From contig NZ_QOHF01000014.1 of NCBI RefSeq assembly GCF_003319115.1, positions 1 to 64,000 on the forward strand: DNA of 64,000 nucleotides. The letters run 5' to 3'. The stretch's first letter is position 1; every line of letters starts with the position of its first letter. The notes beneath the pieces are model-generated. The model made no database searches and was not told the DNA's origin. It saw only the letters and a list, made by a program, of their open reading frames with translations. Shown here piece by piece: positions 1 to 64,000 of this stretch. The translations under genes were made by a program, and so were the position numbers. This DNA is from Geodermatophilus sp. TF02-6. Its GTDB lineage: Bacteria > Actinomycetota > Actinomycetes > Mycobacteriales > Geodermatophilaceae.

Positions 1-104
1 CCGTCTCGCAGATCTCACGCTGGACATCAACGGTGTCGAGCGAGCAGGGCGATGACGAGGCGGCACCTCGGGCGCATCACCGACCCAACCAAGATCGGTG
101 ACGG
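1..104. other. Leading stretch; possible last codons of an upstream gene
   Basis: Reading from base 2, an open frame runs into the window and stops at the TGA at 53-55; its last residues include LTLDINGVER. It could be the 3' end of a plus-strand gene that begins before the window, perhaps partnering the response regulator that follows, but it is too short to identify. The rest up to 104 shows no gene, no clear Shine-Dalgarno sequence and no strong hairpin. Confidence 0.2.
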
Positions 105-818
105 ATGGATGGTGCACCAGTGAGCACGGACGGATCCGGTCGCCCGACCGTGTCCCCGGGCGGGTCCGGTCGCCCGGCCGTCTTCCTCGTCGACGACCAC
201 GCGATGGTCCGGACCGGCGTGCGGACCGAGCTCGGCGACGCGGTCACCGTCGTCGGGGAGGCCGCCGATGTCGCCGGCGCCGTCGAGGGCATCCGCGCCG
301 CCGTGCCCGACGTCGTCCTGCTCGACGTGCACCTGCCCGGCGGCGGGGGCCGTGCCGTGCTCGAGGAGCTGCGGGCCGAGCTGCCGTCGGTGCGCTGGCT
401 GGCGCTGTCGGTGTCCGACGCCGCCGAGGACGTCATCGCCGTGATCCGGGCCGGCGCCCGCGGCTACGTCACCAAGACCATCTCCGGGCCGGACCTGCGC
501 GACGCCGTCCGGAGGGTGGCCGACGGCGACGTGGTGTTCAGCCCGCGGCTGGCCGGGTTCGTGCTCGACGCGTTCGCCGCCTCGTCGTCCCCCGCGCCCG
601 AGGACCCGGCCACCGACCCCGGCCTGGACCTGCTCAGCGCCCGCGAGCGCGAGGTCATGCAGCTCCTGGCCCGCGGCTACACCTACCGGGAGATCGGCTC
701 GCGGCTGTTCATCTCGGTGAAGACGGTCGAGTCGCACGCGTCGAACGTGCTGCGCAAGCTGCAGCTGTCCAACCGCAACGAGCTCACCCGCTGGGCGGCC
801 ACCAACCGCCTGCTGTGA
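105..818 (+). CDS. Two-component response regulator, LuxR/NarL type
   Basis: A 237-residue DNA-binding response regulator. The receiver domain (about residues 25-140) has the acidic pair at D30-D31, the phospho-acceptor Asp at about D74 in VVLLDVHLPG, a Ser switch residue near 102 and the conserved Lys at about 124. The C-terminal LuxR helix-turn-helix (about 170-237) reads LSAREREVMQLLARG followed by KTVESHASNVLRKL, typical of the NarL/FixJ family. It probably acts with a sensor kinase encoded before the window. The start is uncertain: ATG at 105, or GTG at 120, which begins VSTDG. The first 20 or so residues are Gly/Pro-rich and nonconserved-looking either way. Downstream is about 300 bp without a gene. 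The signal is unknown. Confidence 0.9.
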   Translation: MDGAPVSTDGSGRPTVSPGGSGRPAVFLVDDHAMVRTGVRTELGDAVTVVGEAADVAGAVEGIRAAVPDVVLLDVHLPGGGGRAVLEELRAELPSVRWLALSVSDAAEDVIAVIRAGARGYVTKTISGPDLRDAVRRVADGDVVFSPRLAGFVLDAFAASSSPAPEDPATDPGLDLLSAREREVMQLLARGYTYREIGSRLFISVKTVESHASNVLRKLQLSNRNELTRWAATNRLL

Positions 819-1114
819 GCGGGCGAGACCTGCCCGGGCCGATCTCGTGGGCTGGTCGTCGAGCACGGTGATGCGGACGGCGGGGTACCGGGGGCGACCC
901 GCGCGAACTCCTCGACCGGCGCCCCCGGTGTGACCGGGCTGTGTGCCCGGGCTCCGGGAGCGCGCTCGGGGTGGTCCGGAGGACGGGGGCGCGAGGCCCG
1001 GGTCGGCCGGTGTCCGCGGTACAGCCAGCAGGGCTCCCCACGCTCGTGCTGCCGGAGTCCCGTGCGGTGGTCGTCGTCCGGGAGCCGCCTGGTGCGCCGG
1101 GGTCTGGGCTCGGC
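819..1114. other. Intergenic region, no supported gene
   Basis: About 300 bases between the convergent response regulator and PIG-L genes. Open frames cross it on both strands but none has a ribosome-binding site, a recognisable domain or a sensible start. A short minus-strand stretch reads YPAVRITVLDDQ, which could be a decayed coding remnant but could not be assigned. A weak hairpin follows the response-regulator stop. Confidence 0.4.
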
Positions 1115-1849
1115 TCAGGCCGTGTGCACGACCTGGAAGGCCTCGGCCAGCCGACCGTCGGGGAGGCCGAACCGGCGGGCGGTCTGCCGCATCCAGCCGC
1201 CGACGAAGCCCTCGAGGTCGGGCATGTGGCTGACCTGGGTGACGTGGCTCTTGAGCGCGGCGAACTTCAGCTCGATGACGTCGGTGACGTCGACGGCGTG
1301 GTCCGCGCGGGGGCTGGCGCCCAGCCACACCTCGGACACCGTCCAGGCATCCAGGCCCTCCTCGGCGAGCAGCTCGGGGAAGGCGAACCGGTTGCGGGCG
1401 TCGGGGTAGACCGCCCGCAGCGTCGACTCGCCGACGGTCATGTGGTCGGGGTGGCTGGCCCCGATCCGGTCCCACCACCTCTCGGGCGAGCTGGTCAGCA
1501 CCCGCTGCGGCCGCACCTGCCGGATCACCCGGCTGATGTCGCGGCGCAGGTCGAGGGTCAGCTCCAGCCGGCCGTCGGGGTAGCCGAGGAAGCGGACGTC
1601 CTCGACCCCCACGGCCCCGGCCGCCGCCTGCTGCTCGGCGCGGCGCAGCGGCCCCATCCGCTCGCGCGGCGTCTCGTCGAAGCCGCCGGCGTCGCCGTCG
1701 GTGACGATGAGGTAGGTGACCTCGGTGCCGGCCGCGGCCCAGGTGGCCACGGTGCCGGCGCTGCCGAAGTCGACGTCGTCGGGGTGGGCGAGCACGCAGA
1801 GGGCCCGCTCGACGTACTCGGCGGGCGTGCGAGGCTGCGGGGAGGTCAC
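1115..1849 (-). CDS. PIG-L / LmbE family deacetylase
   Basis: A 244-residue protein of the zinc-dependent N-acetylglucosamine deacetylase superfamily, which includes MshB of mycothiol synthesis and LmbE-like proteins. It has the N-terminal metal motif AHPDDVDFG (about residues 21-29), a glycine-rich stretch TDGDAGG, and the later SHPDHM motif that supplies the third metal ligand. The substrate cannot be told from sequence. The start used is the GTG at 1849, giving VTSPQPRTPAEYVERAL; an in-frame ATG at 1879 would add ten residues and leave only 14 bases after the chorismate mutase stop. Neither has a strong Shine-Dalgarno sequence. The gene lies directly downstream of chorismate mutase on the same strand, so the two may be cotranscribed. 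Confidence 0.88.
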   Translation of the reverse strand: MTSPQPRTPAEYVERALCVLAHPDDVDFGSAGTVATWAAAGTEVTYLIVTDGDAGGFDETPRERMGPLRRAEQQAAAGAVGVEDVRFLGYPDGRLELTLDLRRDISRVIRQVRPQRVLTSSPERWWDRIGASHPDHMTVGESTLRAVYPDARNRFAFPELLAEEGLDAWTVSEVWLGASPRADHAVDVTDVIELKFAALKSHVTQVSHMPDLEGFVGGWMRQTARRFGLPDGRLAEAFQVVHTA

Positions 1850-1893
1850 CCGGCGGAGCCTAGGCGCCGGACGTGACATCCGGTGGCCGGGCC

Positions 1894-2169
1894 TCAGAGC
1901 CGGCCGCGGCCCTGGCGCAGCAGCATCATGCCGAGGGCGGCGCCGTCCCGGCCGAGAGCGGTCTGGAAGCGGGTGAGCACCTGCTGCTCGCGGGCCAGCG
2001 AGAGCCGGGTGCCGCCGGCGGCCCGGCGCAGCTCGCCGATCTGCTGGGACACGGCCAGCCGGTGCTGCACCAGCCGGATGATCTCGGCGTCGCAGGCGTC
2101 GATCTCCTCGCGGAGCTCGGCGATGCGTTCGTCGGCGGGCGCGGCGGGGGTGTCGATCGTGGCGGTCAT
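1894..2169 (-). CDS. aroQ: Chorismate mutase, AroQ type
   Basis: A 91-residue monofunctional chorismate mutase converting chorismate to prephenate, the branch point to Phe and Tyr. The all-helical AroQ pattern is clear: REEIDACDAEI in helix 1, then VSQQIGELRR, GGTRLSLAREQQV and the C-terminal LLRQGRGRL. From memory this closely matches the intracellular mycobacterial enzyme (Rv0948c type), whose C-terminal GRGRL tail contacts DAHP synthase and is activated by it; the same tail is kept here. The start is the ATG at 2169, preceded by GGAGGG with good spacing. It is divergent from pcrA, as in mycobacteria. Upstream lie a leaderless leader peptide and a terminator-like hairpin, so the gene is probably controlled by transcription attenuation. 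Confidence 0.93.
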   Translation of the reverse strand: MTATIDTPAAPADERIAELREEIDACDAEIIRLVQHRLAVSQQIGELRRAAGGTRLSLAREQQVLTRFQTALGRDGAALGMMLLRQGRGRL

Positions 2170-2221
2170 CGCGGGGTCCCTCCGGGGCGGGCTGTCGGGC
2201 CGTCGGACCCCGGAACGAGGA

Positions 2222-2250
2222 ACGCCCCGGGCTCCTCGGGCCCGGGGCGT
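2222..2250 (-). terminator. Probable attenuator hairpin upstream of chorismate mutase
   Basis: On the minus strand an 11-bp perfect stem (2222-2232 with 2240-2250) closes a 7-base loop and is followed by TTCCTCGTT. It lies 18 bases after the leader-peptide stop and 53 bases before the chorismate mutase ATG, the arrangement expected of an amino-acid attenuator. A competing antiterminator has not been worked out. Confidence 0.7.
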
Positions 2251-2267
2251 CGGTTTGCGGCGGATGC

Positions 2268-2330
2268 TCAGCCAGCGAGAACGGACACCGGGACCCGGTG
2301 GCCGTAGTAAAAGCTGGAGGCGGTGAGCAC
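2268..2330 (-). CDS. Leader peptide with Phe-Tyr-Tyr run for chorismate mutase attenuation
   Basis: A 20-codon ORF starting at GTG 2330 and ending at TGA 2268-2270; it begins VLTASSFYYGH and ends SVLAG. Codons 7-9 are TTT-TAC-TAC, and TTT is rare in this genome. A -10-like CAGACT ends exactly 7 bases before the GTG, so the message would be leaderless, as seen for many genes here. Stalling at Phe/Tyr codons when these amino acids are scarce would prevent the downstream hairpin from forming and let chorismate mutase be transcribed. Ribosome-mediated attenuation ahead of chorismate mutase has, as I recall, been reported in Corynebacterium. The ORF is too short for ordinary gene finders. Confidence 0.72.
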   Translation of the reverse strand: MLTASSFYYGHRVPVSVLAG

Positions 2331-2337
2331 GGCATGC

Positions 2338-2343
2338 AGTCTG
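2338..2343 (-). promoter_or_regulatory. -10 element (CAGACT) for leaderless chorismate mutase leader
   Basis: CAGACT on the minus strand, 7 bases upstream of GTG 2330. The same hexamer with the same 7-base spacing precedes the folD-like ORF at 14879, which supports it as a real actinobacterial -10 box. Confidence 0.55.
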
Positions 2344-2430
2344 CCACAGCCGTGGTCGTGCGCGCGACCACCCAGCCGATGGACTCAACCGCCGGGGGCG
2401 CGGGGCAGGGGCGGGGTCACCCGACCGAAC

Positions 2431-2436
2431 TACAGT
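2431..2436 (+). promoter_or_regulatory. -10 element (TACAGT) upstream of the pcrA micro-ORF
   Basis: TACAGT matches the TANNNT consensus and lies 9 bases before the ATG at 2446, so transcription would begin at or just before the micro-ORF rather than at pcrA. Confidence 0.55.
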
Positions 2437-2445
2437 GATGTCGTC

Positions 2446-2508
2446 ATGAACCCACCCCACGAAAACGCTCCGCTGGCGCTCCACGTTTCCGCGGGGACCC
2501 CGGGATGA
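2446..2508 (+). CDS. 20-residue micro-ORF translationally coupled to pcrA
   Basis: ATG at 2446 opens a 20-codon frame beginning MNPPHENAPLALHV and ending AGTPG. Its TGA (2506-2508) overlaps the pcrA ATG (2505-2507) as ATGA. A near relative of the same length, beginning MSPIHDDAPPALHV, sits between two permease genes at 30828-30890, and a longer composite relative lies at 29423-29593. Because pcrA has no independent Shine-Dalgarno sequence, ribosomes probably reach it by reinitiation after this ORF. Whether the peptide itself has a role is unknown. Confidence 0.55.
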   Translation: MNPPHENAPLALHVSAGTPG

Positions 2509-4823
2509 GCGTCCAGCAGGCCCTCCCCGGTACCGCCGCGCTCCAGCGCTCCGCCTCCGGCCAGGGGGGGCGGGAGCTGGACCGGATGCTCGCCGGTCTC
2601 AACGGGCCCCAGCGTCAGGCCGTCGTCCACGAGGGCGGGCCGCTGCTCATCGTGGCCGGGGCCGGCTCGGGCAAGACCCGGGTGCTCGCCCACCGCATCG
2701 CCTACCTGCTCGGCGCCCGCGGTGTGCAGCCGGGCGAGGTGCTGGCGATCACCTTCACCAACAAGGCCGCCGGGGAGATGAAGGAGCGGGTGGCCGCGCT
2801 CGTGGGCCCGCGTGCCCGGGCCATGTGGGTGTCGACGTTCCACTCGATGTGCGTGCGCATCCTGCGCGCTCAAGCCGCCGAGCTCGGCCTGAAGTCGTCG
2901 TTCACGATCTACGACCAGGGCGACTCGGTGCGGCTGATGACGATGGTGGCCCGCGACCTGGACCTCGACGCCAAGCGCTACCCGGGCCGCAGCCTCGCCG
3001 CGCAGGTGTCGAACCTGAAGAACGAGCTGGTCGACGAGGAGAGCTTCACGCCGCAGACGGCGCCGGAGAAGGTGCTCGCGGAGGCGTACCGGCTCTACCA
3101 GCAGCGGCTGCGCGAGGCGCACGCGCTGGACTTCGACGACCTGATCATGACCACGGTGCACCTGCTGCAGGCGTTCCCGGACGTCGCCGAGCACTACCGC
3201 CGCCGGTTCCGACACGTGCTGGTCGACGAGTACCAGGACACCAACCACGCGCAGTACGTGCTGGTCCGCGAACTGGTCGGCACCGGGGAGGGCGGCGTGC
3301 CCCCGGCCGAGCTGTGCGTGGTGGGCGACGCCGACCAGTCGATCTACGCCTTCCGCGGCGCGACCATCCGCAACATCGACGAGTTCGAGCGGGACTACCC
3401 CGAGGCGACGACGATCCTGCTGGAGCAGAACTACCGCTCCACCCAGCGGATCCTCCGGGCGGCCAACCAGGTCATCGCCAAGAACACCGGCCGCCGTCCG
3501 AAGAACCTGTGGACCGACGCCGGCGACGGCGAGCTGATCTGCGGCTACGTCGCCGAGAACGAGCACGACGAGGCTGCCTGGGTCGCCGAGCAGATCGACG
3601 AGCTGGTCGACGAGGGAAAGGCGCAACCCAAGGACATCGCCGTCTTCTACCGCACCAACAACGCCTCCCGGGTGTTCGAGGAGGTGTTCATCCGCGTCGG
3701 CATGCCCTACAAGGTGGTCGGCGGGGTGCGCTTCTACGAGCGCAAGGAGGTCCGCGACGCGCTGGCCTACCTCAAGGTGGTGGCCAACCCGGCCGACGTG
3801 GTCAGCCTGCGCCGGGTGATCAACACGCCGAAGCGGGGCATCGGCGAGCGCGCCGAGGCCTGCGTGGAGACCTTCGCCGAGCGGGAGCGGATCGCGTTCG
3901 CCTCCGCCCTGCGCCGCTGCTCGGAGATCGACTCGCTGGCCCCCCGTTCGAGAAAGGCCGCACTCGACTTCGTCTCCCTGCTCGAGGAGTTCGAGCAGCT
4001 GGTGGAGACCGGCTCGGGCCCGGCGGCGCTGCTGGAGAGCATTCTCGACCGGACCGGTTACCTGGCGGAGCTGCAGGCGAGCACCGACCCGCAGGACGAG
4101 GGCCGGGTCGACAACCTCAACGAGCTGATCTCCGTGGCCGCCGAGTTCGAGGCGGCCAACCCCGGGGGCTCGGTCCCCGACTTCCTCGAGCAGGTGTCGC
4201 TGGTCGCTGATGCCGACCAGGTGCCTGGTGGGGTGGTGGGGTCGGGTGACGACATGGCTGGGGACGAGGCGGGCGTGGTCACCCTGATGACCCTGCACAC
4301 CGCCAAGGGCCTGGAGTTCCCGGTCGTCTTCCTCACCGGCCTGGAGGACGGCGTCTTCCCGCACCTGCGCGCGCTCGGTGACCCGCGGGAGCTGGAGGAG
4401 GAGCGCAGGCTGGCCTACGTCGGCATCACCCGGGCGCAGAAGCGGCTGTTCGTCTCCCGCGCCACGGTGCGCACCAGCTGGGGGCAGCCGGCCTACAACC
4501 CGCCGTCCCGCTTCCTCGACGAGCTCCCCGGTGACACCGTGCACTGGGCGGGCAAGGAGCCCACGCCGGCGCCGAGCACGTACTCCTCGGCGCAGTCGCG
4601 GGTGGCGGCCACGGGGCTGTCCACCGGCGGGCTGCGCGGCGGCGCCGGCAACCGCCCGGTCATCTCCGTCGAGGTCGGCGATCGGGTCAGCCACGACGCG
4701 TTCGGGCTGGGCACCGTCGTCGAGGTCAACGGGGTCGGCGACAAGGCCCAGGCGACGGTCGACTTCGGCTCCGGTGGCACCAAGCGCCTCGTCCTGCGCT
4801 ACGCGCCCTTGGTGAAGCTCTGA
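2505..4823 (+). CDS. pcrA: ATP-dependent DNA helicase PcrA/UvrD
   Basis: A 772-residue superfamily 1A 3'-5' DNA helicase used in nucleotide excision repair and in clearing stalled replication or transcription complexes. Visible motifs are the Q-motif LNGPQRQAV (32-40), Walker A AGAGSGKT (51-58), motif Ia ITFTNKAAGEM, Walker B VDEYQDTN, motif III GDADQSIYAFRG, motif IV QNYRST, motif V TLHTAKGLEF and motif VI VGITRAQKRL. The last 50 or so residues (DRVSHDAFGLGTVVEV) form the Tudor-like domain that binds RNA polymerase. The length is normal for actinobacterial PcrA. The start at ATG 2505 overlaps the stop of a 20-codon micro-ORF. Mycobacteria also place it beside chorismate mutase and an M23 peptidase. 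Confidence 0.97.
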   Translation: MSVQQALPGTAALQRSASGQGGRELDRMLAGLNGPQRQAVVHEGGPLLIVAGAGSGKTRVLAHRIAYLLGARGVQPGEVLAITFTNKAAGEMKERVAALVGPRARAMWVSTFHSMCVRILRAQAAELGLKSSFTIYDQGDSVRLMTMVARDLDLDAKRYPGRSLAAQVSNLKNELVDEESFTPQTAPEKVLAEAYRLYQQRLREAHALDFDDLIMTTVHLLQAFPDVAEHYRRRFRHVLVDEYQDTNHAQYVLVRELVGTGEGGVPPAELCVVGDADQSIYAFRGATIRNIDEFERDYPEATTILLEQNYRSTQRILRAANQVIAKNTGRRPKNLWTDAGDGELICGYVAENEHDEAAWVAEQIDELVDEGKAQPKDIAVFYRTNNASRVFEEVFIRVGMPYKVVGGVRFYERKEVRDALAYLKVVANPADVVSLRRVINTPKRGIGERAEACVETFAERERIAFASALRRCSEIDSLAPRSRKAALDFVSLLEEFEQLVETGSGPAALLESILDRTGYLAELQASTDPQDEGRVDNLNELISVAAEFEAANPGGSVPDFLEQVSLVADADQVPGGVVGSGDDMAGDEAGVVTLMTLHTAKGLEFPVVFLTGLEDGVFPHLRALGDPRELEEERRLAYVGITRAQKRLFVSRATVRTSWGQPAYNPPSRFLDELPGDTVHWAGKEPTPAPSTYSSAQSRVAATGLSTGGLRGGAGNRPVISVEVGDRVSHDAFGLGTVVEVNGVGDKAQATVDFGSGGTKRLVLRYAPLVKL

Positions 4824-4885
4824 ACCACTGAGCCGAGGTCGCCCAGCGTCGTGATCCGGCACGGCTCGTCGTGCGGGCCTGCGGG

Positions 4886-5692
4886 TCAGATGGAGACGCC
4901 GCGTTCGGCGAGGAACTCCTCGGGGTCGATCGGCTTGCCGGTCATGCCGCTGCGGTGGATCTCGTAGTGCAGGTGCGGCCCGGTCGACTGGCCCTCGCTG
5001 CCGACCTTCGCGATCGGGTCGCCGGCGTGCACGATGTCCCCGGCGGCCACGGAGTAGTAGCGCATGTGCCCGTAGACGTGCACGTTGCCGTCGGCGTCCT
5101 GGATGTAGACGGCGTTGCCGTACCCGGAGGCCCGGCCGGCCCGGATGACCACGCCGTCGGTGGCCGCCACGATCGGGGTGCCGAGCGGCGCGGCGAGGTC
5201 GATGCCGTAGTGCATGGAGCCCCAGCGCATGCAGAAGCAGGTGGTCAGCCGGCCCTGGGCTGGCAGCACGGTCTTCGGCTCCCGTGCGGCGCGGGAGGCG
5301 GCGAGCACGTCGAGGCGGGCCTGGGCCTCGGCCTCGGTGATGCCCCGGCGCACGCCGGCGTCCTCCACGTCGCCGGTCAGGCCGATGTCGGAGGCGGCCC
5401 CCAGGCCGTAGTCGGCGGCGCTGACCGAGCCTGCCGCGGGTCCGGAGCCCAGCAGGCCGGGCAGAGCGGCGACCACGGCCCCGGCGACCAGTGCGGCCAG
5501 CCACAGCGGTCCGCGCCGGCCCGGTGGCCGGGGGAGGGCGCGGCGCCGGGGGGCCGGGCGGTCCTCGGCCGCGGGGGCGCCGGGATCCCGGACGGGGGCG
5601 TCGTGGGCGCTCCGGGCAGGGACGGCGTCGGTGGCCGGCTCGCGGTCGGTCCTCGGTCGCTCCAGCAGCGCGGGCCCGGTCGAGCGAGTCAC
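4886..5692 (-). CDS. M23 (LytM-type) peptidase, membrane-anchored
   Basis: A 268-residue cell-envelope protein. The first 60 or so residues are Pro/Arg-rich and cytoplasmic, one membrane helix covers about 63-80, and the rest is extracytoplasmic. The M23 domain starts near residue 145 and has the zinc ligands H161 and D165 (HYGID), the HVYGHM motif near 205, and the GPHLHYE motif with H240 and H242. It should therefore be an active zinc endopeptidase cutting peptidoglycan crosslinks. Two cysteines (TCFC) lie just before the metal site. The start is GTG 5692 with AAGG six bases upstream. It is convergent with pcrA, an order kept in mycobacteria (Rv0949/Rv0950c). Confidence 0.92.
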   Translation of the reverse strand: MTRSTGPALLERPRTDREPATDAVPARSAHDAPVRDPGAPAAEDRPAPRRRALPRPPGRRGPLWLAALVAGAVVAALPGLLGSGPAAGSVSAADYGLGAASDIGLTGDVEDAGVRRGITEAEAQARLDVLAASRAAREPKTVLPAQGRLTTCFCMRWGSMHYGIDLAAPLGTPIVAATDGVVIRAGRASGYGNAVYIQDADGNVHVYGHMRYYSVAAGDIVHAGDPIAKVGSEGQSTGPHLHYEIHRSGMTGKPIDPEEFLAERGVSI

Positions 5693-5913
5693 GGAGCACC
5701 TTCTTCGTGAGCGACCCTCCGAGCGGACGCCGCGAGGGCGGTCCGTCGGGGGAGCGACGGCGGTGGAGGCGTCCGGGTGGACGCCCGCCGGCTGGTACCG
5801 GCGCCGTGATCGGACCGTAACGATCAGTCAGGTCGCCGTCCGCCCCGGACACCCCCGTGTCGCCGTGTCTGCAAGAGGTGGGACGGATGGGACGACTGGG
5901 GAGGTCCTCGAGC

Positions 5914-6810
5914 TCAGGCGACGGCGGCGGGCGCCGGGACCGGGGTGGCGGGCGTCCGGTGGCCGGCGAGGGTCGCGGCGATCTCGTCGACCACGCCCCG
6001 GTGGAAGGGCAGCGACATGTGGCCCACCCCGCGGACCAGCACGTTGCGGGTGCGCAGGTCGGCGTGGTCGCAGCGGGCGGCGTTGGTCGGGAGCACGACC
6101 TGGTCGAGGTCGCTGTAGATGGCGGTCACCGGGGTGCGGATGCCCGGCGCCGGCCCGGCCAGCTCCCGCAGCACCGTCGACCCGGGCCGCAGCTGGCGCA
6201 CCAGCGGGGTGGGCAGCAGGTGGGCCAGCACCGAGCCCTGGTGCGGCGTCCCCAGGGTCACCAGCGACTCCACGCGCGCATCGCCCTCCTGGCGTTGCAC
6301 GTGGTAGCGGGCGATGAGGCCGCCGAGGCTGTGGCCCACCACGTGCACCCGCTCGTGGCCGGTCTGCTCGCAGACACGCTGCAGGTGATCGCCGAGGTCG
6401 CGCGCCCCGCGGGCGATCTCGGCCAGCAGGGGGCTGTAGTTCCAGGAGCACACGTGGGCGAAGCCGCGGCGGCGCAGGCTGCGGCGCATCACCGCGAAGA
6501 TCGAGTGGTTGTCCACCAGGCCGTGCACGAGGACGACGGGGATGCGGGCGGCCAGCGGGTCGGCGGCGAACAGCGCCCGGACCTCCGGCGGCTGCTCGCC
6601 GGGCCGGCAGCGCGGGTCGAGGCGCAGCGGCTCGGTGCGCGTGCCGAGGGGGTACATGAGCACGTGGGCCCCGACGAGAGCCAGTTCGGTGATCCCCCCG
6701 GTCAGCGTCGCGCGGGTCATCAGCGAGCGCACCGCGCCCCGTGGCGCTCCCGTCCGGCCGGCGCCGGTGTGCGACGCTGGGCCGGACTCCGGGTCGCTGA
6801 GTGGACGCAT
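5914..6810 (-). CDS. Alpha/beta hydrolase, triacylglycerol-lipase type
   Basis: A 298-residue alpha/beta hydrolase. The oxyanion segment VVLVHGLVDNHSIF and the nucleophile elbow VVGHSLGGLIARYH (Ser in GHSLG) are clear. An Asp in YSDLDQVV and a His in GVGHMSLPFH are good candidates for the rest of the triad. The layout resembles secreted or membrane-associated bacterial lipases/PGAP1-like esterases, but the substrate is unknown. There is no clear signal peptide; a hydrophobic stretch GGITELALVGAHVLMYPLG near residue 40 may contact membrane. ATG 6810 was chosen because GGGAGG lies five bases upstream; an internal ATG at 6720 is an alternative. Confidence 0.85.
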   Translation of the reverse strand: MRPLSDPESGPASHTGAGRTGAPRGAVRSLMTRATLTGGITELALVGAHVLMYPLGTRTEPLRLDPRCRPGEQPPEVRALFAADPLAARIPVVLVHGLVDNHSIFAVMRRSLRRRGFAHVCSWNYSPLLAEIARGARDLGDHLQRVCEQTGHERVHVVGHSLGGLIARYHVQRQEGDARVESLVTLGTPHQGSVLAHLLPTPLVRQLRPGSTVLRELAGPAPGIRTPVTAIYSDLDQVVLPTNAARCDHADLRTRNVLVRGVGHMSLPFHRGVVDEIAATLAGHRTPATPVPAPAAVA

Positions 6811-6993
6811 CGTGCCTCCCGGTTCGTGACCGCCGGTGCAGCCCTGGTCCGACCGTCCACCGGCTGTCAGGGACCTCCCAGGGGTGCCCCGGTTGACCGA
6901 ACCGTAATGCCGTCGTGTGGTGGGCGTCACACAGGCTCGGGGTCCGGAGCCGATTCGAGGCCGGACCGTGACCTGTTCGACGAAGGGGGACCC

Positions 6994-7269
6994 GTGGCCG
7001 CCCGCGATGGCTCCACCCGCGACCGCGGCACCCCCCCCCGGGCACGCCGCCTCCGCGCAGGGTGCGGTGCGCACCTCGACCGCCCGCCGGAGTGCCGTCC
7101 GGCGCCTCTGCCCGCGCCGGCACCCGCCGGGCCGGTCGACGGGCTCGTGGTCGGCGCGGCGCCCCGGACCGCCCGGCTGACCGGCGTGCTGCTCGTCCTC
7201 GCCGGCCTGGCCGGTGCTGTCGGCGTCTTCCCGACCCACCTCGTCGTGGGCGGCGCAGCCGGCCGCTGA
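6994..7269 (+). CDS. Small membrane protein of unknown function
   Basis: A 91-residue ORF starting at GTG 6994, with AAGGGGGA four bases upstream. The first two thirds are Arg/Pro-rich and show no domain. The C-terminal third has one strong membrane helix (about [18 protein letters not shown], residues 63-80) and ends shortly after. The good ribosome-binding site and sensible topology argue for a real gene; its odd N-terminal composition argues for caution. It lies between the divergent lipase and sucC, in the same direction as sucC. Confidence 0.45.
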
Positions 7270-7331
7270 GGGGCGCGCTGTGACGCCGTGCACCCCGCCA
7301 CGCCGGTGCGGCGACCCGGTCTCGCGGGGGA

Positions 7332-7337
7332 TACGGT
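7332..7337 (+). promoter_or_regulatory. -10 element (TACGGT) of sucC
   Basis: TACGGT ends 8 bases before the sucC GTG at 7346, which predicts a leaderless or nearly leaderless sucCD message. Confidence 0.6.
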
Positions 7338-7345
7338 GCCTGTTC

Positions 7346-8509
7346 GTGGATCTCTTCGAGTACCAGGCCCGTGACCTGTTGGCCTCGCACGGAGTGCCGG
7401 TGCTGCCCGGCGGCGTCGCCGAGACGCCCGAGCAGGCCGAGGCGATCGCACGGGAGATCGCCGCGCCCGTCGTCGTCAAGGCGCAGGTCAAGACCGGTGG
7501 CCGCGGCAAGGCCGGCGGCGTGAAGCTGGCCGCCGACGCTGACGAGGCCCGCGCCCGGGCGCAGGACATCCTCGGCCTGGACATCAAGGGCCACACCACC
7601 CACCGCGTGATGGTCGCCCAGGCCAGCGACATCGCCGAGGAGTACTACTTCTCCTACCTGCTCGACCGCGCCAACCGCACCTTCCTGGCCATGGCCAGCG
7701 TCGAGGGCGGCATGGAGATCGAGGAGATCGCGGTCAGCAAGCCCGAGGCGCTGGCCCGCATCCCCGTCGACGCCACCGTCGGCGTCGACAGCGAAAAGGC
7801 AGCGGCCATCGTCGACGCCGCCGGCTTCCCCGCCGAGGTCCGCGACCAGGTCATCGCCGTCGCCGTCCAGCTGTGGGACGTCTTCAGCGGGGAGGACGCC
7901 ACCCTCGTCGAGGTCAACCCGCTGGCCAAGGCGCCCGACGGCACGGTGCTCGCCCTCGACGCCAAGGTGACCCTCGACGACAACGCCCGCTTCCGGCACC
8001 CGGAGCACGCGGCGCTGGAGGACACCGCGTCGACCGACCCGCTCGAGGCCGCCGCCAAGGAGAAGGACCTCAACTACGTCAAGCTCGACGGCGAGGTCGG
8101 CGTCATCGGCAACGGCGCCGGCCTGGTCATGAGCACCCTGGACGTCGTCGCCTACGCCGGCGAGGAGTTCGGCGGGGTCCGCCCGGCCAACTTCCTCGAC
8201 ATCGGCGGTGGCGCCTCGGCCGAGGTGATGGCCAACGGGCTGCAGATCATCCTGTCCGACCCGGCCGTGAAGAGCGTGTTCGTCAACGTCTTCGGCGGCA
8301 TCACCGCCTGCGACGCCGTCGCCAACGGCATCGTGGCCGCGCTGCAGCTGCTCGGGGACGCGGCGACCAAGCCGCTGGTCGTCCGGCTCGACGGCAACAA
8401 CGTCGAGGAGGGCCGGCGGATCCTCGCCGAGGCCGGCCACCCGCTGGTCACCCTGGTCGACACGATGGACGGCGCCGCCCGCCGGGCCGCCGAGCTCGCC
8501 GCCGCCTGA
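7346..8509 (+). CDS. sucC: Succinyl-CoA ligase (ADP-forming) beta subunit
   Basis: A 387-residue ATP-grasp protein that, with SucD, interconverts succinyl-CoA and succinate with ATP formation in the TCA cycle. The N-terminal motif [11 protein letters not shown], the nucleotide-binding loop [20 protein letters not shown], the metal-binding VEVNPLA and the C-terminal CoA-ligase segment [10 protein letters not shown]...[15 protein letters not shown] are all present. The length is standard. The start is GTG 7346, just downstream of a -10 box, and gives the expected N-terminus. sucD follows after 94 bases that contain a structured repeat, so the two are probably one operon with a processing or attenuating hairpin between them. 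Confidence 0.97.
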
Positions 8510-8517
8510 CAGAAGGA

Positions 8518-8568
8518 CCCCCTTCCTCCCCACCACTCGCAAGCTCGCGGCGGGCCCCTGGAAGGGGG
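8518..8568. repeat. Structured intergenic repeat (family A) between sucC and sucD
   Basis: Outer stem of 9 bp, 8518-8526 with 8560-8568 (CCCCCTTCC / GGAAGGGGG), enclosing the family core CTCGCAAGCTCGCGGCGGG. It begins nine bases after the sucC stop. Other copies with differently sequenced but still paired outer stems lie at 10881, 13164, 16628, 38874, 40584 and 55586-55877. Confidence 0.75.
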
Positions 8569-8603
8569 CCTCAGCTTCCATTCCTGAGAACAGGACTCCC
8601 GAT

Positions 8604-9482
8604 ATGTCGATCTTCCTCAACGAGAACAGCAAGGTCATCGTCCAGGGCATGACCGGGTCCGAGGGGCGCAAGCACACCCAGCGCATGCTCGCCTCCGGGA
8701 CGGCGATCGTCGGTGGCGTCAACCCGCGCAAGGCGGGTCAGAGCGTCGACTTCGAGGGCGCCAGCGTCCCGGTCTTCGGCGGCGTCGCGGAGGCGATGAA
8801 GGAGACCGGGGCCGACGTCACGGTCGTCTTCGTGCCGCCGGCCGGTGCCAAGGACGCCGTCATCGAGGCCGTCGACGCCCAGATCGGGCTGGCCGTCGTC
8901 ATCACCGAGGGCATCCCGGTGCACGACTCCACCTACTCCTGGGCGCACGCCCAGGGCGGTTCGACCCGGATCATCGGCCCCAACTGCCCCGGCCTGATCA
9001 GCCCCGAGCGGTCCAACGCCGGCATCATCCCGGCCGACATCACCAAGGCCGGCCGGATCGGGCTGGTCAGCAAGTCCGGCACGCTGACCTACCAGATGAT
9101 GTACGAGCTGCGCGACATCGGTTTCTCCACCTGCGTGGGCATCGGCGGGGACCCGGTCATCGGCACCACGCACATCGACTGCCTGCAGGCCTTCCAGGAC
9201 GACCCGGAGACCGAGGCGATCGTCATGATCGGCGAGATCGGTGGGGACGCCGAGGAGCGGGCCGCCGACTTCATCCGGGCCAGCGTGACCAAACCGGTCG
9301 TCGGCTACGTCGCCGGGTTCACCGCGCCCGAGGGCAAGACCATGGGCCACGCCGGCGCGATCGTCTCCGGCTCGGCCGGCACCGCGCAGGCGAAGAAGGA
9401 GGCCCTCGAGGCCGCCGGCGTCCGGGTGGGGAAGACCCCGTCGGAGACCGCCCGGCTCATGCGCGACATCGTCGGCGCCTGA
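8604..9482 (+). CDS. sucD: Succinyl-CoA ligase (ADP-forming) alpha subunit
   Basis: A 292-residue alpha subunit. The N-terminal CoA-binding Rossmann domain begins [20 protein letters not shown]. The Pro-rich loop [10 protein letters not shown] and the phosphorylated active-site His at about 249 in [17 protein letters not shown] are intact. The start is ATG 8604, preceded by AGGA about ten bases upstream. The last 17 bases, including the stop, are duplicated in tandem immediately downstream (9468-9484 and 9485-9501), a scar outside the reading frame. A compact hairpin then ends the operon. Confidence 0.97.
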
Positions 9483-9501
9483 GCATCGTCGGCGCCTGAG
9501 C
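9468..9501 (+). repeat. 17-bp tandem duplication of the sucD 3' end
   Basis: ATCGTCGGCGCCTGAGC occurs twice back to back, at 9468-9484 (encoding IVGA and the stop) and 9485-9501. The second copy carries a second stop in the same relative position. It looks like a recent slippage event. Confidence 0.85.
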
Positions 9502-9527
9502 GGACGGTCGCGCCAGGGACCGTCCGC
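9500..9527 (+). terminator. Hairpin after sucCD
   Basis: A 10-bp perfect stem (9500-9509 with 9518-9527) with an 8-base loop. No U-tract follows, as is common in actinobacterial terminators. Confidence 0.55.
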
Positions 9528-9592
9528 ACCGGCGGCCAACCCGCTGGGCGCGTGCTCCGACGATCTCGGGCACGGCTTGCGAGAGTGGAGCC

Positions 9593-10789
9593 GTGGTCTC
9601 CCTGCTCGCCCGCCTGAGCCTGCCCGGGCAGCGGGACCCGGCTGCCCGCCCGCGCCGGTACGCCCCCGTGCTGGCCGCCGCGGGCGCGGTCGCGGTCTCG
9701 GTGCTCGGACTGCTCGGGCTGGGGCTCGCGCTGGTCGTCGTGCAGACCCTCGACCCCGCCGGCGGGCTGCCGGTCGGCGGGTCGGCCCGGCTGGCGGGCC
9801 GGTTGTGGCTGCTGGCCCAGGGTGGCGGCCTGACCCTCGGCTCGGGGCCGCTCGTGCTGGCCCCGCTGGTGCTGACCCTCGCCGTCACCTGGGGGCTGTC
9901 CACCGTCGGCCGCGGCGTCGTCCGGGTGTGCGACGTGACCGGTCGCCGCGCCTCGGCCGCCGTCCTCGCCGGCGTGGCGGGCACGCACACGCTCGGCTCG
10001 GTGCTGCTGGCCCTCGCCGTCGACGCGCCGGGGGCCCGCGTCGACCTGCTGCGGACCGCGGTCGGCAGCGCGGTCGTCGGCCTGCTCGCCGCCGGGTGGG
10101 GGACGGCGCGCGAGTCCGGCCTCCTCGACCTGGCGCTCGATCGCCTCCCCCCGCCGGTCCGGCCGCTCCTGCGCGGCGTGCTGGCCGGGTTCCTGACCGC
10201 CCTGGCCCTGGGGCTGGCCGTGGTCGCCGTCGCGCTCGCCGCCGACGCCCGCGGCTACGCAGCGCTGTCCGGCGCCCTCGGCGGGGCCGCCGCCGGCGCG
10301 GTCGGGCTGCTCGCGCTCTGCGTCCTGCTGCTGCCCAACGCGGCGGCCGCGGCGCTCGGGCTGGCCGCCGGCCCGGGGTTCGCCGTCGGCAGCGGCACGT
10401 ACGTCTCGGTGCACGGCGTCACCCTCGGGGCCGTCCCGGCCCTGCCGCTGCTGGCCGCGCTGCCCGACACCCAGGCGGTCCCGCTGCTGGCCTTCGCGTC
10501 GCAGGTGGTGCCGGCGCTCGCCGGCCTGGTCGCGGGCGCGGCCCTCGGCCGCCGGCTGGGCGACACCGACGGCGGCTCGGTCGTCGCCGCCCTGTGGGGC
10601 GTGCTGGCCGGCGTCCTGCTGGGGATCGCCTGCGGCGTCCTCACCTGGGTCGCCGGCGGTTCGCTGGGGGACGGCGAGCTCGCGCGGATCGGGGCGCCGC
10701 CCGTGGCGACCGGCCTGGTGGTCGCCGCCCAGGCCGGTGTCGCCGCGGCCGTGAGCGCCGCGGTGACCCGCTGGCGGTCCTTCGGCTGA
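9593..10789 (+). CDS. DUF6350 / PerM-like multi-pass membrane protein
   Basis: A 398-residue very hydrophobic protein with roughly nine or ten predicted membrane helices, rich in Ala, Gly, Leu and Val. Motifs seen across this family in Actinobacteria include the LTLGSGPLVLAPLVLTLAVTWGL segment (split here by helix boundaries) and GSGTYVSVHGVTLGAVPALPLLAALP. Its place between sucCD and purN-purH matches Rv0955 (PerM) of Mycobacterium, implicated in cell division and persistence; that role is known of the family and not shown here. The start is GTG 9593. Downstream about 210 bases of repeat elements separate it from purN. Confidence 0.85.
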   Translation: MVSLLARLSLPGQRDPAARPRRYAPVLAAAGAVAVSVLGLLGLGLALVVVQTLDPAGGLPVGGSARLAGRLWLLAQGGGLTLGSGPLVLAPLVLTLAVTWGLSTVGRGVVRVCDVTGRRASAAVLAGVAGTHTLGSVLLALAVDAPGARVDLLRTAVGSAVVGLLAAGWGTARESGLLDLALDRLPPPVRPLLRGVLAGFLTALALGLAVVAVALAADARGYAALSGALGGAAAGAVGLLALCVLLLPNAAAAALGLAAGPGFAVGSGTYVSVHGVTLGAVPALPLLAALPDTQAVPLLAFASQVVPALAGLVAGAALGRRLGDTDGGSVVAALWGVLAGVLLGIACGVLTWVAGGSLGDGELARIGAPPVATGLVVAAQAGVAAAVSAAVTRWRSFG

Positions 10790-10824
10790 ACGGCCCGTCC
10801 GGAGGCTCGCGCCGAGCGGGTCAC

Positions 10825-10927
10825 GTGCTGGAACGGCCCTCCTGCAGGGTCCCGCCGCCGGCCCCGTCCAGAGGCTCAGGCCCCTTGCAGGGGCCCGCCG
10901 CGAGCCTGCGAGCGGTGGGGCGAGGGG
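10825..10927. repeat. Family A structured repeat, two partial copies
   Basis: The 3' copy has an outer stem 10881-10888 with 10920-10927, seven Watson-Crick pairs and one T-G wobble, around CCGCCGCGAGCCTGCGAGCGG; inside it GGCCCCT/AGGGGCC (10879-10885 with 10889-10895) gives an alternative short hairpin. A partial copy (TGGAACGGCCCTCCTGCAGGG) lies just upstream at about 10828 and recurs at about 38866. Confidence 0.65.
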
Positions 10928-10987
10928 TCCTTCTCCGAGGGATGAGGAGGACGGGGTCCTCCGACGGTGGGGGGAACGGGGTCCTCA

Positions 10988-10993
10988 TAGGAT
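10988..10993 (+). promoter_or_regulatory. -10 element (TAGGAT) of purN
   Basis: TAGGAT lies 7 bases before the purN GTG at 11001, predicting a leaderless purN-purH transcript. Confidence 0.65.
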
Positions 10994-11000
10994 CGCGGAC

Positions 11001-11609
11001 GTGCCCGCACCCGAGCCGATCCCGCGGGCGCGGGTCGTCGTCCTGCTGTCCGGGACGGGCTCGCTGAGCGCGGCGCTGCTCGAGGCGACCGACGACCCGA
11101 CCTACCCGGCCACGGTCGTGGCGGTGGGCAGCGACCGGGACGCTCCCGGGCTCGAGCACGCCCGGCGCCGCGGGATCCCCACCTTCGTCCGCCGGCTGCG
11201 CGACGCCGCCGACCGCGCGGCCTGGGACCGCGCGCTGGTGGCCGCGATCGCCGAGCACCGGCCCGAGCTGGTGGTCTCCGCCGGCTTCCTGAAGATCGTC
11301 GGCCCGGCCGTCCTCGACGCGTTCGGCGGGCGGCTGGTCAACACCCATCCCGCGCTGCTGCCGGCCTTCCCCGGTGCGTACGCCGTCCGGGACGCCCTGG
11401 CCGCGGGGGTCGAGGTCACCGGCAGCACCGTGCACTGGGTGGACGCCGGCGTCGACACCGGCCCGGTGATCGCCCAGCGGGAGGTGCCGGTCCTGCCCGG
11501 GGACGACGAGGCGCGGCTGCACGAACGGATCAAGGTCGTGGAGCGCGAGCTCCTGGTGGAGGCGGTGGCGGAGCTGGCCGCCCAGATGACGAGGGAGACG
11601 TCCCGATGA
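11001..11609 (+). CDS. purN: Phosphoribosylglycinamide formyltransferase
   Basis: A 202-residue GART enzyme that transfers a formyl group from 10-formyl-THF to glycinamide ribonucleotide in purine synthesis. The phosphate loop [13 protein letters not shown] (16-27) and the catalytic residues N114 and H116 in [13 protein letters not shown] and D152 in [13 protein letters not shown] are all present. The start is GTG 11001, just after a -10 box. Its TGA overlaps the purH ATG (ATGA at 11606-11609), so the two are translationally coupled, as in other Actinobacteria. Confidence 0.96.
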
Positions 11610-13156
11610 GCGACCGCACCCCGATCCGCCGCGCGCTGCTGGGTGTCTACGACAAGACCGGCATCGAGGAGCTGGCCCGCGGGCTGGCCGACGCCGGAGT
11701 GGAGCTGGTCAGCACCGGCGCGACCGCCCGCCGGATCGCCGACGCCGGTGTTTCCGTGACCCCCGTCGAGCAGGTCACCGGGTTTCCCGAGTGCCTCGAC
11801 GGTCGGGTGAAGACGCTGCACCCGGCGGTGCACGCCGGCATCCTCGCCGACCGCCGGCTCCCTGCGCACGTGCGGCAGCTCGAGGAGCTCGGCATCGCTC
11901 CGTTCGACCTGGTCGTGGTCAACCTCTACCCGTTCCCCGAGACGGTGGCCTCCGGGGCGGCCCCGGACGAGTGCGTCGAGCAGATCGACATCGGCGGCCC
12001 GGCGATGGTGCGGGCCGCCGCCAAGAACCACCCGTCGGTGGCCGTCGTCGTCGACCCGGCCTGCTACGGCGACGTCCTGGCCGCGGTCGCCGCCGGCGGC
12101 TTCACCCTGGCCGAGCGGCAGCGGCTGGCCGCCGCGGCGTTCCGGCACACCGCCACCTATGACACCGCCGTCGCCTCGTGGCTGGGCAACGTGGTCGCCC
12201 CGGACGACGACTCCGGTTTCCCGACCTGGGTCGGCGCCAGCTGGGAGCGCGCCGACGTGCTGCGCTACGGCGAGAACCCGCACCAGCGGGCCGCGCTCTA
12301 CCGCAGCGGGCGGCCCGGCCTGGCGCACGCCGAGCAGCTGCACGGCAAGCAGATGTCCTACAACAACTTCGTCGACACCGACGCCGCCTGGCGGGCCGCT
12401 CACGACCACGCCGACCCCTGCGTGGCGATCATCAAGCACGCCAACCCGTGCGGCATCGCCGTCGGCACCGACATCGCCGCGGCGCACCGCAAGGCGCACG
12501 CCTGCGACCCGGTCTCCGCCTTCGGCGGGGTGATCGCCGCCAACCGCGAGGTGGACCTGGCCATGGCCGAGCAGGTCGCCGAGGTCTTCACCGAGGTGGT
12601 CGCCGCGCCGTCGTTCACCGAGGACGCGCTGCGGGTGCTCACCGCGAAGAAGAGCGTCCGGCTGCTGCACCTGCCCGACGCCGGCCGCCCGGCCACCGAG
12701 CTGCGGCAGGTCAGCGGCGGGCTGCTGGTGCAGACCGCCGACCGGATCGACGCCCCCGGCGACGACCCCACCACCTGGACCCTGGCCACCGGGCAGCCGC
12801 TGGACGCCGCCGGGCTCGACGACCTGGTCTTCGCCTGGCGCAGCGTCCGGGCCGTGCGCAGCAACGCGATCGTGCTGGCGCGCGACCTGGCCACCGTGGG
12901 GGTCGGCATGGGTCAGGTGAACCGGGTGGACGCAGCGAGGCTGGCCGTCGCCCGGGCGGGGGAGCGGGCCGCCGGGTCGGTCGCCGCCTCCGACGCGTTC
13001 TTCCCGTTCGCCGACGGGCTGCAGGCGCTGCTCGACGCCGGGGTGCGGGCGGTCGTGCAGCCGGGCGGCTCGGTGCGGGACGAGGAGGTCGTCGCCGCGG
13101 CGGCCGCGGCCGGCGTCCCGGTCTACCTGACCGGCACCCGCCACTTCGCCCACTGA
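11606..13156 (+). CDS. purH: Bifunctional AICAR formyltransferase / IMP cyclohydrolase
   Basis: A 516-residue enzyme for the last two steps to IMP. The N-terminal MGS-like cyclohydrolase domain starts [18 protein letters not shown] and includes [15 protein letters not shown] and VVVNLYPF. The C-terminal transformylase domain has [14 protein letters not shown] and the catalytic Lys-His pair in IIKHANPCG, and ends [10 protein letters not shown], the usual C-terminus. It overlaps purN by ATGA. Its TGA also overlaps an ATG (TGATG) of the next frame, but that start lies in repeat sequence. Confidence 0.97.
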
Positions 13157-13163
13157 TGGAGGA

Positions 13164-13214
13164 CCCCCTCGCCCCCCGCCACTCGCACGCTCGCGGCGGG
13201 CCCCTGCGAGGGGG
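13164..13214. repeat. Family A structured repeat after purH
   Basis: Outer stem 9 bp, 13164-13172 with 13206-13214 (CCCCCTCGC / GCGAGGGGG); inner stem 6 bp, 13175-13180 with 13195-13200; loop ACTCGCACGCTCGC. It may act as the purNH terminator while also supplying a start region for the next gene. Confidence 0.75.
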
Positions 13215-13218
13215 CCGC

Positions 13219-13872
13219 GTGCCCCCCAGCACGGGGCCCCCTCACAGGGGCCGGCCGCACGTCCGCCCCCCCGAGCCCGGTGCCGAGGTCGAGGGCGGAG
13301 ACTTCGCCCGGGTGGACTGGTGGGGCGGCGAGCTGGACGGGGTGACCTTCACCCGCTGCCGGTTCGACGACGCCGCGCTGGAGGAGCTGGTCACCCGACG
13401 GTGCGTCTTCGACTCCTGCGTGCTCACCGGGGTGCGCATGGCCGGGGCGCAGCACCTTGGGTCGGCGTTCCTGTCCTGCCGGTTCGACCGCGCCCGGCTG
13501 TTCGACGTCACGTGGCAGGGCTGCAAGCTGACCGGGTCGCAGTTCCCCGGCGTGGAGCTCAAGCACGCCACCCCGACCGAGTGCGACTGGTCGTGGACCT
13601 CCCTGCGCGGTGCAGACCTCTCCGGCCTGGACCTCTCCGGTCAGCGGTTCCGGGAGGCCGACCTCACCGACGCCGACCTGCGCGAGTGCGACCTCACCGG
13701 CGCCGACCTCGACCGCACCCGGCTCCAGGGCGTGCAGCTGCGGGGCGCGGACCTGCGCGGCGCGTCGACCGACGCCGTCGACTGGCGGGAGTTCGCGCTG
13801 ACCGGCGTCCGGCTGGACCTGGCACAGGCGGTCCAGGTCGCCCGCGCCCACGGCGCCCTGGTCGCCGACTGA
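13219..13872 (+). CDS. Pentapeptide-repeat protein
   Basis: A 217-residue protein built of A(D/N)LXX-type pentapeptides that should fold as a right-handed quadrilateral beta-helix. Repeats run from about residue 30, for example FTRCRFDDAALEELV and later LRGADLSGLDLSGQRFREADL and DLTGADLDRTRLQGVQLRGADL. Some members of this superfamily mimic DNA and protect gyrase (MfpA/Qnr), but most have no known role; nothing here decides. The start is unclear. GTG 13219 has GAGG eight bases upstream and avoids repeat-derived coding. ATG 13156, overlapping the purH stop as TGATG, would add 21 residues encoded by the repeat element. Confidence 0.8.
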   Translation: MPPSTGPPHRGRPHVRPPEPGAEVEGGDFARVDWWGGELDGVTFTRCRFDDAALEELVTRRCVFDSCVLTGVRMAGAQHLGSAFLSCRFDRARLFDVTWQGCKLTGSQFPGVELKHATPTECDWSWTSLRGADLSGLDLSGQRFREADLTDADLRECDLTGADLDRTRLQGVQLRGADLRGASTDAVDWREFALTGVRLDLAQAVQVARAHGALVAD

Positions 13873-13961
13873 GGCGAGGACCCAGCGCGGGCCGGGACGG
13901 CTCCTGGCTGCGGTGGCCGGGAACAGTGGGGCCCGCAGAGTCCCCGACGAGCGGCCGGGGA

Positions 13962-14090
13962 GGCTCAGCTCACGTGGGGGACGGCACGTGGCCGCGGGGG
14001 CGGTCCCTGGGAGCGGGGGGCCGGAGGCTCCCCCGAGTAGGAACGGGCGTCCGGGGCTCAGCTCAGGTCGGGGACGGCACGTGGCCGCGG
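13962..14090. repeat. 36-bp direct repeat pair
   Basis: Two copies of a 36-bp sequence, 13962-13997 and 14055-14090, differing at two positions and sharing GGGGACGGCACGTGGCCGCGG. They sit in the convergent gap between the pentapeptide and membrane-protein genes. No open frame of interest lies between them. Confidence 0.8.
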
Positions 14091-14113
14091 TGTCGGCCGG
14101 TAGGCCGACGGTG

Positions 14114-14779
14114 TCACCGCGTGCCGTACCGAGGAGTGGTGAGCATCGCCTTCAGCGCGCCCAGCAGGCCGAGCGCCGGGACGGCGACGGCGAACCAGAA
14201 GCCGGTGCCGAAGGCCGTGGTGTCCCAGCCGGTGTCCGCGAACGGCACCAGCACGCCGGCCGCCGCGACCAAGCTGACCAGCAGCGCCAGGACGCCGAGG
14301 AAGCGGTGTGTGCGGGCGGGCAGGACGACCAGCAGGCCCAGCACGAACAGCACCCCGCCGCCCAGGGTCACCGCCAGGGGCTGCCAGGACCCGGTGTCGA
14401 ACAGCTCCGCGGCGCCGCCCCGCTGGGCGTCGTCGAGACCGCGGCGCACCAGCTCCCACCCGAACAGGTCGCTGCCGGGCAGCCAGCGCAACAGCAGGGT
14501 GACCGCCGCCGCGATGCCCGCGAGGACCAGCAGCAGGCCGGCGAAGGAGTCGGCTCGCCGCACCGTCACCGGCGTCGTCGAGTACACGGGTGCGGTGGCG
14601 CCGCCCCCGCCGACCGCGCCGTACCCGGCGTCCGGCCAGGTGGGGCCGGCCGCGGGCCGGGCGTACCCGGAGCCGGAGGCCGGTGAGCTGCCCGCCACCG
14701 GGATGCCGGGTGACGTCTGCTGCCGCCAGTCGGCGCCGCTCTGCGTGCCGGCGCCCGGGGACTGCTCGCGCTCGCTCAT
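14114..14779 (-). CDS. Membrane protein with four predicted helices, unknown function
   Basis: A 221-residue protein. The first 80 residues are Gly/Ser/Pro-rich and disordered, then four membrane helices follow: about FAGLLLVLAGIAAAVTLLL, LAVTLGGGVLFVLGLLVVL, FLGVLALLVSLVAAAGVLV and FWFAVAVPALGLLGALKAML. The short soluble loop LPGSDLFGWELVRRGLDDA lies between helices 1 and 2. The start is ATG 14779 with GAGGAGA four bases upstream. It is divergent from the folD remnant. No catalytic motif is visible and I do not recognise the family. Confidence 0.75.
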   Translation of the reverse strand: MSEREQSPGAGTQSGADWRQQTSPGIPVAGSSPASGSGYARPAAGPTWPDAGYGAVGGGGATAPVYSTTPVTVRRADSFAGLLLVLAGIAAAVTLLLRWLPGSDLFGWELVRRGLDDAQRGGAAELFDTGSWQPLAVTLGGGVLFVLGLLVVLPARTHRFLGVLALLVSLVAAAGVLVPFADTGWDTTAFGTGFWFAVAVPALGLLGALKAMLTTPRYGTR

Positions 14780-14865
14780 CTGCTCTCCTCGCGGGACGGC
14801 AGGCGGGGAGGCGCCCGCTCCCCGCGAGCCTAGGCCGCGGTCGCACCCCGTGGAGCCCTCTCGGG

Positions 14866-14871
14866 CAGACT
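14866..14871 (+). promoter_or_regulatory. -10 element (CAGACT) upstream of the folD remnant
   Basis: CAGACT lies 7 bases before GTG 14879, the same hexamer and spacing as at the chorismate mutase leader. The promoter therefore looks preserved although the folD ORF is gutted, probably because DUF3017 downstream still depends on it. Confidence 0.55.
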
Positions 14872-14878
14872 GTCGGCC

Positions 14879-15202
14879 GTGCCCGCGACGATCCTCGACG
14901 GCAAGGCCACCGCAGCAGCCATCCGGACCGAGCTGACCGAGCGGGTCCTCGCCCTGACCGCGGCCGGCGTCCCCGGCCTGGTCACCAGGGACGTGGTCGA
15001 GCCGGGGGCCGCGGTCCTCGACGTCGGCGTGAGCCGGGTCGACGGCAGGATCGCCGGGGACGTCGCCACGGACGTCGGCGAGGTGGCCGGCTTCGTCGCC
15101 CCCAACCCCGGTGGGGTCGGGCCGATGACGCGGGCGATGCTGCTGCACAACGTCGTCCTCGCCGCCGAGCAGGCCGCCGCCGCGGACGTCCTCCCGGCCT
15201 GA
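14879..15202 (+). pseudogene. folD: folD with a large in-frame internal deletion
   Basis: A 107-residue ORF that joins the N-terminus of FolD ([21 protein letters not shown]) directly to its C-terminus ([29 protein letters not shown]). FolD, the methylene-THF dehydrogenase/cyclohydrolase, is normally about 285-295 residues. Roughly 180 central residues are missing, including the catalytic Lys, the folate site and most of the NADP fold, so neither activity is likely. The junction reads [16 protein letters not shown]. In intact homologues, as I recall them, both ends of the gap carry an AAG-V-PGL-like stretch, which suggests deletion between short direct repeats. The frame is kept and its TGA overlaps the DUF3017 ATG. 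Another folD copy or alternative enzyme is expected elsewhere. Confidence 0.85.
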
Positions 15203-15501
15203 TGAGCCGCCCGCCGCTCTACACCCGCCGGCCCTTCCTCGCCGGCGTGCTGCGGCAGCTGCCGCTGCTGGTGGTGCTGGTCGCGGTGGGCACCGGCCTG
15301 TTCATGGTGGCCGTCGAGCACTGGCGGCGGGGGCTGGTCGTCGTCGGGCTGGCCCTGGTGGGCGGCGGGCTGCTGCGGCTGCTCCTCCCGGTGCGCCGGG
15401 TGGGCTTCCTCGCCGTCCGCAGCCGCCCGGTCGACGTCGTCCTGCTGGCCGGTGTCGGGGTGACCCTCACCGCCTTCGCCCTGGCCATCCCCGGCACCTG
15501 A
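15202..15501 (+). CDS. DUF3017 family membrane protein
   Basis: A 99-residue protein with three predicted membrane helices (about LPLLVVLVAVGTGLFMVAV, GLVVVGLALVGGGLLRLLL and VVLLAGVGVTLTAFALAIP) and the family-like motif RRVGFLAVRSRPVDV. DUF3017 proteins are commonly found between folD and mdh in Actinobacteria; the function is unknown. The ATG overlaps the folD-remnant stop as TGATG, so the remnant may persist because it delivers ribosomes here. Confidence 0.82.
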   Translation: MSRPPLYTRRPFLAGVLRQLPLLVVLVAVGTGLFMVAVEHWRRGLVVVGLALVGGGLLRLLLPVRRVGFLAVRSRPVDVVLLAGVGVTLTAFALAIPGT

Positions 15502-15525
15502 GCAGGGCCCCCCACCGGAGGAGGA

Positions 15526-15580
15526 CCCCGTCCTCCCCGACTCTCGCAGGCTCGGGGTACGCCAGGAGGGGGCCGGGGGA
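15526..15580. repeat. Diverged family A repeat before mdh
   Basis: GAGGACCCCGTCCTCC followed by CTCTCGCAGGCTCGGGG and then GGAGGGGG. The outer stem is weaker than in other copies but the core is recognisable. It lies between DUF3017 and mdh. Confidence 0.5.
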
Positions 15581-15640
15581 GGGGGCCGCGGCGGGACCCG
15601 GCGGGCCGCACCCGCTCGGGCGCTCCGGCGCGGCCAGCGA

Positions 15641-15646
15641 TAGGTT
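15641..15646 (+). promoter_or_regulatory. -10 element (TAGGTT) of mdh
   Basis: TAGGTT ends 7 bases before the mdh ATG at 15654, which fixes that start and predicts a leaderless message. Confidence 0.65.
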
Positions 15647-15653
15647 GGCCGCC

Positions 15654-16622
15654 ATGGCAGAGCAGCCCAGGAACGGTCGTTCACGCAGTGGCAAGGTGAC
15701 CGTCGTCGGTGCCGGGTTCTACGGCTCGACCACCGCCCTCCGCCTCGCGGAGTACGACGTCTTCGAGACCGTCGTGCTCACCGACATCGTCGAGGGCAAG
15801 CCCGAGGGCCTCGCCCTCGACATCAACCAGTCCCGGCCGATCGAGGGCTTCGAGACGCAGGTCGTCGGGGTCGGCGGCGGTTCCTACGAGGGCACCGAGG
15901 GCTCCGACGTCGTCGTCATCACCGCGGGGCTGCCGCGCAAGCCCGGCATGAGCCGGATGGACCTCATCGAGACCAACGCCAAGATCGTCCGCCAGGTCGC
16001 CGAGAACGTCGCGCGGACCTCGCCCGACGCCGTGCTCATCGTGGTGTCCAACCCGCTCGACGAGATGACCGCGCTGGCCCAGCTGGCCACCGGGTTCCCG
16101 AAGAAGCGGGTGATGGGCCAGGCCGGCATGCTCGACACCGCCCGGTTCACCGACAACGTCGCCGAGGAGCTCGGCGTCCCGGTGGGTTCGGTGCGCACCC
16201 TGACCCTGGGCTCGCACGGCGACACGATGGTCCCGGTGCCCTCGCGCTGCACCGTCGACGGCAAGCCGCTGGCCGACGTCCTGCCCGCCGACCGCATCGA
16301 GCACCTCGTCGAGCGCACCCGCAACGGGGGCGCCGAGGTCGTGGCGCTGCTGAAGACCGGTTCGGCCTACTACGCCCCGTCGGCCGCCGCCGCCCGCATG
16401 GCCCGCGCCGTCATGGAGGACTCGGGCGCGGTCATGCCGGTCTGCGCCTGGGTGGACGGCGAGTACGGCATCTCGGGGGTCTACCTGGGCGTCGAGGCCG
16501 AGATCGGGCGCGAGGGCGTGCGCCGCGTGGTCGAGGGCGACCTGACCGACAGCGAGCTGGCCGGGCTGCGCGAGGCGGCCGAGGCCGTGCGCGCCAAGCA
16601 GGCCGACGTCGCCGATCTGTAG
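15654..16622 (+). CDS. mdh: Malate dehydrogenase, LDH-like type
   Basis: A 322-residue NAD-dependent malate dehydrogenase oxidising malate to oxaloacetate. The Rossmann motif VVGAGFYGSTTALRLA (GxGxxG at 19-24), the substrate Arg in LPRKPGMSRMDLI, the Asp/Arg pair in GQAGMLDTARF and the catalytic His at about 188 in LGSHGDTMVPV are present. The length and motifs fit the LDH-like MDH subfamily rather than the classical actinobacterial cytosolic type. ATG 15654 is preferred over an upstream in-frame TTG at 15645, which lies inside the -10 box. An 18-bp hairpin follows, and icd begins 74 bases later. Confidence 0.95.
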   Translation: MAEQPRNGRSRSGKVTVVGAGFYGSTTALRLAEYDVFETVVLTDIVEGKPEGLALDINQSRPIEGFETQVVGVGGGSYEGTEGSDVVVITAGLPRKPGMSRMDLIETNAKIVRQVAENVARTSPDAVLIVVSNPLDEMTALAQLATGFPKKRVMGQAGMLDTARFTDNVAEELGVPVGSVRTLTLGSHGDTMVPVPSRCTVDGKPLADVLPADRIEHLVERTRNGGAEVVALLKTGSAYYAPSAAAARMARAVMEDSGAVMPVCAWVDGEYGISGVYLGVEAEIGREGVRRVVEGDLTDSELAGLREAAEAVRAKQADVADL

Positions 16623-16627
16623 AAGGA

Positions 16628-16673
16628 CCCCGTCCTCCTCACCCCTCGCAGGCTCGGGGTGAGGAGGACGGGG
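16628..16673. terminator. Very strong hairpin after mdh (family A repeat)
   Basis: A perfect 18-bp stem, 16628-16645 with 16656-16673, around the loop TCGCAGGCTC. It starts five bases after the mdh stop. It is the most symmetrical member of the family A repeats and almost certainly a terminator or RNA-stabilising structure between mdh and icd. Confidence 0.85.
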
Positions 16674-16696
16674 CCGTGAACTGACGAGGAGAACGC

Positions 16697-17911
16697 GTGA
16701 GCAAGATCAAGGTCGAGGGCACCGTCGTCGAGCTCGACGGCGACGAGATGACCCGGATCATCTGGCAGTTCATCAAGGACCAGCTGATCCTCCCGTACCT
16801 CGACGTGGACCTCGAGTACTACGACCTGGGCATCGAGAAGCGCGACGAGACCGACGACCAGATCACCGTCGACGCGGCCAACGCGATCAAGGAGCACGGC
16901 GTCGGCGTCAAGTGCGCGACCATCACGCCGGACGAGGCGCGGGTCGAGGAGTTCGGCCTGAAGAAGATGTGGCGCTCCCCGAACGGGACCATCCGCAACA
17001 TCCTCGGCGGCGTCATCTTCCGCGAGCCGATCATCATGTCCAACGTGCCGCGGCTGGTGCCCGGCTGGACCAAGCCGATCGTCGTCGGCCGTCACGCCTT
17101 CGGTGACCAGTACCGGGCCACCGACTTCCGCTTTCCCGGTGAGGGCACGCTGACGATCACCTTCACCCCGAAGGACGGCTCCGCGCCGATCGAGCACGAG
17201 GTCTTCCAGTCGCCGGGCGCCGGCGTCGCCATGGCGATGTACAACCTGGACGAGTCGATCCGCGACTTCGCCCGGGCCTCGATGAACTACTCCCTGCAGC
17301 GCGGTTACCCGCTGTACCTGTCGACGAAGAACACGATCCTCAAGGCCTACGACGGCCGCTTCAAGGACATCTTCGCCGAGGTCTTCGAGACCGAGTTCAA
17401 GGACTCCTTCGAGGCCGCCGGCCTCATCTACGAGCACCGGCTGATCGACGACATGGTCGCCGCGTCCCTCAAGTGGGAGGGCGGCTACGTCTGGGCGTGC
17501 AAGAACTACGACGGCGACGTCCAGTCCGACACCGTGGCCCAGGGCTTCGGCTCGCTGGGCCTGATGACCTCGGTGCTGATGAGCCCCGATGGCCGCACCG
17601 TCGAGGCCGAGGCCGCCCACGGCACGGTGACCCGCCACTACCGGGCCCACCAGCGCGGCGAGCAGACCTCGACCAACCCGGTCGCGTCGATCTTCGCCTG
17701 GACCCGGGGCCTGGCCCACCGCGGCAAGCTGGACGACACCCCCGAGGTGACCCGCTTCGCCGAGACGCTGGAGCGCGTCTGCGTCGACACCGTCGAGGGC
17801 GGTCAGATGACCAAGGACCTCGCGCTGCTGATCAGCAGGGACCAGCCGTGGCTGAACACCCAGGACTTCCTGGCGGCCATCGACGGCAACCTGCAGAAGG
17901 CCATGGCCTGA
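16697..17911 (+). CDS. icd: Isocitrate dehydrogenase (NADP+)
   Basis: A 404-residue homodimeric isocitrate dehydrogenase of the eukaryote-like subfamily, making 2-oxoglutarate, CO2 and NADPH. Typical segments are [17 protein letters not shown], the substrate loop [17 protein letters not shown], the metal-binding [11 protein letters not shown]-like [20 protein letters not shown] and the C-terminal [12 protein letters not shown] that sets NADP specificity. The start is GTG 16697 with GAGGAGA six bases upstream. It follows mdh, so two TCA dehydrogenases are adjacent. Confidence 0.96.
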
Positions 17912-18055
17912 GCGCCTGACCCAGCACAGCGGCCCCTCACCCGACCCGGGCGGGGGGCCGCCGCGTACGTCCGCCGCGGTCGCCGGCGCCGACTGCGGGG
18001 AGACCGGGCTCCGCCCGGCTCGTCGGGACCGCGACCTCCCTGCAGTCGGGGGCCT

Positions 18056-18181
18056 GTGGACGGCCTCAGCGGCAGAACGGCCGGGCCCGTCATCGGCGCC
18101 GGCCTGCTGACCGCCGACGCTCTCCGCAGCACCGCCTGGCGTCGCCTCTACCGAGGTGTGCACGCGGATGCCCCCTGCCCG
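18056..18181 (+). pseudogene. Truncated N-terminus resembling an AbiEi/DUF559-type protein
   Basis: GTG 18056 opens a frame reading GAGLLTADALRSTAWRRLYRGV and continuing VHADAPCP before running into hairpin sequence. The pattern of a start region followed by WRRLYRGVHAD is what I recall at the N-terminus of actinobacterial AbiEi-like or DUF559-type proteins of about 280-320 residues; only about 40 residues remain. This is a memory-based match, so treat it as tentative. Confidence 0.4.
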
Positions 18182-18185
18182 ACTC

Positions 18186-18217
18186 CCCGGCAGTCGGGGG
18201 ACGCTCCGACTGCCGGG
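18186..18217. terminator. 12-bp hairpin 5' of the CAP-gene stop
   Basis: Perfect 12-bp stem, 18186-18197 with 18206-18217, and an 8-base loop, lying 31 bases beyond the stop of the minus-strand CAP gene. It could terminate that gene. Confidence 0.5.
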
Positions 18218-18247
18218 ACCCCGGGGCTCCCGACCGGCAGGGACGGG

Positions 18248-19228
18248 TCAGGCGCCGAAGAGCTGGGTCCACCAGGGGCCGCCGGCGCCCTCGGCGACGC
18301 CCACGCCCAGCCTGGTCAGCGTGCAGTCGAGGATGTTGGCGCGGTGGCCCGAGCTGCTCATCCAGGCGTCCATCACCGCGGTGGCGTCGGGCTGGCCGTA
18401 GGCGATGTTCTCCGCCCGCGCGTAGGTGATCCCCGCCGCCTCGGCCCGGTCGAACGGCGAGAGGCCCTCGGAAGTGGTGTGCGAGAAGTAGCCGCGGTCA
18501 CGCATGTCGGCGCTGTGCGCGCGGGCGACCGCGGCCAGCGCCGCGTCGGCCGCCACCGGAGCGCAGCCGGCGGCGGCGCGGGCCTCGTTGACCAGGGTCA
18601 GCACCTGCGCCTCCGCGCCGGAAGCGGCCGGCGCCGTCGTCCGCGGTGCCGTGGCGGTCGGCGTCGCCGAGGGGACCGGCGCCGGGGCCTGCGCCGTCGT
18701 GGTCCGGGAGGCGCGGGACGACGGAGCCGCCGAGGGTGCCGTGGCGGAGGGCGTCGCGGCGGGCGAGGAGGTCGACCGCGAGGACGTCGATTGCGATGAG
18801 GCGGCCGAGGTGGACGCCGGCAGGGAGGCGGGGGGCGAGGAGGCAGTGGGCGAGGACGCGGTGGGGGACGCCGTGCCGGTCGTGGCCGCCGGGGTGGTGG
18901 TCCGCGGGGCGGGGCGCCCGTCGACCCCCCACTGCACCACGCTCTCCCGCGACCCGGTGCGTGCCGCGGTCGACCCGGCCGCCTGCGTGGTGCGGGCGGA
19001 GGCCCGAGCCGAGGAGGCGCTGGACTCCAGGGCCACCGGCTCGGAGGAGCTGCTCACCGCGCCGGACACCACCGGGACGCCCACCAGCGCACCGGCGACC
19101 AGGAGCAGGGGCAGCACCCGCCGCGGCCCGAGGGCCCGTCGCAGCCGGCGGCCCGAGCGGGAGAGAGCGGCGGGGATGCGGGAGGACGGCGGACCCGCCG
19201 GCATGTGGTGCACGGAATCGACCCTCAC
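18248..19228 (-). CDS. Secreted or anchored CAP (SCP/PR1)-domain protein
   Basis: A 326-residue protein. A basic N-terminus and one hydrophobic helix (about residues 37-58, VLPLLLVAGALVGVPVVSGAV) act as signal or anchor. A long Ser/Thr/Ala/Pro-rich low-complexity linker (about 60-205) is followed by a CAP domain (about 210-326). The CAP hallmarks are LVNEARAAAGCAPVAADAALAAVARAHSADM (shown in parts: LVNEARAAAGC, ARAHSADM), the GYFSHTTSEG stretch, ENIAYGQ and the SSGHRANILD motif with the likely metal-binding His. CAP proteins in Gram-positives are often cell-wall associated; the role here is unknown. The start is GTG 19228; an ATG eight codons in is an alternative. Confidence 0.88.
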   Translation of the reverse strand: MRVDSVHHMPAGPPSSRIPAALSRSGRRLRRALGPRRVLPLLLVAGALVGVPVVSGAVSSSSEPVALESSASSARASARTTQAAGSTAARTGSRESVVQWGVDGRPAPRTTTPAATTGTASPTASSPTASSPPASLPASTSAASSQSTSSRSTSSPAATPSATAPSAAPSSRASRTTTAQAPAPVPSATPTATAPRTTAPAASGAEAQVLTLVNEARAAAGCAPVAADAALAAVARAHSADMRDRGYFSHTTSEGLSPFDRAEAAGITYARAENIAYGQPDATAVMDAWMSSSGHRANILDCTLTRLGVGVAEGAGGPWWTQLFGA

Positions 19229-19409
19229 CAGTTGCTAGATCACGAGTCGTTACTCTGGCGAGAGTAGCCGTGAGCGCAGCGTGATCAGTAGTCGGCCAGG
19301 GGAGCGCTCGTCGTCCCCGGTGCACCGCGGGTGGGTGGTGTCCGGGGCAGCGGCAGCGGGCAGCATGGACCGTGTCCGACAGCCGTCGACACGGAGGAGC
19401 ACGCGGCCG

Positions 19410-20744
19410 GTGAGCGACGTCTGGCTCAACATCGTGATGGTCGTCGTCTTCGTCCTGATCGGCGGCGCCTTCTCCGGAGCGGAGATCGCCCTGGTCTCGC
19501 TGCGCGAGTCGCAGGTGCGGGCGATGGCCGAGAACGGCGGACGGCGCGGCAAGGCCGTGGCCAGGCTGCTCAGCGACCCCAACCGCTTCCTCGCCGCCGT
19601 CCAGGTCGGCGTCACCCTGGCCGCCTTCTTCTCGGCCGGCTTCGGTGCGAGCACGTTGTCCCCGCCGCTGGCCGACCGGCTGGTCGGGCTCGGGATGAGC
19701 GAGGGCCTCGCCGGCACGCTGGCGTTCGTGCTGGTGACGATCGCGACCAGCTACCTGTCGCTGGTCGTCGGTGAGCTGACCCCCAAGCGCCTGGCGCTGC
19801 AGCGCGCCGAGGGCTTCTCGCTGCTCGTGGCCGCGCCGCTCAACGCGATCGCCAAGCTGTCCCGCCCGGTCATCTGGCTGCTGTCGCAGTCGACCAACCT
19901 GCTGGTGCGGCTCCTGGGCGGCGACCCGAAGGCCAGTGGCGAGGCGATCAGCCAGGAGGAGCTGCGCGATCTGGTCACCGCGCACGAGTCGTTGAGCACC
20001 GACGAGCGCCGGCTCATCGGCGAGGTCTTCCGCGCCGGCGACCACGAGGTGCGCGAGGTCATGACGCCGCGCACCGAGGTCGACTTCCTCGAGGCGTCGA
20101 TGACCGCCAGCCGCGCGGCCAAGCAGGTGCACGAGTCCAGCCACTCGCGCTTCCCCGTCGTCGGCCGGGACGAGGACGACGTCATGGGCTTCGTGCACGT
20201 GCGCGACCTGTTCCTGCCCAACCACCCGGCGGGGCGGGCGGCGACCGTCGGCGACCTGGTCCGCGACGTGAAGCGGCTGCCGGGCACCGCCGGCGTCCTC
20301 AACGCCCTGTCGGAGATGCGGCGGGAGAACCACCACCTGGCGATCGTGGTCGACGAGTACGGCGGCACCGACGGCATCGTCACCCTCGAGGACCTCATCG
20401 AGGAGGTCATCGGGGAGATCTACGACGAGTACGACGAGGACGTCGCCGAGGGTGGCGAGGAGGAGCCCGGGGGCCCGCACGAGGTCGACGGCCTGCTCAA
20501 CCTGGACGACTTCCGCGAGGTCACCGGGCTGGAGCTGCCCGAGGGACCGTACGAGACGGTCGCCGGCTTCGTGCTCGCCGAGCTCGGCCGGCTCCCCCAG
20601 CCCGGGGACGCCGTCACCGTCGACGGGCGCACCATCACCGTGCTCGAGCTCGACGGACGCCGGATCGCCCGGCTGTCGGTCACCCGGGCCCCCGAGCCGG
20701 AGATCGACCCGGCGACGGTCCCCACCGGCACCATCGGCGCCTGA
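19410..20744 (+). CDS. CNNM/HlyC-CorC family transmembrane protein with CBS pair
   Basis: A 444-residue protein of the hemolysin-C/CNNM ion-transport family. The DUF21 membrane domain (about 1-190) starts VWLNIVMVVVFVLIGGAFSGAEIALVSLRES in overlapping parts, with SGAEIALVSLRES and GELTPKRLALQ as family marks. A CBS pair follows (VMTPRTEVDFLEA; HHLAIVVDEYGGTDGIVTLEDL), then the CorC_HlyC C-terminal domain. It probably exports or senses Mg2+ or other divalent cations. GTG 19410 is preferred: GGAGGA lies upstream, although 12 bases away; an in-frame ATG at 19365 would add 15 residues. A long inverted repeat separates it from the convergent galE. Confidence 0.9.
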   Translation: MSDVWLNIVMVVVFVLIGGAFSGAEIALVSLRESQVRAMAENGGRRGKAVARLLSDPNRFLAAVQVGVTLAAFFSAGFGASTLSPPLADRLVGLGMSEGLAGTLAFVLVTIATSYLSLVVGELTPKRLALQRAEGFSLLVAAPLNAIAKLSRPVIWLLSQSTNLLVRLLGGDPKASGEAISQEELRDLVTAHESLSTDERRLIGEVFRAGDHEVREVMTPRTEVDFLEASMTASRAAKQVHESSHSRFPVVGRDEDDVMGFVHVRDLFLPNHPAGRAATVGDLVRDVKRLPGTAGVLNALSEMRRENHHLAIVVDEYGGTDGIVTLEDLIEEVIGEIYDEYDEDVAEGGEEEPGGPHEVDGLLNLDDFREVTGLELPEGPYETVAGFVLAELGRLPQPGDAVTVDGRTITVLELDGRRIARLSVTRAPEPEIDPATVPTGTIGA

Positions 20745-20749
20745 CCCCC

Positions 20750-20820
20750 CCCCCGGGCATGGGAAGCGATACCTGCGTTCTGAGCGCCAGGACACACGTA
20801 TCGCTTCCCATGCCCGGGGG
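20750..20820. terminator. Long inverted repeat between convergent genes (23-bp arms)
   Basis: Perfect 23-bp arms 20750-20772 and 20798-20820 with a 25-base spacer; each arm contains GGGCATGGGAAGCGATAC or its complement. It lies six bases after the CNNM stop and 21 bases before the galE stop, so it could terminate transcription from both sides. The arm sequence is unrelated to those at 38739, 47330 and 63494. Confidence 0.8.
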
Positions 20821-20840
20821 ACGCGTGGACGGGGACGGCG

Positions 20841-21797
20841 TCAGGCGCGCTTCTGTGCGGTCTCCCAGGCGTCGCGGACGATCCCGGCCAGGTCGGTGTG
20901 CGCAGGCCGCCAGCCGAGGTCGGCGCGGATCCGGTCGCTGGAGGCGACCAGCCGCGCCGGGTCGCCGGCCCGCCGCTGGCCGATCTCGACCGGCACCGGG
21001 TGACCGGTGACCTGGCGGACGGCGTCGACGACCTCCTGCACCGAGAAGCCGGTGCCGTTGCCCAGGTTGTAGACGCGGTGCTCGCCCGGCGCCGGGGCGG
21101 TCAGCGCCAGCAGGTGCGCGTCGGCCAGGTCGGCGACGTGGATGTAGTCGCGGATGCAGGTGCCGTCCGGCGTCGGGTAGTCCTCGCCGTAGACGGTCAG
21201 CGACTCGCGGGTGCCCGCCGCGACCTGCAGCGCGATCGGGATGAGGTGGGTCTCGGTGGTGTGCCGCTCGCCGAGGCCGTGGGCGGCGCCGGCGACGTTG
21301 AAGTAGCGCAGGCTCACCGCGGCGAAGTCGTAGGCGGTCGCGTAGGAGGTGAGCATCGCGTCGACGGCGAGCTTGGTGGCGCCGTAGGTGTTGGTCGGCC
21401 GGGTCGGGGCGTCCTCGCGGATGGGCACCTGCTCGGGTTCGCCGTAGGTGGCCGCGGTGGAGGAGAAGACGATCCGGCGGCAGTCGACCGCGCGCATGGC
21501 CTCCAGCAGCGCCAGCGTGCCGGCGACGTTGGTGTCCCAGTAGACCTCCGGCCGCACCTGCGACTCGCCGACCAGGCTCTTCGCGGCGAAGTGCAGCACC
21601 GCCTCGGGCCGGACGTCGGCCAGCACGGGTGCGCAGTCGTGCAGCGAGGCCTGGACGAACCGCGCGCCCTCGGGGACGGCGTCGGCGTGGCCGGTGGAGA
21701 GGTCGTCCAGGACGGTCACCTCGTGGCCGCCCTCCAGGAGGGCGGCGGTGACTACGCTGCCGATGTAGCCGGCGCCACCGGCGACGAGAACCCGCAT
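20841..21797 (-). CDS. galE: UDP-glucose 4-epimerase
   Basis: A 318-residue extended short-chain dehydrogenase interconverting UDP-glucose and UDP-galactose. The NAD-binding motif GGAGYIGS (7-14), the catalytic Ser/Thr in FSSTAATYG (112-119), the Tyr/Lys pair Y138 and K142 in NTYGATKLA, and the GalE-type segments [10 protein letters not shown] and [17 protein letters not shown] are present. The ATG at 21797 lies six bases from a -10 box, so the message is probably leaderless. It is divergent from the aminotransferase gene. Confidence 0.94.
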
Positions 21798-21803
21798 GCG
21801 CCC

Positions 21804-21809
21804 ACCCTA
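21804..21809 (-). promoter_or_regulatory. -10 element (TAGGGT) of galE
   Basis: TAGGGT on the minus strand lies 6 bases upstream of the galE ATG. Confidence 0.6.
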
Positions 21810-21869
21810 GGTCCGCGCGCGGTCGCTCACCGGCGCGGCGCGGGGGAGCGCGGTGAGGAGGACGGACCA

Positions 21870-22991
21870 GTGGTCAGCGCACGACCGGCGGTGCAGCAGC
21901 TCCCCGCGTACAAGCCGGGCCGCAACCCCGCCGACCTCGCCCGAGAGATCGGCGTGGCGCAGGCGGTGAAGCTGGCCAGCAACGAGGTCGCCTTCCCGCC
22001 GCTGCCCGCCGTCCTCGAGGCTCTGGCCGCCGCGGCGGGGGAGACCCACCGCTACCCGGACAACGGCGCCGTCGTCCTCACCGCCGCGCTGGCCGAGCGC
22101 TACGGGGTCGACCCCGCCCAGGTCGTGGCCGGCTGCGGGGCGGTCATGCTCTGCCAGCAGCTGGCCCAGGCCTTCAACGACCCCGGCACCGGGCTGGCCC
22201 ACGCCTGGCGCTCGTTCGAGATCTACCCGTTGCTGGCCCGGGTCGCCGGTGCCCGCAGCATCCAGGTGCCGCTGGTCCCCGGCCGCCCCGGCGGCCCGGT
22301 GGACACCCACGACCTCGAGGCCCTGGCCGCGGCCGTCGACGACACCACCCGCCTGGTCTTCGTCTGCAACCCGAACAACCCCACCGGGACGGCGGTGCGC
22401 CGGGCGGCGCTCGAGCGCTTCCTCGACGCCGCGCCCGAGAGCGCCCTCGTCGTCCTGGACGAGGCCTACCGCGAGTTCGTCACCGACCCCGACGTCCCCG
22501 ACGGGCTGGAGCTGATGCGCGGGCGCCCCAACGTCGCGGTGCTGCGCACCTTCTCCAAGGCCTGGGGGCTGGCCGGCCTGCGGGTGGGCTACCTGGTCGC
22601 GGAGGACCCGGCGGTCGCCGACGCGGTGCGCAGGACGCACGTGCCCTTCAGCGTGTCCACCCTCGCCCAGGCCGCGGCGGTCGCCGCGCTGGGCAGCGAG
22701 GACGAGGTGCGCCGCCGGGTCGCCGCGGTGGTCGCCGAGCGCGCGCGGCTGACCGCGGCGCTGCGCGAGCGCGGCCTGGACGTCTCCGACAGCCAGGCCA
22801 ACTTCGTCTGGCTGGCGGTCGGGGAGGACGCCGCCGACCTGGCCGCCGCCCTCGAGGCGCGCGCGGTGATCACCCGTCCGTACGCCGGCGGGGGGATCCG
22901 GGTGACCGTCGGCACGCCGTCGGAGGACGACGTCTTCCTCGCCGCCCTCGACGCCGTCCGGGACGGGGCGCGGGTGACCACACCCACGTGA
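21870..22991 (+). CDS. Aromatic-amino-acid / histidinol-phosphate aminotransferase
   Basis: A 373-residue class I/II PLP aminotransferase of the HisC/Pat group. PLP-site residues are N170 in VFVCNPNNPTG, D197 and Y200 in VVLDEAYREF, and the Schiff-base K230 in TFSKAWGLAGLRVGYL. The opening LPAYKPGRN and KLASNEVAFPPLPAV resembles Pat/HisC2 proteins of Actinobacteria, which transaminate phenylpyruvate and related acids; it is not next to other his genes, which favours Pat over HisC. GTG 21870 has GAGGAGGA eight bases upstream. Confidence 0.88.
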   Translation: MVSARPAVQQLPAYKPGRNPADLAREIGVAQAVKLASNEVAFPPLPAVLEALAAAAGETHRYPDNGAVVLTAALAERYGVDPAQVVAGCGAVMLCQQLAQAFNDPGTGLAHAWRSFEIYPLLARVAGARSIQVPLVPGRPGGPVDTHDLEALAAAVDDTTRLVFVCNPNNPTGTAVRRAALERFLDAAPESALVVLDEAYREFVTDPDVPDGLELMRGRPNVAVLRTFSKAWGLAGLRVGYLVAEDPAVADAVRRTHVPFSVSTLAQAAAVAALGSEDEVRRRVAAVVAERARLTAALRERGLDVSDSQANFVWLAVGEDAADLAAALEARAVITRPYAGGGIRVTVGTPSEDDVFLAALDAVRDGARVTTPT

Positions 22992-23050
22992 CCCGCCGGT
23001 GACGAGGCCGTTCGGGACGTGTGGCGCCGCGGCCCCGGGCGGCTGGTTTG

Positions 23051-24073
23051 ATGGCCGGCGTGGCTCTTCCCCGTGTGCTCTCCGGCATCCAGCCGACGGC
23101 GGGTTCCTTCCACCTCGGCAACTACCTGGGGGCGCTGCGTCAGTGGGTGGCCCTGCAGGAGACGGCGCAGGCGTTCTACTGCATCGTCGACCAGCACGCC
23201 ATCACGCTGGACTGGGACCCGGCCGAGCTGCGGCACGACACGCTGGCCTCGGCCGCCCAGCTGCTCGCGCTCGGGGTCGACCCGGCGCGGAGCACGCTGT
23301 TCGTGCAGAGCCACGTGCCCGAGCACGTGCAGCTGTCCTGGGTGCTGGAGTGCATCGCGCGCTTCGGCGAGGCCAGCCGGATGACCCAGTTCAAGGACAA
23401 GAGCCAGCGCGAGGGTGCCGCCGGCTCGTCGGTCGGCCTGTTCACCTACCCGGTGCTGATGGCCGCCGACATCCTGGTCTACCGGGCCGACCAGGTCCCC
23501 GTCGGCGACGACCAGCGACAGCACCTGGAGCTCACCCGCGACCTGGCGACCCGCTTCAACGGCCGCTTCGGGGACACCTTCCCGCTGCCCGAGGCGCTCA
23601 TCCCGGAGGGCGCCGCGCGGATCATGGACCTGCAGTCGCCGGACCGGAAGATGAGCAAGAGCCTGCCGCCGGCCGGGTGCGTGTTCCTGCTGGACGACCC
23701 CAAGGTGACCGCCAAGAAGATCCGCTCCGCGGTCACCGACACCGGCCGTGAGGTGGTCGCCGACCCGGTGCACAAGCCGGGCGTCACCAACCTGCTCACC
23801 ATCCACGGCGCGCTGTCGGGGACGCCGGTGGCCGAGCTCGAGGAGCGCTTCGCCGGCCGCGGCTACGGCGACCTGAAGAAGGAACTGGCCGCGGTCGTCG
23901 CCGACTTCGTGACGCCGATCCGCCAGCGCACCCAGGAACTGCTCGACGACCCCGCCGAGCTGCAGCGCATCCTGGCCGACGGTGCAGCCCGCGCGCGGCA
24001 GGTCGCCGGGCGCACCGTCGCCGACGTCTCCGACAAGGTCGGCTTCCTGCCACCGGCCGGAGCGCGCGCGTGA
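23051..24073 (+). CDS. trpS: Tryptophanyl-tRNA synthetase
   Basis: A 340-residue class Ic aminoacyl-tRNA synthetase. The HIGH-type motif [10 protein letters not shown] (HLGN at 21-24) and the DRKMSKS signature near residue 200 are intact, with [13 protein letters not shown] at the N-terminus. The bacterial TrpRS length is normal. The start is ATG 23051 or GTG 23060; a TTTGAT that could be a -10 box precedes the GTG by 7 bases, so the shorter form is possible. The final GTGA overlaps the start of the next gene. Confidence 0.95.
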
Positions 24074-24639
24074 ACGACGACACGTTCGTGCTGCGCAGAC
24101 CCAGCGCGACGCCGGAGACGGCCGTCATCGGCGTCGTGGTGCCCGTACCCGAGCCCTGGGCGCAGCTGTTCGTCGACTGGCGCACCAAGGTCGGCGACGT
24201 GCAGGCCGACCTCGTGCCGCCGCACGTCACCCTGCTGCCGCCCACGGAGGTCGCCGCCGCCGACCGGCCGGCGATCACCGCGCACCTGTCGGCCGTGGCC
24301 CGCGCCCACCCCCCGTTCGACATGCACCTGTCGGGCACCGGCACGTTCGCGCCGGCCTCGCAGGTGGTCTTCGTCGCCGTGGCCCGCGGCATCGGCAACT
24401 GCGAGATGATCGCCCACGACGTCCGCTGCGGTCCGCTGACGCGGTCGCTCACCTTCCCTTACCACCCGCACGTGACCGTCGCCCACGACGTCCCACCGGA
24501 CATGCTCGACGTCGCCTACTGCGGCCTGGCCGACCTCTCGGCCGAGTTCCGGGTCGAACACTTCACCGAGTTCGAGCAGACCCCCGACGGCGCCTGGACC
24601 GTGGCCCGCGAGTACCCCCTCACCGGCCCGCCGCACTGA
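24070..24639 (+). CDS. 2'-5' RNA ligase / 2H phosphoesterase family protein
   Basis: A 189-residue protein with the two HxT motifs that define the 2H superfamily: PHVTLLPP (H52, T54) and HPHVTVAHD (H134, T136). Such proteins are cyclic phosphodiesterases or RNA ligases acting on 2',3'-cyclic ends. It overlaps trpS by GTGA, so it is translationally coupled to it. The same neighbour order occurs in other Actinobacteria. Start GTG 24070. Confidence 0.87.
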
Positions 24640-24783
24640 CCGTCGCCCCAGGCGCCGGGCACGGCCTGCCCCCAGGCTGGGGCGGATGGGTGCTCCACGG
24701 GCCGAGCGGGACACCGCCGTGCGCGAGGAGGCGCCCGCGGGCCGGCTGACCGCCGGCGGCCGGGCGCTGGTCGCCGGCCCACG

Positions 24784-25146
24784 GTGGTGCCCTCGACGGC
24801 GTGCCCGCTGCAGCGGCTGCTGCCGGGGGCGCTGTTCGGCGCGGCCGGCTTCGAGGTGGTGAAGCTGGCGGGCAGCGTCTACCTCTCGCTGACCTCGGTC
24901 AGCGTGACCGCGTCGGCGTTCGGCGGGGCCGCGGGCATCCTGGTCTGGCTCAACCTGGTGTGCCGGTTCGCCTTCTCCACCGCGGCCTGGACGGCGACCC
25001 TGCCCCGGGTGCAGGGGGGTGCGCACGTGGTGGCCGACTCCACCCGGCCGGTCGTGCCGCCGGCGGCTCCGGAGCGGTCGGGTACACCACCTGCACCGCC
25101 CGGCGGCACCCGACCACCGTCGCGACGACGATCCCCACCGCGGTGA
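24784..25146 (+). pseudogene. YihY/BrkB-family remnant, C-terminal part only
   Basis: A 120-residue frame starting at GTG 24784. Residues 10-75 match the last two membrane segments of YihY/virulence-factor BrkB proteins: LLPGALFGAAGFEVVKLAG and FGGAAGILVWLNLVCRFAF. Intact family members have about 300-360 residues and six helices; about 200 N-terminal residues are missing. In mycobacteria a YihY-type gene is next to trpS, so this is the expected locus. The 3' part runs antisense to the end of the carboxypeptidase gene, so one of the two C-termini has drifted into the other. A short open stretch from 24686 may hold other debris of the gene. Confidence 0.6.
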
Positions 25147-26299
25147 CGGCCAGCCCGGCGGGCACCAGGGGCGAGCGCGCGTCGTCCCCGGCCGCCGCCG
25201 CGGTCCCGGGCGCGGCGGCCACCCGAGGTGCCGCCCGCGACGCCGGTGCCGCGGTGGGGGACGGCGCGGACGGGAGGTCGTCGGCCGAGTCGACGAGCCG
25301 GCCCACGCCCTCGGTCGCGGCGGGGACGGCGAAGCCCCAGTCGAGCAGCCGCGCGGCCTGGTCGGCGGCGCGCAGCGGCCGGTTCTCGGTGCCCATCACG
25401 CTGACCACCAGGCGGCGCCCGTCGCGCTCGGCGGCCGTGACGAAGGTGTGCCGGGCGGCGTCGGTGAAGCCGGTCTTGCCGCCGAGGTCGCCCGGGTAGT
25501 CGGCGAGCGGGTTCTGGTTCTGGATCTGGTAGCCCGGCGATCGGCCGTCGACCGCCGGCACCTGCGCGGTCGGCGCCCGCAGGACCGCGACGGCCCGCGG
25601 GTCGTCGAGCAGGCGGCGGAAGACCAGCGCGAGGTCGTAGGGGGAGGAGGACTGGCCGGCCACGTCGAGCCCCGACGGCGTCCCGACGACGGTGTCGTAC
25701 GCGCCGATCGCCGCCGCCGTCTCGTTCATCGCCCGCACCGTCGGCTGCACGCCGCCCGCGGCGCGGGCCAGGGCGTTGGCCGCGTCGTTGCCCGACTGCA
25801 GGACCAGCGCCTCGAACAGGAAGGACACCGGGTAGCGCCCGCCGGCGACCAGACCGACCCGGCTGCCCTCGGCCCGCTCGTCCTCGGCCGTGCCCTCGAC
25901 GACGGTCGCCGGGTCCAGCCGCGGCAGCAGCGTCAGCAGGGTCAGCGTCTTGAGCGTGCTCGCCGGGTAGTAGCGGCCGTGCGGGTCGTGGGCGGCCAGC
26001 ACCCACCCGCTGTCGGCGTCGGCCACCAGCCACCCGGGGGCGGCGAGCCCGTCCGGGAGCGGAGGAGCCCCGTCGGTGACGACGGTGCCGCGGGTGTCCA
26101 GCGCCTCCCCGCCGACGGGGACCCCGTCGGGGCCGCTGCCCTGCGGGGGCCCGCCCGGCAGCGGCGCGGTCGGCGTGGGGGCGGAGGGGTCCAGGGTGGG
26201 CCGGGGGTCCTCGGCCAGGGCCGGCCCGGCGCCGAGCAGCACCAGCCCCGCCGCGAGCAGTGCGGTGACCAGGCGGGGTGCCGCCGGCCGTCGTGGCAT
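24950..26299 (-). CDS. D-alanyl-D-alanine carboxypeptidase (S11, PBP5-like)
   Basis: A 449-residue penicillin-binding protein that trims the terminal D-Ala of peptidoglycan stems. A signal peptide (cleavage near GPALA-EDPR, residue 29) is followed by a Pro/Gly-rich stretch to about 85. The catalytic motifs are SxxK at S114-K117 (PASTLKTLT), SGN at 169-171 and KTG at 275-277 (GGKTGFTD). After the enzyme domain, an Ala-rich linker leads to a C-terminal membrane helix (PAGLAVTAVGIVVATVVG) and a basic tail of about 55 residues. That tail is antisense to the YihY remnant and may be longer than in relatives. ATG 26299 follows a -10 box by 7 bases. Confidence 0.93.
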   Translation of the reverse strand: MPRRPAAPRLVTALLAAGLVLLGAGPALAEDPRPTLDPSAPTPTAPLPGGPPQGSGPDGVPVGGEALDTRGTVVTDGAPPLPDGLAAPGWLVADADSGWVLAAHDPHGRYYPASTLKTLTLLTLLPRLDPATVVEGTAEDERAEGSRVGLVAGGRYPVSFLFEALVLQSGNDAANALARAAGGVQPTVRAMNETAAAIGAYDTVVGTPSGLDVAGQSSSPYDLALVFRRLLDDPRAVAVLRAPTAQVPAVDGRSPGYQIQNQNPLADYPGDLGGKTGFTDAARHTFVTAAERDGRRLVVSVMGTENRPLRAADQAARLLDWGFAVPAATEGVGRLVDSADDLPSAPSPTAAPASRAAPRVAAAPGTAAAAGDDARSPLVPAGLAVTAVGIVVATVVGCRRAVQVVYPTAPEPPAARPAGWSRPPRAHPPAPGAGSPSRPRWRRRTGTPG

Positions 26300-26306
26300 G
26301 CGCAGG

Positions 26307-26312
26307 ACGCTA
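26307..26312 (-). promoter_or_regulatory. -10 element (TAGCGT) of the carboxypeptidase gene
   Basis: TAGCGT on the minus strand, 7 bases before ATG 26299. Confidence 0.6.
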
Positions 26313-26434
26313 GCCGCCGTACCGGCCGCCCCGGTCGGCGGCGCGCGGGTGGCGCACGCCACCGGCGGCAGCCGCCAGGCAACGATCCCATCTCGGTCTC
26401 CGGCGCGGGGGGCGGCGCGGCCGCCGGGCGCGGT

Positions 26435-26440
26435 TAGCGT
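26435..26440 (+). promoter_or_regulatory. -10 element (TAGCGT) of the nucleoside transporter operon
   Basis: TTAGCGT at 26434-26440, in the divergent gap. Transcription would start near 26447, leaving an untranslated leader of about 107 bases before the BMP lipoprotein, unlike the leaderless neighbours. Confidence 0.45.
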
Positions 26441-26553
26441 GCCCAGGTCGCGCGCTGCGGGAACCGGCCCGCCGGTCCGGCGGCGCGCGACCCACGACCC
26501 ACCGGGGCGGCCACCTCTCCCGTGTCGTCCGTCCCCCCAGAGAGGAGAGCGCC

Positions 26554-27618
26554 TTGCGCCGGAGGATGAAGGCCAACGCACGGGTCATGGCGGTGCTGCT
26601 GGCCGGCAGCACGGCCCTGGCGGCCTGTGCCAGCGACGAGAGCAGCGGCGGCAGCAGCAGCGGGAGCGGTGAGAACGGCGGCGACCTGCAGATCGGCCTG
26701 GCGTTCGACACCGGCGGCGAGGGCGACCGCTCGTTCAACGACGCGGCGGTGGCCGGTGTCGACGCGGCGATCAAGGAGCACGGTGGCACCGTCACCAAGC
26801 TCAGCCCGAACGCCGACGCGTCCAACCGCGCCGACCTGCTGACCCAGCTGGCCGACCAGGGCTTCGACCCGGTCATCGCCGTCGGCTTCGCCTACAGCGA
26901 GGTCATCGGCGACGTCGCCCAGCAGTACCCCGACGTGACGTTCGCCCAGGTGGACGGGCACGTCGCGGACGCCGGCAACCCGAGCAACCTCACCGGCCTG
27001 GTGTTCGCCGAGGAGCAGGGCTCCTTCCTCGCCGGGGCCGCCGCGGCGCTGAAGACCGAGGCGAACCACGTCGGCTTCGTCGGCGGCGTGCAGACCCCGC
27101 TGATCCAGAAGTTCGAGGCCGGCTACGTCGCCGGCGCCAAGGCGGTCAAGCCGGACATCACCGTCGACGTCCAGTACATCTCCCCGGCCGGTGACTTCAC
27201 CGGCTTCAACGACCCCGCCCGCGCCCAGATCGTGGCGCAGGGCATGTACGACGGCGGCGCCGACATCGTCTACCACGCCGCCGGCGGCTCGGGCATCGGC
27301 GTGTTCCAGGCGGCCGCCGCGTCGGACGAGCGGGCCATCGGCGTCGACTCCGACCAGTACCAGACGGTCGACGACCCGGCCCTCAAGGCGGTGATCATGA
27401 CGTCGATGCTCAAGCGCGTCGACGTCGCCGTGGACAACTTCATCGGCGAGTACGTCGACGGCAACGTCACCGGCGGCCAGGACGAGGTCTACGACCTGGC
27501 GCGCGACGGCGTCGGCCTGGCCACCTCCGGCGGGCAGATCGACGACATCCAGACGCAGCTGGACGACTACGAGCAGCAGATCACCAGCGGGCAGATCACG
27601 GTCCCCACGACCCCGTGA
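26554..27618 (+). CDS. BMP-family nucleoside-binding lipoprotein
   Basis: A 354-residue periplasmic-type binding protein of the basic membrane protein (PnrA/Med) family, the substrate receptor of nucleoside ABC importers. The lipobox LAAC puts the lipid-modified Cys at residue 25, followed by a Ser/Gly-rich spacer. Family motifs include IGLAFDTGGEGDRSFNDAAV, the NLTGLVFAEEQGSFLAGAAAAL stretch in parts, and GVDSDQYQ near the ligand site. The start is TTG 26554 with AGAGGAGA six bases upstream; ATG 26566 has its purine run too close. A 21-bp hairpin follows, which would raise expression of the receptor over the downstream transporter genes. Confidence 0.93.
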   Translation: MRRRMKANARVMAVLLAGSTALAACASDESSGGSSSGSGENGGDLQIGLAFDTGGEGDRSFNDAAVAGVDAAIKEHGGTVTKLSPNADASNRADLLTQLADQGFDPVIAVGFAYSEVIGDVAQQYPDVTFAQVDGHVADAGNPSNLTGLVFAEEQGSFLAGAAAALKTEANHVGFVGGVQTPLIQKFEAGYVAGAKAVKPDITVDVQYISPAGDFTGFNDPARAQIVAQGMYDGGADIVYHAAGGSGIGVFQAAAASDERAIGVDSDQYQTVDDPALKAVIMTSMLKRVDVAVDNFIGEYVDGNVTGGQDEVYDLARDGVGLATSGGQIDDIQTQLDDYEQQITSGQITVPTTP

Positions 27619-27635
27619 CACCGCTCGGCCGACCG

Positions 27636-27681
27636 ACGACGGCGGGCCCGGGGGCGTACGCGCCCCCGGGCCCGCCGTCGT
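27636..27681 (+). terminator. 21-bp perfect hairpin after the BMP gene
   Basis: Arms 27636-27656 and 27661-27681 pair perfectly around a TACG tetraloop, 18 bases after the stop. No U-tract follows. It probably causes partial termination or 3' protection of the lipoprotein mRNA. Confidence 0.85.
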
Positions 27682-27842
27682 GAGCGAGGTGGAACCACCC
27701 GGCCGCGCCCCGGTGCGCGATCACGCGGCGGGCCGGTGGACCCGGACCGGGGAGGTGGCGGCGGTCGATCCCGCGCTCCGGATGCAGCAGAGTGGACGTG
27801 CCCGGCACCCCCGCTGGGCGCAGCGAGGGAGAGGGTCGTGCG

Positions 27843-29426
27843 ATGCCTCCAGGACCCAGGGCCACGGCGGGCGAGCCGCAGGCCGACCCCGGCAGCGGGG
27901 CGGCGCCGCTCGCGGTCGAGCTGCGCGGGATCACCAAGCGCTTCCCCGGCGTGGTGGCCAACCGGGACATCGAGCTGCGGGTCCGCCGCGGCGAGGTGCA
28001 CGCCGTCGTGGGCGAGAACGGCGCCGGCAAGTCGACGCTGATGAAGACCCTCTACGGCGAGCACCGCCCGGACGAGGGACAGATCATGCTCGACGGCCGG
28101 GAGGTGACCTTCCGCAGCCCGGCGGACGCGATCGCGGCGGGGATCGGCATGGTGCACCAGCACTTCATGCTCGCCGACAACCTCACCGTCCTGGAGAACG
28201 TCGTCCTGGGCAGCGAGCCCACCCGCGGCGGCCGGCTCGACCACGCCGAGGGCCGCCGCCGGATCGCCGAGCTCTCCGACCGCTACGCCCTCGGGCTGCG
28301 GTCCGACGTCCTCGTCGAGGACCTCGGCGTCGGCGACCGGCAGCGGGTGGAGATCGCCAAGGTGCTCTACCGCGACGCGCGCACGCTGATCCTCGACGAG
28401 CCCACCGCCGTCCTCGTCCCGCAGGAGGTCGACGAGCTGTTCGGCAACCTCGCCGAGCTCAAGCGCGAGGGCCTGACCGTCATCTTCATCTCGCACAAGC
28501 TCGACGAGGTGCGCAAGGTGGCCGACTCGATCACCGTCATCCGGCGCGGCACCACCGTCGGCACCGCCGACCCGAGGACGACGTCCACCCGCCAGCTGGC
28601 CGAGATGATGGTCGGCGCCCAGCTGCCCTCGCCGCAGACGCGCACCTCCACCGTCCGCCCGACGCCGGTGGTCGAGCTGCGCGGGGTGACCGTCACCGAC
28701 GCCGACGGCCGGGCGCTGGTCGACGCGGTCGACCTGACCGTGCACGAGGGCGAGGTGGTCGGCATCGCCGGCGTCGAGGGCAACGGCCAGGCCGAGCTGG
28801 TGGACGCCGTCATGGGCCTGCGCCCGACCACCTCCGGCGCCGTGCTGCTGGGCGGCGAGGACGTCACCGCCTGGAGCACCCGCGCCCGCCGGGAGGCCGG
28901 CGTGGGTTTCATCCCCGAGGACCGGCACCGGCAGGGGATGCTGCTCGACGCGCCCCTGTGGGAGAACCGCATCCTCGGCCACCAGACCCGCCCGCCCGCG
29001 GTCAAGGGCCCGTTCATCGACCGCCGGGGCGCCCGCGCCGACACCGCGCGGATCATGCGCGACTACGACGTCCGCGCCCCCGGGCCGGACACGCTGGCCG
29101 TCGCCCTCTCCGGCGGCAACCAGCAGAAGCTGATCGTCGGGCGCGAGATGAGCGCGCGGCCGCGGCTGCTGCTGGCCGCGCACCCCACCCGCGGGGTGGA
29201 CGTCGGCGCGCAGGGGTCGATCTGGCGGCTGCTCGAGGACGCCCGCGCCGAGGGCATGGGCATCCTGCTGGTCTCCGCCGACCTCGACGAGCTCATCGGC
29301 CTGTCGGACACGCTGCACGTCATGCTGCGCGGCCGGCTGGTCGCCACCCTCGACCCGGCGACGGTCACCCCCGAGGAGCTCGGCGGGTACATGACCGGCG
29401 CGCGGACGACGGCGGGTGCGGCATGA
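27843..29426 (+). CDS. Nucleoside ABC importer, double ATPase subunit
   Basis: A 527-residue ATP-binding protein with two nucleotide-binding domains, as in sugar/nucleoside importers of the RbsA/NupA type. Domain 1 has Walker A GENGAGKS (57-64), a divergent signature GVGDRQRVEIAKVL and Walker B LILDEPTA. Domain 2 has a degenerate Walker A region (GIAGVEGNGQAEL), the signature LSGGNQQKLIVGRE and LLLAAHPTRGVD in place of a canonical Walker B, normal for this family. ATG 27843 has GGGAGAGGG seven bases upstream. Its TGA overlaps the ATG of a micro-ORF that leads into the first permease. Confidence 0.94.
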   Translation: MPPGPRATAGEPQADPGSGAAPLAVELRGITKRFPGVVANRDIELRVRRGEVHAVVGENGAGKSTLMKTLYGEHRPDEGQIMLDGREVTFRSPADAIAAGIGMVHQHFMLADNLTVLENVVLGSEPTRGGRLDHAEGRRRIAELSDRYALGLRSDVLVEDLGVGDRQRVEIAKVLYRDARTLILDEPTAVLVPQEVDELFGNLAELKREGLTVIFISHKLDEVRKVADSITVIRRGTTVGTADPRTTSTRQLAEMMVGAQLPSPQTRTSTVRPTPVVELRGVTVTDADGRALVDAVDLTVHEGEVVGIAGVEGNGQAELVDAVMGLRPTTSGAVLLGGEDVTAWSTRARREAGVGFIPEDRHRQGMLLDAPLWENRILGHQTRPPAVKGPFIDRRGARADTARIMRDYDVRAPGPDTLAVALSGGNQQKLIVGREMSARPRLLLAAHPTRGVDVGAQGSIWRLLEDARAEGMGILLVSADLDELIGLSDTLHVMLRGRLVATLDPATVTPEELGGYMTGARTTAGAA

Positions 29427-29593
29427 GAACTCCCCACGAAGCCACCCCACAACGCCACCCCACGACGTTGCTCCGCTTCGCTCCACAACGTCGCAGGGAC
29501 CCCGGCCGTTGCTCCGCTCCGCTCCACAACGCCGCGGGGACCCCGGCAGACGCTCCGCTGGCGCGCCACGTCCCCGCGGGGGCCCCGAGATGA
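29423..29593 (+). CDS. 56-codon linker ORF coupled at both ends (ATPase to permease)
   Basis: ATG 29423 overlaps the ATPase stop, and the TGA at 29591-29593 overlaps the permease ATG at 29590, so it is ATGA-joined on both sides. The product begins MRTPHEATPQRHP and ends DAPLARHVPAGAPR, echoing the shorter micro-ORFs at 2446 and 30828. Internally the DNA holds three degenerate copies of a unit containing CTCCGCT...CTCCACAACG...GGGACCCCGG, so it looks like an expanded version. Composition is Arg/Pro/His-rich with no fold. A coupling role seems likelier than a protein function. Confidence 0.45.
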   Translation: MRTPHEATPQRHPTTLLRFAPQRRRDPGRCSAPLHNAAGTPADAPLARHVPAGAPR

Positions 29594-30831
29594 GGGTGCT
29601 GCGCCGTCTCGGGCCGACCGTCCTGGCCCCGGTGCTGGCCGTCGTCGTCGCGGTCGTCATCTCCGCACTGGTCATGGCCGCCCTGCGGGTCGACCCGCTG
29701 CGGGTGTTCGCGGTGATGGTCGACTTCGGCGACACCCCCACTCAGCAGATGACCGCGGTCGTGGTGGTCCTCAACCGGGCGGTCCCGCTGTTCCTCGCCG
29801 GCCTGGCGGTCGCCGTGGCGTTCCGCATGGGCCTGTTCAACATCGGCGTCGAGGGCCAGTACCGGCTGGCGACGGTCATGGCCGCCGCGGTCGGCGCCGC
29901 GGTGGCGCTGCCCGGCCCCCTGCACGTGCTGCTCATCGTCGTCGTGGCCATGGCCGTCGCGGCGATCTGGGCCGGCATCGTCGCCGTCCTCAAGGTGACC
30001 CGCGGGGTCAGCGAGGTCATCAGCTCGATCATGCTCAACTTCATCGCGCTGGGCATCGCGTCGTTCCTGCTCACCGGGCCGTTCCGGGGCAGCCCCGAGG
30101 GCGCGTCGATCATCAGCACCGCGGAGATCCCCCGCTCCGGGTGGATGCCCGGCCTCAACGGGGTGTTCGGCCTGCTGGGCCTGGCCGACCCGCCGCGGCA
30201 GCTCTACGGCTTCCTGCTGGTCGCGATCGTGGTCGGCGTCGGCATCGCCGTGCTGCTGGGCCGCACCCGCTTCGGCTTCGACCTGCGGGCCACCGGCCTG
30301 TCGCCCTCGGCGGCGCAGGCCAGCGGCGTCGACTCCCGCGGCATGGTGGTCAAGACGATGCTGCTCTCCGGCGCCGTCGCCGGGCTGATCGGCATGCCCG
30401 ACCTGCTGGGCGCGACGCACGCCTACACCACCGACTTCACCTCCGGCCTGGGCTTCCTCGGCATCGCGGTGGCGCTGCTGGGCCGCAACTCACCCGTGGG
30501 CATCGCGCTGGCCGCGCTGCTGTTCGCCTTCCTCGACCGGGCGCTGGTGCCGCTGCAGATCGCCCAGTACCCGGCCTCGGTCATCACGATCATCCAGGGC
30601 ACGATCGTGCTCGCCGTCGTGGTCTCCAACGAGGTGGCCCGCCGGATCGCGCTGCGCTCGGCCGAGCGGGGCGGCGCGGCACCGGCCGTCGCCGCGGCGA
30701 CCGGGGACGGCAGCACCGGTCCCGGCCAGACGGCGGACGGCGCGGCGGTGGGCACCGGCGCCGGCGTCGGCCGCACCGCGGGCGCCGGGCAGCAGACGAC
30801 GACCGACGCGCGGCAGGAGACCGGGGCATGA
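29590..30831 (+). CDS. Nucleoside ABC importer permease, subunit 1
   Basis: A 413-residue BPD_transp_2-type inner-membrane permease with about nine or ten helices. Family marks are FRMGLFNIGVEGQYRLATV, the cytoplasmic coupling segment near TRGVSEVISSIMLNFIA and the GLSPSAAQASGVDSRGMV loop. The last 60 residues are a Gly/Thr/Ala-rich tail. It pairs with the next gene to form the channel. ATG 29590 is fused by ATGA to the preceding linker ORF. An in-frame upstream start exists but would run through repeat sequence. Confidence 0.92.
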   Translation: MRVLRRLGPTVLAPVLAVVVAVVISALVMAALRVDPLRVFAVMVDFGDTPTQQMTAVVVVLNRAVPLFLAGLAVAVAFRMGLFNIGVEGQYRLATVMAAAVGAAVALPGPLHVLLIVVVAMAVAAIWAGIVAVLKVTRGVSEVISSIMLNFIALGIASFLLTGPFRGSPEGASIISTAEIPRSGWMPGLNGVFGLLGLADPPRQLYGFLLVAIVVGVGIAVLLGRTRFGFDLRATGLSPSAAQASGVDSRGMVVKTMLLSGAVAGLIGMPDLLGATHAYTTDFTSGLGFLGIAVALLGRNSPVGIALAALLFAFLDRALVPLQIAQYPASVITIIQGTIVLAVVVSNEVARRIALRSAERGGAAPAVAAATGDGSTGPGQTADGAAVGTGAGVGRTAGAGQQTTTDARQETGA

Positions 30832-30890
30832 GCCCGATCCACGACGACGCCCCGCCGGCACTCCACGTCCCCGCGGGGGCCCCGGCATGA
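30828..30890 (+). CDS. 20-residue micro-ORF between the two permease genes
   Basis: ATG 30828 overlaps the stop of permease 1 and the TGA at 30888-30890 overlaps the ATG of permease 2, so both junctions are ATGA. It encodes exactly 20 residues beginning MSPIHDDAPPALHV and ending AGAPA. It aligns without gaps with the pcrA micro-ORF: both have M-x-P-x-H at 1-5, A-P at 8-9, A-L-H-V at 11-14 and A-G-x-P at 16-19. Confidence 0.5.
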   Translation: MSPIHDDAPPALHVPAGAPA

Positions 30891-32167
30891 GCACGCTGGC
30901 GACGACCCCGGCGACCCGGCCGGCCCGCGGCCCCCTCGGCGAGCTGTTCCTCGGGGGCAGCCGGGCCCGCCGGGCCACCTGGCTGCTGGTGGCGGCGGTC
31001 GTGCTGGTCTCCGCCGTCCGGGTGGTCAGCGGCGAGCAGGCGCTGACCTCGTCGTCGACCATCTCGGCCGCGCTGCTGCTGGCCGTGCCCATCGGGCTGG
31101 CCGCCCTCGGCGGCCTGTTCTCCGAGCGGGCCGGCGTAGTGAACATCGGCCTCGACGGGATGATGACCCTGGGCACCTGGGGCGCGGGCTTCGCCGGCTA
31201 CCAGTGGGGCTGGGCGGCCGCGCTGGTCGGCGGCGTCCTGTTCGGCGCCCTCGGCGGGCTGCTGCACGCGGTGGCCACGGTGACCTTCGGCGTCGACCAC
31301 GTCGTCTCCGGCGTGGCGATCAACATCCTCGCCGCCGGCCTGGTGCGCTTCCTGTCCGAGCTGTTCTACACCGACAACCCGGCCGGCGGCGGCGTCACCC
31401 AGTCACCGGCGCTGACCAGCGACCCGCCGTCCTTCTCCGTGCCGGTGCTCTCCTCGGGGCCGGACCTGCTGGGCGACCTCGAGGGGCGGCACTGGTTCCT
31501 GGTCAGCGACGTCGCCGGCATCCTGCGCGGGCTGACCAGCGACGTCGGCCTGCTCACCGCGCTCGCCGTCCTGCTGGTCCCGGCGTCCTACCTGCTGCTG
31601 TGGCGCACCGCCTTCGGCCTGCGGCTGCGCTCCTGCGGGGAGAACCCGGCCGCCGCGGACTCCCTCGGCGTGCCGGTGTACCGGCTCAAGTACGTCGCGG
31701 TCGTCGTCTCCGGTGCCCTGGCCGGCATGGGCGGGGTGTTCCTCGTCTTCATCGCCGGCATCTACCGCGAGGGGCAGACCAACGGCCGCGGCTTCATCGG
31801 CCTGGCCGCGCTGATCTTCGGCAACTGGCGGCCCGGCGGGCTGGCGGCCGGCGCCGGCCTGTTCGGCTACGCCGACGCCCTGCAGCTGCGCAGCCGGTCG
31901 GCGGTCGTGGCGCTGTTCCTGCTGCTCGCCGTCCTGCTGGCCGGGGTCGCGGTCTGGCAGGCAGTGCACCGCCACGTCGTCCGGGCGGTGGTGGCCGGCG
32001 TGTCCGCCGCGGGCTCGCTGATCGCCTTCCTGACCATCCACGAGCTGGCGCCCGGCCTGGTCTCGTTCACCCCGCACCTGACCACGCTGCTGGTGCTGTC
32101 GCTGGCCTCCCAACGCCTGCGCATGCCCAAGGCCGACGGGCTGGTCTACCGACGAGGAGAGCACTAG
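30887..32167 (+). CDS. Nucleoside ABC importer permease, subunit 2
   Basis: A 426-residue BPD_transp_2 permease with about ten helices. The motif FSERAGVVNIGLDGMMTLGTWGA, seen here as SERAGVVNIGLDGMM, matches the FNIGVEGQ region of subunit 1; FGVDHVVSGVAINILA and RTAFGLRLRSCGENP are the coupling segments. The N-terminal 30 residues are cytoplasmic and Pro/Arg-rich. Its TAG overlaps the cdd GTG (TAGTG at 32165-32169), tying uptake to cytidine deamination. Confidence 0.93.
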   Translation: MSTLATTPATRPARGPLGELFLGGSRARRATWLLVAAVVLVSAVRVVSGEQALTSSSTISAALLLAVPIGLAALGGLFSERAGVVNIGLDGMMTLGTWGAGFAGYQWGWAAALVGGVLFGALGGLLHAVATVTFGVDHVVSGVAINILAAGLVRFLSELFYTDNPAGGGVTQSPALTSDPPSFSVPVLSSGPDLLGDLEGRHWFLVSDVAGILRGLTSDVGLLTALAVLLVPASYLLLWRTAFGLRLRSCGENPAAADSLGVPVYRLKYVAVVVSGALAGMGGVFLVFIAGIYREGQTNGRGFIGLAALIFGNWRPGGLAAGAGLFGYADALQLRSRSAVVALFLLLAVLLAGVAVWQAVHRHVVRAVVAGVSAAGSLIAFLTIHELAPGLVSFTPHLTTLLVLSLASQRLRMPKADGLVYRRGEH

Positions 32168-32595
32168 TGGACGGCCGGGGGACGGTGGGGCGGGTGGACG
32201 ATGCTGCCTGGGACGCCCTGCGGACGGCGGCCCGGGAGGCGATGAGGCACGCCTACGCCCCCTACTCGCGCTTCCCGGTGGGTGTGGCCGGGCTGGTCGA
32301 CGACGGCCGCGTCGTGACCGGCTGCAACGTGGAGAACGCCTCCTACGGGCTGGGCCTGTGCGCGGAGTGCGGGATGGTCAGCGACCTGGCCCGCACCGGC
32401 GGCGGCCAGCTGGTCGCGGTCGCCTGCGTCGGCGGCGACGGGCAGCCGCTCATGCCCTGCGGCCGCTGCCGGCAGCTGCTGTGGGAGCACGGCGGCCCGG
32501 AGATGCTGATCGAGACGGTCTCGCTGGGGATCGTCCCGATGCGCGAGGTGCTGCCCGACGCGTTCGGCCCCGAGGACCTCGAGGCGGCCCGGTGA
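32167..32595 (+). CDS. cdd: Cytidine deaminase
   Basis: A 142-residue zinc enzyme converting cytidine and deoxycytidine to the uridines. The zinc and catalytic residues are C65 and E67 in GLCAECG and C98 and C101 in MPCGRCRQ; the substrate motif GCNVENASYG precedes them. It is the homotetrameric short form. Start GTG 32167 overlaps the permease stop, and its end overlaps deoA by GTGA, so transport, deamination and phosphorolysis are coupled in one operon. Confidence 0.96.
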   Translation: MDGRGTVGRVDDAAWDALRTAAREAMRHAYAPYSRFPVGVAGLVDDGRVVTGCNVENASYGLGLCAECGMVSDLARTGGGQLVAVACVGGDGQPLMPCGRCRQLLWEHGGPEMLIETVSLGIVPMREVLPDAFGPEDLEAAR

Positions 32596-33872
32596 CCTTC
32601 GACGCGATCGACGTCATCCGCACCAAACGGGACGGCGGGGCGCTGCGCCCCGACCAGATCCGCTGGGTGATCGACGCCTACACCCGCGGCGCCGTCCCTG
32701 ACGAGCAGGTGAGCGCGCTGCTCATGGCGGTGTTCTTCCGCGGTCTGGACGCCGACGAGCTCGCCGTCTGGACCCGGGCGATGACCGACTCCGGCGAGCG
32801 CAAGGACCTCTCCGCGCTGGGCCGGCCGACCGCCGACAAGCACTCCACCGGCGGGGTCGGCGACAAGACCACCCTCCCGCTGGCCCCCCTGGTGGCCGCC
32901 TGCGGGGTGGCGGTGCCGCAGCTGTCCGGCCGCGGGCTGGGCCACACCGGCGGCACGCTGGACAAGCTCGAGTCGATCCCCGGCTGGCGGGCCTCCCTGA
33001 CCGACGCCGAGTACGTGCGCCAACTGCGCGAGGTCGGCGCCGTCATCTGCGCGGCCGGCGACGACCTCGCCCCGGCGGACCGGAAGCTCTACGCGCTGCG
33101 CGACGTCACCGGCACGGTCGAGTCGATCCCGCTGATCGCCAGCTCGATCATGAGCAAGAAGATCGCCGAGGGCGCCGGCGCGCTGGTGCTCGACGTCAAG
33201 ACCGGCTCGGGAGCGTTCATGAAGGAGCCCGACGCCTCCCGCGAGCTGGCCCGCACCATGGTCGGGCTGGGGGAGGCGGCCGGGGTGCGCACGGTCGCCC
33301 TGGTGACGGCGATGGACCGCCCGCTGGGCCGCGCCGCGGGCAACGCCGTGGAGGTCGCCGAGTCGGTCGAGGTGCTCGCCGGCGGCGGGCCGGCCGACCT
33401 GGTCGAGCTGACCCTCGCGCTGGCCCGGGAGATGCTGGCCGGCGCCGGGCGGGACGACGTCGACCCCGCCGACGCGCTGCGCGACGGCCGGGCGATGGAC
33501 GTGTGGCGCCGGATGATCACCGCCCAGGGCGGCGACCCGGACGCGCCGCTGCCGTCGCCGGCGGAGAAACACGTGGTGACCGCCCCGGCCACCGGCACGC
33601 TCACCCGGCTGGACGCCTACGCCGTGGGCATCGCCGCGTGGCGGCTGGGCGCCGGGCGGGCCCGCAAGGAGGACCCGGTCTCGGCCGCAGCGGGCGTCGT
33701 CTGGGCCGCCGGCGTGGGGGAGCGGGTGACCGCGGGGCAGCCGCTGCTGGAGCTGCACACCGACGACCCGGACCGCATCCCGCGGGCGCTCGAGGCGCTC
33801 GACGGCGCGGTCGGCGTCGACACCGACGACGTCCCCCTCCCGCTGGTGCTCGACCGGATCACCGCCTCCTGA
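32592..33872 (+). CDS. deoA: Thymidine / pyrimidine-nucleoside phosphorylase
   Basis: A 426-residue phosphorylase releasing thymine or uracil and (deoxy)ribose-1-phosphate. The signature SGRGLGHTGGTLDKLESIPG is present in parts (GRGLGHTGGTLDKLE), with the phosphate-binding KHSTGGVGDKTTL at 83-95 and the KTGSGAFMK loop. It ends with the C-terminal PYNP domain. GTGA overlap with cdd fixes the start at 32592. A hairpin cluster follows the stop. Confidence 0.95.
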   Translation: MTFDAIDVIRTKRDGGALRPDQIRWVIDAYTRGAVPDEQVSALLMAVFFRGLDADELAVWTRAMTDSGERKDLSALGRPTADKHSTGGVGDKTTLPLAPLVAACGVAVPQLSGRGLGHTGGTLDKLESIPGWRASLTDAEYVRQLREVGAVICAAGDDLAPADRKLYALRDVTGTVESIPLIASSIMSKKIAEGAGALVLDVKTGSGAFMKEPDASRELARTMVGLGEAAGVRTVALVTAMDRPLGRAAGNAVEVAESVEVLAGGGPADLVELTLALAREMLAGAGRDDVDPADALRDGRAMDVWRRMITAQGGDPDAPLPSPAEKHVVTAPATGTLTRLDAYAVGIAAWRLGAGRARKEDPVSAAAGVVWAAGVGERVTAGQPLLELHTDDPDRIPRALEALDGAVGVDTDDVPLPLVLDRITAS

Positions 33873-33875
33873 AGG

Positions 33876-33954
33876 ACTGCCCCCACCCCTCGCGAGCTCG
33901 GGGCGGTGCCCTGGAGGGCGCCGCACTCCTCCCCGTCGGGGGGAGGGGGGCGCC
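33876..33954. terminator. Repeat and hairpin after deoA
   Basis: A diverged family A core (CACCCCTCGCGAGCTCGGGG) is followed by a nested hairpin: GGCGCC at 33917-33922 with 33949-33954, and CCTCCCC at 33928-33934 with 33940-33946. It ends the cdd-deoA operon before the ABC exporter genes. Confidence 0.6.
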
Positions 33955-33985
33955 TCGCCAGCGCGACGGGGGAGACTGTCTGCTC

Positions 33986-34894
33986 GTGACGAGTGCGTCT
34001 GCGGCCGTCGCGGCCGATCTGCGACCCCACCCGGGGGACCCGCTCGACCCCGAGGCGGCGATCTCCGTCCGCGGCCTGGTCAAGCGCTACGGCGAGTCGG
34101 TCGCCGTCGACGGCGTGGACCTCGACATCCGCCGCGGCGAGATCTTCGCCCTGCTCGGCCCGAACGGCGCGGGCAAGACGACGACCGTGGAGATCTGCGA
34201 GGGCTTCCGCAGCCGGGACGGCGGTGAGGTCCGCGTGCTCGGCGCCGACCCCGCCGGCGCACGGCGGTGGTGGAAGGCGCAGATCGGCATCGTGCTGCAG
34301 TCCGGCGCCGGCGACAGCCAGCTGACCTGCCGCGAGCTGCTGCGTGCCCAGGCGTCCTACTACCCGGACCCGCGCGACCCCGACGAGGTGCTCGAGCTGG
34401 TCGGCCTCACCGAGAAGGCCCGCGCCCGGGGCCGGGCGCTGTCCGGTGGGCAGCGGCGCCGGCTGGACGTCGCCCTCGGCATCGTCGGCCGGCCCACCCT
34501 GCTCTTCCTCGACGAGCCGACGACCGGCTTCGACCCCGAGGCGCGGCGGCAGTTCTGGTCGCTGATCCGGTCGCTGCGCGACCTGGGCACCACGATGCTG
34601 CTCACCACGCACTACCTCGACGAGGCCGAGGCGCTGGCCGACCGGGTCGGGGTCATCACCCGCGGGCGGCTGGTGGAGGTCGCCGTCCCCTCCGCGCTCG
34701 GCGGTCGGGGACAGGCCCCGGCCGTGGTGACCTGGACCGAGGACGGCGTGCGGCGCACCGAGGCCACGAGCACGCCGACCGCCCTCGTCCGCGAGCTGAC
34801 CGCGCGGTTCCCCGGAGAGGTGCCCGACCTGGCGGTGACCCGGCCCACCCTCGAGGACGTCTACCTGCGGATGATCGGGGAGTCCGGCCGATGA
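33986..34894 (+). CDS. ABC exporter ATP-binding protein (drug/daunorubicin type)
   Basis: A 302-residue ATPase of the DrrA/CcmA-like family. Walker A GPNGAGKT (58-65), signature LSGGQRRRLDVALGI, Walker B LLFLDEPTTGFD and the H-loop TTHYLDEAEALAD are intact, so it should hydrolyse ATP. The C-terminal 70 residues are the usual extension. GTG 33986 lies 8 bases after GAGACT, a possible -10 box. It overlaps the permease gene by ATGA. The substrate is unknown; the location inside a nucleoside cluster does not establish one. Confidence 0.93.
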   Translation: MTSASAAVAADLRPHPGDPLDPEAAISVRGLVKRYGESVAVDGVDLDIRRGEIFALLGPNGAGKTTTVEICEGFRSRDGGEVRVLGADPAGARRWWKAQIGIVLQSGAGDSQLTCRELLRAQASYYPDPRDPDEVLELVGLTEKARARGRALSGGQRRRLDVALGIVGRPTLLFLDEPTTGFDPEARRQFWSLIRSLRDLGTTMLLTTHYLDEAEALADRVGVITRGRLVEVAVPSALGGRGQAPAVVTWTEDGVRRTEATSTPTALVRELTARFPGEVPDLAVTRPTLEDVYLRMIGESGR

Positions 34895-35718
34895 GCAGCA
34901 CGCTCGGCACCCGGCCCCAGGCGGCCCTGCCCTCGCTCGGCCGGGTCTACCGCACCCGGTCGTCGGTGGAGCTCAAGGAGTTCTTCCGGCAGCGCGAGTC
35001 GGTCGTCTTCACCCTGGCCTTCCCGGTGATCCTGCTCGTCGTCTTCGGCGCCGTCCTCGACTACGACATCGGGTTCGGCATCACGTTCACCCAGTACTTC
35101 ATGGCCGGGATCATCGCCGCCGGCATCCTGGGCGCCAGCCTGCAGAACATGGCCATCAGCATCGCCACCGAACGGTCGGACGGGACGCTCAAGCACCTCG
35201 TGGGCACGCCGATGCCCAAGAGCGCCTACTTCGTCGGCAAGGTCGTGCAGGTCCTCGCGGTCACCGTGTGCACCGTGGTGATCCTGCTGGCGGTCGGGCG
35301 GCTGGCCTACGGCGTCCCGCTGCCCACCGGCGCCGACTGGTTCACCTTCGCGTGGGTGGCCGCCCTCGGGTCGTCGGCCTGCACCCTGCTGGGCATCGCC
35401 GTCTCCAGCCTGCCGAAGAACGGCCGCTCGGCCTCGGCGATGGTCACCCCGATCGCCCTGGTGCTGCAGTTCATCTCCGGCGTCTTCTTCCAGTTCAGCC
35501 AGGTGCCGACGTGGATGCAGACGGTCGCGGCCCTCTTCCCGCTCAAGTGGATGGCGCAGGGGCTGCGGTCGGTGTTCCTGCCCGACGTGCTGGCCGCCCA
35601 GGAGCCGGCCGGCACGTGGGAGCTGGGGCGGGTCGCGCTGGTGCTGGCCCTGTGGTGCGCCGCCGGGCTGGTGCTGTGCGTGCTCACCTTCCGCTGGCAG
35701 GACCGCGGCACCGACTGA
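34891..35718 (+). CDS. ABC-2 type transport permease
   Basis: A 275-residue permease with six helices, starting about VVFTLAFPVILLVVFGAV, and the ABC-2 pattern ATERSDGTLKHLVGTPMPKSAYFVGK between helices 2 and 3 (in parts). The family segment FPLKWMAQGLRSVFLPD lies before the last helix. It forms an exporter with the ATPase it overlaps. Confidence 0.92.
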   Translation: MSSTLGTRPQAALPSLGRVYRTRSSVELKEFFRQRESVVFTLAFPVILLVVFGAVLDYDIGFGITFTQYFMAGIIAAGILGASLQNMAISIATERSDGTLKHLVGTPMPKSAYFVGKVVQVLAVTVCTVVILLAVGRLAYGVPLPTGADWFTFAWVAALGSSACTLLGIAVSSLPKNGRSASAMVTPIALVLQFISGVFFQFSQVPTWMQTVAALFPLKWMAQGLRSVFLPDVLAAQEPAGTWELGRVALVLALWCAAGLVLCVLTFRWQDRGTD

Positions 35719-35739
35719 CCCGGCGTCGCTTCCCACGAG

Positions 35740-35768
35740 GACCGGTGCCGCGCCGTACCGCACCGGTC
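35740..35768 (+). terminator. Hairpin after the ABC exporter
   Basis: A 9-bp stem (35740-35748 with 35760-35768) with an 11-base loop, 22 bases after the permease stop. Confidence 0.5.
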
Positions 35769-35856
35769 AGCTGACCCTCAGCGCAGCACGACGGCTCATG
35801 CGCAGGTGGGGACGGTCCCTGAACGCGCTGTACTCCGGTAGGAGCACGATGTCACG

Positions 35857-36933
35857 GTGTCCGCACCGCTGACGTCCGAAGACCTCCGCCGCGCTCCGAA
35901 GGTCCTGCTGCACGACCACCTGGACGGCGGGCTGCGGCCGCAGACGGTGCTCGAGCTCGCCGACGAGTGCGGCTACCGCGGCCTCCCGACCGGCGACCCC
36001 GACGAGCTGGGCCGCTGGTTCCGCGCGGCCGCCGACTCCGGCTCGCTGGTGCGCTACCTGGAGACGTTCACGCACACCGTGGCGGTGATGCAGCGCCCGG
36101 AGGCGGTCCGGCGGGTGGCCCGCGAGTGCGCGCTCGACCTGGCCGCCGACGGCGTCGTGTACGCCGAGGTGCGCATGGCCCCGGAGCTGCTCACCGCGGC
36201 GGGCACGCCGATCGAGGAGGCGGTCGAGGCGATGCTCGACGGCTTCGCGCAGGGCAGCGCCGAGGCGGCCGCGGCGGGCACGCCGATCACCGTCGGCACG
36301 CTGCTGTGCGCCATGCGGCAGCACGACCGGTGGGACGAGGTCGCCGGGCTCGTCGTCCGCTACCGGGACGCCGGGGTGGTCGGCTTCGACCTGGCCGGCC
36401 CGGAGCTCGGCTTCCCGCCGGACCGGCACCCCTCGGCGATCGCCCTGCTCGACCGGGCCGGCGCGCACCGGACCGTCCACGCCGGGGAGGCCGCGGGCGT
36501 CGACAGCATCGTGGCCGCGCTGGACGGCGCCCGCGCCGAGCGGCTGGGCCACGGGGTCCGCATCGCCGACGAGGTGGGCGCCGACGGATCGCTGGGCCCG
36601 GTGGCCAAGCGGGTCCGCGAGGACCAGGTGACGCTGGAGGTCGCGCCGTCGTCCAACGTGCAGACCGGCGCCTACCCGTCGCTGGCCGAGCACCCGGTCG
36701 ACCGGCTGCACCGGCTGGGCTTCGCGGTCACCGTCAACACCGACAACCGGCTGATGAGCGGGGTCTCGGTCACCAGCGAGCTCGCCGCCGTCGCCGCCAC
36801 CTTCGGCTGGGGCTGGGACGACGTCCAGACGGTGACCGAGCGCGCGCTGGCCGCCGCGTTCGTGCCCGAGGACGAACGGGCCCGGCTGCTGGCCGACGTC
36901 GTCCGCCCGGGGTACGCGCTGCTGCGAGGCTGA
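35857..36933 (+). CDS. add: Adenosine deaminase
   Basis: A 358-residue zinc amidohydrolase converting (deoxy)adenosine to (deoxy)inosine, feeding punA at 53112. Metal and catalytic motifs are LLHDHLDGG (H19, H21), TVHAGEAAG with the catalytic Glu, RLGHGVRI and the NTDNRLMSG Asp pair. The start used is GTG 35857. A GGAG at 35841 is better spaced for an ATG at 35849, which opens a 7-codon ORF (MSRCPHR) overlapping the add start in another frame, so add may be translated by reinitiation or have a different start. Confidence 0.95.
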   Translation: MSAPLTSEDLRRAPKVLLHDHLDGGLRPQTVLELADECGYRGLPTGDPDELGRWFRAAADSGSLVRYLETFTHTVAVMQRPEAVRRVARECALDLAADGVVYAEVRMAPELLTAAGTPIEEAVEAMLDGFAQGSAEAAAAGTPITVGTLLCAMRQHDRWDEVAGLVVRYRDAGVVGFDLAGPELGFPPDRHPSAIALLDRAGAHRTVHAGEAAGVDSIVAALDGARAERLGHGVRIADEVGADGSLGPVAKRVREDQVTLEVAPSSNVQTGAYPSLAEHPVDRLHRLGFAVTVNTDNRLMSGVSVTSELAAVAATFGWGWDDVQTVTERALAAAFVPEDERARLLADVVRPGYALLRG

Positions 36934-36966
36934 TCACGGCAGGAATGCCGAGGCGGCCTGCGCTGC

Positions 36967-36972
36967 TAACCT
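36967..36972 (+). promoter_or_regulatory. -10 element (TAACCT, extended) of the DEAD-box gene
   Basis: TGC-TAACCT is an extended -10 match. Transcription would start near 36980, giving a leader of about 165 bases. That leader contains a 9-bp palindromic stretch (37001-37019) and an in-frame upstream ATG at 37021. Confidence 0.45.
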
Positions 36973-37146
36973 GGGTGGACCGGCACTCGCCGGTCATCCT
37001 CCCGGACGGTCCGTCCGGGCATGAGCGCATCCGTGCAGATCCCAGCGCGTCTCCTGACGTCGGTGATCGCCAGTGAGGACGCCGGTCGACGGTGTCCGCG
37101 CACCACCACGGGACGCGCCCGAGAAGCATCGGAGTCCCACACCCGC

Positions 37147-38640
37147 ATGACCACGTTCGACACCGTCGACGTCCAGACCACCACGGACACCCCCACCGCC
37201 ACCGGCCCGACGTTCGCCCAGCTGGGCCTGCCCCAGCAGCTGGTGACCGCCCTGGAGCGGCGCGGCATCCGCACCCCCTTCGCCATCCAGGCCTCCGCCC
37301 TGCCCGACGCCCTCGCCGGGCGCGACGTGCTCGGCAAGGCCGCGACCGGCTCGGGCAAGACGCTGGCCTTCGGCCTGCCGCTGCTCGCCCGGCTCGGCGA
37401 GGACGTGCGGCGCGGCCCCCGCGCTCCGCGCGCGCTGGTCCTCGTGCCGACCCGCGAGCTCGCCCAGCAGGTGCACGACGCCCTCGCCCCGCTGGGCCAG
37501 TCCGTCGGCGTGCACCTGACCACCGTCTACGGCGGCGCCTCGATGTACCGCCAGATCCAGCAGCTGCGCCGCGGCGTCGACGTCGTCGTCGCCACCCCCG
37601 GCCGGCTGCAGGACCTCATCGGCCAGGGCGAGTGCACCCTCGACGAGGTCTGCGTGACCGTCGTCGACGAGGCCGACTTCATGTCCGACCTCGGCTTCCT
37701 GCCGGACGTGCAGGAGCTGCTCGACCAGACCCGCCCCGACGCCCAGCGGCTGCTGTTCTCGGCCACGCTGGACGGCGAGGTCGACGCCCTGATCCGCCGG
37801 TACCTGACCGACCCGGCCCGGCACGAGGTCCAGCGCCCCGGGGACGCCGCCCCGCCGGCCGAGCACCTGGCCTACAGCGTCGCCTTCCGCGACAAGGTGT
37901 CGGTGACCGAGCAGCTGGCCGGGCGCCCGGGCCGCACGCTGATCTTCGTGCGCACCCAGCTCGGCGCCGACCGGCTGGCGGAGAACCTGCAGAACGCCGG
38001 GGTGAAGGCCGCGGCCATCCACGGCGGGCTGCCGCAGGGGGCCCGCCGCCGGGCGCTGGAGGCGTTCAGCGACGCCCGCAGCCCGGTGCTCGTCGCCACC
38101 GACGTCGCCGCCCGCGGCATCCACGTCGACGACGTCTCGTTGGTGCTGCACTACGACCCGCCGGCCGACCACAAGACCTACCTGCACCGCTCGGGCCGCA
38201 CCGCCCGCGCCGGCGCCGGGGGCGTGGTGGTCTCGCTGCTGCTGCCCGACCAGGTGGGCCAGGCCAAGCGCCGGTTCCGCCAGGCCCGGGTCGAGCCGAC
38301 CGTGACCCGCATCCGCCCGGGTGACGCCCCGATCGCCGAGCTGGTCGCCAGCGGCGTGCCGGTCGAGCCGGTTCAGCGGCCGGCGCGCGAGCCGCGCCGG
38401 CCGGTCGGTGCCCACGCGGGCCGGCGTCCGCGGCGGGACGGCGACCGGCCGCGCCGGCCCTACGGGGACCGTCCGCGTCGGGACGGCGACCGCCCGGCCG
38501 CCGAGCGCGCGTACGGCGACCGGCCCCGCGGGTCCCACGGCGAGCGGTCGGGGGCCGACCGCCGGGGCGGGGAGCGGCGCACCGGCCCGTACCGGGGTCA
38601 GGGGCGGCGACCCCGCTCCTGGGCGGACTCCTCGGACTGA
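37147..38640 (+). CDS. DEAD-box RNA helicase
   Basis: A 497-residue ATP-dependent RNA helicase. The Q-motif region PTFAQLGL and TPFAIQASALP, Walker A ATGSGKT (66-72), PTRELAQQ, the DEAD box at 174-177, LLFSATLD and the C-terminal ATDVAARGIHVDDV and HRSGRTARAG motifs are complete. A basic tail from about residue 410 carries repeated GDRPRR-like units, typical of RNA-binding tails. The ATG at 37147 begins at the expected N-terminus; an upstream in-frame ATG at 37021 would add 42 unconserved residues. The long leader suggests cold or autoregulatory control, which is inference. Confidence 0.93.
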   Translation: MTTFDTVDVQTTTDTPTATGPTFAQLGLPQQLVTALERRGIRTPFAIQASALPDALAGRDVLGKAATGSGKTLAFGLPLLARLGEDVRRGPRAPRALVLVPTRELAQQVHDALAPLGQSVGVHLTTVYGGASMYRQIQQLRRGVDVVVATPGRLQDLIGQGECTLDEVCVTVVDEADFMSDLGFLPDVQELLDQTRPDAQRLLFSATLDGEVDALIRRYLTDPARHEVQRPGDAAPPAEHLAYSVAFRDKVSVTEQLAGRPGRTLIFVRTQLGADRLAENLQNAGVKAAAIHGGLPQGARRRALEAFSDARSPVLVATDVAARGIHVDDVSLVLHYDPPADHKTYLHRSGRTARAGAGGVVVSLLLPDQVGQAKRRFRQARVEPTVTRIRPGDAPIAELVASGVPVEPVQRPAREPRRPVGAHAGRRPRRDGDRPRRPYGDRPRRDGDRPAAERAYGDRPRGSHGERSGADRRGGERRTGPYRGQGRRPRSWADSSD

Positions 38641-38652
38641 GCACACGACACC

Positions 38653-38699
38653 GACGGCAGCGGCCGGCTCCGGGTCTCCCGGCGCCGGCCGCTGCCGTC
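38653..38699 (+). terminator. Strong terminator after the DEAD-box gene
   Basis: A 16-bp outer stem (38653-38668 with 38684-38699) stacks on a 5-bp inner stem (38670-38674 with 38678-38682) with a TCT loop. It starts 13 bases after the stop. Confidence 0.85.
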
Positions 38700-38738
38700 C
38701 GTGGGTCGTGCACCGCTCCCGTCCCCGCCCGTCTTGAT

Positions 38739-38810
38739 GTTGATCATGGGGTTGTCGCCGCCAGACACGCCGGCGCACGCGTGTCGTACGACGACAACCC
38801 CATGATCAAC
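38739..38810. terminator. Long inverted repeat (19-bp arms) with an inner hairpin
   Basis: Perfect arms 38739-38757 and 38792-38810 (GTTGATCATGGGGTTGTCG and complement), enclosing a second 7-bp stem 38764-38770 with 38779-38785. It lies between the convergent DEAD-box and acidic-protein genes, beyond the DEAD-box terminator. Confidence 0.8.
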
Positions 38811-38841
38811 CCGGGGAGGAGGGGCGACCCCCCTACAGGGC

Positions 38842-38921
38842 CCCGCCGCGAGCCTGGTGACGTACTGGAACGGCCCCCTGCAGGGCCCCGCCGCGAGCTT
38901 GCGAGCGGTGGGGGCAGGGGG
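38842..38921. repeat. Family A structured repeat, partial plus full copy
   Basis: The full copy has an 8-bp outer stem, 38874-38881 with 38914-38921 (CCCCCTGC / GCAGGGGG), around CCGCCGCGAGCTTGCGAGCGG. A partial copy (GGGCCCCGCCGCGAGCCTGG) precedes it. It ends 8 bases before the acidic-gene stop. Confidence 0.75.
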
Positions 38922-38928
38922 TCCTTCT

Positions 38929-40422
38929 TCAGTCGCGGAAGACCAGCGCCCCGCCGACCTGGGTGACGACCTCGTCCCACGCGCGCCGCAGTTCGGCGGC
39001 GTCCTCGGCGCGCAGCGGTGCGTCGGGCTCGCGCTCGGCGCGGGCGACCGCCCGGCCCAGCGGGGTGCCCGGATGCAGCAGCTCGTCGACGCGGGTCAGC
39101 CCGGCGTACTCGGCGACGTCCCGCACGCCCTCCACCGGCTGGGTCAGCGCCCGGTGGGCGACCAGCCCGGCCGCGCCGTCGGCGACCTCGGTGAGCACCT
39201 CGGTGAGCTCGGCGAGGTCGTAGCGGTCCTGCTCGGCGGGCAGCGGCGGGGTGTCGGTGTCGGCCACCTCCGCCCACGAGGCGATCTCGGTGAGGTCGTG
39301 GTCCTCGTCGCCGGCGCAGAAGCGGGTGAGGTCGGCGGGGGAGGCGAACAGGTACACCTCGCCGTCCCGCCCGAGGAAGCGGGCCCGGTCCTCGACGTAG
39401 CAGCGCAGCGTCACACCGGCGCCCTCCGGGACGACGACCTCGACCGGCAGGATGCCGACGGCCTCCCAGAAGGCGGCGGCCCTCGCCACCTCGGCCGGCG
39501 GTGCGCTGACCCGGCCCGGGTGCGCGATGGTGCTCACGCCGGGGGACGCCGGGGTCTGCGCCGCGGAGGCCGCCGTCGCACCGCCGGCCGGTCGGGCCGC
39601 CGGGGCAGCCCCCACGACGTCGTCCGCCGCGTCGTCCTCGTCCTCCTCGGCCGGGGGGTAGTCGTCCAGGCCGACCGTGCCGCCGCCGGTCCAGTCCAGG
39701 TGGACGCCGAGCTCCTCGAGGACGTCCTCCCACAGGTCGTCGAGGGCCGCGCCGACGCCGGCCCACGCGTCTTCCCCGGAGCGGCCGACGAACGCCTCCA
39801 CCCCCAGACCGAGCGAGCCGACCTCCGGGCGGGCGACCAGCTCGGCCAGCGCCGCGAACTCCCCACCCCGTACCACGTCGGCCGGACGGCGGTCCAGGTC
39901 GACGTCGGCGTCGACGTCGCGCTCCTCATCCTCGTCGGTCAGGTCCTCGTCGGTCAGCTCGTCGTCGACGTCCTCGTCGACGACGTCCGCGCCGCCGGTG
40001 TCCTCGTCACCGCTGTCGTCGTCGAGGTCGAGGCACTCGGCCAGCCGGGTGACGACGTCGATGGTCGCGGCCAGCTCCTCGACCGCCCACCGGTCCGGGT
40101 CCTCCGCGGCGACGTCGTAGACGCCGTCGAGGTCGTAGCGGTGGTCGTCGTCGGGGGTCAGGTCGGCCGCGCCCAGGCCGACGACGACCGGCCAGACCGG
40201 GTGGTCGGCCAGGTCGTGGTCGGTGCGGGTCCGGCAGAACGCCGCCAGCGCCGCCGGGGTCGGGAAGAGGTGGACGCGGGCCCGGTCGTCCTCGGAGGTG
40301 CCGAGGAAGGCCTGCCACTCCTCGCCGTCCTCCTCCCAGGGCGGAGCCCACAGGGTGAAGCCGGTGCGGTCGTCGACGGTGAGGGCGATGGGGACGATGC
40401 TGGGCCGGGCCACGGGGCTCAT
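38929..40422 (-). CDS. Acidic protein with an internal duplication, unknown function
   Basis: A 497-residue very acidic protein. An N-terminal module (LWAPPWEEDGEEWQAFLG, then RVHLFPTPAALAAFCRTR, HDLADHP and HRYDLDGVYDV) recurs in the C-terminal half (YVEDRARFLGRDGEVYLF, SPADLTRFCAG, HDLTEIA and DRYDLAELTEV), so the gene arose by duplication and fusion. Between them runs an Asp/Glu run (about residues 130-165) and a Pro/Ala linker. There is no signal peptide, membrane segment or catalytic motif. Related actinobacterial proteins are, I recall, sometimes labelled 'primosomal protein', a name nothing here supports. ATG 40422 overlaps the stop of an upstream 48-codon ORF as ATGA. Confidence 0.75.
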   Translation of the reverse strand: MSPVARPSIVPIALTVDDRTGFTLWAPPWEEDGEEWQAFLGTSEDDRARVHLFPTPAALAAFCRTRTDHDLADHPVWPVVVGLGAADLTPDDDHRYDLDGVYDVAAEDPDRWAVEELAATIDVVTRLAECLDLDDDSGDEDTGGADVVDEDVDDELTDEDLTDEDEERDVDADVDLDRRPADVVRGGEFAALAELVARPEVGSLGLGVEAFVGRSGEDAWAGVGAALDDLWEDVLEELGVHLDWTGGGTVGLDDYPPAEEDEDDAADDVVGAAPAARPAGGATAASAAQTPASPGVSTIAHPGRVSAPPAEVARAAAFWEAVGILPVEVVVPEGAGVTLRCYVEDRARFLGRDGEVYLFASPADLTRFCAGDEDHDLTEIASWAEVADTDTPPLPAEQDRYDLAELTEVLTEVADGAAGLVAHRALTQPVEGVRDVAEYAGLTRVDELLHPGTPLGRAVARAEREPDAPLRAEDAAELRRAWDEVVTQVGGALVFRD

Positions 40423-40565
40423 CCTGCCCGGTCCCGCCGCGGTCGCGCCTCGGGGTTCAGGCCGGGACCGGGCGCCTCGACGTCCCCGGCGTCCCCGGCG
40501 TCCCCGGCGCGCTTGCCGCGGCGGACGACCGCCTCGACCCTCGGGTGGCGGTCCTGGACCCCCAT
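40419..40565 (-). CDS. 48-codon ORF coupled to the acidic-protein gene
   Basis: ATG 40565 begins MGVQDRHPRVEAVVRR, continues through a GDAGDAGD stretch made by three tandem 9-bp GTCCCCGGC units, and ends at a TGA overlapping the next ATG (ATGA). Reading upstream in frame gives TWHPMGV, which resembles the C-terminus TVWHPIGL of the half-size aldehyde dehydrogenase that ends at 40638 on the other side of a family A repeat. It may be the severed tail of that gene, now serving as a coupling ORF. Confidence 0.4.
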   Translation of the reverse strand: MGVQDRHPRVEAVVRRGKRAGDAGDAGDVEAPGPGLNPEARPRRDRAG

Positions 40566-40583
40566 CGGGTGCCAGGTGGAGGA

Positions 40584-40632
40584 CCCCGTCCTCCTCACCG
40601 CTCGCAAGCTCGCGGCGAGCCTCTGGACGGGG
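40584..40632. repeat. Family A structured repeat at the aldehyde dehydrogenase 3' end
   Basis: An 8-bp outer stem, 40584-40591 with 40625-40632 (CCCCGTCC / GGACGGGG), around CTCGCAAGCTCGCGGCGAG. The flanking sequences are similar: GGGTGCCAGG just before and GGATGCCAGA just after the element, each encoding WHP on the minus strand. Confidence 0.75.
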
Positions 40633-40637
40633 CCGGT

Positions 40638-41504
40638 CTACAGCCCGATCGGATGCCAGACGGTCTTTGTCTCCAGGAACGGCGTCAGCCGGGACAGTCC
40701 CGGGTCCGCGGTCCAGTCCGGCTCCTCCGCGGGTGGGCGCAGCACCCGCTTGACGCTGCCGGCGGCCAGGCGTTCGAGCTCCATCGCCTGCCCGGCGGGG
40801 GCGCCGGTGAGGTCGACGGCGTCGACGTCGTCGTGCTCGGCCAGCCACGGGCCGATCTCGCCGGCGTCCCCGGTGAGCAGGTTGGCCACCCCGCCGGGGA
40901 CGTCGCTGGTGGCCAGCACCTCGCCGAGGGTGACCGCGGGCAGCGGCCGGTTCCGCGACGTGACGACGACGGCGGTGTTGCCGCCGGCCAGCACCGGGGC
41001 GAGCACGCTGACCAGGCCGAGCAGCGAGGAGCGCTGCGGCGCGAGGACGGCGACGACGCCGGTGGGCTCGGGCAGCGAGAAGTCGACGTACGGGCCGGCG
41101 ACCGGGTTGACCCCGCCGAGGACCGCGGCGAGCTTGTCGGTCCACCCGGCGTACCAGACCCAGCGGTCGACGGCGGCGTCGACGGCGGCGCGGGCCTTCG
41201 ACGTCGACAGCCCCTCCAGCGCCGCGACCTCCTCGCAGAACTGCGCGGACCGGCCCTCCATCACCTCGGCGACCCGGTAGAGGACCTGGCCGCGGTTGTA
41301 GGCGGTGGCTCCCGACCACTTCGGGAACGCGGCGCGGGCGGCGACGACGGCGTCCCGGGCGTCCTTGCGGGAGGCGCGGGCGACGTTGGCCAGGAAGGAG
41401 CCCCGGGCATCGGTGACCTCGTAGGTGCGCCCCGACTCCGAGCGCGGGAAGGCCCCGTTCACGTAGAGCTTGTAGGTCTTGCGGACCGAGAGCCGCTCGC
41501 TCAC
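40638..41504 (-). CDS. Aldehyde dehydrogenase-like protein without catalytic domain
   Basis: A 288-residue protein matching only the N-terminal (NAD-binding) part of aldehyde dehydrogenases: LYVNGAFPRSESGRTYEV, AFPKWSGATAYNRGQVLYR, VAVLAPQRSSLLGLVSVLAPVLAGGN in parts, and GGVANLLTGDAGEIGPWLAEH. Full enzymes have about 480 residues. The ELGGK Glu and the catalytic Cys are absent; only a D-A-VDLTGAPAGQAMELE stretch marks where the active-site half should begin. It overlaps the complete aldehyde dehydrogenase by GTGA. Similar short partners beside deoC occur, as I recall, in other Actinobacteria, so it may be a structural or regulatory partner rather than debris. Confidence 0.8.
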   Translation of the reverse strand: MSERLSVRKTYKLYVNGAFPRSESGRTYEVTDARGSFLANVARASRKDARDAVVAARAAFPKWSGATAYNRGQVLYRVAEVMEGRSAQFCEEVAALEGLSTSKARAAVDAAVDRWVWYAGWTDKLAAVLGGVNPVAGPYVDFSLPEPTGVVAVLAPQRSSLLGLVSVLAPVLAGGNTAVVVTSRNRPLPAVTLGEVLATSDVPGGVANLLTGDAGEIGPWLAEHDDVDAVDLTGAPAGQAMELERLAAGSVKRVLRPPAEEPDWTADPGLSRLTPFLETKTVWHPIGL

Positions 41505-42955
41505 CGGGCCTCCTTCAGGTAGGCGGCCAGCCCGACTCGTCCGCCCTCGCGGCCGTAGCCGGACTGCTTGTAGCCGCCGAAGGGCGACGTCGGGTCGAAC
41601 CGGTTGAACGTGTTGGCCCACACCACCCCGGCGCGCAGCCGGTCGGCGATCGCCAGGATCCGCGAGCCCTTCTCGCTCCAGATGCCGGCCGACAGCCCGT
41701 AGGTGGTGTTGTTCGCCTTGGCCACCGCCTCGTCGGGCGTGCGGAAGGTGAGCACCGACAGCACCGGCCCGAACACCTCGTCGCGGGCGATGCGGTGCGC
41801 GGGGGAGACGTCGGTGAACACCGTCGGCGGGAACCAGAAGCCGCGCTCGGGCAGCTCGCAGGCCGGCTGCCAGCGCTGCGCGCCCTCGGCCTCGCCGATG
41901 TCCACCAGCTCCCGGATCCGCGCCAGTTGCAGGTGCGAGTTGATCGCGCCGATGTCGGTGTTCTTGTCCAGCGGGTCGCCCAGGCGCAGCGTGCCGATCC
42001 GCCGCTGCAGCGAGGCGACCACCTCGTCGTGGACGTCCTCCTGCACCAGCAGCCGGGAGCCGGCGCAGCACACGTGCCCCTGGTTGGAGAAGATGCCGAG
42101 CACGATGCCCTCGACGGCCTGGTCGATCGGGGCGTCGTCGAAGACGATGTTCGCCGCCTTGCCGCCCAGCTCGAGGGTCAGCTTCTTCCGGGTGCCCGCG
42201 ACCGCGCGGGCGATGGACTTGCCGACCTCGGTGGAGCCGGTGAACGCCACCTTGTCAACGTCCTCGTGCTCGACGACGGCCCGGCCGGTGTCGCCGGCGC
42301 CGGTCACGATGTTGACCACGCCGGGCGGCAGGTCGGCCTGCCGGCACACCTCGGCGAACAGCAGCGCGGTCAGCGGGGTGGTCTCGGCCGGCTTGAGGAC
42401 CACGGTGTTGCCGGTCGCCAGCGCCGGGGCGACCTTCCAGGCCAGCATCAGCAGCGGGAAGTTCCACGGGATGACCTGCCCGGCCACGCCCAGCGGCCTC
42501 GGGCCCGGCCCGAGGCCGGCCCAGTCGAGCTTGTCGGCCCAGCCCGCGTGGTAGAAGAAGTGCGCCGCGGCCAGGGGGACGTCGACGTCGCGGGACTCCC
42601 GGATCGGCTTGCCGTTGTCCAGCGACTCGAGGACGGCGAACTCCCGCGCCCGCTCCTGCAGCAGCCGGGCGATGCGGAACAGGTACTTGCCGCGGTCGGC
42701 CGGGCGCATCGGGCCCCAGGTCCTGGTGAACGCGCGGCGGGCGGCCTTGACCGCACGGTCGACGTCCTCGGCGGTGCCGGCGGCGACCTCGGAGAGGACC
42801 TCCTCGGTGGCCGGGTCGACCGTCGTGAACGGCGTCCCGGAGCCGTCGACGAACTCGCCGTCGACGAACAGGCCGTAGGACGGCGCGATGTCGACGATCG
42901 AACGCGACTCGGGGGCGGGGGCGTACTCGAAGGGGCTGGGCGGGGCGGTCGTCAC
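41501..42955 (-). CDS. Aldehyde dehydrogenase
   Basis: A 484-residue NAD(P)-dependent aldehyde dehydrogenase. The motifs are complete: PWNFPLLMLAWKVAPALA with the oxyanion Asn, GNTVVLKPAETTP, FTGSTEVGKSI, the general base E262 in LELGGKAANIVF and the nucleophile C296 in NQGHVCCAGSR. Encoded with deoC, it may oxidise the acetaldehyde released from deoxyribose-5-phosphate; that substrate is inferred from context. GTG 42955 begins one base after the stop of the third tandem micro-ORF, and no separate Shine-Dalgarno sequence is obvious, which favours translational coupling. Confidence 0.94.
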   Translation of the reverse strand: MTTAPPSPFEYAPAPESRSIVDIAPSYGLFVDGEFVDGSGTPFTTVDPATEEVLSEVAAGTAEDVDRAVKAARRAFTRTWGPMRPADRGKYLFRIARLLQERAREFAVLESLDNGKPIRESRDVDVPLAAAHFFYHAGWADKLDWAGLGPGPRPLGVAGQVIPWNFPLLMLAWKVAPALATGNTVVLKPAETTPLTALLFAEVCRQADLPPGVVNIVTGAGDTGRAVVEHEDVDKVAFTGSTEVGKSIARAVAGTRKKLTLELGGKAANIVFDDAPIDQAVEGIVLGIFSNQGHVCCAGSRLLVQEDVHDEVVASLQRRIGTLRLGDPLDKNTDIGAINSHLQLARIRELVDIGEAEGAQRWQPACELPERGFWFPPTVFTDVSPAHRIARDEVFGPVLSVLTFRTPDEAVAKANNTTYGLSAGIWSEKGSRILAIADRLRAGVVWANTFNRFDPTSPFGGYKQSGYGREGGRVGLAAYLKEAR

Positions 42956-42956
42956 G

Positions 42957-43152
42957 TCAGTCCACCGTCACGTGGTCGGGGGCGGAGGGGTGGGGGGCGG
43001 CCGTGACCGCGGGCCCGGCCATCAGTCGACACTCACGTGGTCGGGGGCGGAGGGGTGGGGGACGGCCGTGACCGCGGGCCCGGCCATCAGTCGACACTCA
43101 CGTGGTCGGGGCCGGAGGGGTGGGGGACGGCCGTGACCGCGGGCCCGGCCAT
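42957..43152 (-). repeat. Three tandem 65-bp units encoding chained 21-residue micro-ORFs
   Basis: After the deoC stop on the minus strand, a 65-bp unit is repeated three times. Each unit encodes a 21-codon ORF beginning MAGPAVTA and ending SGPDHVSVD, SAPDHVSVD or SAPDHVTVD (ORFs at 43087-43152, 43022-43087 and 42957-43022). Each ATG overlaps the previous stop as TGATG, the first one overlapping the deoC stop. The ends copy the deoC C-terminus (YSGPDHVSVD), so the array grew by duplicating the deoC 3' end. The unit length of 65 fits a one-base step back at each TGATG. The last stop is one base from the aldehyde dehydrogenase GTG. Confidence 0.85.
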
Positions 43153-44147
43153 CAGTCGACACTCACGTGGTCGGGGCCGGAGTAGTGGCCGCTGTGCAGC
43201 TTCTGCCGCTGCAACAGCAGGTCGTTCAGCAGGCCGGACGCGCCGAAGCGGAACCGCTCGGGGGAGAGCCAGTCCGGGCCGGCGACCTCGTTGACCAGCA
43301 CCAGGTGCCGGATCGCGTCCTTCGTCGTCCGGATACCGCCGGCGGGCTTGACGCCGACCTGGCGGCCGGTGGCGGCGCGGAAGTCGCGGACCGCCTCCAT
43401 CATCACGAGGCAGACCGGCAGGGTGGCCGCGGGCGAGATCTTGCCGGTGGAGGTCTTGATGAAGTCGCCGCCGGCGAGCATCGCCAGGCAGGAGGCCCGC
43501 CGGACGTTGTCGAGGGTGACCAGCTCGCCGGTCTCGAGGATCACCTTCAGGTGGGCGTCCCCGCAGGTCTCCTTGACCGCGACGATCTCGTCGTACACGT
43601 CGAGGTACCTGCCCGCGAGGAAGGCGCCGCGGTCGATGACCATGTCGATCTCGTCCGCGCCGCCCGCCACGGCGTCGCGGACGTCGGCGAGCTTCACCGC
43701 CCGGCTGGCCCGGCCGCTGGGGAACGCGGTGGCGACGGCGGCGGTGTGGATGCCGGTGCCCTCCAGCGCCTTGCGTGCGACGCCGGCCAGGTCGCCGTAG
43801 ACGCAGACCGCGGCGACCTGCGGGCAGGACGGGTCGGTGGGGTCGGGCTGCTTCGCCTTCGCGGCCAGCGAGCGGACCTTGCCCGGGGTGTCCGCGCCCT
43901 CGAGCGTGGTGAGGTCGACCATCGAGATGGCGGTGTCGATCGCCCAGGCCTTGGCGGTGGTCTTGATCGACCGGGTGGCGAGCACGCCGACCCGCGCCTC
44001 GGCGCCGACCTGGTCGACACCCGGCAGGCCGTGCAGGAAGGCGCGGAGGGCGGCGTCGGACCGCGTCACGTCGCTGAACGGCGCCGGGGGCTCGGGCCGC
44101 AGCGGAGCCCCGGCGGACAGCGCGTCGGGGTCGAGCACGTGGGTCAT
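43152..44147 (-). CDS. deoC: Deoxyribose-phosphate aldolase
   Basis: A 331-residue class I aldolase splitting 2-deoxyribose-5-phosphate to glyceraldehyde-3-phosphate and acetaldehyde. The Schiff-base Lys is K231 in GGDFIKTSTGK, with D169 (DEIDMVIDRGAF) and K267 (VGVKPAGGIR) completing the site. It is longer than E. coli DeoC (about 260) because of a 60-residue N-terminal extension, common in Actinobacteria. ATG 44147 was chosen since it overlaps the methyltransferase stop as ATGA; ATG 44156 is three codons further out. It receives deoxyribose phosphate derived from the deoA and punA reactions. Confidence 0.95.
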   Translation of the reverse strand: MTHVLDPDALSAGAPLRPEPPAPFSDVTRSDAALRAFLHGLPGVDQVGAEARVGVLATRSIKTTAKAWAIDTAISMVDLTTLEGADTPGKVRSLAAKAKQPDPTDPSCPQVAAVCVYGDLAGVARKALEGTGIHTAAVATAFPSGRASRAVKLADVRDAVAGGADEIDMVIDRGAFLAGRYLDVYDEIVAVKETCGDAHLKVILETGELVTLDNVRRASCLAMLAGGDFIKTSTGKISPAATLPVCLVMMEAVRDFRAATGRQVGVKPAGGIRTTKDAIRHLVLVNEVAGPDWLSPERFRFGASGLLNDLLLQRQKLHSGHYSGPDHVSVD

Positions 44148-45022
44148 GCCGGCCATTCTCGCCTGCCCGGATCCGGCGCCCGCGGGCCGCACACCCGTGC
44201 GGGTGGGGTGTCCGCCGGCCGGGAGGACGCCGACCGGAGGCGCAGCATGCTGCGGGCGCCGCGCTGGAACTCGTAGGGGACGTCGTCGACGCGGGCGCGC
44301 ACCCCGGCGGCGTCGAGTCCGGCCAGCACGTGGTCGAGCAGCTGCGGCAGCGTCCGGCCCGCCTGGTCGACCAGCGGGTAGACGCGCACCTCGGCGCCGA
44401 CGCGGGCCAGTTCGCGCAGGGCGGCGACGTGGGAGGCCGCGTCGAGCCGGTCGGCGTAGGTGAACAGCAGGTGCGAGGAGAGCACCAGGTCGAAGGCGCC
44501 GTCCCGGAACGGGAGGTGGGGCAGCGCCGCGGCCACGTACCGGCCCGGGGAGCCGAGCAGGTCGCGGGCGAAGGTCGCCGCCGAGTCGGCCCGCAGCCGG
44601 GCGTGGCCGGCGGGGTCGCCGTGGAAGCGCCAGACGTAGCGCTCGGCGTTGGCGGTGGCCCAGGCGCTGCCGCAGGCCAGTTCGGCGTCCAGGCGGGCCA
44701 CCAGCTCGGGCGGTGGGGTCGCGTACGCGGGGTCGGCCGCGAACGCCGCGGTGCCGTGCGCGCGGGCCGCCGCGGTGAAGGAGGCGCCGCCACCGGGACA
44801 GTCGAGGACCCGTCCGCGCAGGTCGGCGTCGCTCAGCGCGAACATCGCGCGGTACTCGTCGGACGAACGGGTGCTGATGAGGTAGGCCCCGATGTCGGTG
44901 GCCCCGCGCAGCTCGCCCACCGCAGCACCTCGACCCGACCCGACGGACGTGGTCCACCCGGGCGCGGGGGGCCGGACGACGACGGGCAGGCCACTTCCCG
45001 CGCCCCCCACGGTCGTCGTCAC
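44144..45022 (-). CDS. SAM-dependent methyltransferase-like protein
   Basis: A 292-residue protein with a class I methyltransferase fold: motif [16 protein letters not shown], an acidic strand-2 end in FAADPAY, and the motif IV-like [17 protein letters not shown]. The first 35 residues are low complexity. The substrate is unknown. It precedes and overlaps deoC, but methylation has no obvious place in deoxyribose breakdown. GTG 45022 has AGGA eight bases upstream. Confidence 0.78.
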
Positions 45023-45065
45023 GGGCCATCCTGCTCGGGCCGTGGGGTGGGGTCCACCCGGTCGA

Positions 45066-45071
45066 TACGGT
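45066..45071 (+). promoter_or_regulatory. -10 element (TACGGT) of upp
   Basis: TACGGT lies 7 bases before GTG 45079 and overlaps an alternative in-frame GTG at 45070, which therefore cannot be the start of a transcript made from this promoter. Confidence 0.65.
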
Positions 45072-45078
45072 GTCGCGC

Positions 45079-45702
45079 GTGCAGCTCACCGTCGTCGACC
45101 ACCCGCTCGCCCGCGCCCGGCTCTCCCGCATGCGGGACGAGCGGACCGACAACGCCAACTTCCGGGCGGCGCTGCGCGACCTGACGCAGATGCTGCTGTA
45201 CGAGGCCACGCGGGACCTGCAGGTGGCGGAGGAGCCGATCTCCACCCCGGTCGCCGGCACCACCGGGTACCGGCTGGCCGCGCCCCCGCTGATCGTCCCG
45301 GTGCTGCGGGCGGGCCTCGGCATGGCCGACACCGCGCACCGGATGCTGCCGGAGTCGCAGATGGGCTTCGTCGGCCTGGCCCGCAACGAGGTCACCTTCC
45401 AGCCGGAGGCGTACATGGCCTCGCTGCCGGAGTCGCTGGTCGACCGGGAGGTGTTCGTCCTCGACCCGATGCTGGCCACCGGCGGTTCGCTGGTGCACTG
45501 CTGCGGCCTGCTCACCGATCGCGGAGCCGACTCGATCACCGTGCTCTGCGCGCTGGCCGCCCCGGAGGGGCTGCGCCGGCTGGAGGAGAGCGGTCTGCCG
45601 CTGCGGGTGTTCACCGCGTCGGTCGACGAGGGGCTCAACGAGAAGGCCTACATCGTCCCGGGGCTGGGTGACGCCGGCGACCGCCAGTTCGGGGCTGTCT
45701 AG
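45079..45702 (+). CDS. upp: Uracil phosphoribosyltransferase
   Basis: A 207-residue enzyme making UMP from uracil and PRPP, thereby recovering the base released by deoA. The uracil and PRPP sites are in [20 protein letters not shown] (in parts), the PRPP loop [15 protein letters not shown] and the C-terminal [20 protein letters not shown]. The start GTG 45079 ([10 protein letters not shown]) is set by the -10 box. It is divergent from the methyltransferase/deoC operon. Confidence 0.95.
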
Positions 45703-45707
45703 ACTGC

Positions 45708-45713
45708 TAGCGT
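45708..45713 (+). promoter_or_regulatory. -10 element (TAGCGT) and palindrome ahead of vapB
   Basis: TAGCGT starts five bases after the upp stop. The 8-bp palindrome AGTCGACT at 45721-45728 lies at the expected transcript start, a plausible operator for an autoregulating antitoxin, and AGGAGG follows at 45731-45736. Confidence 0.5.
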
Positions 45714-45741
45714 TGCTGTCAGTCGACTCGAGGAGGCCGGT

Positions 45742-45996
45742 GTGGCGACGTTGACGATCCGGGGTCTGGACGACGCGGTGCGCGACCGGCTGCGGGTGCG
45801 CGCCGCACGGCACGGCCGGTCGATGGAGGCCGAGGTGCGCGAGATCCTCACCGCCGCGGTCGACGACCACGAGGACGAGCGGGGCCTGGGCAGCAAGATC
45901 CATGCCCTCTTCGCCGAGATCGGCGGCGTGGAACCCGATGAACTGGTGATCCCTGCTCGAACCGGGAAACCCCGGTACGTGGATTTCGACGAGTGA
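45742..45996 (+). CDS. vapB: VapB/FitA-type antitoxin
   Basis: An 84-residue ribbon-helix-helix antitoxin. The N-terminal half (ATLTIRGLDDAVRDRLRVRAARHGRSMEAEVREIL) is a FitA-type DNA-binding domain; the C-terminal half (SKIHALFAEIGGVEPDEL and the RTGKPRYVDF tail) would wrap the toxin. GTG 45742 has AGGAGG five bases upstream. It overlaps vapC by GTGA and has its own promoter. Confidence 0.9.
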   Translation: MATLTIRGLDDAVRDRLRVRAARHGRSMEAEVREILTAAVDDHEDERGLGSKIHALFAEIGGVEPDELVIPARTGKPRYVDFDE

Positions 45997-46412
45997 TCGT
46001 CCTCGACACCAACGTCATCTCCGAGCTGGTGCGCCCCCGTCCGGCGGCCCGGGTCACGGAGTGGCTGGACGTACCGCTCGTGCGGGAGGTGCACGTGAGT
46101 GCGGTGACCGTGGCCGAGATCGAGTACGGGCTCGCTCGATTGCCCGATGGGCGCCGCCGTCGCGAACTCAGAACCCGTGTCGACCGACTGCTCGATCGCT
46201 ACTTCCCACGCCGAGTGCTGCCGTTCGACAGCGCCGCAGCACAGCGGTACGGGACCGTCATGGCCTCCAGGGAGCGCCTCGGTCGACCGATCGAGATCGC
46301 CGACGCGCAGATCGCTGCCATCTGCCTGCACCACGACGCGGCGCTCGCGACGCGGAACACCCGTGACTTCGAGGACCTCGGCCTGACGCTGATCGACCCC
46401 TGGGAGGGCTGA
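45993..46412 (+). CDS. vapC: VapC/FitB-type PIN-domain toxin
   Basis: A 139-residue PIN-domain ribonuclease. The acidic residues are D5 in VLDTNVISELVR, E in VAEIEYGLARL and D in IADAQIAAICLHH, with NTRDFEDLGL near the end, so the site looks complete. The family cleaves tRNA or other structured RNA. Base composition in 45950-46400 is visibly lower in GC than the flanking genes, consistent with acquisition. The gene pair was inserted between upp and the oxidoreductase. Confidence 0.92.
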   Translation: MIVLDTNVISELVRPRPAARVTEWLDVPLVREVHVSAVTVAEIEYGLARLPDGRRRRELRTRVDRLLDRYFPRRVLPFDSAAAQRYGTVMASRERLGRPIEIADAQIAAICLHHDAALATRNTRDFEDLGLTLIDPWEG

Positions 46413-46415
46413 GGC

Positions 46416-47303
46416 ATGCGGTTCGGGGTGCTCGGCACCGGCCACTGGGCGCGGACGGTCCACGCGAGCGCGCTCGCCGAGCACCCGACCGCCGAACTCG
46501 TCGGCGTCTGGGGCCGCGACCTGGCCAAGGCCAAGGCGGTGGGCGCGGAGTTCGACGTCCCCGGTTTCTCCGACCTGGCGGCGCTGCTGGACCAGGTCGA
46601 CGCCGTGGCGATCGCCGTTCCGCCGTCGGTGCAGGTGGAGCTGGCCGAGCAGGCCGCGGCGGCCGGCAGGCACCTGCTGCTGGAGAAGCCGATCGGGCTC
46701 TCGCTCGACGAGGCCGGCCGGGTGGTCGCCGCGGTGCGCTCGGCGGGCGTCGCCTCGGTCGTCTTCTTCACCTTCCGCTTCCAGGCCGGGACGTCGACCT
46801 GGCTGGCCCAGGCCGCCCGTACCCGGCTGGCCGGGGGCGCCGGGTCCTGGCTCAGCGCCCTGGCCGGCAGCCCCTTCGACTCGGCGTGGCGCCGTGAGCA
46901 CGGCGCGCTGTGGGACATCGGCCCGCACGCGCTCTCGCTGCTGGTGCCCGCGCTCGGCCCGGTGGTCTCCGTGCTGGCTGGGGCCGGTACCGGCGACACC
47001 GTGCACCTGGTGCTGCAGCACTCGGCCGGGGTGGCGTCGACGGTGACGCTGTCGCACACCGTCGCGCCGATGTCGACGGGGATCGAGTTCTTCGTGCACG
47101 GGGACGCCGGCCGCGTCGTCCTCCTGCCCGACACCGAGCACCCGGTCGAGGCGTTGACCGTGGCGGTCGACGAGCTGACCGCGGCGGCGGTGACCGGCGG
47201 GACGCACCCGTGCGACGTCGGCTTCGCCCGGGACGTGGTGGCGGTGCTGGCGACGGCGCAGCGTGCGCTGGAGTCCGGCTGCCGCGAGCAGGTCGAGCGC
47301 TGA
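46416..47303 (+). CDS. Gfo/Idh/MocA-family oxidoreductase
   Basis: A 295-residue NAD(P)-dependent dehydrogenase. The Rossmann motif RFGVLGTGHWARTVH, the EKP motif in LLLEKPIGLSLDEAG and the catalytic-region DIGPHALSLL are present. The substrate (a sugar, inositol or related polyol) is not evident. It starts three bases after the vapC stop, so toxin-antitoxin promoter activity could reach it. A long-loop inverted repeat separates it from the next, convergent gene. Confidence 0.88.
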   Translation: MRFGVLGTGHWARTVHASALAEHPTAELVGVWGRDLAKAKAVGAEFDVPGFSDLAALLDQVDAVAIAVPPSVQVELAEQAAAAGRHLLLEKPIGLSLDEAGRVVAAVRSAGVASVVFFTFRFQAGTSTWLAQAARTRLAGGAGSWLSALAGSPFDSAWRREHGALWDIGPHALSLLVPALGPVVSVLAGAGTGDTVHLVLQHSAGVASTVTLSHTVAPMSTGIEFFVHGDAGRVVLLPDTEHPVEALTVAVDELTAAAVTGGTHPCDVGFARDVVAVLATAQRALESGCREQVER

Positions 47304-47329
47304 GGTCTCCTGGGTGTTGCCCTCGGCGG

Positions 47330-47395
47330 ATTGCCCGCTCTTCTCCCGCATCGCCCGTTCCGCAGAGCGCGCAATGCACGAGATGAGCGGGCAAT
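47330..47395. terminator. Inverted repeat with 11-bp arms between convergent genes
   Basis: Arms 47330-47340 (ATTGCCCGCTC) and 47385-47395 (GAGCGGGCAAT) with a 44-base spacer that itself holds GCATCGCCCG and GCGCGCAATGC stretches. It is a weaker relative of the long inverted repeats elsewhere. Confidence 0.5.
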
Positions 47396-47409
47396 GGGCG
47401 TCGATCGGG

Positions 47410-48333
47410 TCAGTCGTAGGGGTCGGTCAGTACCGCGTGCGCCTGCAGGACGGTGAAGGTGACCGGCGGGCCGTCGGTGGTCGTGGTGCCGGGGACGTCG
47501 GCGCTGGCCCCGCCGTCGATGCTGAAGGTGCCGCTCCAGGTGGTGGTCAGCGAGGCGGTGTAGGTGCCGCTGCGGTAGTCGTGGCTGACCGTGTGGTTCG
47601 GGTAGGGCGCGCCGGGCTCGGTGCTGGTGAGGGTGGTGCCGTCGCCGGTGCGCCAGGTGAAGCCGGTGGCGGTGGCGACGATGTCGACGGTGAACCCGCG
47701 GATGTCGACGGTGAAGGTCTGGGTCGTCGGGCCGTCGGTGTAGAAGACCACCGGCAGGCCGACCAGCGCGTTGCCCGGCGGCTGCTGCTTGGTGGGCAAC
47801 TGCGGCAGCGGCAGGGTCTGGAAGTAGCGGTACACCTCACCCGGGGACGGCGGCGGGTTGAGCGCCGTGATGTCCACACAGGCCCGGTTCAGTGAAGCCC
47901 ACGAGCCCACAGGCGAGCCTAGCGCGGCTCCCCCTGGATCCGTGCCGTCGATGGTGGTTGTGCTTTCCGGTACCCCAGGATCGCCGGCGATGACCAGTCG
48001 TTGTTGCTCGATCACCACGTACCGAACGATGCGGTCCTGCGGTGCAGGACACAGCACGTCGTCATCGGGACGGCACACATCGCCCGCCGCTGTGTCGACT
48101 TCGCATGGTGTCCGTAACCGGTACCGGTAGGGCTGGGGAGCTGGTGAATCGTTGCTGGCTAGATAGGTGTTGCCCTGTGTTGACGTCAGGTAGCTCACGG
48201 ACAATCCGTCATCAACGGCCCCAACGTCGGGGCATGCGCCGCGGCCACAATGGGGACGCGCATAAGCCTTCGTTGGCCAAGCCGTTGTGGCGGCGACCGC
48301 CGCCACAACGGCAAGCGCAACTACTTGTCTCAT
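47410..48333 (-). CDS. Secreted protein with a PKD-like domain
   Basis: A 307-residue secreted protein. The signal peptide runs RQVVALAVVAAVAATTAW with cleavage near KAYA-RPHC, residue 25. A central Cys-containing region (CEVDTAAGDVC, DDDVLCPAPQ) is followed by Pro-rich sequence and a C-terminal beta domain (about 215-300) with FTWRTGDGTTLTS, a PYPNHTVSHDYRSGTYTASL stretch and TWSGTFSIDGG, typical of PKD-like folds. The start ATG 48333 overlaps the upstream lipoprotein stop by ATGA. The region around 48000-48350 is less GC-rich than the core genes. Function unknown; probably a surface protein working with the lipoprotein. Confidence 0.8.
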   Translation of the reverse strand: MRQVVALAVVAAVAATTAWPTKAYARPHCGRGACPDVGAVDDGLSVSYLTSTQGNTYLASNDSPAPQPYRYRLRTPCEVDTAAGDVCRPDDDVLCPAPQDRIVRYVVIEQQRLVIAGDPGVPESTTTIDGTDPGGAALGSPVGSWASLNRACVDITALNPPPSPGEVYRYFQTLPLPQLPTKQQPPGNALVGLPVVFYTDGPTTQTFTVDIRGFTVDIVATATGFTWRTGDGTTLTSTEPGAPYPNHTVSHDYRSGTYTASLTTTWSGTFSIDGGASADVPGTTTTDGPPVTFTVLQAHAVLTDPYD

Positions 48334-48917
48334 CCGAATGTCAGCTGCGTCATGAGCCACGTCTGGCGGTTGGCATCCCAGGTGAGAGCAGCACCGCCGT
48401 ACACGTCGAAATACGCGGGGGAACCTCCTTCGGTGGGCTGACCCGTGGCGTCGAGGACGACGAATTGCTCTTGGTCGATGCCTACCGTCATCTCCGCGGT
48501 CGATCCCCTCATGAGCGGCTGTCCCAGATCCGTGATGATCATGTCGCCGCCCTCGAAGTCATTGCCAGCGGCCGCGGCTTCTTCCGTGGCCTGTGCAATT
48601 CGGTTGCAGTCTTCGCAGCGGTCGCTCAATTCCAGGAGGGGGGCGGCGTCCATGACGGTGGACGTCCGGTTGATGAGCTCGATGTAGTACCGGACGAAGG
48701 CCTCGGCGCCGGCGGCGTCCTGGGTGCGGGCCTCGTCGGGCATGGGCAGGTCCGGCGGGCCCAGCGGCGGTAGCTCCGCCTCCGACGGGCTGGGGCCGGC
48801 GCTCGCCTCGGGCAGGGTGTCGCTGGCCTCCTGCCGCTCCGAGCACCCGCTCAGCACGGCCACCCCGGCCGCGAGGCCCACCACGAGCAGGGTCCACCGC
48901 CGTGTCACGTCGTCCAC
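48330..48917 (-). CDS. DUF6318-type lipoprotein
   Basis: A 195-residue lipoprotein. A signal peptide (RRWTLLVVGLAAGVAVLSGC) ends in the lipobox LSGC, with Cys near residue 23; then comes an acidic Ser/Pro-rich spacer. The globular part has AEAFVRYYIELINRTSTVMD, LLELSDRCEDCNRIAQATEE (Cys pair) and GGDMIITDL, which match the actinobacterial DUF6318 pattern as I remember it, an NTF2-like small lipoprotein. GTG 48917 or 48908 are the possible starts. It is translationally coupled to the PKD-like gene. Confidence 0.75.
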   Translation of the reverse strand: MDDVTRRWTLLVVGLAAGVAVLSGCSERQEASDTLPEASAGPSPSEAELPPLGPPDLPMPDEARTQDAAGAEAFVRYYIELINRTSTVMDAAPLLELSDRCEDCNRIAQATEEAAAAGNDFEGGDMIITDLGQPLMRGSTAEMTVGIDQEQFVVLDATGQPTEGGSPAYFDVYGGAALTWDANRQTWLMTQLTFG

Positions 48918-49035
48918 CCCCGTGTCGATCACCGGACTCGGCGAGACTACGGACCACCGGCCAGACCAGGCACGTAGCCCTGTGGACAACCACCCGATCG
49001 CATTGCCGGCGTCTCCTGCGCCGTGCTGGTGCGAT

Positions 49036-49105
49036 AGAGCCGGCAGTGCACGGAGAGAGCCGGCAGTGCACGGAGAGAGCCGGCAGTGCACGGAGAGAGC
49101 CGGCA
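49036..49105. repeat. 20-bp tandem repeat, three full copies
   Basis: CGGCAGTGCACGGAGAGAGC occurs three times without change at 49041-49060, 49061-49080 and 49081-49100, flanked by partial units. It lies between the HAD and lipoprotein genes, in the leader of the latter. There are no spacers, so this is not a CRISPR array. Confidence 0.9.
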
Positions 49106-49124
49106 AGGCAAGGGCAGCGGCCGC

Positions 49125-49817
49125 TCAGGCGCCGAGGCGGACGGCCAGCTCCTCGAACGACGACACCGACAGGTCGGCGTCCGGGTCCTCCGACGGCGGC
49201 ACCACCTGCCCGCCGAACTCGTCGGGACGGTGCACGTAGGCCGTCCGCAGCCCGCGGGACCGCGCCGCCGCCAGGTCGTCGACGTGCGCGGCCACCATCA
49301 GCACCGAGGACGGCGGCAGCGCCAGCAGCCGCGGCGCCGAGTCGTACACCTCGGGGTCGGGCTTGTAGTGCTGCACGATCTCGGCGCCGAGCACGCAGTC
49401 CCACGGCAGCCCGGCCCGCCGTGCCATGTCCACGATGAGCGCCACGTTGCCGTTGGACAGCGGCGCGAGCACGAACGCGCGCCGCAGCCGGCCCATGCCG
49501 GGTAGCACGTCCGGCCACGGGTCGAGCCGATGCCAGGCGAGCACGAGTTCGTCGCGCACATCGGCAGGCGTGGCGGCCAGCCCGGCGTCGGCCAGCACGT
49601 CGTCCAGCGAGGAGCGGTGCAGGGCGTCCAGCGGCGTCCACGGCAGCTCGCCGGAGCGCACCCGGTCCATCGACGGCAGGTACCGGCCCCGCCAGTCGTC
49701 GGCCAGGGCCGATGCGTCGACCGACGGCCCCAGCAACCGGCGCACCTCACGGGTCACCCCGCCGCGCCAGTCGACCACCGTGCCGAACACGTCGAAGACC
49801 AGCGCGCGGACGTCCAT
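49125..49817 (-). CDS. HAD-superfamily hydrolase, haloacid dehalogenase type II
   Basis: A 230-residue HAD protein. The nucleophile Asp is in ALVFDVFGTVVDWRGG (D9), with APLSNGNVALIVDMA as motif II, HYKPDPEVYDSAP as the motif III Lys region and MVAAHVDDLAAARSRG as motif IV. This set matches L-2-haloacid dehalogenases, though the sequence alone does not prove a haloacid substrate. ATG 49817. It is divergent from mntA, with only 25 bases between the two starts. Confidence 0.88.
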   Translation of the reverse strand: MDVRALVFDVFGTVVDWRGGVTREVRRLLGPSVDASALADDWRGRYLPSMDRVRSGELPWTPLDALHRSSLDDVLADAGLAATPADVRDELVLAWHRLDPWPDVLPGMGRLRRAFVLAPLSNGNVALIVDMARRAGLPWDCVLGAEIVQHYKPDPEVYDSAPRLLALPPSSVLMVAAHVDDLAAARSRGLRTAYVHRPDEFGGQVVPPSEDPDADLSVSSFEELAVRLGA

Positions 49818-49830
49818 CGGTGCAGGCTGG

Positions 49831-49836
49831 CACACT
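49831..49836 (+). promoter_or_regulatory. -10 element (CACACT) of mntA-hepT
   Basis: CACACT lies 6 bases before GTG 49843, inside the 25-base divergent gap. Confidence 0.4.
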
Positions 49837-49842
49837 GCGCCG

Positions 49843-50235
49843 GTGACCGACGCTGTCGACCCCGCGCTGGCCGAGCAGGTCGTCGCGGAGCTCCGGCGGG
49901 CCGGGGCCCGGTTCGGGTTCGTGCACGGCAGCCGGGCGCGGGGCACGCACCGGCCCGACTCCGACCTCGACGTGGCCGCGTGGTGGGGGCGGAACGCGCC
50001 ACCGTCGTTCGAGGTGGCGTCGCACCTGCCCGCGGACGTCGACCTCATGGTGCTCGACGGCGCTCCCCTGGAGCTGGCCGGACGGGTGGCGCTGGAGGGC
50101 GTCCTCCTCTTCGACGACGACCCACCCGCGCGCGTCCGCTGGCAGGCCACCACCCGCAAGGTCTACCTCGACGAGAAGCCCCGCTTCGACCGTGCGCACC
50201 GCGAGTTCGTGGAGACGGTGCTGCGTGGTGGATGA
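49843..50235 (+). CDS. mntA: MntA-type minimal nucleotidyltransferase (antitoxin)
   Basis: A 130-residue nucleotidyltransferase-fold protein. The signature GSRARGTHRPDSDLDVAAWW matches GSx(R)...DxD of the MNT family, with a third carboxylate likely in DVDLMVLD. In type VII toxin-antitoxin systems MntA inactivates HepT by adding AMP to a Tyr near its active site. GTG 49843, probably leaderless. Its 3' end overlaps the hepT start. Confidence 0.88.
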   Translation: MTDAVDPALAEQVVAELRRAGARFGFVHGSRARGTHRPDSDLDVAAWWGRNAPPSFEVASHLPADVDLMVLDGAPLELAGRVALEGVLLFDDDPPARVRWQATTRKVYLDEKPRFDRAHREFVETVLRGG

Positions 50236-50659
50236 GCTGCGGGTGCACCGGCTGCTCCGCTGGCTGACCGACCGGATCGCCGACCTGTCCGCCGAGGCCG
50301 GCGCGGACGAGCAGCGCCGAGCGGACCCGATGTGGCTGCGTGGCGTGAAATACCTGTTCATCACCGCCGTCGAGGCAGGCATCGACGTCGCTCAGCACGT
50401 GTGCGCCGCCGAGGGGTGGGGGCCGCCGAACACCAACCGCGACGCCATGCTGGTCCTGGCTCGGCACGGGGTGGTGTCGCGCGAGCTGGGGCATCACATG
50501 GCCGACGCCGTCGGCTTCCGCAACGTCCTGGTCCACCGCTACGTCGACGTCGACGATGCCATCGTCGTCACGCAGCTCGGCGAGCTGCACGACCTCCGGG
50601 ACTTCGTCCGGTCCGTCCTGGCCTTCCTCGAGAAGGCCTCAGAGGCCCAGGGCGGATGA
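50225..50659 (+). CDS. hepT: HepT-type (HEPN) ribonuclease toxin
   Basis: A 144-residue all-helical HEPN protein. The catalytic motif RX4HXY is exact: RNVLVHRY (in GFRNVLVHRYVDVD), with the Tyr that MntA can adenylylate. GTG at 50225 or 50228 overlaps mntA by about ten bases. The 3' end overlaps the convergent phosphosugar mutase by 21 bases, so the pair sits tightly between older genes. Normal GC content gives no sign of very recent arrival. Confidence 0.9.
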   Translation: MVDELRVHRLLRWLTDRIADLSAEAGADEQRRADPMWLRGVKYLFITAVEAGIDVAQHVCAAEGWGPPNTNRDAMLVLARHGVVSRELGHHMADAVGFRNVLVHRYVDVDDAIVVTQLGELHDLRDFVRSVLAFLEKASEAQGG

Positions 50660-52252
50660 GGTCTCCGCGCGCAGCCGCTCCAGCTCCTCGGCCCCCCGGC
50701 GCCGGGCCGCGGTCACGTCGCCCGCCACCGGGACGACGGCCTCCAGGTAGGCCTTGAGCTTGGGCTCGGTGCCGCTGGGCCGCACGATCACCCGCACCCC
50801 GTCGCCGGCCAGCCGGACGGCGTCCACGGCCGGCGTCCCGTCGAGCAGGTCGGCGAACGCCACCCCGCGGCCGAGGAGACACACGGGCGGCGCCGACCGC
50901 AGCTGCGCCATCGCCGCCGCGATCCGGGAGAGGTCCGACACCCGCACCGACAGCTGCCCGGTGACGAACAGCCCGTGCTCGACAGCCAGCTCGTCGAGCC
51001 GGTCGAGCAGCGTGCGACCGGACGCCTCGAGCTCCGCGGCCAGCAGCGCGACGGCGAGCGCGGCGGAGATGCCGTCCTTGTCGCGCACCACCTCCGGGGC
51101 GACCGCGTAGCCCAGCGCCTCCTCGTAGCCGAAGACCAACGGCTCGTCGGCCGTGCCGGCACGGACGATCCACTTGAACCCGGTCGGCGTCTCGGCGTAC
51201 CGGACGCCGTGCGCCGCGGCCAGCGCACCCACCAGCGAGCCGCTGACCAGGGACGCCGCGTACGTCCCCCGCACTCCGCGGCGCAGCAGCCAGTCGGCCA
51301 GCAACGCGCCCACCTCGTCGCCGGTGAGCTGCCGACCGCCGCAGACCACCGAGCAGCGGTCGGCGTCGGGGTCCTCGGCGACGGCGACGTCGGCGGCGAC
51401 CCGCGCGGCCAGCGCGGTCAGCAGGTCGACCGCGCCGGGCTCCTCCGGGTTGGGGAAGGCGACCGTCGGGAACGCCGGGTCGGGCTGCTCCTGCTCGGGC
51501 ACGCCCACCGGCGGGGCGAACCCGGCCGCGGCGAAGACGGAACGTGTCGTCGCCGCCCCGACCCCGTGCATCGCGCTGTAGGCGACGACGAGGCGGTCGC
51601 GGCCGGGCACCCGGGCGGATCCCAGCGCCCGCACGACGGCGTCGACGTAGTCGGCCTCGACGTCGTCCCCGAGGGTCAGCCAGTCGTCGGACGTCGGTAC
51701 CTCGCGGGCCGGGCCGACCCCCGCGATGGCCGCCTCGATCTCCCGGTCGGCCGGCGGCACCAGCTGGGCGCCGTCGCCGAGGTAGACCTTGTAGCCGTTG
51801 TCGCCGGGCGGGTTGTGGCTGGCGGTCACCACCACCCCGGCCGCGCAGCCCAGGTGCCGGACGGCGAAGGCCAGCACCGGCGTCGGCAGCGGCCGCGGCA
51901 GCACCTGGACGGCGAACCCGGCCCCGGTCAGCACCTGCGCCGAGACCCGGGCGAACTCGTCGGAGCGGCGGCGGGCGTCGAACCCGATGACGACGCCGTC
52001 CCCGGCGTGCCCGGCGTCGGCCAGCCACCGGCCCAGGCCGGCCGCGGCCCGGGTGACCACGGCGGCGTTCATCCCGGCGGGCCCGGCCCGCAGCGGCCCG
52101 CGCAGCCCGGCGGTGCCGAAGGTCAGCGGCCCGGCGAACCGGCGCTCGAGCTCGGCGGTGTTCTCCGCCTCGATGAGCGCCTCGATCTCGGCGCGGTCGC
52201 CGGGGTGCGGATCGGCGTCGGCCCAGTCGCGGGCCGTCTCCAGGATGCTCAT
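50639..52252 (-). CDS. Phosphosugar mutase (PMM/PGM alpha-D-phosphohexomutase family)
   Basis: A 537-residue phosphomutase. The phosphoserine loop VVTASHNPPGDNGYKVY (S145), the metal motif EDPDADRCSV, the sugar loop FGYEEALGY and the phosphate-binding RPSGTEPKLKAY are intact. The length and position beside punA match mycobacterial PmmB. In a nucleoside cluster it may act as the phosphopentomutase, turning (deoxy)ribose-1-phosphate into the 5-phosphate needed by deoC; no other deoB-like gene is in the window. ATG 52252 overlaps the epimerase stop by ATGA. Confidence 0.92.
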   Translation of the reverse strand: MSILETARDWADADPHPGDRAEIEALIEAENTAELERRFAGPLTFGTAGLRGPLRAGPAGMNAAVVTRAAAGLGRWLADAGHAGDGVVIGFDARRRSDEFARVSAQVLTGAGFAVQVLPRPLPTPVLAFAVRHLGCAAGVVVTASHNPPGDNGYKVYLGDGAQLVPPADREIEAAIAGVGPAREVPTSDDWLTLGDDVEADYVDAVVRALGSARVPGRDRLVVAYSAMHGVGAATTRSVFAAAGFAPPVGVPEQEQPDPAFPTVAFPNPEEPGAVDLLTALAARVAADVAVAEDPDADRCSVVCGGRQLTGDEVGALLADWLLRRGVRGTYAASLVSGSLVGALAAAHGVRYAETPTGFKWIVRAGTADEPLVFGYEEALGYAVAPEVVRDKDGISAALAVALLAAELEASGRTLLDRLDELAVEHGLFVTGQLSVRVSDLSRIAAAMAQLRSAPPVCLLGRGVAFADLLDGTPAVDAVRLAGDGVRVIVRPSGTEPKLKAYLEAVVPVAGDVTAARRRGAEELERLRAETSSALGL

Positions 52253-53115
52253 CCGTCGGCTCCGCTGCCCGGTGCGGCCTCCGGGAGCAGCGCCGTCCGC
52301 GTCTCGAACCGGTCGGCGTCGAACTCCGCGGTCGTGTACTCGCCGCCGACCCGGGCGTGCACCGGGTCGGTCGGGTCGGGCTCGCCGTGCACCTCGACCA
52401 GCGCGTCGGCGAAGACCTCGGCGTCGTCGGCCGGGTCGTAGCCGAGGGCCCGGGCGGTGGTGAGGTCCCACCAGTTGCGGGTGTTGGCCGACACCCCCCA
52501 GACGACGGCGAAGCCGGGCGCCGGCGCCCGCAGCGCGGCGTCGACCAGCGACACCTGGTCGCCGGGGGAGAGCCAGGTGGCCAGCTGCCGGGTCGTCGTC
52601 GGCTCGGGGAAGGCGCTGCCGATGCGCAGGCAGACGACGTCCAGGCCGTACCGGTCGGCGTAGAGCGAGCCGAGCGCCTCGGCCGCCACCTTGGAGACGC
52701 CGTAGTAGGTGTCCGGCCGCGGCGGCGCGTCCTCCTCGCGCAGCAGCCCCTCGGCCGGCCGCGGCGTGAACCCGGTGGCGTGGTTGCTCGACGCCAGCAC
52801 CACGCGGGGGACGCCGGCCCGCCGCGCCGCCTCCAGCACGCAGTAGGTGCCCTCGATGTTGGCGTGCGAGACCGCCGCCCAGGTCGACTCCCCGCAGACG
52901 CCGGCCAGGTGCACGACCGCGGCGGCACCGGAGACGGCGTCCAGCACCGCGGCCAGGTCGGTGACGTCGGCGACGACCTGCTCCTCGCCCGGCCGGGTGT
53001 CCACGATCGGGACGACGTCCAGCGAGCGCACCGCCCAGCCCCGCTCGGGCAGCCCGCCGCGCAGCACCGTGCCGATCCGCCCGGCCGCGCCGGTCAGCAG
53101 CACCGGCCCGCTCAC
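52249..53115 (-). CDS. NAD-dependent epimerase/dehydratase, uronate-dehydrogenase-like
   Basis: A 288-residue extended SDR protein. The NAD motif [14 protein letters not shown], a central [13 protein letters not shown], the catalytic Ser/Tyr/Lys set ([20 protein letters not shown]) and [11 protein letters not shown] plus ATWLSPGDQ follow the pattern of uronate dehydrogenases. It could equally act on another sugar. It overlaps both neighbours (GTGA with punA, ATGA with the mutase), so it is made together with two nucleoside enzymes. Confidence 0.83.
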
Positions 53116-53921
53116 GGCAGCCGCCCGACGAACTCGACCAGGAACTCGCCCAGCCGCCCGGCCGCGGCCTTGCCGGCGGCCAGCACCTCCTGGTGGTCGA
53201 GCGCCTCACCGGTGATGCCGGCCGCGGCGTTGGTCACCATCGACAGCCCCACCACCTCCAGGCCGGCGGCGCGGGCGGCGATCGACTCCAGCGCCGTCGA
53301 CATGCCCACCAGGTCGGCGCCGAGGGCGCGCAGCATGCGGATCTCGGCCGGCGTCTCGTAGTGCGGCCCGGGCAGCGCGGCGTAGACGCCCTCGGTCAGC
53401 GTCGGGTCGATCTCGCGCGCGAGCGACCGCAGCCGCGCCGAGTAGAGGTCGGTGAGGTCGACGAACGTGGCGCCGACCAGGGGTGAGCGGGCGGTCAGGT
53501 TCAGGTGGTCGCTGATCAGCACCGCCTGGCCGACCCGGTGCTCCGGGGCCAGCCCGCCGGCGGCGTTGGTGAGGACGACGGTGCGCACCCCGGCCGCGGC
53601 CGCCGTCCGGACCCCGTGCACGACCGGCTCGACGCCCCGGCCCTCGTAGAGGTGGGTGCGGCCGAGGAAGAGCAGCACGCGGCGCCCGCCGACCCGCACC
53701 GAGCGGACCTCGCCGCCGTGGCCCACCGCGGTCGGCGCGACGAAGCCGGGCAGCTCGCTGACGGCGACGCTGCCCGTCGCGGGGCCGAAGGCGTCGGCGG
53801 CCGGCGCCCACCCCGACCCCATGACGACGGCCACCTCGTGCCCGTCGCCGAGCGCGGTGGTGAGGTCGTCGGCCGCCCGGGCGGCGAGGTCTGCGGAGTC
53901 GGTCACGGGGGGCTCGCTCAC
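53112..53921 (-). CDS. Purine-nucleoside phosphorylase (trimeric type)
   Basis: A 269-residue PNP of the trimeric family (PunA/DeoD of mycobacteria), releasing purine bases and (deoxy)ribose-1-phosphate. The phosphate site [21 protein letters not shown] and GRTHLYEG, the base site Glu in [13 protein letters not shown] and VTNAAAGI are present. GTG 53921 lies 6 bases from a -10 box. It leads the operon punA-SDR-mutase. Confidence 0.93.
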
Positions 53922-53927
53922 GCACGG

Positions 53928-53933
53928 ACGCTA
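53928..53933 (-). promoter_or_regulatory. -10 element (TAGCGT) of the PNP operon
   Basis: TAGCGT on the minus strand, 6 bases upstream of GTG 53921. Confidence 0.6.
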
Positions 53934-54052
53934 ACCCAGCGCACCGAGGCCGACCCACGTCTGCCGGCGGCACGAGGGCACACCGACCCCAGCAGCCCCG
54001 CGGCGGGCGTGTCCTCCGGAGCCGCGGACGGCGCGGGTCCGAACCTGTCCCG

Positions 54053-55537
54053 GTGCAGCGCATCGACATCGACGGCGTCCCGGTCTTCGCCGCGGAGGGC
54101 TCGGGGCGGACCACCGCCGTCCTGGTCTTCGGTGTCGGGCTGCGCGACGAGACCTTCGCGATCACCGAGGTCACCCACCTCGTCGAGCACCTGGCGATGA
54201 GCGCGCTGCCCCGCACCCACCTGCGCTGCGACGCGGTCACCGACGTGGACACCACGACCTTCTCCGCGACCGGCCGGCCCGAGGCCGTGGGCGCCTTCCT
54301 CGAGGGGATCTGCCGCGCGCTGGGCGACCTGCCGACCGAGCGGATGGACCTCGAGGTCGGCGTCCTGCAGGCGGAGGGCTGCGCCAGGGGGTACTCCACC
54401 CTCGGCGCGCTGTGGGCCGCCCGCTTCGGCCTGGCCGGCCCCGGGCTGGTCGGCGCCGACGGGCCCGGCCCGGAGTACCTCACCGAGGAGACCGTGCGGG
54501 GCCACGCCCGCCGGTGGTTCGTCCGGGGCAACGCCGCGCTGTGGTGCTCCGGCCCGCTGCCGGCCGGGCTGCGGCTGCCGCTGCCGCCCGGCCCCCGTCC
54601 CGTCCGGGTCGTCCCGCCGGCCCGGCCGCAGACCGGCCCGGTGTGGACGGCGGGGCACGGCGGCGTCGGCCTGCTGCTCACCTGCGGCGGGGCGGGCGAC
54701 CCGGCGCTGCGCGTCGGCGTCGACGTGCTCGAGCGGCGGCTGCGGGACGCCGCGCGGCACGCCCGCGGCCTGAGCTACGCCGTCGACTCGCGAGCCCTGG
54801 AGCTCTCCGCCGACCGGCGGGAGGTCGCCGTCGTCGTCGACGCGCGGCAGGGCTGCGAGGGCGCGGTGGCCGGCCTGCTCTGGCAGGCCTACGCGCAGCT
54901 GTGCGAGCAGGGCCCGACCGAGGCCGAGCTGGCGCACGCGGTGGCCGGCTTCGCGGAGGAGCTGGACGACGAGCGTGCCGTCGCCGAGTCGGAACTGGCC
55001 GACGCCGCCTACTGCGCGGTCAGCGGGCTGCCGTTCCGCCCGGTGGGGGAGGTCCTGGCGGGCTGGCGGACGACGACCGCCGAGCGGGTGGCCGCGGCGC
55101 TGCGCGACACGTGGGCCACGGCGATCCTCTCCGTGCCCGGGGACGCCGGCTACGACGGCCCCGGCGACCCGGTGCAGTGGCGCCCGGCCTGCGGCGTGCA
55201 CACCTCCCTGCCCGCGGGGGAGACCTTCCGGCCGTCGCCCCTGGCGCGGCTGTTCGACCGGCAGCGCCGGGTCGCCCTCGTGGTCGGCGACCGGGAGCTG
55301 GCCTCCCGGGACGCCGACGGCGACGTCCACCGCATCCCGTGGGAGCTCGTCGAGGCCGCGCTGCCCACCGCGGACGGCCGCGCGGCCCTCGTCGTCGGCC
55401 GGGAGCGCTGCGGCGTGTTCGTGGACGAGGAGCGCTTCGGCCGCCGGGCCGTCGCGGCCGTGCGCGCCCGCGTGCCGGCCGACCGGTGGCTGCTCCGCCC
55501 GGCCGCGCGGGAGGGCGCGCTGGTCCCGGCGACCTGA
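54053..55537 (+). CDS. M16 peptidase-like protein
   Basis: A 494-residue protein with the inverted zinc motif HXXEH in VTHLVEHLAMSAL (about residues 42-46) and a plausible downstream Glu near ERMDLEVGVLQAEG. A second, noncatalytic M16-like half follows (VGVDVLERRLRDAARHARGLSYAV). It is shorter and more diverged than typical processing-peptidase-type M16 proteins, so activity is uncertain. There is no signal peptide. GTG 54053. It is divergent from punA; about 360 bases of repeats separate it from the next gene. Confidence 0.75.
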   Translation: MQRIDIDGVPVFAAEGSGRTTAVLVFGVGLRDETFAITEVTHLVEHLAMSALPRTHLRCDAVTDVDTTTFSATGRPEAVGAFLEGICRALGDLPTERMDLEVGVLQAEGCARGYSTLGALWAARFGLAGPGLVGADGPGPEYLTEETVRGHARRWFVRGNAALWCSGPLPAGLRLPLPPGPRPVRVVPPARPQTGPVWTAGHGGVGLLLTCGGAGDPALRVGVDVLERRLRDAARHARGLSYAVDSRALELSADRREVAVVVDARQGCEGAVAGLLWQAYAQLCEQGPTEAELAHAVAGFAEELDDERAVAESELADAAYCAVSGLPFRPVGEVLAGWRTTTAERVAAALRDTWATAILSVPGDAGYDGPGDPVQWRPACGVHTSLPAGETFRPSPLARLFDRQRRVALVVGDRELASRDADGDVHRIPWELVEAALPTADGRAALVVGRERCGVFVDEERFGRRAVAAVRARVPADRWLLRPAAREGALVPAT

Positions 55538-55896
55538 CCGCCGGCCGCCGGGGCAGGCGGCGGCCACCTCTCAGGGGCCCGCTGGCCTCCCTGCAGGGTC
55601 CCGCCGCGAGCGTGCGAGTGGCGGGGGGCAGGGAGGTCCTCTTCCGAGGCGTGGGGAGAGAGGTGTGGCCCCCTTGCAGGTAGAAGGACCCCCTCCTGCC
55701 CACCCCTCGCACGCTCGGGGCGGTGCCCGGGAGGGGGCCTGGCGCGAGCTCGCGAGCGGTGGGGGGCAAGCGGCCACCTCTCAGGGGCCCGCGCCGAGCT
55801 CGCGAGGCGTGGGAAGAGAGGTGTGGCCCCCTTGCAGGGTCCCGCCGAGAGCTTGCGAGCGGTGGGGGGCAAGGGGGTCCTCTTAGACTCCCCGAG
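55538..55896. repeat. Cluster of family A repeats with a duplicated flanking block
   Basis: Noncoding, 359 bases. Three family A hairpins have outer stems 55586-55594/55628-55636, 55689-55696/55730-55737 and 55827-55835/55869-55877, each with a different but paired sequence. Between them, a 21-bp block (55561-55581 and 55771-55791) and a block containing AGAGAGGTGTGGCCCCCTTG (near 55656 and 55813) occur twice, so a larger unit has been duplicated. The promoter of the next gene begins right after the last hairpin. Confidence 0.8.
55884..55889 (+). promoter_or_regulatory. -10 element (TAGACT) of the YbdK-type ligase
   Basis: TAGACT lies 7 bases before GTG 55897 and 6 bases after the last repeat arm. 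Confidence 0.65.
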
Positions 55897-57102
55897 GTGG
55901 AGATCCCCTTCCGCTCCTCCGAACGCGCCAGCCTCGGCGTCGAGTGGGAGCTGCAGCTGGTCGACCTGCAGACCCGGCAGCTGACCGCCGGCGCCGTCGA
56001 GATCCTCGAGGAGATCCGCCCCGAGGACGCCGCCGAGCACCCCAGGGCCAAGCACGAGCTGCTGCAGTCGACCATCGAGATCATCACCGGCATCTGCACC
56101 ACCGTCGCCGAGGCCAAGGCCGACCTGGCCGGCACCCTCGCCGAGGTGCGGGCCGTCGCCGCCCGCCGCGGCCTGGGCCTGATGTGCGCCGGCACCCACC
56201 CGATCACCGACTGGCAGACCCAGCAGATATCGCCCAAGGAGCGCTACCACCGGCTCGTCGAGCAGATGCAGTGGCTGGCCCGCCGGTTGCAGATCTTCGG
56301 GGTGCACGTGCACGTCGGCGTGCGGGCGCCGGAGAAGGCCATCCCGATCGTCAACGCGCTCACCCAGTTCGTGCCGCACTTCCTGGCGCTGTCGGCGTCG
56401 TCCCCGTACTGGGTCGGCTGCGACACCGGCCTGGCCTCGGCCCGGTCGAAGGTGTTCGAGGGGATGCCGACCGCCGGGCTGCCCTACCAGCTGTCGGGTT
56501 GGGACCGCTTCGAGCAGTACATGGAGACGCTCATCTCCACGCACGCCATCGAGAGCGTGCGCGAGGTGTGGTGGGACATCCGCCCGCACCCGGACTTCGG
56601 CACCGTCGAGCTGCGCATCTGCGACGGGCTGCCCACCCTCGACGAGATCGGCGCGGTGGCCGCCCTCTCGCAGTGCCTGGTCGAGCAGTTCGACACCCAG
56701 CTCGACCGCGGCTACACCCTGCCGACGCCGGCCGGCTGGGTGCTGCGGGAGAACAAGTGGCGGGCGGCCCGCTACGGCCTGGACGCCGAGATCGTGGTCG
56801 ACGAGAAGGGCACCGTGCAGCCGGTCCGCCAGGCGATCACCGACCTGGTGGAGGACCTCGAGCCCACCGCCCGGCGGCTCGGGTGCGCGGCCGAGCTGGC
56901 CGACGTGGAGCGGATCCTCGCCGTCGGCGCCTCCTACGAGCGGCAGCGGGCGGTCGCGCTGGAGCACGACGGCGACCTGCGCGCCGTCGTCGACAGCCTG
57001 CTGGCCGAGCTGCGCGACGGCCTCCCCTCCAGCGGGCCCGCGGACCGTCCGCCGGGGCCGGTGCCCGGCCCGGCCGACTGCGCCGGGGGCCACGCCGCAT
57101 GA
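55897..57102 (+). CDS. Carboxylate-amine ligase, YbdK / GCS2 family
   Basis: A 401-residue member of the glutamate-cysteine ligase 2 family. The start VEIPFRSSERASLGVEWELQLVD is typical, with AKHELLQSTIEIITGIC, the FGVHVHVGV stretch and VWWDIRPHPDFGTVELRICD forming the metal and ATP site. Such proteins have weak glutamate-cysteine ligase activity; the natural substrate is unclear. The ORF extends upstream through repeats, but the -10 box at 55884 fixes the GTG 55897 start. It is followed after 10 bases by an M20 amidohydrolase. Confidence 0.9.
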   Translation: MEIPFRSSERASLGVEWELQLVDLQTRQLTAGAVEILEEIRPEDAAEHPRAKHELLQSTIEIITGICTTVAEAKADLAGTLAEVRAVAARRGLGLMCAGTHPITDWQTQQISPKERYHRLVEQMQWLARRLQIFGVHVHVGVRAPEKAIPIVNALTQFVPHFLALSASSPYWVGCDTGLASARSKVFEGMPTAGLPYQLSGWDRFEQYMETLISTHAIESVREVWWDIRPHPDFGTVELRICDGLPTLDEIGAVAALSQCLVEQFDTQLDRGYTLPTPAGWVLRENKWRAARYGLDAEIVVDEKGTVQPVRQAITDLVEDLEPTARRLGCAAELADVERILAVGASYERQRAVALEHDGDLRAVVDSLLAELRDGLPSSGPADRPPGPVPGPADCAGGHAA

Positions 57103-57112
57103 GGCCGGCTGC

Positions 57113-58360
57113 ATGACGCGGTTCCCGGAGGAGCTGGGGACGGCGGTCGACGAGTGGGTCGCCGAGCGGCACCAGCAGCTGGTCGCCGTCCGCCGGCACC
57201 TGCACGCCCACCCCGAGCTGGCCTTCGCCGAGTTCGAGACGACGTCCTTCCTCGAGCAGCGGCTGCGCGCCGACGGCCTGGACCCCAAGCGGCTGCCCAC
57301 CGGCACCGGGCTGCTCGTCGAGGTCGGGTCGGGGGAGCCGGTCGTGGTGCTGCGCGCCGACATCGACGCGCTGCCGCTGCCCGACCTCAAGGACGTCCCC
57401 TACGCGTCCACCCGCGAGGGCCTGTGCCACGCCTGCGGGCACGACGTGCACACCGCCGTCGTCCTCGGGGCGGCGCTGGCCCTCGCCACCCTCGACGGCC
57501 TGCCCGGCACCGCGCGCTGCGTCTTCCAGCCGGCCGAGGAGACCGTGCCCGGCGGCGCCACCGAGGTGGTCGCCGCCGGGGGGCTGGCCGGCGCCTCCCG
57601 CGCCTTCGCGCTGCACTGCGACCCCTCCATCCCGGCCGGCACCGTCGGCCTGCGCACCGGGGCGATCACCGCCGCCTGCGACCGGATGGACGTCACCCTC
57701 ACCGGCCCCGGCGGGCACACCGCCCGTCCCCAGCTCACCGTCGACCTGGTCGACGCCCTGGGCCGGCTGATCACCGACCTGCCGTCCCTGCTCTCCCGGC
57801 AGGTCGACCCGCGGGCCGGCATGTCCCTGGTGTGGGGCGCGGTCAACGCCGGGGTCGCGGCCAACGCCATCCCGCAGCGCGGCTCGCTGCGCGGCACCGT
57901 GCGGGTGCTCGACCGGGACATGTGGCAGGAGGCCGAGGCGGTGCTGCGCTCGCTGGTCGAGCGGGTGGCCGCCACCACCGGCGCGGGGGTGCAGGTCGAC
58001 TACGTGCGCGGCGTCCCCCCGGTGGTCAACGACCCGCGGGCGGTCGCGCTGCTGCGCTCGGCGACGCTGGAGACGGTCGGCAGCGACGGGCTGCGGCTGT
58101 CCCCGCAGAGCATGGGCGGGGAGGACTTCGGCTGGTTCGCCGACGTGCTGCCCATCGCGCTGGCCCGGCTGGGCACCCACGGCGGCGGCGCCCCGCTGGA
58201 CCTGCACCGGGGCACCTTCGACGTCGACGAGCGGGCGATCGGGGTGGGCGTGCGGCTGCTGGCCCGCGCCGCCCTGCACTCGCTGTCCGCCGACGCCGGC
58301 GGCGCGCCGCCCGGGCCTCCGCCGCACCCCGGCCGTTCCGGTCCCGGCGGTCGTCGGTAG
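57113..58360 (+). CDS. M20-family amidohydrolase (AmiA/AmiB, hippuricase-like)
   Basis: A 415-residue zinc amidohydrolase. Metal ligands are in LCHACGHDVHTAVVLG, FQPAEETVPGG and ALHCDPSIPAG; MGGEDFGWF is the second-metal region and VTLTGPGGHTARP the dimerisation-domain His. Members cleave N-acyl amino acids; in mycobacteria two such genes (amiA1/amiB1) sit beside the PNP gene, as here at short distance. It ends in a Pro/Gly-rich tail. Confidence 0.92.
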   Translation: MTRFPEELGTAVDEWVAERHQQLVAVRRHLHAHPELAFAEFETTSFLEQRLRADGLDPKRLPTGTGLLVEVGSGEPVVVLRADIDALPLPDLKDVPYASTREGLCHACGHDVHTAVVLGAALALATLDGLPGTARCVFQPAEETVPGGATEVVAAGGLAGASRAFALHCDPSIPAGTVGLRTGAITAACDRMDVTLTGPGGHTARPQLTVDLVDALGRLITDLPSLLSRQVDPRAGMSLVWGAVNAGVAANAIPQRGSLRGTVRVLDRDMWQEAEAVLRSLVERVAATTGAGVQVDYVRGVPPVVNDPRAVALLRSATLETVGSDGLRLSPQSMGGEDFGWFADVLPIALARLGTHGGGAPLDLHRGTFDVDERAIGVGVRLLARAALHSLSADAGGAPPGPPPHPGRSGPGGRR

Positions 58361-58399
58361 AGACTGGCGCCCACCACCGACGACCCGGGGAGCCCGACG

Positions 58400-60301
58400 A
58401 TGACCGCCGACCAGCCGACCGCCTCTCCCGGCGACGCCGAGGTGCCGGCCGAGCACCAGGTCCCCGACACCCTCGCCCTCGCCGGCGACTTCCCGGCCGT
58501 CTCCCGCGACCGGTGGCGGGAGCTGGTGGCCGGCGTCCTGCGCAGGTCCGGCCGCGAGGAGCTGCCCGACCCGGTCGAGGACGCGCTGCGGGTGCCGGTG
58601 GCCACCGGCGTCACCGTCGCCCCGCTCTACACCGCCGAGGACGCCGGCGACCTGCCCACCGCGGTCGGCGTCCCGGGCCTGGCGCCGTTCGTGCGGGGTG
58701 CCCGGGCCGGTGCGAGCCCGGACCCCGGCGGCTGGGACGTCCGCCAGCGGCACGCCTCCCCCGACGTGGCGGTCACCAGGGAGGCGATCGCCGCCGACCT
58801 GGAGAACGGGGTCACCTCGCTGTGGCTGGTGCTCGGCGAGGGCGCGGTCCCGGTCGAGGCGTTGGGTGAGGTCCTCGCCGACGTCTACCTCGACCTGGCG
58901 CCGGTGTCGGTCTCCGGCGGGCTGTCGGCCGCCGAGGCCCTCCTCGCGCACGTCTCCGGTCGCACCGACCTGGCGCCCGGCGGCTCGTTGGGCCTGGACC
59001 CGCTCGGCGTGCACGCCGCCTCCGGGCGGGAGCAGGACCTCTCCGGCCTGGCCGACGTCGCCCGCCGCGCGGCCGACCACCCGGGCCTGCGCACCGTCAC
59101 CGTCGACGCGACCGTCTTCGCCGACGCCGGGGCCAGCGCCGTCGAGGAGCTCGGCTGCTCGCTGGCCGCCGGGGTCGCCTACCTGCGGGCACTCACCGCG
59201 GGTGGGCTGGCCGTCGACGACGCCTTCGCCGCGCTCGAGTTCCGCTACGCCGCCAGCGCCGACCAGTTCACGACGATCGCCGGGCTGCGCGCGGCCCGCC
59301 GGCTGTGGGACCGGGTCGGCGAGGTCAGCGGCGCCTCGCCCGACGCGCGTGCCCAGCGGCAGCACGCGGTCACCTCGTCGGTGATGACGACGCGGCACGA
59401 CCCGTGGGTGAACATGCTGCGGACGACGGTCGCCTGCTTCGCCGCCGGCGTGGGCGGCGCCGACGCCGTCACCGTGCAGCCGTTCGACGCCGCGCTGGGG
59501 CTGCCCGACGCCTTCTCGCGGCGGATCGCGCGCAACACGCAGAGCCTGCTGGTGGAAGAGGGGCACCTCGCCCGCGTGCTCGACCCGGCCGGCGGCTCCT
59601 GGTACGTCGAGTCGCTGACCGACTCCCTGGCGCAGGCGGCGTGGAGCTGGTTCACCGAGATCGAGCGGGCCGGTGGGCTGGCCGCCGCGCTGGAGTCGGG
59701 GCTCGTGCGTGACCGCATCGCCGCGGCCTGGGGCGAGCGACAGGAGCGGCTGGCGCACCGGGAGGACGCGATCACCGGCGTCAGCGAGTTCCCCGACCCG
59801 GCCGAGGAGCTGCCGCGGCGGCAGCCGGCGGTCGATCCGCGCCCGACCGGCGGGCTGCCCCGGGTGCGGGCCTCGCAGGCCTACGAGGAGTTGCGCGACC
59901 GCGCCGAGTCCGCCGACCGCCGTCCGCGGGTGCACCTGGCCACGATCGGCCCGATCGCCCGCCACACCGCGCGGGCCACCTTCGCCGGCAACCTGTTCCA
60001 GGCCGGCGGCATCGAGACGCCGTCCGGCGAGGGCACCTCCGGCTTCGCCGACGCCGGGACGACGGTGACCTGCATCTGCGGCACCGACCGTGACTACGCG
60101 GAGTCCGCGGCCGCTCTCGCCGCGCAGCTGCACGCGGCCGGTGCCACCCAGGTGTGGTTGGCCGGCAAGCCGTCGCTGGGGGTGGACGGCGTCGACGGGT
60201 ACGTGTACGCCGGGTGCGACGCACTCGACGTGTTGCGAGCGGTACACGAGCAGCTACTGGGCCAAAGTGGCCACTTCGGCCCTCGAGGGGAGCGGGCATG
60301 A
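58400..60301 (+). CDS. mutA: Methylmalonyl-CoA mutase small subunit
   Basis: A 633-residue beta subunit of methylmalonyl-CoA mutase. It keeps the TIM-barrel and flavodoxin-like folds but, as normal for this subunit, lacks the DxHxxG cobalamin motif (the C-terminal half reads [19 protein letters not shown]). The barrel motif [34 protein letters not shown] is present in parts. ATG 58400. Its end overlaps mutB by ATGA. The complex rearranges methylmalonyl-CoA and succinyl-CoA, linking propionate catabolism to the TCA genes at 7346. Confidence 0.95.
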
Positions 60302-62499
60302 GCGGGATCCCCGACTTCGGGTCGGTCGAGCTGGGCCGCCCGGCGGCGCACGCCGGCGGCGACGACTGGGCCAAGCGGTTCGAGGAGACCACCGGCCGAT
60401 CGGTCGCCGACGCGACCTGGGAGACGCCCGAGGGCATCGCCGTCCCGCCGCTGTACACCCCGGCCGACCTCGCCGGGCTGGACTTCCTGTCCACCTACCC
60501 CGGCCTGCCGCCGTACCTGCGCGGGCCGTACCCGACGATGTACACGACCCAGCCGTGGACCATCCGCCAGTACGCCGGGTTCTCCACCGCCGCGGAGTCC
60601 AACGCCTTCTACCGGCGCAACCTCGCCGCCGGGCAGAAGGGGCTGTCGATCGCCTTCGACCTGCCCACCCACCGCGGCTACGACTCCGACCACCCGCGGG
60701 TCGTCGGCGACGTCGGCATGGCCGGGGTGGCGATCGACTCCATCCTGGACATGCGCCAGCTCTTCGACGGCATCCCGCTGGACCGGATGACGGTCTCGAT
60801 GACCATGAACGGCGCGGTGCTGCCGGTGATGGCGCTCTACGTCCTCGCCGCCGAGGAGCAGGGCGTCGCGCCTGCGCAGCTGGCCGGGACCATCCAGAAC
60901 GACATCCTCAAGGAGTTCATGGTCCGCAACACCTACATCTACCCGCCGAAGCCGTCGATGCAGATCGTCAGCGACATCTTCGCGTTCACCTCGCAGGAGA
61001 TGCCGCGGTTCAACTCGATCTCCATCTCCGGCTACCACATCCAGGAGGCCGGGGCGACCGCCGACCTGGAGCTGGCCTACACGCTGGCCGACGGGGTGGA
61101 GTACGTGCAGGCGGGCAAGGACGCCGGGCTGGACGTCGACGCGTTCGCCCCGCGCCTGTCCTTCTTCTGGGCGATCGGCATGAACTTCTTCATGGAGGTC
61201 GCGAAGCTCCGGGCCGGGCGGCTGCTGTGGTCCCGGCTGATGGAGGAGGCCGGCGCGCAGAAGGACAAGTCGCTGTCGCTGCGCACCCACTCGCAGACCT
61301 CGGGCTGGTCGCTCACCGCGCAGGACGTCTTCAACAACGTCGTCCGCACCTGCCTGGAGGCCATGGCCGCCACCCAGGGGCACACCCAGTCGCTGCACAC
61401 CAACGCCCTCGACGAGGCGCTGGCGCTGCCGAGCGACTTCTCGGCGCGGATCGCCCGCAACACCCAGCTGCTGCTGCAGCAGGAGTCGGGGACGACGCGG
61501 GTCATCGACCCGTGGGGCGGCTCGGCCTACGTGGAGAAGCTGACCTACGACCTGGCCCGCCGCGCGTGGGCGCACATCCAGGAGGTCGCCGAGCACGGCG
61601 GCATGGCCCAGGCCATCGACGACGGCATCCCCAAGCTGCGCATCGAGGAGGCCGCCGCCCGCACCCAGGCGCGCATCGACTCGGGCCGGCAGCCGGTGAT
61701 CGGCGTCAACAAGTACCGGGTCGACGCCGACGAGGCGATCGAGGTGCTCCGGGTCGACAACGCCTCGGTGCTGGCCGAGCAGAAGGCCAAGCTGGAGGAG
61801 CTGCGCGCCTCCCGGGACGACGGCGCGGTCCGCGAGGCGCTCTCCCGGCTCACCGACGCCGCCCGCGCGGCCGCCGAGGGACGCCGTGGCCGCGAGCTGG
61901 ACGCCAACCTGCTCAAGCTGGCCGTCGACGCGGCCCGCGCCAAGGCCACCGTCGGGGAGATCTCCGACGCGCTGGAGGAGGTCTACGGGCGGCACGCGGG
62001 CCAGGTGCGCACCATCTCCGGTGTGTACCGCGACGAGGCCGGCGCCTCCGGCCCGATGGAGGAGACCCGCCGCCTGGCCGAGGCGTTCGAGGAGGCCGAG
62101 GGACGCCGTCCCCGCATCCTGGTCGCCAAGATGGGCCAGGACGGCCACGACCGCGGGCAGAAGGTCATCGCCACCGCGTTCGCCGACCTCGGTTTCGACG
62201 TCGACGTCGGCCCGCTGTTCCAGACCCCGGAGGAGGTCGCCCGCCAGGCGGTGGAGGCCGACGTGCACGTCGTCGGCGTCTCCTCGCTCGCGGCGGGCCA
62301 CCTGACGCTGGTGCCGGCGCTGCAGGAGGCGCTCGCTTCGTTGGGGGCGGACGACGTGGTGATCGTGGTCGGCGGCGTCATCCCGCCCGACGACGTCCCG
62401 ACGCTCAAGGAGATGGGCGCGGCCGAGGTGTTCCTCCCCGGCACGGTGATCGCCGAGGCCGCGCAGGGCCTGCTGCGCACCCTGTCGGCCCGCACCTGA
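60298..62499 (+). CDS. mutB: Methylmalonyl-CoA mutase large subunit
   Basis: A 733-residue catalytic alpha subunit. The N-terminal barrel has [19 protein letters not shown], the substrate residue region [14 protein letters not shown] and [15 protein letters not shown]. The C-terminal cobalamin domain has the base-off motif [15 protein letters not shown] with the coordinating His. The length is standard. It overlaps mutA by ATGA and meaB by TGATG, so subunits and chaperone are produced together. Confidence 0.97.
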
Positions 62500-63503
62500 T
62501 GCCGCGCCAGGTCGACGTCCCGGCGCTGGTCGAGGGGGTCCTGGCGGGGGACCGGCGGGCCGTGGCGCGGGCGATCACGCTCGTCGAGTCGCACCGCGCC
62601 GACCACCGGGAGCGGGCGCAGGAGCTGCTGGTCGAGCTGCTGCCGCACACCGGCGACGCCCGGCGGGTCGGCATCAGCGGCGTGCCCGGGGTGGGCAAGT
62701 CGACCTTCATCGACACGCTGGGGGTGTCGCTGACCGCGGCCGGGTCGAAGGTCGCGGTGCTCGCCGTCGACCCGTCGTCCGCCCGGTCGGGCGGGTCGAT
62801 CCTCGGCGACAAGACCCGGATGGCCCGGCTGGCGGTCGACCCGCACGCCTTCATCCGGCCCTCGCCCACGTCCGGGACCCTGGGCGGGGTCGCCCAGGCC
62901 ACCCGGGAGTCGATGGTGGTCGTGGAGGCCGCGGGCTCCGACGTCGTGCTGGTGGAGACCGTGGGCGTCGGGCAGTCGGAGACCACGGTCGCGGAGATGG
63001 TCGACTCGTTCCTGTTCCTCACGCTGGCCCGCACCGGCGACCAGCTGCAGGGCATCAAGCGCGGCATCCTCGAGATCGCCGACGTGATCGCGGTGAACAA
63101 GGCCGACGGGCCGGCCGCCGCCGACGCCCGCAAGGCCGCCCGCGAGCTGTCCGGGGCGATCCGGATGCTGCGCGGGCGGGGCCAGACCTGGGACGTCCCG
63201 GTGCTCACCTGCGCCGGGCTGACCGGCGAGGGGCTGGACGAGGTCTGGGGGAAGCTGGTCGAGCACCAGGAGCGGATGCGGGCCTCGGGGGCCTTCGAGG
63301 AGAACCGGCGGACCCAGCAGGTGCGCTGGACCCGGCAGCTGGTGCGGGACGGGCTCGAGCACCGGCTGCGCGCCCACCCCGGCGTGCGGGCGGCCGCCCC
63401 GGAGCTGGAGAAGGCGGTGCTGGCGGGCGAGCTGACCCCGGCGCTGGCCGCCCAGCAGCTGCTCGAGACCTTCCTCGCCACCCCCGACCTGCCGCGATCA
63501 TGA
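62499..63503 (+). CDS. meaB: Methylmalonyl-CoA mutase-associated GTPase MeaB
   Basis: A 334-residue G3E-family P-loop GTPase that gates cobalamin loading and protects the mutase. Walker A GVPGVGKSTFIDTLG, Mg-binding AVDPSSARSGGSILGDKTRM, ETVGVGQSE and the base motif VNKADGP are complete. ATG 62499 overlaps the mutB stop as TGATG. The last codons (DLPRS and stop) form part of a 31-bp inverted-repeat arm. Confidence 0.96.
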   Translation: MPRQVDVPALVEGVLAGDRRAVARAITLVESHRADHRERAQELLVELLPHTGDARRVGISGVPGVGKSTFIDTLGVSLTAAGSKVAVLAVDPSSARSGGSILGDKTRMARLAVDPHAFIRPSPTSGTLGGVAQATRESMVVVEAAGSDVVLVETVGVGQSETTVAEMVDSFLFLTLARTGDQLQGIKRGILEIADVIAVNKADGPAAADARKAARELSGAIRMLRGRGQTWDVPVLTCAGLTGEGLDEVWGKLVEHQERMRASGAFEENRRTQQVRWTRQLVRDGLEHRLRAHPGVRAAAPELEKAVLAGELTPALAAQQLLETFLATPDLPRS

Positions 63504-63563
63504 AGTCCGGGAAGCGACACGCCGTCGACGCGCGGCGTGTCGCTCCCCGAACTTCATGATCGC
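63494..63563. terminator. Long inverted repeat (31-bp arms) beginning in the meaB stop
   Basis: Arms 63494-63524 and 63533-63563 match at 29 of 31 positions with an 8-base spacer. The left arm starts inside the last codons of meaB. It is the longest of the inverted repeats in the window and the only one between two genes in the same direction. Confidence 0.8.
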
Positions 63564-63700
63564 GGGTAGGGGCGGGCGCCGGTGCAGCCTCCGGGCGTGT
63601 GGCGCGACCGACCCCGCGGGTCGCCGGACGGCGGCGGGGGCGACGGGGAGAATGGGTGTGCCCGACGCCCGCAGGAGCAGGAGCAGGAGAAGGACGCCTC

Positions 63701-64000
63701 ATGACCCGCATCGTGATCATCGGCGGCGGCCCCGCCGGCTACGAGGCCGCGCTGGTGGCCGCATCGCTCGGTGCGCAGGTCACCGTGGTCGAGCGGGACG
63801 GCGTGGGTGGGGCCAGCGTGCTCACCGACTGCGTCCCCTCCAAGACCTTCATCGCCTCGGCCGGCGCGATGACCAACGTGCGCGACTCCGCCGCCCTCGG
63901 CGTGCAGGGCTCCGAGCTGGCGTCCGTGGGCATCGACCTGGCCGCGGTCAACCGGCGGGTCAGGACCCTGGCGGTGGCCCAGTCCGCGGACATCAAGGCG
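63701..64000 (+). CDS. lpdA: LpdA-type NAD(P)H quinone reductase / flavoprotein disulfide reductase (5' part)
   Basis: The first 100 residues of an FAD flavoprotein; it continues past the window. The FAD Rossmann motif RIVIIGGGPAGYEAALVAASLG and VTVVERDGVGGASVLTDCVPSKTFIAS identify the pyridine nucleotide-disulfide reductase family. Only one Cys of the usual redox pair is present (DCVPSK), as in mycobacterial LpdA (Rv3303c), which reduces quinones instead of disulfides. RTLAVAQSADIKA also fits LpdA. ATG 63701 has AGGAGAAGGA about seven bases upstream. Confidence 0.9.
   Translation, partial: MTRIVIIGGGPAGYEAALVAASLGAQVTVVERDGVGGASVLTDCVPSKTFIASAGAMTNVRDSAALGVQGSELASVGIDLAAVNRRVRTLAVAQSADIKA

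Follow-up and report, generated by a model that had tools for sequence, protein, structure and literature searches.

A tandem array of overlapping micro-ORFs between deoC and an aldehyde dehydrogenase gene in Geodermatophilus, a candidate MIRU-like translational relay

Three 65-bp units at the deoC junction

The DNA analysed here, referred to below as the window, is a 64,000-nucleotide stretch of a contig of Geodermatophilus sp. TF02-6 (NZ_QOHF01000014.1, positions 1 to 64,000; genome G000 in our set). On its minus strand, three copies of a 65-bp unit (43154-42960) separate deoC from an aldehyde dehydrogenase (ALDH) gene, and the features of this junction are the following:

43152..44147, minus strand: deoC (deoxyribose-phosphate aldolase), 331 codons, ending in YSGPDHVSVD and a stop; read from the sequence, with Pfam DeoC (PF01791, E=4e-19) on 43155-44138
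42957..43182, minus strand: 65-bp tandem array, made up of the three units and the deoC tail that they copy; TRF score 410
43087..43152, minus strand: micro-ORF 1, MAGPAVTAVPHPSGPDHVSVD and a stop, its ATG over the deoC stop (TGATG); read from the sequence
43022..43087, minus strand: micro-ORF 2, MAGPAVTAVPHPSAPDHVSVD and a stop, its ATG over the stop of micro-ORF 1 (TGATG); read from the sequence
42957..43022, minus strand: micro-ORF 3, MAGPAVTAAPHPSAPDHVTVD and a stop, its ATG over the stop of micro-ORF 2 (TGATG); read from the sequence
41501..42955, minus strand: ALDH gene, GTG start at 42955; Pfam Aldedh (PF00171, E=3e-159)

An earlier note on this DNA had described three 65-bp units, each with a 21-codon ORF, and this description is borne out by TRF, by the count of a 31-mer of the unit (three occurrences in the window versus none in shuffles) and by reading the minus strand. 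The TRF entry (42957-43182; period 65, 3.5 copies, 96% matches) is the highest-scoring of the 56 rows obtained for the window. Pairwise, the three units differ at 1, 4 and 5 of their 65 bases, which indicates at least three real copies, and this number is a lower bound since short-read assembly could have collapsed additional units. Also in agreement with the earlier note, the last unit, on the ALDH side, is the most diverged. Elsewhere the window holds a perfect 20-bp tandem repeat of 3.5 copies (AGAGCCGGCAGTGCACGGAG, 49036-49105) and a diverged 53-bp repeat of 2.7 copies with GCGAGCTCGCGAGC-like inverted repeats (55734-55873).

The deoC stop (TGA, 43154-43152) overlaps the ATG of micro-ORF 1 at 43152, and with the two steps that follow this makes three 1-nt overlaps in succession. 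The proposed TGATG at every step holds for these three; the fourth, from micro-ORF 3 to ALDH, reads TGA-C-GTG and leaves a 1-nt gap. Upstream, the deoC ATG overlaps the stop of a preceding methyltransferase-like ORF as ATGA, and downstream the ALDH stop overlaps the start of the next ALDH-family gene as GTGA. Micro-ORFs 1 and 2 end like DeoC itself, in PDHVSVD, while micro-ORF 3 ends in PDHVTVD. The idea that the units grew from the deoC stop accounts for 27 of the 65 bp, which copy the deoC tail, but not for the other 38 bp, for which no source was detected. An old ALDH leader was considered as a source of this 38-bp part and rejected, its alignment to 94 ALDH leaders being no better than shuffled (P 0.87).

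The junction and its unit among relatives

At E 1e-60, 102 of the 112 family genomes gave a DeoC hit, and 99 junctions were retrieved, partial DeoC hits in G042, G058 and G068 being left out of the set. With one junction (G084) lying at a contig edge, 98 were read, 94 tabulated by script and four by eye (G017, G035, G040 and G070). In 92 of these 98 (88 of the 94 scripted plus the four read by eye) the distance from the deoC stop to the ALDH start is −1 to +15 nt and there is no micro-ORF; TGATG itself occurs at 27 of the 94 scripted junctions. The remaining six, with spacers of 13, 13, 67, 67, 71 and 196 nt, each contain a micro-ORF that ends between 2 nt before and 4 nt into the ALDH start. 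Three of them bear the unit (196 nt in G000, 67 nt in both G001 and G020). The 71-nt spacer of G066 (L122), from a genome that is 81% complete, holds a 13-codon micro-ORF (MSSDDALFSVEEP and a stop) that starts 33 nt past the deoC stop and lies with ATGA over the ALDH start, and the 13-nt spacers of G002 (L026) and G065 (L104) hold an identical 4-codon micro-ORF (TGATGGGGACCGACTGATG; MGTD and a stop). These last two genomes represent two genera; their deoC ends in SID in both, and by flank sequence neither ranks among the eight closest to the other.

Every spacer longer than 15 nt is bridged by a micro-ORF (4/4), with two origins, three of the four sharing the unit; in G069, with a 15-nt spacer, a micro-ORF is absent. 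Bridging on its own is, however, weak evidence for a relay. With ATG starts, shuffled spacers were bridged by chance at a frequency of 0.32 (G001), 0.41 (G020) and 0.40 (G000), rising to 0.59-0.79 for the unit-bearer spacers when ATG or GTG was allowed; the 13-nt spacers reached about 0.95, and the lowest value was that of G066 (0.057, or 0.28 with GTG). Taking a stop/start overlap or a distance of up to about 15 nt as the range for coupling, we find three steps of the window's array at −1 nt and one at +1 nt.

Among 26 Geodermatophilus genomes the unit is present three times in G000, once each in G001 and G020, and not at all in 23. A scan of genome contigs with a 26-base unit pattern, possibly run without records from or close to the window's genome, matched Geodermatophilus africanus DSM 45422 and Geodermatophilus sp. 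DF01-2. A second unit site was found nowhere in the 26 genus genomes, which gave short part matches elsewhere. The window genome yielded nothing outside the deoC-ALDH junction except one 37-bp match at 84%, the 112 family genomes (seven candidates scored per genome) gave short part matches alone elsewhere, and plasmids gave nothing. In an order-wide sample of 397 genomes without G001 and G020, the exact pattern occurs in G000 alone (three places), and other places with two or three mismatches number 15, versus 10 for a control pattern.

At the deoC side the overlap is TGATG in all three unit-bearers. Their ALDH-side ends differ: there is a 1-nt gap in G000 (TGACGTG), a 2-nt gap in G020, whose unit ends as TGACCATG, and a 4-nt overlap in G001 (CAGCCATGA), where the unit has lost its own TGA and its frame continues for two codons to a TGA that overlaps the ALDH ATG as ATGA.

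The three unit-bearers very likely go back to a single shared origin, and they are therefore not independent cases. Each of them adjoins unit-free genomes in the tree, 10 of whose 23 inner branches are open, and an AU test speaks against grouping the carriers in a single clade (p-AU 0.027). A TCAGGG variant just 5' of the unit is common to G001 and G020 alone (2/95), the last 120 nt of G020 deoC are nearest to G001 (0.933), and one window of G000 deoC is nearest to G020; apart from this, no consistent affinity between carriers is seen in the flanks. Both vertical inheritance with losses and short-tract transfer could account for this distribution. The final 21 nt of micro-ORF 3, GACCACGTGACGGTGGACTGA, are identical to the deoC end of G014, the sister of G000 in the tree (support 98/93), and the present end of G000's own deoC is AGTGTCGAC. 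Within the genus the GACCACGTGACGGTGGACTGA ending belongs to G014 alone among the genomes tabulated; it is also found in G034 and G111, of other genera. A G014-type deoC end on the last unit suggests that units were gained or lost through recombination between deoC-tail copies, and either an insertion into the array or an excision from it would yield such a unit.

With TGATG excluded, the 38-bp part shows 2 to 6 differences per 33 sites between species. Compared with the fourfold-site rates (0.21-0.25), it is slower between G000 and G020 (P 0.009 to 0.03), marginally so between G001 and G020 (P 0.06) and not so between G000 and G001 (P 0.13 to 0.25); relative to the average coding rate there is no slowing (P 0.43 to 0.97). 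These rates could reflect recent transfer, mild constraint or neither. That the 65 bp carry neither an indel nor an internal stop in three species would be in keeping with a functional 21-residue peptide, yet nonsynonymous changes predominate in the 38-bp part (4 of 5 between G000 and G001, by hand count), the C-terminal part is a DeoC copy and most of the genus (23/26) does without the unit. A functional peptide is accordingly highly improbable, and the micro-ORF peptides themselves are probably without function.

Initiation signals and the passage of ribosomes

The main argument that the micro-ORF starts can be used comes from the relatives. Of 95 junctions, 16 contain the sequence GACCACGTGAGCGTCGACTGATG, and ALDH begins at its ATG in 14 of these; the start context of the window's micro-ORFs differs from this sequence by one base (AGT for AGC). 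Since what serves as the ALDH start context in 14 relatives is nearly the micro-ORF context, the micro-ORF ATGs may be usable as well.

The following course of events can be envisaged. In the family-typical state, ribosomes presumably finish deoC and restart immediately on ALDH. In part of the genus, a 65-bp unit, of 27 bp of deoC tail and 38 bp of other sequence and with a TGATG of its own, would have settled at this junction, and the window's junction now has three copies of it. Each unit begins on the preceding stop and runs up to the next start, so that a ribosome that has finished deoC could re-initiate on micro-ORFs 1, 2 and 3 and then on ALDH; the stop-start contact of each unit would allow it to proceed in this stepwise fashion. 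We infer from the sequence both that the micro-ORFs are translated and that ALDH is coupled to deoC through them.

The earlier note had proposed precisely such a relay of termination-reinitiation events, four in a row. In its favor are the direct junctions of the family, the bridged long spacers, the native TGATG context and the failure to find a promoter; register and bridging that could arise by chance, and an SD-like site at ALDH, speak against it. On balance, we consider a working ribosome relay at deoC-ALDH the likelier case, and we lean, with moderate confidence, toward the array being an intercistronic MIRU-like translational relay that was born at this locus.

The competing view is that of an inert tandem duplication, produced by slippage or unequal exchange, in which the micro-ORFs are accidental and ALDH is initiated de novo at its GTG via an SD-like GACGGTGG from a deoC-type tail. 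SD pairing energies, computed against the anti-SD sequence, are −3.0 kcal/mol at each micro-ORF start, which equals background (random median −3.2). The ALDH GTG, on the other hand, has an SD-like site of −6.3 kcal/mol 6 nt upstream, present also in unit-free G014, and 57 of 94 family ALDH starts lie at or below −6 as opposed to 22% of 800 random positions. With this site at ALDH and background-level pairing at the micro-ORFs, de novo initiation of ALDH is possible. The earlier note had named a promoter and ribosome-binding site of ALDH's own as what would refute the relay; the SD-like site comes close, but it does not amount to a promoter together with a strong site. Searches of about 0.6-0.8 kb around the array gave neither a sigma-70-type promoter nor a terminator nor an Rfam match. 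Also in favor of an inert duplication, a copied segment that spans TGATG stays in register for one length in three (2 mod 3), the bridging null with ATG starts is not small, the RNA fold of the array is no better than that of shuffles (z +1.3) and the 38-bp part, set against the average coding rate, shows no slowing. What an inert duplication does not readily accommodate is the bridging of all four long spacers, from two origins, and the slowness of the 38-bp part against fourfold sites in one species pair, marginal in a second and absent in the third. All in all, we regard it as rather unlikely, though deserving of serious consideration.

If ribosomes were lost at each re-initiation step, the number of units (0, 1 or 3) could set the ALDH:DeoC ratio, and the array would be a selected copy-number tuner. 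This is consistent with a unit number that varies between species while the deoC-side TGATG stays constant in the three unit-bearers. A repeat-length/expression correlation is also described in PMC2734929 for a mycobacterial intergenic repeat, but there it concerns the mRNA level and longer means more. Since there are three unit-bearers only and the last step is variable among them, selection as a tuner is improbable. It is more likely that the array, as a relay, has been kept because it is tolerated, and its persistence would probably be due mainly to its being harmless.

A dispersed element and its bearing on the array

A different repeat, a 59-bp insert with RTGA at its ends and a micro-ORF of 19-21 codons, typically (M/V)NxPHExAPLALHVSAGTPx and a stop, is dispersed over 11 loci in G000. 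In seven of these the micro-ORF between the RTGA ends is intact, namely on contigs C26, C13, C21 and C4 and at three places in the window:

2446..2508, plus strand: MNPPHENAPLALHVSAGTPG and a stop, TGA over the ATG of a UvrD/PcrA-type helicase gene (UvrD-helicase PF00580, E=7e-91), no long frame upstream; model R1, 75 bits
29423..29593, plus strand: composite copy with internal 41-bp repeats and a 56-codon micro-ORF, which overlaps as ATGA both an upstream ABC ATPase gene and a downstream permease gene; TRF, model R1, ABC_tran, BPD_transp_2
30828..30890, plus strand: copy between two permease genes, MSPIHDDAPPALHVPAGAPA and a stop, ATGA at both ends; model R1, BPD_transp_2 on both sides

The internal 41-bp repeats (GTTGCTCCGCTCCGCTCCACAAC; window 29466-29559) recur on G000 contigs C14, C20 and C30, and the window's copy is a single open frame of 56 codons from ATGA to ATGA.

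An alignment of twenty copies of the element has 63 columns and RTGA at either end. From 84 matches, two duplicate places and five under 50 model positions were dropped, leaving 77 near-full copies in three family groups. RTGA bounds 67 of these on the 5' side, 59 on the 3' side and 55 on both; 52 contain an intact linking micro-ORF, and 48 of the 52 are also flanked on both sides by open frames of at least 100 codons (80 at a locus end). For the 57 copies outside model building the corresponding numbers are 47, 39, 35, 32 and 30. At background RTGA sites in such loci, a comparably long frame lies upstream in 270 of 1197 and downstream in 514 of 1197. Intact ORFs measure 63 nt (38 copies) or 66 nt (1) in the window's family, 63 nt (2) or 66 nt (3) in f2 and 60 nt (8) in f10. 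Of 25 genus genomes, 9 carry an insert at the permease junction of the copy at 30828 and 16 do not; all nine inserts are 59 bp long and bounded on both sides by RTGA, and the unfilled sites have one ATGA or GTGA, so that here the element inserted exactly at the stop-start RTGA and gave the same kind of chain. We count the seven intact loci and this exact 59-bp filled/empty difference as support for the relay reading of the deoC array, in which the ATG-or-GTG null slightly lowers our confidence.

With model R1 the element turns up in 20 of the 26 genus genomes (E 0.01) and in 52 of 397 order genomes (E 0.001), the weak matches being doubtful. The deoC array gave no match to it up to E 10. In 40 f8 genomes (38 of genus g19) there are 21 part matches in 19 genomes (E 0.004-0.05), exceeding the 2 expected from rough E-values, and a diverged relation is possible.

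Mycobacterial interspersed repetitive units (MIRUs) were reportedly introduced by Supply et al. in 1997. The ORF of a MIRU runs in the direction of the genes and overlaps the upstream ORF. According to two papers, MIRUs insert at start codons, with the MIRU ORF coupled at a −4 nt spacing (PMC12548453), and comprise units of 40-100 bp at 41 loci (PMC2734929). With its many loci, RTGA ends and linking micro-ORF, the dispersed element fits this description and looks like a non-mycobacterial MIRU-type element. The deoC array resembles MIRUs in having tandem copies whose number varies between species. It differs from them in residing at one locus rather than being dispersed, in copying 27 of its 65 bp from the upstream gene and in a deoC-side overlap of −1 (TGATG) in all three carriers instead of −4 (ATGA), the latter occurring only at the ALDH side of G001. 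The overlap that MIRUs have at both ends is found at the 5' end in 3/3 unit-bearers and at the 3' end in that one alone, the other two having gaps. As the array has the same outcome but neither the dispersal nor the −4 overlap, nor a demonstrated relation in sequence, we call it MIRU-like rather than a MIRU, by comparison with the MIRU description only.

Termination-reinitiation at TGATG or ATGA overlaps is described in PMC6728339 and PMC10666635 as single steps between gene pairs. In six pairs tested in the latter, an intergenic distance of about 20 nt nearly abolished it, while the review PMC12548453 also cites work where spacings up to +25 nt did not matter. Such gene pairs have the same overlap and a strong distance dependence; in the deoC array up to four steps would be taken via micro-ORFs. 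According to PMC13255528 and PMC12548453, a nonsense ORF beside a start can raise or carry translation, but the short ORF of PMC13255528 is synthetic and has a strong internal RBS, whereas the deoC array is natural, intercistronic and tandem, without a strong RBS. In the literature covered, which excluded most subscription papers, we found no report of such elements in Geodermatophilaceae.

It is conceivable, although we hold it to be unlikely, that two unrelated operon-internal repeats, the dispersed RTGA element and the 65-bp unit, have converged on a ribosome-handing micro-ORF and that the deoC array is a multi-step relay in which the number of units sets ALDH output.

A natural series of 0, 1 and 3 units at an otherwise direct junction, together with a unit-free sister, makes the cost of successive termination-reinitiation steps measurable. 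Collectively, the array and the dispersed element suggest that operons of these bacteria may more readily accept inserts that keep the stop-start chain, a kind of insert described for mycobacteria and seen here outside them.
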